Positions 1 through 34,561 of a stretch of DNA of 34,561 nt are shown one piece after another. The stretch is from assembly GCA_016288315.1 (NCBI GenBank), contig JAEEYU010000023.1, positions 1-34,561 on the forward strand, given 5' to 3'. The stretch comes from Clostridiaceae bacterium (GTDB lineage Bacteria > Bacillota > Clostridia > Oscillospirales > Acutalibacteraceae). The notes beneath the pieces were generated by a model, which made no database searches, had not been told where the DNA came from, and saw only the letters and a list, made by a program, of their open reading frames with translations. The position numbers were made by a program, and so were the translations under genes. Numbering within the stretch: position 1 is the stretch's first letter; every line of letters begins with the position of its first letter.

Positions 1-428
1 TGAATATTTGAAATTTCAAGCGCCTGCTGAGTGAATATACCCTGTTGAGAAGCATCGGAATTTTCAATGGCGGCAATATAGTCCGCATCTGTCAGAATGC
101 TCTCGTATTGCGCTCTGTGGCAGGTGGGAACACGTTTGAACGTTTTGGGGTCCTCAACATACTCAATACCGTATTTGCAGAGCACCAGACCCCAGTGCGC
201 CTCGGCATCGGAGTTGTTCTCGTTGAGTATTTTTTCATAGACCTCCGCCGCCTTGTCAAATTCGGATTTGAGGCGCAGGTTGTTTGCGCGGTTAAACAAA
301 TTGTTGATTACATCATCGCTGCCCTTAGGCAGAGTCTGCACCGAGCCGCAGCTGTCACAGGTGCCGACAGCGTCGCCGGGGTTGAACTCAATATTACCCC
401 CGCACATTTTACATTTTAAAAGAGCCAT
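1..428 (-). CDS. Zinc-ribbon, TPR-like protein (partial, C-terminus off the window)
   Basis: Reading the minus strand from the ATG at 428-426 gives about 142 residues with no stop before the window edge. It begins MALLKCKMCGGNIEFNPGD and carries a four-cysteine zinc ribbon (CKMCGG near residue 6, CDSCGS near residue 24). After it comes a helical stretch resembling a tetratricopeptide unit (FDKAAEVYEKILNENNSDAE), then HWGLVLCKYGIEYV. This architecture is common in Clostridia as a soluble protein of unknown role, sometimes with further TPR or TIR domains, but the C-terminal part that would decide is missing. The start is supported by a GAGGAG site nine bases upstream and a good promoter at 493-521. 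The role cannot be assigned. Confidence 0.85.
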   Translation of the reverse strand, partial: MALLKCKMCGGNIEFNPGDAVGTCDSCGSVQTLPKGSDDVINNLFNRANNLRLKSEFDKAAEVYEKILNENNSDAEAHWGLVLCKYGIEYVEDPKTFKRVPTCHRAQYESILTDADYIAAIENSDASQQGIFTQQALEISNI

Positions 429-492
429 AACAAAACTCCTCAAAGAAATAATGAATAAAAAGCAAATAATTAGATATAAAAATCCAAATTAA

Positions 493-521
493 ATTATATT
501 ATATTATTATAGAAAATTCAA
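493..521 (-). promoter_or_regulatory. SigA-type promoter for the zinc-ribbon TPR-like gene
   Basis: On the minus strand, TTGAAT (521-516) and TATAAT (498-493) are separated by exactly 17 bases, about 65 bases upstream of the start codon at 428. The region is very AT-rich, so some chance resemblance is possible, but spacing and -10 match are ideal. Confidence 0.6.
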
Positions 522-669
522 TAATATTTATTCGTTTGAAGAAATTGCAAAAGTGTTTATGAATAACCCCGTAATTAAACAGGACTGTGCCTTTTAAAGT
601 TGAAAGAAACACAAAGCAACATTTGTTAAATAAAGTTCGATAAAACTTTATGTTTCAGATTAAAAGACT

Positions 670-700
670 AAGCTCCGGATGCACCTTGCATCCGGAGCTT
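670..700 (-). terminator. Intrinsic terminator of the purA/zinc-ribbon operon
   Basis: A perfect 13-bp stem (AAGCTCCGGATGC 670-682 with GCATCCGGAGCTT 688-700) encloses a 5-base loop. Leftward transcripts then run into TAGTCTTTTAATC, a weak U-rich tail. It lies about 125 bases past the stop of the gene ending at 825. Confidence 0.6.
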
Positions 701-824
701 GTTGATATTATATCTTTTTTAACCGGCTCTGATTGTATATGACAATTGCCGCATTGTGATTTGATTACTTTTTACCGGCTTATGAGCGGCCGCCTTCCAC
801 AGAGCTTTTTTCATTATATAAACT

Positions 825-1538
825 TTACAGAACCGCGTTCCCTTCGTCGTTTATGCAAAGCATGCATACGCCTGCAATAAGGTTGACGAACAGCAGCGAG
901 CAGATTTTGAAACCGAGAGTCATCGGCTCGCCTCTGTCAATGCAGTGAAACGCCTTTATTGTCATCGGAATACACCATAAAAGCGGAATAATGAGCCAGC
1001 CGAATGTAACGCAGCCGACCACCATAAACGCCTTGATGAGCAGCTTTATAAGGTCACTCGTCTGCGCCGCCGAATTTGACGGCTGACTGTATTGATAGGC
1101 GTTGCCCGCTCCGACTCCGCCGTGGTCCTCCGCCCTGTATGAGTAGGGGTTGCGGTTGGGTGCGCCGTATTGCGGTGCTCCCTGAGGAGGCGCATTATAC
1201 GCTCCCTGCGACTGAGGCGCGGGATTGAAGCTGTTTCCGCACACAATGCAAAAATCCGCATCGGCTGAAACTCTCGCTCCGCACTGGGTGCAGAACTTGA
1301 ACTGCTGCTCCTGTGCCGCGGGTTCTTCCTCAACGGGAGGAGTGCTTACGGTTTCTTCGGGCGCCGCCTGCTCCGTTACGGGCTCTGCGGCGGGCTCAAC
1401 GGCCGCGGGTTCTTCGGTTGCCGCCTTTTCAACGGCAGGTTCTTCATAGGCGGGTGCCTCCGGAGCTACTCTCGCTCCGCAGTTTGTGCAGAATGAACTG
1501 CCGTCTGCAATTAATGCTCCGCACTGGTTGCAATACAT
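825..1538 (-). CDS. Double zinc-ribbon membrane protein
   Basis: The product has 237 residues. It opens with a zinc ribbon (MYCNQCGALIADGSSFCTNCG, cysteines 3, 6, 17, 20), then a low-complexity Ala/Glu/Pro-rich linker of about 60 residues. A second zinc ribbon follows (CTQCG...CIVCG), then a Gly/Pro/Tyr/Asn-rich stretch, and finally two hydrophobic segments near residues 165-195 and 208-230. Such double-zinc-ribbon, two-helix proteins are widespread in Clostridia and of unknown function; the N-terminal part is probably cytoplasmic. It starts 13 bases after the purA stop with a GGGAGG site, so it is probably co-transcribed with purA. The Ala/Glu/Pro linker codons are GC-rich and repetitive but in frame. 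No enzymatic motif is visible. Confidence 0.85.
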   Translation of the reverse strand: MYCNQCGALIADGSSFCTNCGARVAPEAPAYEEPAVEKAATEEPAAVEPAAEPVTEQAAPEETVSTPPVEEEPAAQEQQFKFCTQCGARVSADADFCIVCGNSFNPAPQSQGAYNAPPQGAPQYGAPNRNPYSYRAEDHGGVGAGNAYQYSQPSNSAAQTSDLIKLLIKAFMVVGCVTFGWLIIPLLWCIPMTIKAFHCIDRGEPMTLGFKICSLLFVNLIAGVCMLCINDEGNAVL

Positions 1539-1551
1539 ACCGTGTCCTCCC

Positions 1552-2826
1552 TTATCTTATAATTATGCTGTCTCTCTCGGGGCCTACCGAAACGTAGCCG
1601 ATTCTGCAGCCTATCTGCTCCTCAATAAAGAGCACGTATTTTCTCGCCGCCTCGGGCAGGTCCTCCCATTTGCGGACGCCGGAGATATCGGTCTTCCAGC
1701 CGTCCATATATTCAATAACGGGCTTTGCGCTGTCAAGCACGCAGGGGAACGGGAACTCGTCCGTCTCTTTGCCGTCAACAATATATTTCGTGCAAACGGG
1801 GATTTTATCCATATAGCTGAGAATATCCATCTTTGTCAGCGCTATGTTCGTCGCGCCCTGGCACTCAACGCCGTAGCGTGTCGCAACTATGTCGATGGGC
1901 CCGACTCTGCGCGGTCTGCCCGTCTTTGCGCCGTATTCGCCGCCCGCCTCGCGCAGTTTCTCGGCCTCTTCGCCGAACCATTCGCAGGTGAACGGACCTT
2001 CGCCCACGCAGGTGGAATATGCCTTTACAACGCCCACAACCTCGTCAATAACAGCCGAGGGCAGTCCCGAGCCGACGGGAGCGTATGCCGCAATGGGGTT
2101 TGACGATGTGGTGTAGGGGTGAATGCCGTAATCTATGTCGCGCAGAGAGCCGAGCTGTGCCTCAAACAGAATGCTCTTGCCCGCCTTCTGTGCGTCACGC
2201 AGGAAGATTCCCGTGTTGCAGATGAAGGGCTTGATTTTTTCGCCGTAATCCTCAACCCACTTCATAAGCTGTTCCATCGTCGCGGGCTCTGCGCCGTAAA
2301 CCTTTGTGAGTGTGAGATTTTTCCACTCCATAAGGTCCGCAAGGTGCGCTTTGAGATGTTCGGGGTAAAGAAGCTCGCCCGCAAGCACGGTCTTTTTCTG
2401 GTATTTGTCCGAATAAAACGGGGCGATTCCCTGTCTTGTCGAACCGAATTTTTTATCCTTCAGCCTTGCCTCCTCAAGCCCGTCAAGGTCGCGGTGCCAG
2501 GGCAGAACAAGTGAGGCGCGGTCGCTGATTTTAAGGTTTTCGGGTGTGATTGCAACGCCCTGAGCGACAACCTCTTCAATCTCTTTCCAGAGGTTTTCGC
2601 AGTCAAGCGCAACGCCGTTGCCCAGAATGTTGACGGCGCCCTTCGTGAATATGCCCGAAGGCAGCAGGTGAAGCGCGAATTTGCCGTATTCGTTGATGAC
2701 GGTGTGTCCGGCGTTGCCGCCGCCCTGGTAGCGCACGACAATGTCGTAATCCTTCGTGAGCAGGTCAACCATTCTGCCCTTTCCTTCATCGCCCCAGTTG
2801 ATACCGACAATAGCACAGTTAGACAT
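1552..2826 (-). CDS. purA: Adenylosuccinate synthase
   Basis: This 424-residue protein is the usual full length for bacterial PurA, which makes adenylosuccinate from IMP, aspartate and GTP in AMP synthesis in the cytoplasm. The N-terminal phosphate-binding motif GDEGKGR is at residues 12-18, with the catalytic aspartate at position 13, and GNAGHT places the catalytic histidine at 41; both match the E. coli numbering. Also visible are STRQGIAPFYSDK and, near the C-terminus, TKMDILSYMDKIPVC. The ATG at 2826 follows an AGGA site, with a sigA-type promoter at 2883-2911. The 5' leader contains a small hairpin (GGGAG/CTCCC near 2848-2861), and no purine riboswitch is recognised. No other pur gene adjoins it. 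Confidence 0.97.
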   Translation of the reverse strand: MSNCAIVGINWGDEGKGRMVDLLTKDYDIVVRYQGGGNAGHTVINEYGKFALHLLPSGIFTKGAVNILGNGVALDCENLWKEIEEVVAQGVAITPENLKISDRASLVLPWHRDLDGLEEARLKDKKFGSTRQGIAPFYSDKYQKKTVLAGELLYPEHLKAHLADLMEWKNLTLTKVYGAEPATMEQLMKWVEDYGEKIKPFICNTGIFLRDAQKAGKSILFEAQLGSLRDIDYGIHPYTTSSNPIAAYAPVGSGLPSAVIDEVVGVVKAYSTCVGEGPFTCEWFGEEAEKLREAGGEYGAKTGRPRRVGPIDIVATRYGVECQGATNIALTKMDILSYMDKIPVCTKYIVDGKETDEFPFPCVLDSAKPVIEYMDGWKTDISGVRKWEDLPEAARKYVLFIEEQIGCRIGYVSVGPERDSIIIR

Positions 2827-2882
2827 TAAACATTTTCCTCATTTTCCGGGAGAAACCTCCCATATATTTTATTAACCGATTT

Positions 2883-2911
2883 ATTATATCATTTTACGTA
2901 ATTTATGTAAA
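2883..2911 (-). promoter_or_regulatory. SigA-type promoter of purA
   Basis: TTTACA (2911-2906) and TATAAT (2888-2883) on the minus strand are 17 bases apart, about 57 bases before the purA ATG. It lies between purA and the end of the upstream hydrolase gene, where I find no clear terminator, so some read-through from the sugar operon is possible. Confidence 0.7.
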
Positions 2912-2949
2912 TATATTTTCTGCATTTTAAGAATAAAAAGAGCGTTTGC

Positions 2950-3777
2950 CTATATTCCCTTCTCATCCATCCAGCTTTTTGCGAGCACATAGGTCTGCCG
3001 TCCGTCGTGCGACATATACGAGCTGTGGTCCGCCCCCTTTATCACCGCCATATCGCTGCCTTTTATATTCTCGTGAATATATAAAGTGTCCTCAAGCCAC
3101 ATTATGTCGAACTGCCCGCTGACTATGTATGCGTGGCAGGTGACCTTTGCAAGAAATTCCGGCGTGAAATCGGGCAGGGTGAGCATCATATCGTTGAGCT
3201 TGTCCGGCATAAACAGATTTTTCACCCAAACCCCGATGGGGAAATACGGCTTGAACGTGCCCGGTCTCGAGTTTGCCCCGCAGGCGATTATCGCGCCCGG
3301 CGCGTCGGGGTAAAGAGCGGCGAGGGTAATTGCATTTATCGCTCCGTCGCTGTGCCCTATAACAACCGGCTTTTCAATGCCGAGCGCCTTTATAAATCCG
3401 TTTAAATCCTTCGCCATAAGATCGTATGAGATTTCGCCGGGGTCGCTGCTTTTGCCGTGGCAGCGGCTTTCGGGCACATATACCGTGTAATCGTTTGCAA
3501 GATACTGCGCCGCCTCTTTAAGCGAGTTCGCGCTGCCGCCGTTGCCGTGAACGAGAATAACCGCCCTGTCGCCTTCGCCGTAAACAAGGTAGTGCATTTT
3601 AACCCCGTCAAGCTCAACAAAAGCGTCCTCGCGCGGCTCCTCAACGGGAGCGGGAAGTCCGGAGATGTCAAGCGTTATCGCATTGTATTTCTGCGGGTTT
3701 ATCAAAAAATCAATCTGCGACATAAAGCCGCTGAAAAATGTTGCAAAAGCAAGAATAACAGCCGAAACGGTCTTCAT
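2950..3777 (-). CDS. Alpha/beta-fold hydrolase, probably exported or membrane-anchored
   Basis: The 275-residue product shows an intact alpha/beta-hydrolase core: oxyanion-loop motif HGNGG (77-81), nucleophile elbow GHSDG with Ser143, acid Asp224 in SGQFD, and catalytic His251 in GADHSS. The first 19 residues (MKTVSAVILAFATFFSGFM) form a hydrophobic signal-like or anchor segment, so it may act outside the membrane. It is the last gene of an operon with a GPH symporter and a GH78 enzyme, 15 bases after the GH78 stop, with a GGGG-type ribosome binding site. By context it could be a de-acylating esterase acting on decorated rhamnosides, but this is inference; the fold alone does not fix the substrate. 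Confidence 0.88.
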   Translation of the reverse strand: MKTVSAVILAFATFFSGFMSQIDFLINPQKYNAITLDISGLPAPVEEPREDAFVELDGVKMHYLVYGEGDRAVILVHGNGGSANSLKEAAQYLANDYTVYVPESRCHGKSSDPGEISYDLMAKDLNGFIKALGIEKPVVIGHSDGAINAITLAALYPDAPGAIIACGANSRPGTFKPYFPIGVWVKNLFMPDKLNDMMLTLPDFTPEFLAKVTCHAYIVSGQFDIMWLEDTLYIHENIKGSDMAVIKGADHSSYMSHDGRQTYVLAKSWMDEKGI

Positions 3778-3792
3778 ATTCCGCCCCTTTTC

Positions 3793-5964
3793 TCAGAGTT
3801 TTACGGCAACCTCAACGCTGCCCGTGAATTCCTTTTTCACACCGCCGCAGTCTATCTGCGCCCTGATTCTTTCATCTGCGTGCGCCTTTATGACTGCGGT
3901 GCCGTTTTCTTTTCTGATTTCAACGCCGATTTCGCCGTTCTGCGTTGTGATATGCCCCTTTACATAATTGAGCCCGTCAACAAGGCAGGGCGAAACAACA
4001 ACCTTCTCAAAGCCCGCCGAATCATCGGGCTGACGGATTCCGAGCAGGCGTGTGAACAGATATTTCGTAACCGCTCCGAACATCGGATGGTTCTTCGAGC
4101 TCTCTCCGTTCCAGTTCTCCCAGATGGTGGTCGCCCCGTTTCTCGCCATATAGTCAAACGAAACCTCACCCCTGCTTGTCAGCAGGTCATACGCCAGCTT
4201 CGCCTCTCCGTTGTCAAACAGCCAGCCCGTCAGCGCGGGGGTCGCAATAATTCCCGTGTCGAACATACCGAGCGCGCGGTATTTTTCAACCACCTTTTTA
4301 TGCACGCCCTCGTTGCCGTTCCCAATCTGAAGCGCAAGGCAGGAGGCGCCCTGAACGTCGCCGCAGTAAGCCCTCTGCTGCTTGCTGAAATACGCAATGT
4401 CTATCGCCTTTTTCACTCTTTCGATTCTTTCGGGCAGGTGCCGCGCCTCGCTCTGCCTGCCGAGAATCTCCGCAATCTTCATCACCGTCTGCATGAAGCC
4501 GACATAAAGGCAGGTGTTTACAAACGCCTCGGGAATCTTTATCGGCTCGGGCGGGCACCAGTCGCCCAGGCACCAGCCGTCTTTTTCCTCGTGCCAGACA
4601 AGGCCGTTGTCGCTCCTCATTTCAAGGTAGTCAAGGAATCTCAGCATCTTCGGGAAGAACTCGTCGAGCAGGTCCCTGTCGCCGTAGTGCCTGTAGAACT
4701 GCCACGGCACCTCAACTATGGCGCCGCCCCAGCCCGCAGGTCCTCCGCCTCCGCCCATAAGCGGAGCCGTGTGGGCAACGTGCCCCGTCTCAATGCACTG
4801 GCTGTCGGCTATGTCGTAAATCCATTTGCGGTAGAATTCCTTACAGTCGAGCATAAGCATCGCCGCCTCGCAGCAGAGCTGACCGTCGCCCGTGTAGCCG
4901 AGGCGCTCCCTGTGCGGGCAGTCCGAAGGCACGCCCGAATGCATGTTGCACAGCTGAGTGTTTATATATGCGTTATAGAGCCAGTTTAACTGTTCGCTGT
5001 CGCTCTCAAAAGATGATAAAACAGGGCAGTCGGAATGCACAACGTCAACACGCAGAACCTCTGCATCGCCTTTTACTTTGAACCAGCGGAAGCCGTGCCA
5101 CGTGAAATGGGGGAAGTATTCTCTGTCCGTTCCGTCGGTTATGAAAACCTCCGTCTGGTAATCCTCCCTGAAATGAATACCGAAATTCGGCTTGTCATAT
5201 ATGTCCTCGGCGTAGCTCACCGTGATTTTTTCGCCCTTCTTTGCGCACTTCACAACGGCGTAGCCCGCCGTGTTCTCGCCCGCGTCATAAAGCCGCTCCT
5301 CACCGTCGTCCTCAACAAGCACGGGTGTCAGCGATTTTATGACCTTATCTGCAGGAGCATATTGAATTTCATAATTGCTTTCGGGCGTTTCAATCTCTCT
5401 CGACGGCGCAAAATCATTCCCGTCATAGTCCGCCGTCATATAGTTTGCCGGCAGAAGCGTGTAATCGTGCTTTTCGCCGTTATACAGGCAGCTCTCGGTA
5501 ATATAGCCCTTGTGCGAGAGCGTCGAAGAGTCCGAAAGAACATCTCCGCTCGGCTTTTCAATCACATAGCACAGCTTCGGTCTGCCGAAGGTGACATATC
5601 CCTCCGCGTCGCGGTAGTCGTTGCAGTAGTAGCCCGGTCCCAGGCAGATAACCATCACGTTCTCACCGTCTGCAAGGTATTCCGATATGTCGTATTTCAC
5701 GCAGTAGGTGCGGAACGAAAGCTTGTCAACAAGCGGATACTCAAACTTCGACAAATCCCTGTAATTGTAGTTCGAAGCGTTTGGCACAAGCAGGTCGTCG
5801 CTTACCTTTCTGCCGTTAATATACAGCCGGAAAAAACCGAGACCGCAGACCAGAGCGGTCGCAGTCTCGCCTCTGACGGCTGTGAATGTCTTTCTGAAAA
5901 CAGGTGCGCTGCTGCCGCAGCAGTCAATAAAACGCGCCCCCTTGAAAAGCCCGGTTCCCTTCAT
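3793..5964 (-). CDS. GH78 alpha-L-rhamnosidase-like glycoside hydrolase
   Basis: The start chosen at 5964 gives 723 residues; an upstream extension would read into the symporter gene. The N-terminal part has the beta-sandwich seen in bacterial rhamnosidases (LYINGRKVSDDLLVPNASNY). The catalytic (alpha/alpha)6 barrel carries the family signature DCPHRERLGYTGD (348-360), where Glu353 corresponds to the proposed general acid. GWGGAIVEVPW is near 411-421, and ATTIWENWNGE contains Glu616, equivalent to the proposed base. A C-terminal beta domain ends the protein. No signal peptide is seen, so it probably acts in the cytoplasm on rhamnosides brought in by the symporter gene 31 bases upstream. The exact sugar is inferred from the family and not proven; some GH78 members have other specificities. 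Confidence 0.9.
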   Translation of the reverse strand: MKGTGLFKGARFIDCCGSSAPVFRKTFTAVRGETATALVCGLGFFRLYINGRKVSDDLLVPNASNYNYRDLSKFEYPLVDKLSFRTYCVKYDISEYLADGENVMVICLGPGYYCNDYRDAEGYVTFGRPKLCYVIEKPSGDVLSDSSTLSHKGYITESCLYNGEKHDYTLLPANYMTADYDGNDFAPSREIETPESNYEIQYAPADKVIKSLTPVLVEDDGEERLYDAGENTAGYAVVKCAKKGEKITVSYAEDIYDKPNFGIHFREDYQTEVFITDGTDREYFPHFTWHGFRWFKVKGDAEVLRVDVVHSDCPVLSSFESDSEQLNWLYNAYINTQLCNMHSGVPSDCPHRERLGYTGDGQLCCEAAMLMLDCKEFYRKWIYDIADSQCIETGHVAHTAPLMGGGGGPAGWGGAIVEVPWQFYRHYGDRDLLDEFFPKMLRFLDYLEMRSDNGLVWHEEKDGWCLGDWCPPEPIKIPEAFVNTCLYVGFMQTVMKIAEILGRQSEARHLPERIERVKKAIDIAYFSKQQRAYCGDVQGASCLALQIGNGNEGVHKKVVEKYRALGMFDTGIIATPALTGWLFDNGEAKLAYDLLTSRGEVSFDYMARNGATTIWENWNGESSKNHPMFGAVTKYLFTRLLGIRQPDDSAGFEKVVVSPCLVDGLNYVKGHITTQNGEIGVEIRKENGTAVIKAHADERIRAQIDCGGVKKEFTGSVEVAVKL

Positions 5965-5995
5965 TTCATTCACATCCCGTATATATATTTTCTTT

Positions 5996-7492
5996 TTATT
6001 CTCCCGTTGTGTTTTCTTCCGTCTGCACGGCTTCCTGCGCGTCATCCTCCGCCTTCTCTGCGGCGCTGTTTGCCTCGCGCACATAGGCATAGACGGGTTC
6101 AAGACGCTCTTTGGTGAGCGGGAAGAAGAACTTGTAAAGTATGAAAATCAGCGTGTAAACAATGGCGGGTATAAGCGTGCATACCTTGAGTATTCCCTCG
6201 CTTATGCCGGGCTTGTAGCCGATTTTCGCCATCTCCTCGGTGTAGCCCACCATACCGAGCAGCGTCAGTCCGCCGTAGTCTGCGGCAGTCTGACCGAGCT
6301 TTCGGCAGAAGGTGTAAACCGCATAAATTGCGCTCTCGCTTCGCTCGTGCGTCTTGTATTGCTGGTAGTCAATAACGTCCGCAACAACCGCCCAGTTTGT
6401 AATTGAAACAAACGAGTAGCCGAAGCCGATTACAAACAGCAGAATCATAAACAGCCACGCCTGATCCCTGCCCGGCTTGATAACATAGGTTGCTATCGCC
6501 GCCGCCGCCGAGAAAAACGCGCCCACCTGGCTCAGTTCCTTTTTGCCGTATTTTTTGCTGAGCTTCGGCACAAAGAAAATCATAATCGCAACGGGCAGAT
6601 ACTGCGCGACCGTGCCGAGAATCGAAAGCCGCGTGTCGCAGAAATAGTTTTTGTAAAGATACTGGTTGAGCGAGGAGAACTGAAGCTGACCGCTTATGAG
6701 AATACCCGTCACCGCAAGCACAACAAAGGGTCTGCTCTTTATCATCGAGCCGTAGGTCTTTTTCAGGTTCACCTGCGGATTCGGCTCTGAGGGCACACGC
6801 TCTTTTGTCGTGGCGTAGCAGACAAGGTAAGCCGTAACCGAGAACACCGCCATAATCAGCGCAAACAGGAACATTCCCTTTCCGTTTGCAACGTCGTAGG
6901 TGCCGCCGGCTCCGTCGTCAACCTTTGTGTAAACAATCATCGGGGCGAGCAGCAGAGGCGCCGCTCCGCCCACACCGCTGCCTATCGCGCGGAAGGTGGA
7001 GAGCAGAGTCCTGCCGTCGGGGTCGTCCGTAATAACCGAGGCAAGCGAGCCGAAGGGGACGTTCATCCCCGTGTAGAGCATGCCGAAAGCAATATATGTC
7101 GCATAGGCAAAGGCGAGGAACACGCCCTGACTCTGCGTCAGCTTGTCAATTCCGAAAAAGCAGAGCAGCTCAGACACAGCGAGCGGAATCGAAACAGTCA
7201 GCAGATACCGGCGGTATTTGCCGTTTCTGCCCGGCTTTCTCTTTGCCACAATCGCACCCCAGAGAGGGTCGTTTACCGCATCCCACAGACGGGTGAAAAG
7301 AAAAAGGTTTGCAACCGTCGGCTTTGCCCTGAGCTTTAACACGTCGGTCAGAAACACCTTGAGATAAGAGCTGACATAGGTGAGCACAAACATATTGCCT
7401 GCGTCGCCTATCATGTAACTCAGCCCGTCCTTTATGCCTATGTGATTCGGGTGAACGGGCTTTTCCTCAGGCAGCTTTCTGTCTTTCGCCAT
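5996..7492 (-). CDS. GPH-family (MelB-type) sugar:cation symporter
   Basis: The 498-residue protein has the twelve-helix layout of the glycoside-pentoside-hexuronide symporters within the MFS. Visible marks are the N-terminal KDGLSYMIGDAGNMF, the cytoplasmic-loop motif RLWDAVNDPLWGAIV with the conserved Asp-Pro, and a second-half motif DVIDYQQYKTHERSES. The C-terminal tail is charged and acidic. It is the first gene of the operon and most likely imports the glycoside that the downstream GH78 enzyme cleaves. The ATG at 7492 has an AAGGAG site and a divergent promoter region upstream. The substrate (a rhamnoside) is inferred from the neighbour only. Confidence 0.92.
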   Translation of the reverse strand: MAKDRKLPEEKPVHPNHIGIKDGLSYMIGDAGNMFVLTYVSSYLKVFLTDVLKLRAKPTVANLFLFTRLWDAVNDPLWGAIVAKRKPGRNGKYRRYLLTVSIPLAVSELLCFFGIDKLTQSQGVFLAFAYATYIAFGMLYTGMNVPFGSLASVITDDPDGRTLLSTFRAIGSGVGGAAPLLLAPMIVYTKVDDGAGGTYDVANGKGMFLFALIMAVFSVTAYLVCYATTKERVPSEPNPQVNLKKTYGSMIKSRPFVVLAVTGILISGQLQFSSLNQYLYKNYFCDTRLSILGTVAQYLPVAIMIFFVPKLSKKYGKKELSQVGAFFSAAAAIATYVIKPGRDQAWLFMILLFVIGFGYSFVSITNWAVVADVIDYQQYKTHERSESAIYAVYTFCRKLGQTAADYGGLTLLGMVGYTEEMAKIGYKPGISEGILKVCTLIPAIVYTLIFILYKFFFPLTKERLEPVYAYVREANSAAEKAEDDAQEAVQTEENTTGE

Positions 7493-7521
7493 AAAACCAC
7501 TCCTTCAAAAATACTGTTAAT

Positions 7522-7550
7522 ATAATATAACATATTCACAATTAAATCAA
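7522..7550 (-). promoter_or_regulatory. Promoter of the symporter/GH78/hydrolase operon
   Basis: TTGATT (7550-7545) and TATTAT (7527-7522) on the minus strand are 17 bases apart and about 30 bases from the symporter start. The surrounding AT tract offers other -10-like hexamers, so the exact position is uncertain. No catabolite (cre) box was recognised. Confidence 0.5.
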
Positions 7551-7562
7551 CCGTAATAATTA

Positions 7563-7591
7563 TTGAATCGCGCCCCGTTGTGTGCTATATT
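7563..7591 (+). promoter_or_regulatory. Promoter of the CXXC peptide/4Fe-4S/cca operon
   Basis: TTGAAT (7563-7568) and TATATT (7586-7591) are 17 bases apart, and a TGC before the -10 makes it an extended -10 promoter. It is divergent from the symporter promoter 12 bases away. A short palindrome, ATTGA-AA-TCAAT, overlaps its downstream edge and could be an operator. Confidence 0.6.
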
Positions 7592-7636
7592 GAAATCAAT
7601 AAACACGTTGTGCATTATAATTAACGGAGGTGCCCC

Positions 7637-7771
7637 ATGAAAAAAATCATCACAATCGCCCTTCTGATTGCCTCGGCAGTCCTCGTCGCCGCCGGCTGCG
7701 CGGCGGGTCAGCCCTCTGCCGTCTTTGCCAAGGCGGTAACCGTATGTCTGGAGTGTATCGGCATTGGATAA
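7637..7771 (+). CDS. CD1871A-like CXXC-motif small protein (44 aa)
   Basis: The 44-residue product runs from an ATG preceded by a strong CGGAGG site. It has a hydrophobic N-terminus (MKKIITIALLIASAVLVAAG) and ends in VCLECIGIG with a CXXC pair. This matches the small CD1871A-type proteins found in Clostridia directly before a 4Fe-4S-binding membrane protein, as here. An internal VAAGC resembles a weak lipobox, so it may be a lipoprotein or a single-helix membrane protein. The CXXC suggests a redox or metal role with the partner, unproven. Its stop overlaps the start of the next gene by eight bases, implying translational coupling. It is easily missed because of its size. Confidence 0.8.
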   Translation: MKKIITIALLIASAVLVAAGCAAGQPSAVFAKAVTVCLECIGIG

Positions 7772-8648
7772 ACGAAAACGCTTCGCCGTTCAGGCACTTT
7801 CAACCTTTCTGCACAACGCTGATTTCAGGGGATTTTTCACGGGCAGAATCTCACAGTCCCCCGCAAAAAACGTCTGCGTGCCCGGTCTCAACTGCTACTC
7901 CTGCCCCGCCGCCGCGGGCGCCTGCCCCGTCGGCTCTCTCCAGAGCGCGCTCGGTGCGCAGAAGTTCAGGTTCCCTTATTACGTCCTCGGTCTTCTCATC
8001 TTCTTCGGTGCGCTCGCAGGCAGATTCATCTGCGGCTTCCTGTGCCCCTTCGGCTTTTTGCAGGATTTGCTTTATAAAATTCCGTTTTTCAAAAAAATCA
8101 GAACCTTCAGAGGCGACCGATACCTGCGGTGGATAAAATACGCCGTTCTCATCCTCCTCGTCATCGTCCTGCCCCTCTTTGTCAAACTCACACCGTTTTT
8201 CTGCAAATATCTGTGCCCCTCGGGCACTCTTGCGGGCATATTGCTCGCCTTCTCCGACACCCGCCTTTTCGACCTCTTCGGCACAATGTTCGCCTGGAAG
8301 GCGTGCGTGCTCGGCATCATCGTTCTCGCAAGCGTTCTCATCTTCAGGCCGTTCTGCAAATACCTATGCCCCCTCGGCGCGTTCTACTCCCTTTTCAACC
8401 GTGTCTCCGTCTTTAAGATGGCAAAAAACGAAAGCGCCTGCGACGGCTGCGGCAGGTGCAAAAGAACCTGCAAAATGGGCGTCAATCCCGCAGAGAACCC
8501 CAACGCACTTGAATGTATCCGCTGCGGCGAGTGCATAAACGTCTGCCCGCACTCCGCCCTTGAATACACAACCGCTTTTTCAAAAAAGACGGCAGACGGC
8601 AAAGAAAGCGGCGCAGCCCACGAAGATAAAAAAGAAACCGCGCAATAA
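7764..8648 (+). CDS. 4Fe-4S polyferredoxin membrane protein (NapH/NosR-like)
   Basis: The 294-residue protein starts at a TTG within the end of the preceding gene. It has an N-terminal CVPGLNCYSCP motif (38-48), about five membrane helices, and repeated cytoplasmic cysteine motifs CGFLCP (90-95), CKYLC (137-141) and CKYLC (188-192). The C-terminus is a two-cluster ferredoxin domain (CDGCGRCKRTC from 216; CIRCGECINVCP from 241). Proteins of this family move electrons across or along the membrane in NapH, NosR and related systems. The pairing with the CXXC peptide is conserved in Clostridia as far as I know, but the electron donor and acceptor are unknown. A charged 25-residue tail follows the ferredoxin part. 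Confidence 0.88.
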   Translation: MDKRKRFAVQALSTFLHNADFRGFFTGRISQSPAKNVCVPGLNCYSCPAAAGACPVGSLQSALGAQKFRFPYYVLGLLIFFGALAGRFICGFLCPFGFLQDLLYKIPFFKKIRTFRGDRYLRWIKYAVLILLVIVLPLFVKLTPFFCKYLCPSGTLAGILLAFSDTRLFDLFGTMFAWKACVLGIIVLASVLIFRPFCKYLCPLGAFYSLFNRVSVFKMAKNESACDGCGRCKRTCKMGVNPAENPNALECIRCGECINVCPHSALEYTTAFSKKTADGKESGAAHEDKKETAQ

Positions 8649-8659
8649 GGAGTGATAAG

Positions 8660-10030
8660 ATGAGCGGCGGCAATGTGAATATTGAAACTGCAAAAAAAAT
8701 CGCCGCGCTCGTCGCAGAACTCGGCGGAAAAACATATTATGTCGGCGGAACGGTGCGCGACGGACTTCTCGGCATTGAGAACAAGGATGTCGATATCGAG
8801 GTTCACGGCATAACCCCCGCACAGCTTGAAAACATTCTGGACTCCGTCGGCGAAAAGCTTAAAATCGGCGCAAGCTTCGGCATCTACGGCCTTCGCGGCT
8901 GCGACATCGACATAGCAATGCCCCGCCTCGAGCAGGCAACGGGCAGAGGGCACCGCGATTTCGAGGTCTTCGTTGACCCCTTCTTAGGCGCACAAAAAGC
9001 GGCCCTGCGCCGCGATTTCACAATAAACGCCCTTATGAAAGACGTTCTCACGGGCGAAATAACCGACTGCTTCGGCGGAATTGACGATTTAAAAAACGGC
9101 ATCCTTCGCCACGTCAACGACAAAACCTTCGTCGAAGACCCCCTGCGCGCCCTTCGCGCCTGTCAGTTTGCGGCAAGGTTCAATTTTAAAATCGCCCCCG
9201 GAACGCTCGATATAATAAAAACAATGAACCTCGACGCCCTCGCAAGGGAGAGAGTGCTCGCCGAACTTAAAAAAGCGCTCCTGAAAGCGGAGCGCCCCTC
9301 AATATTTTTCGACTGCCTGCGAGACACATGGCAGCTCGGCTTCTGGTTTCCCGAATTAAAATCGCTCATCGGGCTTGAACAGCCGCCGATATGGCACCCC
9401 GAAGGCGATGTTTACAGCCACACAATGCTCGTCCTCGATGCGGCGGCTAAGCTGAAAAACAAAGCGCAAAACCCGACCGGCTTTATGCTCGGCGCCCTCT
9501 GCCACGACTTCGGCAAGGCGGTAACGCAAAAAACCGAAAACGGCAAAATCACGTTCTACTCTCACGAAACGGAGGGTCTTCCGCTTATCGAAAGCTTCCT
9601 GCGCCGCCTGACCGATGAAACGGATTTAATAAAATACACGCTCAATCTGTGCGAACTCCACATGCGCCCCAATCAGCTCGCAGCGTTCAATTCAAGTCAG
9701 AAGGCGCTCAACAAGCTCTTTTACGCCTGCGAAGACCCCGCCGCCCTCGTTATGCTCGCAAAGGCGGATGCCCTCGGCTGCGGCAGCCGCGAAATCAATC
9801 CGAAAATGCAGGAATACCTCATAAACGGTTTAAACGCTTATAATGAAATTATGGCGAAGCCCCACGTCACGGGAGCCGACCTCGTCGCCGCAGGTCTCAC
9901 CCCCGGCACATATTTTTCCGGACTCCTCGACTACGCAACAAAGCTCCGCCTCGCAGGCATCGAAAAAGAAAACGCCCTCACCCAGACCCTCGCCTTCGCA
10001 AAATCAGAAGGTTATATTAAACAGAAATAA
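8660..10030 (+). CDS. cca: CCA tRNA nucleotidyltransferase with HD domain
   Basis: The 456-residue protein belongs to the class II nucleotidyltransferases that add or repair the 3' CCA of tRNA. The head domain shows GGTVRDGLLG near residue 29, metal-binding DVDIE (two aspartates) near 44, RRDFTINAL and the neck motif EDPLRALRACQFAARF. The C-terminal half contains an HD phosphohydrolase domain (HTMLVLDAA, then CHDFGKA), as in the longer family members. Poly(A) polymerase activity is an alternative, but the length and HD domain fit the CCA/repair type. It begins 11 bases after the 4Fe-4S gene with AAGGAG, so it shares that operon, and ends at a terminator near 10100. Confidence 0.92.
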   Translation: MSGGNVNIETAKKIAALVAELGGKTYYVGGTVRDGLLGIENKDVDIEVHGITPAQLENILDSVGEKLKIGASFGIYGLRGCDIDIAMPRLEQATGRGHRDFEVFVDPFLGAQKAALRRDFTINALMKDVLTGEITDCFGGIDDLKNGILRHVNDKTFVEDPLRALRACQFAARFNFKIAPGTLDIIKTMNLDALARERVLAELKKALLKAERPSIFFDCLRDTWQLGFWFPELKSLIGLEQPPIWHPEGDVYSHTMLVLDAAAKLKNKAQNPTGFMLGALCHDFGKAVTQKTENGKITFYSHETEGLPLIESFLRRLTDETDLIKYTLNLCELHMRPNQLAAFNSSQKALNKLFYACEDPAALVMLAKADALGCGSREINPKMQEYLINGLNAYNEIMAKPHVTGADLVAAGLTPGTYFSGLLDYATKLRLAGIEKENALTQTLAFAKSEGYIKQK

Positions 10031-10099
10031 CCTCAGATTTAATTACACAGAATAATCAAAAGCCCATAAATAATCAATTCAATAAAGACTCATCCACGT

Positions 10100-10125
10100 G
10101 GGCGGTTACCGACCGCCCGCTTTTT
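10100..10125 (+). terminator. Intrinsic terminator of the cca operon
   Basis: GGGCGGT (10100-10106) pairs with ACCGCCC (10112-10118) around a 5-base loop, followed by GC and a run of five T. It lies 70 bases after the cca stop. Confidence 0.8.
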
Positions 10126-10146
10126 GTTGCAATTAATTCAAAATCA

Positions 10147-10356
10147 CCTGTCATCCCGCCCAACAACCTGTCATCACCCCCGCAACCTGTCATTCTGAGC
10201 CGCAGGCGAAGAATCTCAACCACCTCAATCTCTCCTCAACCCGCTGTCCTCCTTGCCTCGCCCTTCGGGAGAGGTGGCTCGCCGCAGGCGAGACGGAAGG
10301 GTCAAAACCCACATTAATCAAAAACTCCTGTCATCCTGAGCGCAGCGAAGGATCTC
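10147..10356. repeat. Dispersed intergenic repeats, TGTCAT/GAATCTC family
   Basis: CCTGTCAT occurs at 10147, 10167, 10186 and 10327. Two copies extend into the form TGTCAT(T/C)CTGAG...GAAG(A/G)ATCTC, ending at 10217 and 10356. The 19-base piece GCCGCAGGCGAAGAATCTC at 10199-10217 recurs identically near 23988-24006. Between them, GGTGGCTCGCCGCAGGCGAG (10273-10292) is a hairpin-forming unit also related to copies at 10528 and 24076. These resemble non-coding repeats seen across gut Firmicutes genomes; no transposase is present. Confidence 0.7.
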
Positions 10357-10398
10357 CTATTGCAGCCGAAAAATCTCTTATATCCTCCCGTTTTTATG

Positions 10399-10559
10399 GC
10401 TTCCCCTTGAGGGGAAGCTGTCACGGCATTTTAGTATAAAGCCGTGACTGATGAGGTGTCGTCACTGCAGGTGATGCCAGTAGGGAACGCCGTCCGGCGT
10501 TCCGAATTAGCCTCCCCTCATAGGGGAGGTGGCTCGCCGGCAGGCGAGACGGAGAGGGC
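10399..10559. repeat. Palindromic dispersed repeat cluster
   Basis: Successive hairpin units are visible: GCTTCCCC/GGGGAAGC (10399-10418), GTCACGGC/GCCGTGAC (10420-10448), CTCCCC/GGGGAG around 10512-10527, and CTCGCC/GGCGAG around 10532-10547. The last two form a composite repeated in part at 24012-24091. It looks like a MITE- or REP-like non-coding element. Confidence 0.65.
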
Positions 10560-10601
10560 TCTCACCCATACCTTAATCTCAAATCAACCCCCGCCCCAAA
10601 C

Positions 10602-10632
10602 AAAAACCCACCCCTTCACGGGATGGGTTTTT
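10602..10632 (-). terminator. Intrinsic terminator of the lipoprotein/pduL operon
   Basis: AAAAACCCA-C-CCC pairs with GGG-A-TGGGTTTTT around TTCAC. The T run on each side makes it potentially bidirectional. It lies 15 bases past the pduL stop at 10647. Confidence 0.8.
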
Positions 10633-10646
10633 CTCTTTTAATTCAC

Positions 10647-11225
10647 TCAGTCAATAATCTCGCCCATTGTGCCGGGTGCGGGAACAACTGCGTTGGACTC
10701 GTCCGTGTCAATGTGCATTGCAAGGGCGAACTTGGGGCTTACCCTGACAACAACGTCGTCAAAAATAAGCGAACGGCCGCCTGCGGAATCGATTTTAACC
10801 TTGACAATCTGCTTGTCCTCAAGGCCGTATTTTTCAGCGTCCTCGGGTGTGGCGTGTATGTGTCTCTTTGCCGCAATAACACCGCAGTCGAGCTCAACCT
10901 CGCCCTTGGGGCCCACAAGCTTGCAGGGGCCGCTGCCTTCGATGTCGCCGCTCTCGCGGACGGGCGCGGTAACGCCGATTGAACGTGCGTCTGTAAGCGA
11001 AAGTTCAACCTGGCAGGCGGGGCGGATGGGTCCGAGAATCGAAACGGCGGGGAACTGTCCCTTGCTGCCTACAACCGCAACTCTCTCTTCACAGGCAAAC
11101 TGCCCGGGCTGGGAGAGATCTTTCTTTTTTGTCAATTCATAGCCCTCGCCGAAAAGGATGTCAAGCGCCTCGCGTGTAACGTGAACGTGACGCGCGGAGG
11201 TCTCAATAAGAACTTCTTTTTTCAT
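10647..11225 (-). CDS. pduL: Phosphate propanoyltransferase / phosphotransacylase PduL
   Basis: The 192-residue protein matches PduL, the zinc-dependent enzyme that swaps CoA and phosphate on acetyl or propionyl groups and replaces Pta in many anaerobes. Metal-binding histidines are visible in SARHVHVT (His13, His15) and AKRHIHAT (His122, His124), with a further motif MHIDTDESNA (His161). No microcompartment targeting extension or shell-protein neighbours are present, so it is probably a cytoplasmic fermentation enzyme making acyl phosphate for ATP synthesis; no acetate kinase gene adjoins it. It follows the lipoprotein gene by 18 bases and shares its promoter. Confidence 0.95.
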   Translation of the reverse strand: MKKEVLIETSARHVHVTREALDILFGEGYELTKKKDLSQPGQFACEERVAVVGSKGQFPAVSILGPIRPACQVELSLTDARSIGVTAPVRESGDIEGSGPCKLVGPKGEVELDCGVIAAKRHIHATPEDAEKYGLEDKQIVKVKIDSAGGRSLIFDDVVVRVSPKFALAMHIDTDESNAVVPAPGTMGEIID

Positions 11226-11243
11226 CGGGTGTCCGTCTCCTTA

Positions 11244-12125
11244 TCAGTATTTGATTGTCCATGAATCAGAGGTAAGGAAGGGAAGAACCGCACCCGCCTT
11301 ATCGAAGTTGATTGTCCAGTAGAGGTCATAGTTTGCGCTCAGAACGTTGCCTGTCTCTTTGTCAACAACAATTACCGCCTTGGATGAGGGGTAGTTCATT
11401 GTCGCAGTGCCTACCATGCTGGCGGCAACACCGGGGATGTTGTCATTTACAACGCCGGGAAGAACAACGTTGAACGCCTTGGGAGCGTGACCCTGACCGT
11501 GCTGGATGTTTGCCGATTTGCCGTCGGCAACGGTGATTATCGTGATTGTGTATTTGCCGTCCGCCTCTGTGCAGGTGGCTGATTTTACATCGTCAACAGT
11601 GAGCTTGGAAGCCCAGCTCTCGTTTTCAACGGGGTAGGTGTTTTTAATCTGTGAGCCGGTAAAGGTCTCTGAGCCCTTGCTGTTCTTTGCAAGCTGGTCG
11701 CCCAGGAACTTGTCTGCGCCGCCGAGAAGGCGGAGAATGCCGCTGAGTGCGGAGGGGAGAGTAGTGGGGCCTGCAAGCGAAATCTTGGAGTAGTTGCGTG
11801 TTGCCGATTTCGCGTCGGTCTTTACTTTGTTTACGGAAGCGTTGAAGAACTCTACTATTTCTTCTTTTGTTTCGGGCTTCTTTGCCGCTTCTGTTGTTTC
11901 TTCTTCTGTTTCTGTTTCGGTCTCTTCTGCCGTTGTTGTTTCGGCGGCGGTTGTCTCAGCCGCTTCTGTGCTCTCTTCGGGAGCTTCGGTGCTTTCTGCG
12001 GATGTCTCGCCGTTTGCGGCGGTAACAACTTCGCTTGTCAGGTTTTCTTCTTCGGTCTTGGCACCGCATGCAGCCATGCACAGAACCATTGAAAGCGCAA
12101 GCAGTAAAGCAAAAATCTTTTTCAT
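11244..12125 (-). CDS. Hypothetical lipoprotein with Thr/Glu-rich linker
   Basis: The 293-residue product has a typical lipoprotein signal (MKKIFALLLALSMVLCMAAC, lipid-modified Cys20). About 65 residues of low-complexity Thr/Glu/Ala follow, probably a spacer through the wall. The globular domain from about residue 88 to the end has no motif I recognise; it contains a KEEIVEFFNASVNKVK helix and a C-terminal part with KAVIVVDKETGNVLSANYDLYW, which resembles secreted beta-rich domains. Expected at the outer face of the membrane. It is first in a two-gene unit with pduL. The ATG has an AGGAGG site, and the leader contains a GGCGG/CCGCC hairpin at 12157-12170. Confidence 0.85.
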   Translation of the reverse strand: MKKIFALLLALSMVLCMAACGAKTEEENLTSEVVTAANGETSAESTEAPEESTEAAETTAAETTTAEETETETEEETTEAAKKPETKEEIVEFFNASVNKVKTDAKSATRNYSKISLAGPTTLPSALSGILRLLGGADKFLGDQLAKNSKGSETFTGSQIKNTYPVENESWASKLTVDDVKSATCTEADGKYTITIITVADGKSANIQHGQGHAPKAFNVVLPGVVNDNIPGVAASMVGTATMNYPSSKAVIVVDKETGNVLSANYDLYWTINFDKAGAVLPFLTSDSWTIKY

Positions 12126-12190
12126 TATATTTTCCTCCTGATTACGGGTTTGTTTTGGCGGCGCACCGCCTTTTACCCCGATTAAAGATA

Positions 12191-12219
12191 AGTATAAAAT
12201 ATTTTTATTTATTTTTCAA
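12191..12219 (-). promoter_or_regulatory. SigA-type promoter of the lipoprotein/pduL operon
   Basis: TTGAAA (12219-12214) and TATACT (12196-12191) on the minus strand are 17 bases apart, about 65 bases before the lipoprotein start. No comparably good plus-strand promoter for the phage cassette was seen in the same spacer. Confidence 0.65.
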
Positions 12220-12368
12220 GGGGGATGTTAATTTTTTCGCCGTCTGCCTCCCGAAAAAATTATTTTTCTCAGAAACGGCGGAACTTGACACAAAAAGGTC
12301 ACGAAAAACCCGTTTTCACGCTATGGGTGAGAGGCAAATTTCTCAAACCCTTTCCGAAAGGAGAAAAA

Positions 12369-12842
12369 ATGCAGCCGGATTTAACAAAACGCGAAAAACT
12401 TTTCATATCCCTTTACGCAAAAACCCGCGATGCCCGCTCTTCAGCCGCCCTCGCCGGCTATTCCGCCCCCCGCCTTAGCGCGCACCGTCTGCTCGCAAGG
12501 CAGGAGATAGCAGCGGAGATTTCCCGCACAATCGCCTCGCAGACACCCCCTCCCGATGAGAGTGCGCAGGGCTACCGCCGCCTCTCGTTCGGCAGCACGG
12601 CGGATGCCGTCATCCTTCTCAGAAACTGGGAGACGCTCACCGACTCCGACATTGAAAAGCTCGACCTCTTCAACGTCTCCGAAATCCGCCTCCCGAAAAG
12701 CGGAGGTATGGAAATTCGCTTTTTCGACCGCCTCAAAGCCCTTGAGAAGCTTGAAAACTCCCGCTCCTGCACATCTGCCGGGGATGACCTCCTCGCCGCC
12801 CTGCGCGAGGGTGCCGAAAAGCTCGGAGGTGTCGGCGATTAA
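12369..12842 (+). CDS. Phage terminase small subunit-like protein
   Basis: The 157-residue product starts at an ATG preceded by AAAGGAG. The first 45 residues (DLTKREKLFISLYAKTRD, then ALAGYSAP and ARQEIAAEI) match the helix-turn-helix DNA-binding domain of small terminases, which recognise the packaging start on phage DNA. The rest (ADAVILLRNWETLTDSD, DRLKALEKLE) resembles the oligomerisation region. A longer in-frame opening back to 12225 lacks a ribosome binding site and phage-like sequence, so it was not used. It is the first gene of the cassette, and the large subunit gene overlaps its end. Recognised by position and pattern. Confidence 0.82.
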   Translation: MQPDLTKREKLFISLYAKTRDARSSAALAGYSAPRLSAHRLLARQEIAAEISRTIASQTPPPDESAQGYRRLSFGSTADAVILLRNWETLTDSDIEKLDLFNVSEIRLPKSGGMEIRFFDRLKALEKLENSRSCTSAGDDLLAALREGAEKLGGVGD

Positions 12843-14112
12843 ACAAAAAGAGAGCTTTCGCCCCTTCTCGAAAAAGCAGATGAAGGTCTTCTGCTGGTGG
12901 CACGAAAACAGCGATTTCAGGGATTATGACGCAATAATCTGCGACGGTGCCGTGCGAAGCGGAAAAACCTTCAGCATGTGCCTATCGTTCTGCATCTGGG
13001 CTACGCTCAGAAAAGATGACTGCGACTTCGCCCTTTGCGGCAAAACAATCGCCTCTCTGCGCCGCAACATCGTCACCCCCGTTCTGCCCGCCCTGCGCCG
13101 CCTCCGTTTTGAAGTTCACGAAAAGCTCTCAAAAAATCTGGTCGAAATCTCCGCCTGCGGCCACACAAACAGGTTCCACCTTTTCGGCGGTAGGGATGAG
13201 AGCTCCGCCTCTCTCATCCAGGGTATGACTCTTGCGGGCGTCCTCTTCGACGAGGTCGTTTTAATGCCCCGCTCCTTTGTCGAGCAGGCGCTTGCCCGCT
13301 GCTCCGTTGACGGCTCAAAAATCTGGTTCAGCTGCAACCCCGCCAATCCCTCCCACTGGTTTTATGAGGAGTGGATTAAAAAAGCCGCCCAAAAAAACTG
13401 CCTTTATATTCATTTCACAATGGATGACAACCCCTCCCTGAGCCCCGCCATAGTCAGCCGCTATAAAAACCTTTACAGCGGAACCTTCTACGAGCGCTTT
13501 GTCGAGGGCAGATGGACCGCCGCTCACGGAGCCGTTTACCCGATGTTCCGCCCCGAAACCCATGTAAAAGAGCCCGAAGTCCCCACGCGCGGAAGATTCA
13601 TCTCCTGCGACTACGGCACCGTCAACCCCTCCTCCTTCGGCGTCTGGGGCGAGTGCGGCGGCAGGTGGTATCGCCTGCGCGAATACTACTTTGATTCCTC
13701 CCGCGAGGGCTTTTCACGCACGGATGAAGAGCACTACCTCGCGCTTAAAGAACTTGCGGGCGACGACCCGATTGAAGCGGTAATCGTTGACCCGAGCGCC
13801 GCGAGCTTTATGGAGTGCATAAGAAGGCACGGCGAGTTTGCCGTCCTGCCCGCCGACAACGACGTGCTGGGCGGAATCCGCAAAACCGGCGATATGTTAA
13901 GAGAGCGCAGAATCCTCATCTGCCCCTGCTGTAAGGATATCATCCGCGAGTTCGGGCTTTATCACTGGGAGAACAACGCCGTGCGCGACACGGTGTGCAA
14001 AAACAACGACCACGCAATGGACGATATGCGCTATTTCGTAAAAACCGCCCTCGGTGCAGACAGCGCCTTCTTTGTCTCGGCGGCGGAAAGGAGGTGTGAC
14101 AAATGGTATTGA
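12829..14112 (+). CDS. Phage terminase large subunit
   Basis: About 427 residues, forming the ATP-driven DNA packaging motor with nuclease. Walker A is GAVRSGKT (40-47), Walker B is VLFDE (138-142), and WFSCNPANPSHWFYE follows. The C-terminal RNase H-like nuclease shows its acidic residues in ISCDYGT (Asp261), VIVDPS (Asp321) and DHAMDDMRY (Asp397/398). The start is uncertain. GTG at 12829 is used here but overlaps the GGAGG at 12825-12829. An ATT at 12838 sits at ideal spacing and overlaps the TAA of the small subunit, and an ATG lies at 12784. The end overlaps the portal gene by 10 bases. Confidence 0.93.
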   Translation: MSAIKQKESFRPFSKKQMKVFCWWHENSDFRDYDAIICDGAVRSGKTFSMCLSFCIWATLRKDDCDFALCGKTIASLRRNIVTPVLPALRRLRFEVHEKLSKNLVEISACGHTNRFHLFGGRDESSASLIQGMTLAGVLFDEVVLMPRSFVEQALARCSVDGSKIWFSCNPANPSHWFYEEWIKKAAQKNCLYIHFTMDDNPSLSPAIVSRYKNLYSGTFYERFVEGRWTAAHGAVYPMFRPETHVKEPEVPTRGRFISCDYGTVNPSSFGVWGECGGRWYRLREYYFDSSREGFSRTDEEHYLALKELAGDDPIEAVIVDPSAASFMECIRRHGEFAVLPADNDVLGGIRKTGDMLRERRILICPCCKDIIREFGLYHWENNAVRDTVCKNNDHAMDDMRYFVKTALGADSAFFVSAAERRCDKWY

Positions 14113-15230
14113 GAAAAAAGCCGAAGCAGCAGACGGTCTCCGCCGTTCAGATTTCCCCCTCAAAGGGCTCCGCCTTCGGAATACCGGAGCAGTGCGTTCC
14201 CGTCCCCTGCAGGCACACAAAAATCTACTACGCCCTGCGCGAGGCGGTTCCCGTAATCGATGCGGCTGTCTTCAAGCTCGTGCGCCTGACCGGCGGCTTT
14301 CGCGTCGAATGCGCCTCCCCTTACGCTCAGAAAATGCTCGACGCCTTCATAATGCAGGTTGATGTCGGCGGCACACAGACGGGGCTTGAAGCGTTCATCT
14401 CCTCTTATTTCGAGCAGCTTCTCACCTGCGGCACTGCGGCAGGCGAAATACTCACCGACCTGTCGGGCGTTCCCCGCTCGCTCTCGGTGGCCCCGCTTGA
14501 AAATATCGAGCTTGTCCGCAGCAAAAACCGGGCGGGTGTCGGCATCCTCACCCTCGCCTCCGGCACTCCCGAGCCCGTAAAACGCCCCGACCTATGCCTT
14601 ATCAGCGTCCTGAATCCCGAGCCCGGCTCCCTCTACGGCTCCTCCCTGTTAAAAGGTATGCCCTTCGTCAGCGGCATCCTTCTTAAAATATTCGAGAGCA
14701 TCGGCTCCAACTGGGAGCGTGCGGGCAACATCCGCTTTGCCGTCACCTACAAGCCGGGCAGCGACTCCGTTGACAGGGCTTACGCAGGCGAACGCGCAAA
14801 ACAGATGGCGGAGCAGTGGAGCAGGGCAATGCAGCCGGGAGCCGTGCGCGATTTCGTGTGCGCGGGCGATGTGCAGATCAAAGCCATCGGTGCGGACTGC
14901 GCCGTTCCCGAAAGCGAAATTCCCGTGCGCCAGATGCTCGAGCAGATAGTTGCCAAAACGGGAATACCGCCTTTTATGCTCGGTCTTTCCTGGTCGTCAA
15001 CCGAAAGAATGTCCCAGCAGCAGGCGGACGCCCTGACAAGCGAGCTCGAGGCATACAGACGCATTCTCACCCCCGTCATCGAAAAAATCTGCCGCACCTA
15101 CCTGCGCAGCGTCGGCTGCGGCGACGGGCTTGAGGTTGTCTGGAACGATATAACAATGCAGGACGAGGTCGCCCTGAGCGAGGCGGAATTAAACCGCGCA
15201 AATGCCTTAAAAATAAGGAGTGAATTATAA
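14103..15230 (+). CDS. Phage portal protein
   Basis: The 375-residue product begins at an ATG behind a strong AAAGGAGG site inside the end of the terminase gene. Portal-type features are visible: an N-terminal wing region, LNPEPGSLYGSSLL, the stem-like helix region with NWERAGNIRFAVTYKPG, and the C-terminal IPPFMLGL with helical SQQQADALTSELEAY. In phages of this type a dodecamer of portal sits at one capsid vertex and docks the terminase. It is near the short end of the family range, but no truncation or frameshift is apparent. The protease gene begins two bases after its stop. Confidence 0.9.
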   Translation: MVLRKKPKQQTVSAVQISPSKGSAFGIPEQCVPVPCRHTKIYYALREAVPVIDAAVFKLVRLTGGFRVECASPYAQKMLDAFIMQVDVGGTQTGLEAFISSYFEQLLTCGTAAGEILTDLSGVPRSLSVAPLENIELVRSKNRAGVGILTLASGTPEPVKRPDLCLISVLNPEPGSLYGSSLLKGMPFVSGILLKIFESIGSNWERAGNIRFAVTYKPGSDSVDRAYAGERAKQMAEQWSRAMQPGAVRDFVCAGDVQIKAIGADCAVPESEIPVRQMLEQIVAKTGIPPFMLGLSWSSTERMSQQQADALTSELEAYRRILTPVIEKICRTYLRSVGCGDGLEVVWNDITMQDEVALSEAELNRANALKIRSEL

Positions 15231-15232
15231 AA

Positions 15233-16138
15233 ATGAACAAATCTGTCCCCGACGCCCGTGAGCTTGAGCTCATCAACAGCTACACCGTCTCACCCGTCGA
15301 AGCAAAGGATATCTACAAATTTGCGGTCATTCTGTGCGACAACGAGATTGACCGCGACTGCGAGCGCTTCTCCGCCGGGGCGCTTAAAAAAGCGGCGGAG
15401 CTTTTCAAGGGCAAAACGGGAATTTCCGACCATTCCTGCAGCGCGAAGGATCAGAGCGCGAGAATCTTCGACACCGAGTTAATCACCGACCCCGAGCGCA
15501 TAACCTCCTCCGGCGAGCCCTATACCTGTATAAAAGCTTACGCCTATATGCCCAGAACTCAGAAGAACGCCTCCCTGATTGAAGAGATTGAAATGGGAAT
15601 ACGCAAAGAGACAAGCGTCGGTCTGTCGGTCAGAAGCAAAATCTGTTCCGTCTGCGGCGAGGATATAAGAAACTGCGGGCACGTAAAGGGCAGATTCTAC
15701 GACGGCAAGCTCTGCCACGCCGTTCTCACCGACCCCGACGACGCCTACGAGTGGAGCTTTGTCGCCGTTCCCGCACAGAAGGCGGCGGGCGTCACCAAAT
15801 CTTATGACATTGAGGGCGTAATCAAAAAATACACGTCGGGCGCTCCCGTCTGCAGCAAAGAGAAAACCGCGCTCTCCGCCGATGTCGGCGGGCTTCTCCG
15901 CCTTGCCGCGCAGGGCGAGGAATACCGCCTCTCCCTCGTGCGCGAAGGCGTCAAAAAATGCTGCAGGGCGTTCCCTTCTCTTGAAAGCGCCTTTTTTGAA
16001 GAACTGCTTGAAAATGCGGATGTCTCAAAGCTTCTGCGCCTCTCATCCGCCCTTGACACGGCGGATGAAATCCTGCCCCCGCAGTTTTCTTCAAACCGTA
16101 AAAACAGCGAAAATTCCAACAGCGAATACAGAATATAA
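15233..16138 (+). CDS. Prohead serine protease-like protein with zinc-binding insert
   Basis: The 301-residue protein stands where HK97-type modules encode the capsid maturation protease. Candidate catalytic residues are His67 (GISDHSC) and Ser128 (RKETSVGLSV), followed by the family-like strand EWSFVAVPAQKA. Between them lies an unusual CSVCG...CGH...GKLCH insert (Cys138, Cys141, Cys148, His150, Cys161, His162) that could bind zinc. The C-terminal 110 residues are helical and may act as an internal scaffold, since no separate scaffold gene exists. The start ATG at 15233 has AAGGAG upstream. The protease call depends on motif spacing and position, so it is less certain than the terminase. Confidence 0.75.
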   Translation: MNKSVPDARELELINSYTVSPVEAKDIYKFAVILCDNEIDRDCERFSAGALKKAAELFKGKTGISDHSCSAKDQSARIFDTELITDPERITSSGEPYTCIKAYAYMPRTQKNASLIEEIEMGIRKETSVGLSVRSKICSVCGEDIRNCGHVKGRFYDGKLCHAVLTDPDDAYEWSFVAVPAQKAAGVTKSYDIEGVIKKYTSGAPVCSKEKTALSADVGGLLRLAAQGEEYRLSLVREGVKKCCRAFPSLESAFFEELLENADVSKLLRLSSALDTADEILPPQFSSNRKNSENSNSEYRI

Positions 16139-16150
16139 GGAGGAAATATT

Positions 16151-16492
16151 ATGTCAGTATCATTTGACGGCTTCGGCACTTCCGCACTCACCTTTGCCTG
16201 TGCGGATGAAATTCAGCCCGGCACTCCCGTTAAAATGACCGCTCCGGGAGAGGTCGCCCCCTGTTCGCAGGGTGATGAATTCTGCGGCGCCGTCGCATCA
16301 TACCGCGGCGGATATGCCGGCGTGAACCTGTGCGGCACCGTAACCCTCGCTTTAAGCGGAACGGCCCCCTCTGCTGGCTACGCAAAGCTTGCGGCGGACG
16401 GCAGCGGCGGAGTTGCCGTCTCAGACAGCGGCAGGGAATACCTCGTGCTCGACACCGACACGGCGGCAGGCACGGTCACAATCTTGCTTTAA
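16151..16492 (+). CDS. Putative capsid decoration (cement) protein
   Basis: The 113-residue product, with an AAGGAGG site, is a small glycine/alanine/threonine-rich beta protein lying directly before the capsid gene, as decoration proteins do. It reads like a beta-tulip or DUF2190-type cement protein: IQPGTPVKMTAPGEVAPCS, then FCGAVASYRGGYAGV and a closing TAAGTVTILL. No catalytic motif is present. The call is based on size, composition and position; a weak call, but a real gene. Confidence 0.6.
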   Translation: MSVSFDGFGTSALTFACADEIQPGTPVKMTAPGEVAPCSQGDEFCGAVASYRGGYAGVNLCGTVTLALSGTAPSAGYAKLAADGSGGVAVSDSGREYLVLDTDTAAGTVTILL

Positions 16493-16504
16493 GGAGGATT
16501 TTGT

Positions 16505-17506
16505 ATGAACTATGACAATATACGGCTTGAAAAAGGTCTTTACTGCAACGGCTCAATAACCGGCGCCCTCGAAAAGGAGGACCCTTCCGCTCAGTATAAG
16601 GGCACCTCTCTCGAAGGGCTCGACGCCTACGAGCGCCAGCTCAAAAGGTTCAATATCAGAGTCAGCGGTCCGGGCAGCGACACGGTTGAAAAGTTTTTCA
16701 AAACAACCGACTCCGCCGTTCTCTTCCCCGAATATGTCGCACGCGCCGTGCGTCAGGGTATGGAGCAGGCGGATATTCTCCCCCGCATAGTCGCAGCAAC
16801 CACGGTCATTGACTCCTCCGATTACCGCACAATCACATCCGACCCCGACGAAGATAAAAAGGAGCTTAAAAACGTAGCCGAAGGCGCCTTCATCCCCGAA
16901 ACAAGGGTGAGCGTCAAAAGCTCCCTCGTAACTCTTAACAAAAGGGGCAGAATGCTCGTCGCCTCCTATGAGGCGGTCCGCCGTCAGCGCCTCGACCTCT
17001 TCACCGTAACCCTCAGGCAGATAGGCGCCTATATCGCCCGCTCCCAGCTTAAAGACGCCGTCGGCGTGCTTGTCAGCGGCGACGGCAGCGGCAATGCGGC
17101 GGCTGTCACAAACACGGCGGTTTCCGGCACCCTCGCCTACACCGACCTTGCCGCCTTCTGGAACTCCTTTGACCCCTATGAGCTCAACACCCTTCTCGTC
17201 TCTCCCGATGTTATGCAGAAGGTGCTCGAAATGGCGGAATTCCGCGACGCCGCCGCAGGTCTCAACTTCCACGCAACAGGCAGAATGATTACCCCTATGG
17301 GCGCCTCTCTCATCAAGGCGGGCTGTGTCGCCCCCGGCACGGTAATCGGTCTTGACCGCTCCTGCGCCCTCGAAATGGTCAGGTGCGGCGGCATCACCAC
17401 CGAATATGACAAGCTCATCGACCGCCAGCTCGAAAGGGCGGCAATCACCTGCACGGCGGGCTTCTCAAAAATCTTCGACCCCGCGTCAAAAATCCTCAGC
17501 GTTTAA
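16505..17506 (+). CDS. HK97-type major capsid protein
   Basis: The 333-residue product follows the decoration-like gene by 12 bases with AAGGAGG. It has the pattern of HK97-fold capsid proteins: an N-terminal arm (KRFNIRVSGPGSDTVEKFF), the E-loop region near SDYRTITSDPDEDKKELK, the spine region VTLNKRGRMLVASYEAVRRQRLD, and the P/A-domain part with NTLLVSPDVMQKVLEM and TPMGASLI. The C-terminal strand TAGFSKIFDPASKIL ends the A domain. It is the expected shell protein, encoded just after the protease. Whether the arm is cleaved cannot be told from sequence. Confidence 0.85.
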   Translation: MNYDNIRLEKGLYCNGSITGALEKEDPSAQYKGTSLEGLDAYERQLKRFNIRVSGPGSDTVEKFFKTTDSAVLFPEYVARAVRQGMEQADILPRIVAATTVIDSSDYRTITSDPDEDKKELKNVAEGAFIPETRVSVKSSLVTLNKRGRMLVASYEAVRRQRLDLFTVTLRQIGAYIARSQLKDAVGVLVSGDGSGNAAAVTNTAVSGTLAYTDLAAFWNSFDPYELNTLLVSPDVMQKVLEMAEFRDAAAGLNFHATGRMITPMGASLIKAGCVAPGTVIGLDRSCALEMVRCGGITTEYDKLIDRQLERAAITCTAGFSKIFDPASKILSV

Positions 17507-17507
17507 G

Positions 17508-17885
17508 ATGAATCAGCTTATAGATTTCCGCAAAGCAGCCGACACCTACCGTCGCAACTACGGCGAGCCCCCGCTTCTCAACGGCGATTTTTACGCCCTG
17601 TGCGCGGCAGTCTGTGACGAGATTTCGCCCCTCGTCAGGCATAACGCCCGTTTTGACGACATCCGCCTTTTAAACCTCGCCGCCGCAGGTGTCAGATACA
17701 CCCTCGCCGTCCGGGAAGCGTCCTCGCAGGGCGGTGCCGTCTCCTTCAAAGCGGGCGATGTCGCCGTCACCTCCGACTTCGGCTCTGTCCTTGCCCGCGC
17801 GGAAGATGAAAAAAAGCGCCGTCTTGAATCGGCACTCCCCCTTCTTGAAGACAGCGGCTTCTGTTTTATGCAGGTGAAAATATGA
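17508..17885 (+). CDS. Head-tail adaptor-like protein
   Basis: The 125-residue product starts at an ATG overlapping no gene and one base after the capsid stop; a longer opening back to 17352 would lie inside the capsid gene and is rejected. It is mostly helical (FRKAADTYRRNYGEPPL, then FYALCAAVCDEISPLVRHN and LNLAAAGVRYTLAVREA), which fits the HK97 gp6-type adaptor ring that attaches to the portal. I do not recognise a specific signature; position is the main argument. No clear ribosome binding site is seen, suggesting coupling to capsid translation. The next gene overlaps its stop by four bases. Confidence 0.6.
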   Translation: MNQLIDFRKAADTYRRNYGEPPLLNGDFYALCAAVCDEISPLVRHNARFDDIRLLNLAAAGVRYTLAVREASSQGGAVSFKAGDVAVTSDFGSVLARAEDEKKRRLESALPLLEDSGFCFMQVKI

Positions 17886-18226
17886 ACACGGCAAAATATC
17901 TCGACACAGTCGGCAGGCAGGTGTCCCTCATCTCGCCTTCGGGTGAAACTTTGAGCGCTCACAGGGCTGTCATAAGCCCCCTTCGCTACAAAAACAAGAT
18001 GTATTTAAACGGAGTTTTCACCGACATCGGCTTCAACAGCGAGGGGCACTATCTCTATATAGGCCCTCCCTCCTGCGACCTGACAGACGCCCCCGACGGC
18101 TCCTTCCTGCTCGCAGACGGCATAAAATACCGCATCGACAGGGCGGAGAAGGTTTATGCAGGTGATGAGATTTTTTACATCTGGGCGATTATAAGAGTAA
18201 TGATTGAGGAGGATGAAAATGAGTGA
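17882..18226 (+). CDS. Head-tail joining (stopper)-like protein
   Basis: The 114-residue product overlaps the preceding gene by ATGA. It is beta-rich (YLDTVGRQVSLISPSGE, LYIGPPSCDLTDAPDG, FLLADGIKYRIDRAEKVY) and ends with an acidic helix. This resembles the small SPP1 gp16/HK97 stopper proteins that plug the head neck and whose fold is a short beta barrel. The YRIDRAEKVYAGDEIFYIWAI part is characteristic of such joiners. No enzyme motif. Call by size, strand pattern and order. Confidence 0.62.
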   Translation: MNTAKYLDTVGRQVSLISPSGETLSAHRAVISPLRYKNKMYLNGVFTDIGFNSEGHYLYIGPPSCDLTDAPDGSFLLADGIKYRIDRAEKVYAGDEIFYIWAIIRVMIEEDENE

Positions 18227-19052
18227 AATAAGCGCCCTGCCCGGCTCAATCGCCTCCTGGCTCGGCAGTCAGGAGGCGCTCTCGGGCATAAGATTCACAA
18301 CCGAATATCCCGCCGAACGCAAGAGCGTTCCCCTCTCCCGCACAATAGTCTCCGTCGGCATTGATTCCGTCACTGTCACCGACACCTTCGTTGAAAACGA
18401 CGGCGGTGTTCTCGAGCGCGACGAATACTGCCGCAACGCTCTCATTAAAGTCCGCCTGGGCGTTCACGCCCCGTTTTCCGCAGGGGGCGAAGCGTGCTAC
18501 GACGCCTTCACCGATGTCATAGATACCCTGACCTTCGCCTCCGACCTTGAAATTGTCGAATCCGGCGCGCAGGGTGTAACAGCCGACAGAGACACCGACG
18601 CCTTCGTGCTTTTTGCCTGGATTACCGTCAGAGCCAACCTCTGCCCCGCCGCCTCCTGCTCCGTGCCCTTTGCCTCTTTTATGAACAAGGATCTGCTCTG
18701 CGGCAGCCATATAAGAGACACCTCCGTCCATCTGAGCTCCGCCCAGCGTGAATACCTTGCCTCCCCCGTCGTCACGGGCACCTACTTCGGCACGGGCTCG
18801 TCCTCAAGGCAGATATCGCTCGGCTTTGCGCCGAAAGCAGTCTTCATAAGCGCCCTTGCCGAACCGTCGAGCTCCTGCGATTCTTCCTCCGGTATGACAG
18901 ACCAGTTCTGCGCCTTCGCCTGTGCGGGTGCGGGCTCTCCGGGCGTGCGCATAAATGCAAACGGCTTTTCGCTCAATACCGAGTCGTCCGGCGTCTGCCG
19001 CTCCCGCCTCAACGAATCCGGCGCCGATTACCTCTACATAGCCCTGCGCTGA
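18219..19052 (+). CDS. Tail-terminator-like protein fused to a fibre-like C-terminal domain
   Basis: The 277-residue product starts at the ATG at 18219 behind GAGGAGG. The first 143 or so residues (MSEISALPGSIASWLG, ALIKVRLGVHAPFSAGGEA, DAFVLFAWITVRANLC) resemble a neck/tail-terminator protein. From about residue 175 on it changes to a pattern familiar from phage tail fibres and receptor-binding proteins: TGTYFGTGSSSRQISLGFAP, KAVFISAL and a closing ADYLYIALR. A fusion of neck protein and fibre-like domain is odd. It could let a tailless head carry its own adhesive domain. It is the last gene of the cassette and ends before the 19066 terminator. The domain assignments are tentative. Confidence 0.65.
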   Translation: MSEISALPGSIASWLGSQEALSGIRFTTEYPAERKSVPLSRTIVSVGIDSVTVTDTFVENDGGVLERDEYCRNALIKVRLGVHAPFSAGGEACYDAFTDVIDTLTFASDLEIVESGAQGVTADRDTDAFVLFAWITVRANLCPAASCSVPFASFMNKDLLCGSHIRDTSVHLSSAQREYLASPVVTGTYFGTGSSSRQISLGFAPKAVFISALAEPSSSCDSSSGMTDQFCAFACAGAGSPGVRINANGFSLNTESSGVCRSRLNESGADYLYIALR

Positions 19053-19065
19053 AAGCAAAAATTCA

Positions 19066-19105
19066 GCCCCGCCATCCTTCCGGATGACGGGGCATCGCTG
19101 TTTTT
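19066..19105 (+). terminator. Terminator at the end of the phage cassette
   Basis: GCCCCG-C-CATCC (19066-19077) pairs with GGATG-A-CGGGGC (19082-19093) around TTCC, then seven bases and TTTTT. It is 13 bases past the last cassette gene and also lies at the converging end of alaX. Confidence 0.75.
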
Positions 19106-19113
19106 ATTGATAT

Positions 19114-20277
19114 TTATCCGTTTGCCTGCGCCGTAATCTTTTCCCAGACGGCAACCGCCCTGTCAATTCCGCACGGCAGACTGCCCTGAACCATTTCGGC
19201 TCTGCCGCCGCCCCTGCCTTCAAGAGCGGTGTTGAGCGCTTCGCCCGTCGGGCGCACGTCTTTTTCGCGGCTCGCTATGCAGTATTTTATCTCGTTTCCG
19301 CCGTCGCAGAACACCGCTCCGACCTCCGCCTTTTCGCAGATCATGTCGCACAGCTTCTGCGCCTCTTTAACATCTCCGCCGCTTATTACTTCAAGGTAAT
19401 ACGGAGTGCCCTGCTCTATCTTTTCGCATTTTACCGCGTTTAATTTCAGTCTTAAATCGGTTATGACCGCCTTTTGCGCGTCAATCTTTTCAAGCAGATG
19501 CTCAACGCCTGCGGGCACCTCGCAGGGCTTTGCCGCAAGCAGAGCTCCCGCCGCGCGCACGCTTTTGTTTACCGCGTCATAATCCTCAAGCGCCCTCGCG
19601 CCTGCGTGCAGGGTTATGCGCACGCCGCTTTTGTAGTTCTGCATTGCAACGGCTTTAATCATGCCGATTTCGCCCGTATAATGCACGTGTGTTCCGCAGC
19701 AGGCGCAAAGGTCGGCGTCTTCAATGCGCACAAGGCGCACCTGCCCGTCAATCTCCTTTTTGCTGCGGTAGTCGTAGCTTTCAAGCTCCTCATCCGAGGG
19801 GTAAATCGTCTCTATTTCAAGGTTGTTCCAGATCGCCTCGTTTGCAAGGCGCTCCGCCTGCGAAAGAATTTCGGGTGAAACAACCCCGTTGAAGTCAACG
19901 GTAACCGCGCTCTCGCCCATATGGAAGCCGACATTGTCAAAGCCCGTGAGCTGATGTATGTAGCCCGACAGAATGTGCTCGCCTGAGTGCAGCTGCATGT
20001 TGAGGAATCTGCGGTCAAAATCAATCGAACAGCCGACGTTCTCGCCCGGCTCAAACTCCTCCGAGCAGTAGTGGTAGATAACGCCGTCAACCTCCTGCAC
20101 GTCTATTACGGCGGCGGAGTTGATAAATCCCGTGTCGGCGGGCTGTCCGCCCCCCTCGGGGTAGAACGCCGTTTTGTCAAGCACAACGGCAAAGCCCTTT
20201 TCGGTGCTTTGGCACGAAACAACGTCCGCGCTGAACTCCGACATGTAAGCGTCAAAATAATAAAGCTTCTGTGTCAT
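19114..20277 (-). CDS. Alanyl-tRNA editing protein AlaX-like with DHHA1 domain
   Basis: The 387-residue protein is a stand-alone editing factor that hydrolyses serine or glycine mis-charged onto tRNA-Ala. It shows the AlaRS editing-domain zinc ligands: HSGEH (His97, His101) and CCGTH (Cys193, His197). Its C-terminal DHHA1 domain ends in the GRGGGRAEMVQG motif. Near the start it has the PEGGGQPADTG signature. With the DHHA1 it is the long AlaX-L type. The C-terminal Ala-rich helical linker spans about 240-280. The start MTQKLYYFDAYMSEF at 20277 is preceded by an AAGGTGAAGTA tract, a modest ribosome binding site. It is monocistronic between ligA and the phage cassette. Confidence 0.93.
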   Translation of the reverse strand: MTQKLYYFDAYMSEFSADVVSCQSTEKGFAVVLDKTAFYPEGGGQPADTGFINSAAVIDVQEVDGVIYHYCSEEFEPGENVGCSIDFDRRFLNMQLHSGEHILSGYIHQLTGFDNVGFHMGESAVTVDFNGVVSPEILSQAERLANEAIWNNLEIETIYPSDEELESYDYRSKKEIDGQVRLVRIEDADLCACCGTHVHYTGEIGMIKAVAMQNYKSGVRITLHAGARALEDYDAVNKSVRAAGALLAAKPCEVPAGVEHLLEKIDAQKAVITDLRLKLNAVKCEKIEQGTPYYLEVISGGDVKEAQKLCDMICEKAEVGAVFCDGGNEIKYCIASREKDVRPTGEALNTALEGRGGGRAEMVQGSLPCGIDRAVAVWEKITAQANG

Positions 20278-20331
20278 TACTTCACCTTTATTTATAGTAA
20301 AGAATAATATTCATAAAATTGTGCGAGTGAA

Positions 20332-20360
20332 AGTGTATCACATAATAATAAAATATGCAA
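20332..20360 (-). promoter_or_regulatory. Possible promoter of alaX
   Basis: TTGCAT (20360-20355) and TACACT (20337-20332) are 17 bases apart on the minus strand, with TGA just before the -10. The match is moderate; the region is AT-rich and sits between ligA and alaX. Confidence 0.4.
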
Positions 20361-20390
20361 TACTTATAACGTCACATTTAAAATGTCGCA

Positions 20391-22358
20391 TTACTGCGGC
20401 AGCATCGCCATATATTCCTCTTCGGAAATTACGGGAATCCCCAGCTCCTTCGCCTTCTTGTTTTTCCCGCTTGTTGAATTGACGTCGTTGTTGATAAGGT
20501 AGTCCGTCTTGTTTGAAACGGAGGAGGCGACCTTGCCTCCCAGCGCCTCTATCTCCGCCTTTACCGCGTCCCTGTTCGGGTAATTGTAAACAGCTCCCGT
20601 AATAACAAAGGTTTTGCCCGCAAACGGCGCGTCGGAGCTTATCACTGCGTCGTCGCTTATTTCAAGGCAGCCGAGCAGTCCGTCAAACTCCTCCCTGTTC
20701 TCGCCGAACCACCTGATTATGTTGTCGCTCACTATGTCGCCTATGCCGTCTATTCCCGCAAAGCTTCCGCCGTTTTCAACCGTCTCAATGAATTTTTCAA
20801 GGGCGTTCTCCCCAAAATAGGCCGAAATGAGCTTGCCCGTGTTTTTGCCTACGTTCGGTATTCCGAGCGAGCCGATAAACGCCGAAAAAGTCGTTTTTCT
20901 CGAGGCGTTGACCGCGTCGATGAGGTTCGCAAACGCCTTGTCGCCGAAGCCGTCAAGGGCTGTTATCTCATCCCTGAAACGCTCAAGGCGGTAGATGTCG
21001 GGCAGCGTTTTTATAAAGCCCGCGTCAACGAATTTTTCAAGCGTCGCCTCGCTCAGACCTATGATATTCATCGAATCCCTCTCGCAGAAATGGGCAAATC
21101 TCCCCACGTTCTTGGCGGGGCAGGCGGGGTTCGAGCAGTAGAGCGTCTTTATGCCGTCATTGTCTTTAATAAATGTCTCTCCGCCGCACAGCGGGCACAC
21201 GTCGGGTATTACCGTTTCACCCGTCGAGCTTATTGTTCTCGCTATCTGCGGAATAATCATATTCGCCTTATAGACCTCAACCTTTGAGCCGGTTCCGAGC
21301 GCCAGCGACTGCGCCACGCTCACATTGTGAACGGAAGCCCTCGACACCTCCGTTCCCTCAAGCTCAACCGTGTCGAATATCGCAACGGGGTTGAGAAGTC
21401 CCGTCCTTGACGGCGACCACTCGATTTCCCTTATTGTCGTCACCTCTGTTGCGTCCTCCCATTTGAACGCCATCCCGTTTCTCGGGAATTTGCCCGTCGA
21501 GCCGAGCTGCCTGCCGTATTTTATATCGTCAAGCACAAACACAAGGCCGTCCGAAGGGAAGTCGTTCTGAGGCAGCTTCGCCTTGAACTCCTCAATTTTT
21601 TCAGCCGCGTTCCCCCTCGTCACAAGGCAGTGTTCAACCACCTCAAACCCCGATTTTTCAAGGTATTCAAGGTTTTTGTCAAAGCTGTTCTTTTCGTTTT
21701 GCTCTTCATCGTCCGTAAACACAAGGTCAAACGCAAAAACGTGTATTTCACGTGCGGCGGACTCCCTGCTGTCAAGCAGGCGCACCGTCGAAGACGCAAG
21801 GTTTCTCGGGTTCTTGTATTTTGCCTCCGTCTCGGGCACAAGCGAGTTTATTCTCTCAAACTCGCTGAATTTCATCAGCGCCTCGCCCCTGACAATCAGC
21901 CGTCCTTTATAAGGCACCGTGTGCGGAAGCCCCTTGAAATAAACGGCGTTGTGCGTAACGTCCTCGCCCGTCTCGCCGTCACCGCGCGAGCATACCGAAA
22001 CAAGTCGCCCGCCCTGATATGTCGCCACAACCGTAAGGCCGTCGCACTTCCAGCTCAGCACTGCGCTTTTATCTCCCAGCCAGCTTTCGATTTCCTCTGC
22101 GGATTTTGTCTTGTTGAGCGAGAGCGCCGGGTATTCGTGCCTGACCTTTTTAAGCTTTGACACCGTCCTCTCAACAAAAACCCTCTGCGTCGGGCTGTCC
22201 TCATAGACCGTTCCCGTCTCTTTTTCAAGGGCGAGCAGCTCGTCGTAAAGCGCGTCGTATTCAAAATTTGAAATTATCTCCTCGTTCCTCGAATAGTAGG
22301 CGTCCGCCGCCTCGTTGAGAACGGAAATAAGCTCGCGTATTCTTTCATCCTTAGTCAT
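20391..22358 (-). CDS. ligA: NAD-dependent DNA ligase, divergent LigA type
   Basis: The start chosen is the ATG at 22358 (655 residues), since GGTGG lies just before it; a GTG at 22367 would add three residues. Domain order is that of LigA: Ia domain with YYSRNEEIISNFEYDALYDEL, adenylation domain with nucleophile Lys104 in WKCDG, and OB-fold. Then come the four-cysteine zinc finger (CPLCGG, YCSNPACPAK), helix-hairpin-helix repeats and a C-terminal BRCT domain from about 575. The motif differs from the usual ExKIDG: the glutamate two before the lysine is serine here. I know this variant from other Clostridia, so it is probably functional. It seals nicks in replication and repair. Confidence 0.93.
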   Translation of the reverse strand: MTKDERIRELISVLNEAADAYYSRNEEIISNFEYDALYDELLALEKETGTVYEDSPTQRVFVERTVSKLKKVRHEYPALSLNKTKSAEEIESWLGDKSAVLSWKCDGLTVVATYQGGRLVSVCSRGDGETGEDVTHNAVYFKGLPHTVPYKGRLIVRGEALMKFSEFERINSLVPETEAKYKNPRNLASSTVRLLDSRESAAREIHVFAFDLVFTDDEEQNEKNSFDKNLEYLEKSGFEVVEHCLVTRGNAAEKIEEFKAKLPQNDFPSDGLVFVLDDIKYGRQLGSTGKFPRNGMAFKWEDATEVTTIREIEWSPSRTGLLNPVAIFDTVELEGTEVSRASVHNVSVAQSLALGTGSKVEVYKANMIIPQIARTISSTGETVIPDVCPLCGGETFIKDNDGIKTLYCSNPACPAKNVGRFAHFCERDSMNIIGLSEATLEKFVDAGFIKTLPDIYRLERFRDEITALDGFGDKAFANLIDAVNASRKTTFSAFIGSLGIPNVGKNTGKLISAYFGENALEKFIETVENGGSFAGIDGIGDIVSDNIIRWFGENREEFDGLLGCLEISDDAVISSDAPFAGKTFVITGAVYNYPNRDAVKAEIEALGGKVASSVSNKTDYLINNDVNSTSGKNKKAKELGIPVISEEEYMAMLPQ

Positions 22359-22393
22359 TTCAACCACCGTTAATAATAATCTTTAACATTAAG

Positions 22394-22422
22394 ATTTTAC
22401 TCCATCCCGGCCCCGTTGTCAA
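22394..22422 (-). promoter_or_regulatory. SigA-type promoter of ligA
   Basis: TTGACA (22422-22417) and TAAAAT (22399-22394) on the minus strand are 17 bases apart, 36 bases upstream of the ligA start. This is among the best promoter matches in the window. Confidence 0.75.
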
Positions 22423-22508
22423 TTTACACGCAAGCCGCCCGGTGCTTACAAATCCGGGCTTTTCTGTCAATCCCTTTCTTAAAATCTTATTAATTATAAA
22501 AATATATG

Positions 22509-22537
22509 TTGCAAAAATCAGAAATATCATTTATTAT
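22509..22537 (+). promoter_or_regulatory. Promoter of the DUF4474 gene
   Basis: TTGCAA (22509-22514) and TATTAT (22532-22537) are 17 bases apart and 44 bases upstream of the ATG at 22581. Divergent from the ligA promoter. Confidence 0.5.
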
Positions 22538-22580
22538 GATAGCGCTGGAAATACGGCATAAATTAAAAGGGGAATCAGTT

Positions 22581-23744
22581 ATGAAAAGACGAATTACGGC
22601 GATATTCCTTTCGCTTGTCATGTTTATCACCGCCGCAGTTTTGCCCGCGCAGGCAGTCACAAAAGCGGCTCCTCAGGAGACTCCCGCAGACGCAACGCCC
22701 ACCTTCACAACTGCGCAGTTCTTCGAAATAATGAGCGTTATCAACAAATTCACCGATGTCATCACCGGTATGTCGCTCATCCCGACCACCGAAATAAAGC
22801 TCACCGTTGATGAAACAATCACCGGCTACTGCGACATCGTGCTCGAAAATTCGGGTCTTGACATTGTCGGTCTGCTCGCGTCGTTCAAAAAAATGAACTT
22901 CCCCATTGAGCAGATAACCACAATCACCCGCCTCGACACCACCGCAATCAGAGAGCGTCTTATCGAGCGCTCCTATGAAATCCGCGACGCAGGTCAGCCA
23001 GGTCTCGCCTACCTTCTGTTTATGTTCGGCGTTTATATCAGCACAATCGAAGCGTGCGACGTCTGCGCCGTTCCCACTGATGAGGAGAATGTTGACGAGG
23101 TTGTCCTTTTCGTCCGCTTCACAGACGGCACCGCCTGCGAGATGCACCCCAGCATCTGGATAAACTCCGAAACGGGCGAGTGCTACAACAAGACGGGCAA
23201 GGGCATAGTCAACACCGGCTTCAACTACAACCTCAAAAAGCTTATGGTTTACGCCCCGATGTATTGCTGGATGAGAGATTTCGGCTTCACCTTCCTCTAT
23301 GACCTCAACTGCTACATCTTCCCGATGTGGAATTACATCACCCGCCGCTTCCATTTCAATTATGATGACAGGCAGTGGATGATTCAGATCTGGAAAGGCA
23401 ACTACCTCATCACAAACGGCGGCGAGGTCGGCATCTACAACCGCAGCAAGTATGCAATCGGCACCTACTACAACACCGTAAGCGATGAAGAAAGAATGGT
23501 TATGTCCCTTCGCATAACGCACGGCGACGAGGTCTTTATTGACATTGAGCCCACCCTTCACTGGTGGGTAAACGGCTTCCAGATGAACAACTATATGTAT
23601 AAGCCGTCGAGTATGCTCCTTGAGAGCACAATCGAATTCCCGAACGAGACCATGCGCGACGCCTTCACCGGCGCGGTTGACCGCGAGTATCACCACGACG
23701 TAACCTACACCGTTGACGGCCTCAACGTCTCAATCACCTGGTAA
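22581..23744 (+). CDS. Secreted DUF4474-domain protein
   Basis: The 387-residue product starts at the ATG at 22581 behind AAAAGGGG. An N-terminal signal peptide (MKRRITAIFLSLVMFITAAV, cleavage near AQA at 25) points to export. A central helical part follows, then the DUF4474 pattern: FNYNLKKLMVYAP, WMRDFGF (220-226), WMIQIWKG (256-263) and GGEVGIYNR (270-278). DUF4474 proteins are found in many Clostridia, usually secreted, and their function is unknown. A VCAVPTDEENVDEVVLFVRF segment before the domain may be part of a separate beta domain. The gene is monocistronic with its own promoter and a perfect terminator. Confidence 0.85.
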   Translation: MKRRITAIFLSLVMFITAAVLPAQAVTKAAPQETPADATPTFTTAQFFEIMSVINKFTDVITGMSLIPTTEIKLTVDETITGYCDIVLENSGLDIVGLLASFKKMNFPIEQITTITRLDTTAIRERLIERSYEIRDAGQPGLAYLLFMFGVYISTIEACDVCAVPTDEENVDEVVLFVRFTDGTACEMHPSIWINSETGECYNKTGKGIVNTGFNYNLKKLMVYAPMYCWMRDFGFTFLYDLNCYIFPMWNYITRRFHFNYDDRQWMIQIWKGNYLITNGGEVGIYNRSKYAIGTYYNTVSDEERMVMSLRITHGDEVFIDIEPTLHWWVNGFQMNNYMYKPSSMLLESTIEFPNETMRDAFTGAVDREYHHDVTYTVDGLNVSITW

Positions 23745-23778
23745 CCCCACACCCGTAACATCAATATAATATCTCAAC

Positions 23779-23818
23779 ATCCCGGTTAATCCCCCCGATT
23801 AACCGGGATTTCTGTTTT
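23779..23818 (+). terminator. Intrinsic terminator after the DUF4474 gene
   Basis: A perfect 13-bp stem, ATCCCGGTTAATC (23779-23791) with GATTAACCGGGAT (23797-23809) and a loop of five C, followed by TTCTGTTTT. Confidence 0.8.
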
Positions 23819-23830
23819 CCCTCCCCGCTT

Positions 23831-24195
23831 TGTCATTCTGGGGCGAAGCGCCGAAGCGCGTCCGGTGGACGATGAAGCGAGGCGCTGAGGTGAAGAAACA
23901 AGGAGTAATGCGAACGGCAGTGAGCAGAACGACTATGTTTCTGAGGGGTAAAGGCGAAGGATCTCATATAACAAATCCCCATCCGCAGCCGCAGGCGAAG
24001 AATCTCCCATAGCCTCCCCTTATAGGGGCGCGGGTGTCCGGCGGACACCTCTGCGAAGCAGAAGCGCCGACCGAGCCGGCAGGCGAGACGGTGGCTTGAC
24101 CGCAAGCGGTCAAGTCGGAAGGGTCAAAAACTGCCTTTAACCTCAATCTCACAAAAAGCCTCACCCGGTAGGGGCGATTATCAATCGCCCGCCGC
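23831..24195. repeat. Dispersed intergenic repeat block
   Basis: TGTCATTCTG at 23831 and GAAGGATCTC ending at 23965 appear to be the ends of one repeat with about 110 bases of GC-rich sequence between. A second GCCGCAGGCGAAGAATCTC lies near 23988-24006. Then CCTCCCCTTATAGGGG, GCCGGCAGGCGAGACGG (24076-24092) and GGAAGGGTCAAAA match elements of the 10.1-10.6 kb region. Last, GGGCGATT/AATCGCCC (24172-24190) is a hairpin of the widely seen GTAGGGGCG...CGCCC type. Probably mobile non-coding repeats; no encoded transposase. Confidence 0.7.
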
Positions 24196-24280
24196 CTTAA
24201 CCTCAATTTAAAACCAATCCGCAGCGAACACCGCCTGCCGTTCCGCACCCTGACCCTTGAAACCTCCCCCATATTCCTCC

Positions 24281-24309
24281 TTGAAAATAAACAAAATATA
24301 TGTTAAAAT
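24281..24309 (+). promoter_or_regulatory. SigA-type promoter of the sigma factor operon
   Basis: TTGAAA (24281-24286) and TAAAAT (24304-24309) are 17 bases apart, 40 bases upstream of the ATG at 24350. Its form suggests housekeeping transcription. A TGAAAC at 24258 resembles an ECF -35 but lacks a matching -10. Confidence 0.65.
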
Positions 24310-24349
24310 TAAATACTATTTAAATTAAAAAGAAAGGAAGGATGCCGCC

Positions 24350-24901
24350 ATGCGAAGCGACGACGAGCTATACGCCGCTTTTCTCTCGGGCGATGAAACC
24401 GCTTGCGACGAGCTTATGATCCGCCACGGCGACAACCTTGTTTTCTACCTGAACGGCTGCGTTCACAACCCCGAAGACGCCGAAGACCTTATGATTGAGG
24501 CGTTCGCCCGCATTATGGTCAAAAAGCCCCGAATCGGCGAAGGCGCCTTCAAAGCGTATCTTTACAAAACCGCGCGCCGCCTTGCAGCCCGCCTGCACGA
24601 AAAACGCCGCTCCGACGTCTTCAGTCTTGATGAACTGTCCGCAGGCGGCGCAGAACCCGTGTCAGACAGCGACATCTATAAAAACGACGAACGCCGGCAG
24701 ATTCTCAATACCTGCCTCAGACGCATTCCTCCCGAGCTGCGGGAGGCGCTGTGGCTGTTCTACTACGAGGGTATGAGCTATGAGGAGGCAGCCGGCATTA
24801 TGAGAGTGAACAAAAAACGTATTGACCATCTCCTTGCAAGGGGCAGGGAGTGTTTAAAAGCAGAACTCGCAAAGGAGGGTGTAACAGATGCATACGACTG
24901 A
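24350..24901 (+). CDS. ECF-type sigma-70 family RNA polymerase sigma factor
   Basis: The 183-residue product has region 2 (YAAFLSGDETACDELMIRHG, then NPEDAEDLMIEAFARIMVKK) and region 4 (LRRIPPELREALWLFYYEGM, SYEEAAGIMRVNKKRIDHLL). A charged linker of about 35 residues separates them, and no region 1.1 or 3 is present, so it is an ECF-type factor. It would direct RNA polymerase to a special set of promoters. The ATG follows AAAGGAAGG. The next gene overlaps its last 14 bases, and the operon carries a PrsW-like protease, so activity is probably held back by a membrane partner and released by proteolysis (inference). Confidence 0.9.
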   Translation: MRSDDELYAAFLSGDETACDELMIRHGDNLVFYLNGCVHNPEDAEDLMIEAFARIMVKKPRIGEGAFKAYLYKTARRLAARLHEKRRSDVFSLDELSAGGAEPVSDSDIYKNDERRQILNTCLRRIPPELREALWLFYYEGMSYEEAAGIMRVNKKRIDHLLARGRECLKAELAKEGVTDAYD

Positions 24902-25226
24902 ACAACGCATTGAAGCCATGCACAAAAGAGCGGCTCAGATAAAACGCGAAAAGCACGCACGCGCCGTGAAGATTATTCAGACGGCGTCTTTCACCGCCTG
25001 CTTTGCGCTCACCGTCGCCTTTGCCGTCATTGTCAACACTCTGAACGGCAGAACGGTTGCCGGCTTTTCGCCCGATGAAGGCAGCGCAAGCATCTTCGCA
25101 GGCAGCGGCGCTCTCGGCTATATAGTCGTTGCGGTTATCGCCTTTTCGCTCGGCGCGGCAGTCACCGTTTTCTGCTTCCGCCTCAGAAAGAGCCGCGACG
25201 GGAACAATAACGGAGAAAACAAATGA
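24888..25226 (+). CDS. Small two-helix membrane protein, candidate anti-sigma partner
   Basis: The 112-residue product starts inside the end of the sigma gene, behind AAAGGAGGG. Its N-terminus is charged (MHTTEQRIEAMHKRAAQIKR) and probably cytoplasmic, followed by two membrane segments near 28-50 and 74-97 and a charged Asn-rich tail. Immediate overlap with the sigma gene is typical of anti-sigma factors, but no zinc-binding (ZAS) motif or known anti-sigma domain is present, so this role is inference. A clear paralogue lies at 26684-26983 beyond the operon terminator. Confidence 0.85.
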   Translation: MHTTEQRIEAMHKRAAQIKREKHARAVKIIQTASFTACFALTVAFAVIVNTLNGRTVAGFSPDEGSASIFAGSGALGYIVVAVIAFSLGAAVTVFCFRLRKSRDGNNNGENK

Positions 25227-25849
25227 CCGAAAGTGTTATCAACATAGTCCAGCTCGTCATCACCGGCTTTTGTGCGGCCGTCTGCTTTGTCAGGGCAATC
25301 ATTTCGTGGAAAAGAACCTGGCTGCAGCTCGGTCTGTTTTACAGCGTCTTCTTTTTCGGCGATCTCTACTGGCAGCTCTACCTCACCTTTTACGGCGAGA
25401 CCCCGCCTTACTCCTTCATCCCCTACCTCTGCTGGTATTCGGCAGACCTCTTCCTGCTTATGCTCGTTGTCACCCATTGCCCCTGCGACTGGAAAAAGCA
25501 CGCCGAAATACTGTGGCTTATTCCCGTCTTCACGGCGGCTATGTGCGTTTACTATATGACCTTCGGCGATTATATAAGCAACCTCATCGCCGCCTTCCTT
25601 ATGTGCTGCCTGCTCTGGCGCTCAATCGGCGGTCTTGCTTATCTGCATAAAAAACCGCCCGGAGAGAAGTCCGCGCGGCTGCTCCTTGTTTTTGTCGTCC
25701 TCTTCTGCGTAATGGAATACGCTGCGTGGACCGCCAGCTGCTTCTTTGAGGGCGACACGCTTAAAAACCCGTATTACTGGTTTGATATTCTGCAAACGGC
25801 AGTGCTCTTCCTGTTCCTGCCCGCGCAGCGAAAGGCGGTGCGCAGATGA
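25223..25849 (+). CDS. Multi-pass membrane protein of unknown function
   Basis: The 208-residue product overlaps the preceding gene by ATGA. About six to seven hydrophobic helices span the protein (examples NIVQLVITGFCAAVCFV near 7-23 and LWLIPVFTAAMCVYYM near 97-112), with aromatic-rich loops such as YWQLYLTFYGETPPYSF and a short basic tail. I do not recognise the family. Placed between the candidate anti-sigma partner and the PrsW-like protease, it could be a sensor or assembly partner in the same signalling unit (inference). Confidence 0.85.
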   Translation: MTESVINIVQLVITGFCAAVCFVRAIISWKRTWLQLGLFYSVFFFGDLYWQLYLTFYGETPPYSFIPYLCWYSADLFLLMLVVTHCPCDWKKHAEILWLIPVFTAAMCVYYMTFGDYISNLIAAFLMCCLLWRSIGGLAYLHKKPPGEKSARLLLVFVVLFCVMEYAAWTASCFFEGDTLKNPYYWFDILQTAVLFLFLPAQRKAVRR

Positions 25850-26484
25850 ATTATATCGAAAATGTTTTTATATGTATTGCCGCCCCTTTCATAATAGCGC
25901 TCATCTGCGCAAAAGAACGCTCGAGAAAGATTCTTATTTTCATCCTGTGCGGAATCGTCTCCTGCCTGCTCTCATCCTATATCAGCACCTTCGCCGCTTC
26001 TGTTGAGGGAGTCGGGCTCTCAACCGCCTCGGTTGAAATCGCCCCCCTCGTCGAGGAGATTATGAAGCTGCTTCCGATTCTTTTCTTCCTTCTCGTCTTC
26101 GAGCCGGAAAAAGAGGATGTCGCCGTCGCCGTCTTTATGACCGCCGTCGGCTTCGCCACGTTTGAGAACGTCTGCTTCCTCGCACAAAACGGCGCGGAGG
26201 GTCTGTTCCGCATTGTCATACGCGGCTTCGGCGCGGGTGCCATGCACGTCGTGTGCGGGGCAATCGTCGGCACCGGCCTCATTTATATCTGGAAAACAAG
26301 CTGGCTTCGCGCGGCGGGCACAATCGGTCTGCTGGCCCTCGCCATCACCTACCACGGCATTTACAACATACTCATCTCGCAGACGGGCGCCGCCGCTGTC
26401 GCCGGCTTCCTACTCCCCGTCCTGACGGCCGTGCTGGTCGCCTTCATCTACAGCCCCGTTCTGAATCTTCTTGAAAAAGAATAA
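25846..26484 (+). CDS. PrsW-family intramembrane metalloprotease
   Basis: The 212-residue membrane protein shows the PrsW family marks: PLVEEIMKLLP with the EExxK motif (Glu70, Glu71, Lys74), GFATFEN (102-108), FGAGAMHVVCGAIVG with His134, and YHGIYN with His170 and Asn174. About seven membrane helices are predicted by eye. In Bacillus subtilis PrsW makes the first cut in the anti-sigma factor RsiW. Here the gene is last in the sigma operon and overlaps the previous gene by ATGA, which suggests the same logic in a single transcript. Substrate and trigger are unknown. It is followed by a strong terminator. Confidence 0.87.
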   Translation: MNYIENVFICIAAPFIIALICAKERSRKILIFILCGIVSCLLSSYISTFAASVEGVGLSTASVEIAPLVEEIMKLLPILFFLLVFEPEKEDVAVAVFMTAVGFATFENVCFLAQNGAEGLFRIVIRGFGAGAMHVVCGAIVGTGLIYIWKTSWLRAAGTIGLLALAITYHGIYNILISQTGAAAVAGFLLPVLTAVLVAFIYSPVLNLLEKE

Positions 26485-26498
26485 CCTCCCGCCTGTTG

Positions 26499-26529
26499 CG
26501 GCCGGCTCTCCGGAGCCGGTCGTTTTTTT
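26499..26529 (+). terminator. Strong intrinsic terminator of the sigma/PrsW operon
   Basis: A 10-bp stem, CGGCCGGCTC (26499-26508) with GAGCCGGTCG (26513-26522, one G-T pair), and a TCCG loop, followed by seven T. Confidence 0.88.
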
Positions 26530-26610
26530 GGTCATTTTTTGCCTTTTTTGTTCGATTTTTGAAAAATTTTCAATTTTTTTCAAATTTTTTTAAAAAATTT
26601 TCATTTCAGG
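26530..26610. other. Phased T-tract spacer, probably curved DNA
   Basis: T runs start at 26523, 26535, 26544, 26556, 26567, 26574, 26585 and 26598, mostly 9-13 bases apart, that is close to one helical turn. The right part also carries A-runs that pair with them (GAAAAATTTTC at 26561-26571). Phased A/T tracts bend DNA. It lies between a terminator and the next gene and has no coding potential. Confidence 0.6.
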
Positions 26611-26683
26611 GTGGGAATTTTCGATTTTTACGTATCTTATATAGTGAAGGGACTTTTAAACGGACCGAAAGGAGGCACGCCGG

Positions 26684-26983
26684 ATGAGAACCAATGAAGA
26701 AAGAATAGCCCTCGCTCACGAGAGAGCATCCGTCCTGAGAAGGCGGCGCGAAAAAATGCGCCTTGCCGCATCGGGCAGCTTTTCGCTGCTTCTTTTTGCC
26801 GCGCTCACAGGGGTTATGTTCCGACTTATCGGCATGTCGCCGATAGACTCCTGCTCACGCCTTACGGGCGCGTCCCTGCTCGGTGAAGGCGCAGGCGGCT
26901 ATGTCATTGTTGCCGTCATCTCATTCTTCGCCGCGGTGTTCATCACCGCCTTCCTGCTCAAACGTCAGGCGAAGAAAAAATAA
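26684..26983 (+). CDS. Small two-helix membrane protein, paralogue of the 24888 gene
   Basis: The 99-residue product starts at an ATG behind AAAGGAGG. It shares the layout and pattern of the protein at 24888-25226: N-terminal MRTNEERIALAHERASVL against MHTTEQRIEAMHKRAAQI, two membrane helices, and a shared GGYVIVAVISF/LGYIVVAVIAF second helix. It lies outside the sigma operon, after its terminator, and just before the giant secreted protein gene (45-base gap). It may bind the same sigma factor or membrane partner. Function unknown. Confidence 0.85.
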   Translation: MRTNEERIALAHERASVLRRRREKMRLAASGSFSLLLFAALTGVMFRLIGMSPIDSCSRLTGASLLGEGAGGYVIVAVISFFAAVFITAFLLKRQAKKK

Positions 26984-27028
26984 TTTTGTTTTCATTGAAT
27001 TTCAAATATATTAAACGGAGGTATTCAG

Positions 27029-30000
27029 ATGAAAAAAGCAATTTCCCTGTTCCTGTGCCTGGCGCTCCTTGCGGGCACCTTTGCACTCGGAGCCGCAAAC
27101 ATCCCCTTTGCAGTAGAGGCGGCGGCTTCAGGCGCCGATATCACCAACGCCACAAGCCCCACCGGCCCCGAACCGCCCGGATATGCAAACGCACAGGACC
27201 CTTACAAGCTTGCGGGCACCAATAACGAAAAGCAGATTGCCGCGCTCAGCGAGCTTATGTTTTCCGTAAACAACACAAGCAAAATAGACTACCGTATCGG
27301 CGACAATTTAAAACCCGATAAAATCGACGGGACCAATGACGCACTCAACTTTGACAGCGGCAGCGCATATTTTGAAAGCACCTCCGGCGGCTCAAGTTCA
27401 ATAAGCGGCGTCTTTTTCACAAGGTCCGCAGCTCTTGACGCCGACGGCGACGGTCAGCGCGAATCCGTAGTATATGTCGGCTGGAGAGCAAGCGACAAAA
27501 AAGTTGTTGCCTGGGTTGTAAACGCAAGAACAAAGCAGACCTCTTCCGTTCTTACTGTCGGCACTGCCGCAGAAGGCATACAGGACCTTTACGGCGGCAG
27601 AGTAGCGGCGGTTTATCAGTCGCTCAACTTTTTCAGCATAACTTCGGGCGACTTCAACGGCAACAAAAAAGAAACAGCCGTTGCGGTTCTTCCCCTTTGC
27701 AAGCCCGGCGACACCGACTATGAAGTTCCTCAGGTTATTGAGTTTACAGTCAATGCTTCAAACAACACCATTTCAAAGGGCAACGGCACATCTGGTTATG
27801 TGAACCAGGCGTTCTTTGATGATGATGAAATCGGAATAGCTGACAGCACTGACTATGAGGACCTGCTTTCAACCCAGATAACCTCCGGCGACTTCAACGG
27901 CGACGGCAAAGATGACATTGCCGTTCTCAGCTATACAAACAACATAAGCACAACCTACGATGACGAGGACTATATAGACCTTTACGTTCCCTTCCTGAGA
28001 ATCGGTCACGGTTCATCATCGGGAATACCGGCTCTTCCGGGAGCAAGCACTATGGTTATTAATAATGAAAAGACGAGCGGCAGCGATAAATACTGGGATA
28101 TGCCCATCGCCGGCAATCTCATCGGTGCCGACATCGACAACGACGGCAGAGATGAAATAGTTATTGCCGGCTATTACGGTCAGGTAACCGGCACTACCTC
28201 CGGCAAAGATTATTATATGGTTGACAGCTCAAGAACAGCGTCAAACATCATTCTTGTCTCTTATGATGCCGACAACAGTCTGTCAATGAAGAGCTGGGAG
28301 AAAAAAGCCCCCAACGGCTGGACTTCAACAACCGGCGAATCGGTTTCGGGTGTCTGGCTTGCTCAGGACTATTGCTGGCAGCCCATCGGTATGGGTGCCG
28401 CAAGAATTGACGGCATCGGAAAAGCTGAATATGTGTTTATCAGCGGTTCTGTCTATCAATACAAAAACGGCAAGCTTGAGGCGGTTTACACCCCCGGTTA
28501 TTTCAATTCAATGGATGCCGCCAACGACAGCAACGCCATCAGCGTTACATTTATAAGCTCCGTTGACAACGGCGTGTTTGACGGCAACTACAGCACCTAT
28601 GAACAGATAGCTTTCGTTGTCGGTCTCAAAGAGTCCAGTCAGTCAATATACCACTGTATCGCCGGTGTTCTCGGCAAAAAAGATGTCAAAAACGGTGATG
28701 CGGTAACCCGCGACTGGTTCTGCAATGATGTTGAAGACTCAAAAACTTACCGCGGCAAAGACTGGCTTGCAACAGTAAACGCCGTTGACTGCGACAACGA
28801 CATTGTCAAAGTCAAGTTCAGAAGCAAATCATACGGCTGGAGCGACCCCGACATTATCGGCGTTCTTCAGGCGGCTCCCTATTTCGGCGAGCTCGGCGAC
28901 TATGAAGGCGAAACCACAATATCAATGTCAACATCCTACGAGTCCGAATACGCCGAATCCTGCAGCCAGTCGCTCGGTGTCGGCGGTATGTTCGAGGTTG
29001 ATGCCGAGGTCTTTGAAATGGAAATCAAGGCGGGCTACTCGGGCTCCTGGTCTCAGACCACCTTCAGCACCCAGAGCCACTCCCAGACATTCTCTGTAAC
29101 GGCAGGTCCGCATGACACGGTAATTGTCAGAAGAACACCCGTTTTCGATTTCTCCTATGATATCTGGGACGCGCAGAATAAAAAATGGTCCGAAGGCGGC
29201 TACCATATAAACGTCGTCAAGGAATCCACCTATTACACCTTCTCAGTTGACGAATACAACCAGTTTGCAACGATTTACAACGATCAGATGCAGGCGGTTT
29301 ACGGTAATAATTTCAAGAAGTTCAAACTTATCACCGAAGAAAACGCCCCCTACCTCATCGGCAACGAGGGCAACCCCTACGCCTACACGAAAGGTTCACT
29401 CGGCGCAATGACCGCAACGCTCGGTCACAACGGCGGCTCCCAGGCAATAAGCTATGAAGACTCCTACGGCTCGGGCACCTCTTCCTCCGAAGAAAACGGC
29501 TTTTCATTTGAAATGTCCGCCTGCGGCGGCAGCGAGCATGTCAAATTCGGCCTTTATATAAACACCGAGTTTATGTGGGGCGCCGAAACAACCGAAACCA
29601 CGGTTTCGGGAACCGGAACCGAGGGCTCCGTTTCGGATATCGATGACTCAGCTTCAGCCGAAGAAACCGACTCTCCCTCCGATATAGTTCATCAATACGG
29701 CTTCCAGTGGTCATTCGGCAAGTGGGATCTCAACCTTCTCGGCAACGAGAACGTTCCCGTTTACGGCTACAATGTCAACAACATTACCGGTCCCGCGCCC
29801 AGAGTTACCGACCTTGAATATGAAGTCACCAACGGCGGCACGGAACTCACCTTTGACTGGAGTGAACCCCCGACGGGCGAAGGCCAGGAAATTGCCGGCT
29901 ACTTCCTCTACAAGTCGGTTGAAGGCCGTCCCTTTACAAAGGTCAGCGATGATATTATCACCGACACAACCTATACCCTCACCCAGGATGATTATGACCG

Positions 30001-31543
30001 CACCAAAAACACCGTGTTTGCTGTAACCTCGGCATTCTCGAATACTGCAGGAAATTACACATATTATACCGAAGGTCTTTTCTCCAACCAGTGCCGCTTC
30101 AACGGCGACCTGAACGGCAGGTCCGCCTATGAAATCGCTCTTGACGAGGGCTTTGAAGGCACGGTTGACGAATGGCTCGAATCCCTCAAAGGCGCTACCG
30201 TAAAGAAAGTCGAGAAAACCTCAACAAACGGTCTTGTTGACACCTACACAATCACATTCTCCGACAACACAACGGCGTTCTTCAATGTCACAAACGGCGC
30301 ATCCGCTTATGAAGTCGCAAAATCAAACGGCTATCAGGGCACCGTTGAACAGTGGCTCGCGTTAATCGGCGCAGACTGCGCTCAGGGCCACACCTACACA
30401 GAATTCACCATGCCCGCCTCCTGCGGACGTCCCGGCTGCACAGTCAAGGTCTGCTCAAAATGCGGTGCGAGCGAATTCTCCATGACAGACGCCCTTGAAC
30501 ACAACTACACGTCAACTGTAGTTCCCGCAACCCACACAACCTGCGGCTACACCCGCTACGTCTGCGAAAACTGCGGCGACACCTACTGCGACAACCTCAC
30601 CGCCGTAACGGAGCACACCTACACCTCAAAGGTAGTTGCCCCCACCTGCGTTGAGAGCGGCTACACCGAAAAGACCTGCACCGAGTGCGGAATAGTTATC
30701 AGAACAGATATCGTCGAGCCCACAGGCCACTCCTACACGGCAACCGTAACCGAGCCCACCTGCTCGCATTACGGCTACACCACATACAAATGCGAAAACT
30801 GCGACAGTGAATATGTTTCCGACATCACACCGACAACCGACCACAACTTCAGCACAAAAGTTATCAGCAGCACCTGCTGCACGGGGGGTTACACAATCAG
30901 ATACTGTGCCGATTGCGGTTTCTCGGTGATTGAAGACGAAACACAGGCAAAGGGTCACACCTTTGAAGTCTCAAAGGTGTTTGCCCCCACCTGCTCGACA
31001 GCCGGCTACAGCATCTACACCTGCACCGAATGCGGAGTAAACTACATCGATGATGAAACCGACCCCGTCGCCCACACACCCGGCGAATGGGTATGCGAAG
31101 ACCCCGCAACAGGCAAATACACCAAGAGATGCGAAAACTGCTACAAGCTCCTTGACACCAAAACGGTTTCAATAGTCAGCGGCGACGGCAACGGCCAGAC
31201 TCCTCTCAACCCGAATATCGACGAGAACGGCATTCTCAACATCGGCTACAAAGAAAGCGAGAGGGTCACTCTCAAGGTTGACGGCGTCAACTCCAGCACC
31301 GTTGTTTACGAGTCCTCCGACCCGAAGGTTGCAACCGTTGACAGCAATGGCAACGTCACGGCGGTAGGCCCCGGCGATGCAGTCATCACCGCGAGCATTC
31401 CCGGCACCGCAATCCAGACCAAGGTGCCCGTAAACGTCAAGCTCACCTGGTGGCAGAAGGTTCACTACTTCCTTGACTCCTCACCGATCTTCCGTCTGTT
31501 CTTCATGCTCTTCAAGATTAACATCCCCACAATCAGGTTCTGA
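27029..31543 (+). CDS. Giant secreted multidomain protein with FG-GAP-like, aerolysin-like, Cys-repeat and Big_2-like parts
   Basis: The 1504-residue protein has a signal peptide (MKKAISLFLCLALLAG). In order I read: FG-GAP/VCBS-like repeats with Asp/Asn/Gly calcium-type loops (LDADGDGQ near 136, SGDFNGNKKE near 206, SGDFNGDGKDD near 286, ADIDNDGRDE near 365). At about 628-713 is a stretch of alternating Ser/Thr and hydrophobic residues, like the pore-forming strands of aerolysin-type proteins. An FN3-like domain (about 922-1020) and two collagen-tail-like EGTVDEWLESL units (1030-1056, 1090-1116) follow. Seven Cys repeats (1121-1379), a Big_2-like domain (about 1390-1470) and a hydrophobic tail starting TWWQKVHYFLD finish it. 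No LPXTG. Start behind CGGAGG. Toxin, adhesin and polysaccharide-binding roles are all possible. Confidence 0.85.
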   Translation: MKKAISLFLCLALLAGTFALGAANIPFAVEAAASGADITNATSPTGPEPPGYANAQDPYKLAGTNNEKQIAALSELMFSVNNTSKIDYRIGDNLKPDKIDGTNDALNFDSGSAYFESTSGGSSSISGVFFTRSAALDADGDGQRESVVYVGWRASDKKVVAWVVNARTKQTSSVLTVGTAAEGIQDLYGGRVAAVYQSLNFFSITSGDFNGNKKETAVAVLPLCKPGDTDYEVPQVIEFTVNASNNTISKGNGTSGYVNQAFFDDDEIGIADSTDYEDLLSTQITSGDFNGDGKDDIAVLSYTNNISTTYDDEDYIDLYVPFLRIGHGSSSGIPALPGASTMVINNEKTSGSDKYWDMPIAGNLIGADIDNDGRDEIVIAGYYGQVTGTTSGKDYYMVDSSRTASNIILVSYDADNSLSMKSWEKKAPNGWTSTTGESVSGVWLAQDYCWQPIGMGAARIDGIGKAEYVFISGSVYQYKNGKLEAVYTPGYFNSMDAANDSNAISVTFISSVDNGVFDGNYSTYEQIAFVVGLKESSQSIYHCIAGVLGKKDVKNGDAVTRDWFCNDVEDSKTYRGKDWLATVNAVDCDNDIVKVKFRSKSYGWSDPDIIGVLQAAPYFGELGDYEGETTISMSTSYESEYAESCSQSLGVGGMFEVDAEVFEMEIKAGYSGSWSQTTFSTQSHSQTFSVTAGPHDTVIVRRTPVFDFSYDIWDAQNKKWSEGGYHINVVKESTYYTFSVDEYNQFATIYNDQMQAVYGNNFKKFKLITEENAPYLIGNEGNPYAYTKGSLGAMTATLGHNGGSQAISYEDSYGSGTSSSEENGFSFEMSACGGSEHVKFGLYINTEFMWGAETTETTVSGTGTEGSVSDIDDSASAEETDSPSDIVHQYGFQWSFGKWDLNLLGNENVPVYGYNVNNITGPAPRVTDLEYEVTNGGTELTFDWSEPPTGEGQEIAGYFLYKSVEGRPFTKVSDDIITDTTYTLTQDDYDRTKNTVFAVTSAFSNTAGNYTYYTEGLFSNQCRFNGDLNGRSAYEIALDEGFEGTVDEWLESLKGATVKKVEKTSTNGLVDTYTITFSDNTTAFFNVTNGASAYEVAKSNGYQGTVEQWLALIGADCAQGHTYTEFTMPASCGRPGCTVKVCSKCGASEFSMTDALEHNYTSTVVPATHTTCGYTRYVCENCGDTYCDNLTAVTEHTYTSKVVAPTCVESGYTEKTCTECGIVIRTDIVEPTGHSYTATVTEPTCSHYGYTTYKCENCDSEYVSDITPTTDHNFSTKVISSTCCTGGYTIRYCADCGFSVIEDETQAKGHTFEVSKVFAPTCSTAGYSIYTCTECGVNYIDDETDPVAHTPGEWVCEDPATGKYTKRCENCYKLLDTKTVSIVSGDGNGQTPLNPNIDENGILNIGYKESERVTLKVDGVNSSTVVYESSDPKVATVDSNGNVTAVGPGDAVITASIPGTAIQTKVPVNVKLTWWQKVHYFLDSSPIFRLFFMLFKINIPTIRF
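30389..31165 (+). repeat. Tandem 37-39-residue cysteine repeats inside the giant protein gene
   Basis: Six full units and one shortened one follow each other. Each opens with His and then Tyr/Phe-Thr/Ser, has a Cys near position 12, a Gly-Tyr-Thr, and a Cys-x-x-Cys near 22-25, as in HTYTSKVVAPTCVESGYT plus CTECG. Spacing of the three cysteines and the leading His suggests a metal site or disulfide-stabilised stalk. The last unit lacks the first cysteine motif of the others. Confidence 0.8.
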
Positions 31544-31572
31544 TTGCAGGCGGCATATACTGAATACCTTTC

Positions 31573-31601
31573 AGGCCCCCGGCACTGTGTGCCGGGGGCT
31601 T
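31573..31601 (+). terminator. Terminator-like hairpin after the giant gene
   Basis: AGGCCCCCGGCAC (31573-31585) pairs with GTGCCGGGGGCTT (31589-31601), one G-T pair, loop of three. The T run after it is poor. The next promoter's -35 overlaps its right end. Confidence 0.55.
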
Positions 31602-31628
31602 GAATCTGCCGTTATTAAAATGTATAAT
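31600..31628 (+). promoter_or_regulatory. SigA-type promoter of the glycosyltransferase gene
   Basis: TTGAAT (31600-31605) and TATAAT (31623-31628) are 17 bases apart, about 43 bases upstream of the TTG start at 31671. The -35 overlaps the hairpin that ends the preceding gene. Confidence 0.7.
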
Positions 31629-31670
31629 TATATACAGATATCCACCTTCCCGCCGAAAGGAGTTTTAAGC

Positions 31671-32423
31671 TTGAATTACAAATACGACATTTCGGTCATC
31701 ATCCCCGCCCATAATGAAGAAAAGTATGTCCGCCGCTGCATCGATTCCGTAAAGCAGGCGGATGAAATCTTCACGGGCAGCGTCGAAATAATAGTTGTCT
31801 GCAACCGCTGCACCGACTCCACCGCCTCCATAGCGGAGCAGTGCGGTGCAAAAACCGTCTTCAATGAAGACAGATGCATAGCCCTCGTGCGCAATGCGGG
31901 CATAAAGGCGGCTCAGGGCGAAGTAATCGTCACCATCGACTGCGACAACCGTATGACTCCCGGCACCCTGGCGGAGATATATTCAAAAATCAAAAGCGGA
32001 AAATACATCGGCGGCGGAGCCCCCATGCGCTTTGAGCGCAAATCCTTCCCGCTTATGTTAAACGATTATATGTGCCGCGCCGGCTTTGCCGCAACCCGCC
32101 TTTACGCGGGCATAATCTGGGCGGAAAAATCCACCTTCGACGCAATCGGCGGCTTCGTTGACAAGCGCTCAATGGAAGATATCGCCACGGCAAAGCTCAT
32201 CCGTCAATACGGCAGGCGTCAGGGCAGAAAATTCGGCGTCCTGCGCTACAACCGCCTCATCAACTCCACCCGCAAATATGACGACGCCGGCGACGACTGG
32301 CTCTATTTCAAGCTCGCATTCAGAAACATCAAGCCGATCATTAAAGCCGCCCGCGGCGATTCCGCCGAATACGACGCCCTGCTCGACGAGATGTTCTACG
32401 ACTACAACGACAAACACAAATAA
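31671..32423 (+). CDS. Family 2 glycosyltransferase
   Basis: The 250-residue protein starts at the TTG at 31671, placed eight bases after AAAGGAG; an upstream extension would read through the promoter and the giant gene. It has the GT-A N-terminus VIIPAHNEE (9-17), a second motif RNAGIKAAQGEVIVTIDCD with the DxD-type Asp90/Asp92, and GGFVDKRSMEDIATAKLI near the acceptor site. It would transfer a sugar from a nucleotide sugar to a lipid, glycan or protein acceptor; the acceptor is unknown. No membrane helix is evident, so it is probably cytoplasmic or peripheral. It is monocistronic by its own promoter. Confidence 0.9.
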   Translation: MNYKYDISVIIPAHNEEKYVRRCIDSVKQADEIFTGSVEIIVVCNRCTDSTASIAEQCGAKTVFNEDRCIALVRNAGIKAAQGEVIVTIDCDNRMTPGTLAEIYSKIKSGKYIGGGAPMRFERKSFPLMLNDYMCRAGFAATRLYAGIIWAEKSTFDAIGGFVDKRSMEDIATAKLIRQYGRRQGRKFGVLRYNRLINSTRKYDDAGDDWLYFKLAFRNIKPIIKAARGDSAEYDALLDEMFYDYNDKHK

Positions 32424-32448
32424 CCCGCTTTATTAAAGCATTATCTCC

Positions 32449-32477
32449 TTGACGGCATAAAAACAAAGTAGTATAAT
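32449..32477 (+). promoter_or_regulatory. SigA-type promoter of thiC
   Basis: TTGACG (32449-32454) and TATAAT (32472-32477) are 17 bases apart. Transcription would begin near 32485, ahead of the leader hairpin and the TPP aptamer. Confidence 0.8.
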
Positions 32478-32503
32478 ATCAATCGCAGATAAAAAAGCAC
32501 TGA

Positions 32504-32527
32504 GCCGGGCGTCACCGGACGCCCGGC
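32504..32527 (+). other. Leader hairpin directly before the TPP aptamer
   Basis: GCCGGGCGTC (32504-32513) pairs perfectly with GACGCCCGGC (32518-32527) around ACCG. It is followed by a run of A rather than T, so it is not a terminator. It would lie near the 5' end of the transcript. Confidence 0.7.
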
Positions 32528-32532
32528 AAAAA

Positions 32533-32620
32533 CAGGGGAGCTGTTATTTTTGACGGCTGAGAGGGAGCGCGCAACGCTCCGACCCGCAACCTGATTTGGA
32601 TAATGCCAACGAAGGTGAAT
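32533..32620 (+). ncRNA. TPP riboswitch (THI element)
   Basis: The conserved blocks are all present: AGGGGAG (32534), GGCTGAGAGG (32555), GACCC (32581), CAACCTGATTTGGATAATGC (32587-32606) and a closing GAAGGTGAA. The P3-like arm is the GAGCGCGCAACGCTC hairpin. In bacteria it senses thiamine pyrophosphate and lowers expression of thiamine genes, here the adjoining thiC. Confidence 0.95.
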
Positions 32621-32630
32621 ATTGGTTTTC

Positions 32631-32663
32631 AACCGGTATGCTTTTCGCGGCATACCGGTTTTT
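32631..32663 (+). terminator. Riboswitch-controlled terminator before thiC
   Basis: AACCGGTATGC (32631-32641) pairs with GCATACCGGTT (32650-32660), loop of eight, then TTTTT. It sits between aptamer and gene, the expected position of the expression platform: with TPP bound the terminator should form and thiC is off. Confidence 0.85.
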
Positions 32664-32727
32664 ATCTGCGGGCAGACCGGGGACACCACTCTCTGCTCAT
32701 ATTATTTCTTGCTTGGAGGAATCACAG

Positions 32728-34035
32728 ATGACTTACACAACTCAGATGGATGCGGCAAGAAAAGGCGTCGTTACCCCGCAAATCAAAACAGTGGCACAAA
32801 AGGAAAATATGCCCGTCGAAAAGCTTATGGACCTCGTGGCACAGGGTAAGGTCGCCATTCCCGCAAACAAGCTTCATACCTGCTTGAACGCCGAAGGCGT
32901 CGGCAGCATGCTGCGCACAAAAATCAATGTCAACCTCGGCGTCTCAAGGGATTGCAAGGATTATGACATCGAAATGCAAAAGGTTATGAGCGCGGTCAAT
33001 ATGGGCGCGGAGGCAATTATGGACCTCTCCAGCCACGGCGACACACAGCCCTTCCGCAAAAAGCTCACGGGCGAGTGCCCCGCAATGATAGGCACCGTCC
33101 CCGTCTATGACAGCGTCATTCACTATCAGCGCGATTTAGCCACCCTGACGGCAAAGGATTTCATAGATGTTGTCCGCCTGCACGCGCAGGACGGCGTCGA
33201 TTTTGTAACCCTTCACTGCGGAATCACCCGCAAAACAATCGACCAGATAAAAAATCACAAGCGCAAAATGAACGTTGTCAGCCGCGGCGGCTCCCTCGTC
33301 TTTGCGTGGATGAGTATGACGGGCGAAGAAAACCCGTTTTATGAATATTACGATGAGATTCTCGACATCTGCGAGGAGTATGACGTCACAATCTCCCTGG
33401 GCGACGCCTGCCGTCCCGGCTGCCTCGCCGACGCAACCGACGTCTGCCAGATAGAGGAGCTTGTCCGCCTGGGCGAGCTTACAAAACGCGCGTGGGAGCA
33501 CAACGTCCAGGTTATGGTTGAAGGTCCCGGCCACGTTCCGATGGATCAGATAGCCGCAAACATGAAAGTTCAGCAGACTATATGTATGGGCGCCCCCTTC
33601 TATGTGCTCGGTCCGCTTGTCACGGATATAGCCCCCGGCTACGACCACATAACCTCGGCAATAGGCGGAGCGATAGCTGCCATGAGCGGCGCCGCCTTCC
33701 TGTGCTATGTAACCCCAGCCGAGCACCTCGCCCTCCCCAATGTTGAGGATGTAAAGCAGGGCATAATCGCTTCAAAAATAGCCGCCCACGCCGCCGATAT
33801 AGCAAAGGGAATCCCCGGCGCAAGAGATATTGACGACAAAATGGCGGATGCCCGCAGAGCCCTCGACTGGGACGCCCAGTTCGCCTGCGCCCTCGACCCC
33901 GTAACGGCAAAAAAAATACGCAACGACCGTCTGCCCGAAGACGACCACAGCGACACCTGCAGCATGTGCGGCAAATTCTGCGCGGTGCGCAGCATGAACA
34001 AGGCGCTCGCGGGCGAATACATCGACATTCTTTAA
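32728..34035 (+). CDS. thiC: Phosphomethylpyrimidine synthase ThiC
   Basis: The 435-residue enzyme converts 5-aminoimidazole ribotide to hydroxymethylpyrimidine phosphate in thiamine synthesis, by radical SAM chemistry. It starts at the ATG at 32728, behind TTGGAGGA. Visible ThiC marks are [52 protein letters not shown] and [19 protein letters not shown]. The C-terminal cluster motif is CSMCGKFC (Cys411, Cys414, Cys418), the C-x2-C-x3-C form of the short ThiC type found in anaerobes. It lacks the long N-terminal extension. Controlled by the TPP riboswitch upstream. No other thi gene is in the window. Confidence 0.97.
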
Positions 34036-34045
34036 AACCGGCGGG

Positions 34046-34088
34046 GTTGCAGATTCCTTATAATCTGTAACAAATTTTGTTGTTTTTA
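34046..34088 (+). terminator. Intrinsic terminator after thiC
   Basis: GTTGCAGATT (34046-34055) pairs with AATCTGTAAC (34062-34071), one G-T pair, followed by AAATTTTGTTGTTTTT. It is ten bases past the thiC stop. Confidence 0.65.
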
Positions 34089-34110
34089 TACATATTTCGG
34101 TTTTTGTCTG

Positions 34111-34140
34111 TTGACACACTCCCGTTTTATATTCTATAAT
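34111..34140 (+). promoter_or_regulatory. Consensus SigA promoter of the metallophosphoesterase gene
   Basis: Perfect TTGACA (34111-34116) and perfect TATAAT (34135-34140) with an 18-base spacer, 38 bases upstream of the GTG start. The strongest promoter match in the window. Confidence 0.85.
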
Positions 34141-34178
34141 TACAAAAAATAACCTCGCGAATCAAAGGAGGGTTTACC

Positions 34179-34561
34179 GTGGCAAGTGCCAAAATCAGAA
34201 AATCAAGCGCGGCATCCCGTGCGAGAATGTCATTCCTGACAATCGTCTGTATTGCCGTCATCGCCTCGCTTGTCAGCACATTCCTTTCAAGCTGGATGCT
34301 CAAGCCCAAATACTACACAATCAAACTTGAAAATCTTTCACGCTCCGTGCGTATTGTTCAGCTCTCCGACCTTTACGGCCACTCCTTCGGCAAGGAGAAC
34401 GAGCGCCTTCTGACCGCGGTCGGCATTCTCAAGCCCGACATCATAGCGGTTACGGGCGACATGTTTTATGAATACGCGGGCAATGACCAGGTTGACCTCG
34501 TCTGCAAAACGCTTGAAAAGCTCAATGAAATCGCTCCCGTTTATTACACCTTCGGCGACCA
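34179..34561 (+). CDS. Metallophosphoesterase, membrane-anchored (partial, C-terminus off the window)
   Basis: The GTG at 34179 with AAAGGAGGG starts about 127 residues that run off the window. A basic N-terminus is followed by one membrane helix (FLTIVCIAVIASLVSTFL), then the beginning of a calcineurin-like phosphoesterase domain. IVQLSDLYGHSFGKENERLL, LKPDIIAVTGDMF and YYTFGD match the YkuE-like family (usual motifs SDLH, DxxxxTGD, GNHE). At the first metal site the family His is Tyr (DLY), while Asp in TGD is kept. The domain probably faces the outside or the membrane. Substrate unknown; related proteins act on phospholipid or lipid-linked phosphates. Confidence 0.85.
   Translation, partial: MASAKIRKSSAASRARMSFLTIVCIAVIASLVSTFLSSWMLKPKYYTIKLENLSRSVRIVQLSDLYGHSFGKENERLLTAVGILKPDIIAVTGDMFYEYAGNDQVDLVCKTLEKLNEIAPVYYTFGD

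Follow-up and report, generated by a model that had tools for sequence, protein, structure and literature searches.

We analysed a window of 34,561 nucleotides from a Clostridiaceae bacterium (contig JAEEYU010000023.1; 'the window' denotes this whole stretch), in which nine intact open genes lie on the plus strand between positions 12369 and 19052, neighbours overlapping or standing apart by no more than about 12 bases. The first two encode the small terminase (TerS, 12369–12842; Pfam Terminase_2, 5e-9) and the large terminase (TerL, 12829–14112; Terminase_6N, 2e-18), the start of the latter being uncertain (the GTG at 12829 or a later codon). The portal gene follows (14103–15230); its product matched phrog_30703 at 4e-119 and, below Pfam's own cut-off, Phage_portal at 4e-8. 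Gene 4 (15233–16138; phrog_16951, 1e-91) had no Pfam match of its own, but a Tepidibacter protein matched by its profile carries the annotation 'XkdF-like putative serine protease', and we therefore call its product an XkdF-like head protease, perhaps with a scaffold part. That Tepidibacter protein had a sub-threshold match to Peptidase_S78_2 in Pfam, 34 members of the protease family searched with Pfam gave no credible match, and a sequence search of the PDB returned a single row for the protease with an E-value of 0.24. The protein encoded at 15233–16138 also contains an invariant CxxC...CxH pattern, perhaps a zinc site. Next come gene 5 for a decoration-like virion protein (16151–16492; phrog_4588, 2e-23) and the gene for the major capsid protein (16505–17506; Phage_capsid_4, 2e-19; phrog_3922, 3e-93), whose profile found no PDB row at E <= 0.01. 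Genes 7 to 9 had no Pfam or PHROG match. By position, g7 (17508–17885; best PDB row only E 0.071) is a candidate neck or adaptor protein, kept in 83 of 84 family-level loci, and g8 (17882–18226) a candidate head-closure protein, present in 75 of the 84. The original prediction of nine intact, tightly packed head-and-packaging genes is confirmed, and the Walker A and B motifs and acidic nuclease residues of TerL, which it had described as intact, are conserved in 100–103 of the 101–103 sequences aligned per position. The cluster is phage-derived and structural, has no replication genes of its own and has no tyrosine integrase nearby.

The last gene, g9, is composite. Its N-terminal part (18219–18653) has the fold of a tail terminator according to AlphaFold, Foldseek and VIA-align, and is followed by a linker of low model confidence (18654–18728) and by a C-terminal domain (18729–19052, all on the plus strand) that derives from T8, a short tail protein of tailed relatives. 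The fold search with the whole-g9 model covers residues 1–150, and the C-terminal domain modelled alone reached a mean pLDDT of 90. The terminator and T8 domains are joined at a single junction across the window and 15 relatives (16 sequences), in all of which residues 142, just before the linker, and 161 are cysteines. The statement that the operon holds 'nothing else of a phage' was accordingly inexact, as one domain of g9 is that of a tail protein.

The operon has a G+C content of 57%, compared with 52% on either side, and its codon usage correlates at 0.86 with that of 16 neighbouring genes; no tRNA and no Rfam match was detected in the window. The upstream pduL and lipoprotein genes are also present at the relatives' loci L031, L032 and L035. 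The clean end at a terminator that had been proposed holds in part: a 12-pair hairpin does follow g9 (19066–19093), but the terminator scan called it for the minus strand, the alaX side, and not for the plus strand. Upstream of terS lies a 25-bp motif (12285–12309, plus strand), a possible operator or promoter, of which a second site in the window's own genome precedes an HTH_36 gene. In all, the motif stands before three winged-helix HTH_36 genes (L229, 8655–8679; L230, 8217–8241; L231, 9120–9144), two of them with DUF6017; it recurs twice in genome G201, no HTH_36 gene immediately follows the extra site in G200, and G015, of the same genus as the window, has none. Common control of the cassette and HTH_36 genes through this motif is possible. 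We rejected a family-wide regulon, as the motif matched in 3 of 200 genomes, the two besides the window's own (G000) with 2 mismatches, and one match arose in the controls; judged by these matches, it is restricted to the closest relatives. Elsewhere in the window, at 27029–31543, an open reading frame of 1504 amino acids has a signal-like start and, by eye, repeated cysteine motifs near its end.

Distribution and descent of the operon

Of 200 genomes sampled from the family, the window's own included, 112 carry the capsid (99 of the 157 high-quality ones, 58 lacking it), with exactly one match, free of internal stops, in each of the 112. Two of these matches were partial, and identity to the window's capsid was 45–78% outside its own genome. 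An order-wide sample of 295 genomes contained 43 positives, of which 20 belong to the family and 23 to five others, and in a class-wide sample of 391 genomes the portal was detected in nine, eight within the order and one, at a marginal 8e-4, outside. Among four named relatives with the cassette are 'Ruminococcaceae bacterium RUG13231' and Clostridia from goat omasum. For comparison we assembled 104 loci, namely 84 at family level (80 of the 111 other capsid-positive family genomes and the 4 named relatives) and 20 from the 23 positive genomes outside the family, leaving out G232, G293 and G343 (genus g162). Three loci of family f26 (L192, L193, L194) have heads with a more divergent capsid and a T3-like gene as their sole tail gene.

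The original prediction had proposed a search for conserved order at one chromosomal position. The order and strand of the genes detected from terS to g8 were as in the window at 101 of the 104 loci (the cassette is rearranged at L101, L175 and L194). The chromosomal site differs between genera. The gene hflX lies immediately downstream at 15 loci, all within one 19-row clade, and mgtE immediately upstream at six, two with the g9 fusion (L037, L052) and four tailed (L038, L040, L044, L096). A quick tree was built from TerL, portal, protease and capsid (105 rows; L202, L204 and L205 excluded), and many of its deep forks were weakly supported. On it, 21 of 22 multi-row genera were monophyletic when unlabelled rows were allowed inside. 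Genus labels changed 21 times on this tree, the minimum for 22 genera, and family labels 6 times; the remaining genus, g56, also takes in L189, which belongs to another family, and the tree program flags this as a long-branch pairing. Nei-Gojobori estimates over all genes gave omega values of 0.071–0.206 in 11 of 13 pairs, the other two being saturated and not computable, with single genes reaching 0.43; pairs that include the window had dS values of 1.1–1.5, near saturation. The dN/dS check that had been suggested therefore came out as purifying selection.

In 20 genomes, the contig with the cassette had no tyrosine integrase within 25 kb, in a search limited by draft contigs; the nearest one, in G173, was about 30 kb away from terS, and all 20 genomes carry tyrosine integrases elsewhere. 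Judged from the trees and substitution rates, the cassette is of vertical descent at genus level, under purifying selection. The g9 gene encodes a new fusion protein, and the operon is real, old and maintained by selection. A recent prophage remnant is ruled out by the single copy per positive genome, the genus-level vertical descent and the purifying selection.

Tail genes in related operons

Many relatives continue past the head genes. At L068 the operon runs on from g9 into T1 (a weak PDB profile match to a tail tube, 1.7e-3), T2 (LysM), T3, a baseplate hub (phrog_177, 5e-18), T4, T5 with sub-threshold sheath-initiator and GP46 matches, T6 (Baseplate_J, 4e-47), T7 with a sub-threshold match to Mu gp48, and the short tail protein T8. 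We sorted the 104 loci into 18 contractile (with a sheath), 43 with a sheathless baseplate, 15 head-only with the fusion, 21 otherwise head-only or partial, and 7 cut short so close behind the heads that no tail could be scored. A chaperone-like gene is found at 13 of the 104, and at L177, which spans about 13 kb, a 203-aa gene occupies the tape-measure position.

The original prediction had named tail genes contiguous with the cassette in close relatives as a sign of a recent remnant. Baseplate J does adjoin the heads at 47 of the 84 family-level loci, but the nearest relatives of the window on the tree (L031, L032, L035, L036, L037, L039, L042, L045 and L058) are all head-only and fused, and the loss of the tail is therefore old. 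The operon of the window's lineage lacks T1–T7, and its g9 joins the C-terminal domain of T8 to the terminator domain. Monophyly of the fused rows was not rejected (p-AU 0.186), and the best tree has 4 changes of this state. Genome-wide searches of the 16 fused genomes gave no baseplate J match in 15, with a profile that unrelated tails would escape, and no match to the hub profile in any of the 16; the exception, G003, has one distant baseplate J on a different contig. A reductive series from a phage of the Tepidibacter type is the simplest reading of the locus types, its direction being only inferred because the tree is unrooted and the tail or head state changes 10 times on it.

The complete phage-plasmid NZ_CP120734 of Tepidibacter hydrothermalis (L235; 38.8 kb) matches 17 of 20 tailed-element profiles in collinear order and also carries a tape measure protein, a holin and an M15 peptidase. 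It had no match to the TerL, T1b or T8 profiles, its TerL being missed by the cassette profile.

Comparison with known particles

In common with gene transfer agents (GTAs), the cassette is a phage structural cluster without replication or integration genes of its own, as far as tyrosine integrases are concerned, and is inherited vertically under purifying selection. The head-tail cluster of the Rhodobacter capsulatus GTA includes tail morphogenesis genes (PMC10883770), whereas the tail genes are gone here. The PBSX-type elements of Bacillus share with the cassette the XkdF-like protease and, with the tailed relatives, XkdP/Q/S/T-like genes, names that rest in part on Pfam and PHROG matches. 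PBSX retains a full tail and lysis genes, and the window has neither; contractile tail genes of the PBSX type are absent from its operon and present at 18 of the 104 loci. The capsid-forming phage-inducible chromosomal islands (PICIs) likewise have head, packaging and connector genes of their own and no tail, but depend on the tails of a helper (PMC10690885), and no tyrosine integrase lay near the cassette in 20 genomes. Nor does the cassette have the broken genes or the relaxed selection of a decaying prophage.

The closest parallel is FpGTA of Faecalibacterium, which PMC12946183 describes as particles of about 40 nm without visible tails that hold about 8.4–9 kb of host DNA. The window's element shares with FpGTA a source in gut Clostridia and a small operon of terminases, portal and capsid without replication genes. 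A second tail operon elsewhere in the fused genomes, in an arrangement like that of FpGTA, was considered and rejected, as the baseplate J and hub searches of the 16 genomes yielded only the baseplate J of G003. Two genomes (g235), which we take to be Faecalibacterium from a 51–53% match to a marker of that genus, fall outside the 43 capsid-positive genomes of the order sample. Their loci L208 (4151–8007) and L209 (13315–14346) hold a different head operon with Phage_capsid_4 capsids and, at L208, a P22-type portal, perhaps that of FpGTA I; L207–L209 were read as lists of open reading frames, with two capsids and one portal assigned by Pfam. Against the cassette profiles, the 3.7-kb TerL loci of these putative Faecalibacterium genomes gave one weak TerL match. 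Since the L208 and L209 genomes are capsid-negative and the L208 portal is of P22 type, the element seems to be a lineage separate from FpGTA, in a comparison made through the putative Faecalibacterium genomes and not FpGTA's own proteins. GTA-like packaging has also been reported in Onthomonas, Ruminococcus callidus and CAG-115, where the operon is unnamed in the text available (PMC12946183), and the present element is a candidate source of it. A description of the element was not found among the literature matches listed.

Discussion

Overall, we consider the cassette to be best explained, with a probability of roughly 0.6, as a domesticated, vertically inherited head operon of one Clostridia order that makes a GTA-like, tailless, DNA-packaging particle. 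The earlier suggestion of a domesticated capsid, as opposed to simple decay, is well supported by the single copy in 112 of 112 genomes, the low omega values and the genus-level descent. The conserved motor residues suggest that the capsid packages DNA, and the lack of replication genes and of integration genes nearby speaks against a self-propagating genome. TerS and TerL would fill the capsid with DNA by way of the portal; packaging of host or plasmid DNA is plausible, and the cargo is probably host DNA because the operon has no replication or integration genes, as would also be expected by analogy with GTAs. The neck would be closed by g7, g8 and a ring of g9. Retention of the T8 domain, now on the neck, points to a continued role for cell binding, and the T8-type domains on the g9 ring may bind other cells. 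To our knowledge, a tailless head has no known delivery route. With tube and hub missing, import of the DNA might fall to the uptake machinery of the recipient itself, much as the competence proteins ComEC, ComF and ComM assist the entry of GTA-delivered DNA in Rhodobacter (PMC10883770); as weak support for transfer, ComEC was present in all 20 genomes tested, but 10 of 14 controls have it as well. Particle release would need lysis functions, and no lysis gene was found in the operon. More tentatively, and with somewhat less confidence than an even chance would warrant, we propose that a GTA shed its tail stepwise, from contractile to sheathless to none, that the binding domain of the tip moved to the neck ring, and that the tailless capsid docks on kin, which import the bacterial DNA themselves.

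The lack of a delivery apparatus in the operon and its strong conservation would also suit a capsid retained for a role other than transfer, such as a killing or decoy particle, storage or signalling, and PBSX-type particles are described as killing without DNA injection (PMC12946183). We regard such a role as unlikely, since purifying selection acts on the terminase and portal and their catalytic residues are intact, for which a shell that packages nothing would have no use, and since the tail, which normally does the killing, has been lost. Less probable again is a helper-dependent element whose heads join the tails of a co-resident prophage and which spreads in this way, as the capsid-forming PICIs do. 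The restriction of the operon to head and packaging genes, the other phage baseplate genes in some host genomes (for example G003, G080 and G051) and the tyrosine integrases elsewhere in all 20 genomes searched are what such an element would show; however, in none of the 20 does such an integrase lie within 25 kb on the cassette's contig, the cassette is single-copy and vertically descended, 15 of 16 fused genomes lack a match to a baseplate J profile that unrelated tails would escape, and the terminator, which would meet the tail, bears an extra domain. The satellite in need of a helper's tails that was originally among the candidates thus fares poorly, given the integrase result and the tail-tip domain fused to the terminator.

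The progressive absence of tail genes from locus to locus could also be taken for a prophage remnant in slow decay, with the tail genes first to go. With no internal stops in any of the 112 positive genomes, omega at 0.071–0.206 and a fusion protein conserved in 16 sequences, we give this very little credence. A virus lineage still moving horizontally within the order, its heads and missing functions supplied elsewhere, would account for the split of g56 by L189, for the division of the fused rows on the best tree and for the 23 positive genomes in five other families. It too is highly improbable in view of the 21 of 22 monophyletic genera and the sites shared with hflX and mgtE. If the GTA-like reading is true, Clostridia contain a widespread lineage of GTA-like particles that is probably not the FpGTA one and in which intermediate stages of tail loss survive; selection can maintain a DNA-carrying capsid without any tail; and the hand-over of DNA by a tailless particle becomes a testable question.

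As a weak hint from viromes, the capsid also matches ten phage records, five of which are unannotated 'Bacteriophage sp.' from human faeces. One of these records, MT835508 (46.7 kb, human faeces, Mexico; L219, 8803–37795), may originate in work on virus-like particles from children in Mexico (PMC8361208), the excerpted text of which does not contain the accession. By eye, its head-only cassette lies amid rnf-, ribosomal-protein- and rpoA-like genes, and contamination or the choice of phage-like contigs can explain the deposition of such a chromosome-like scaffold as a phage.
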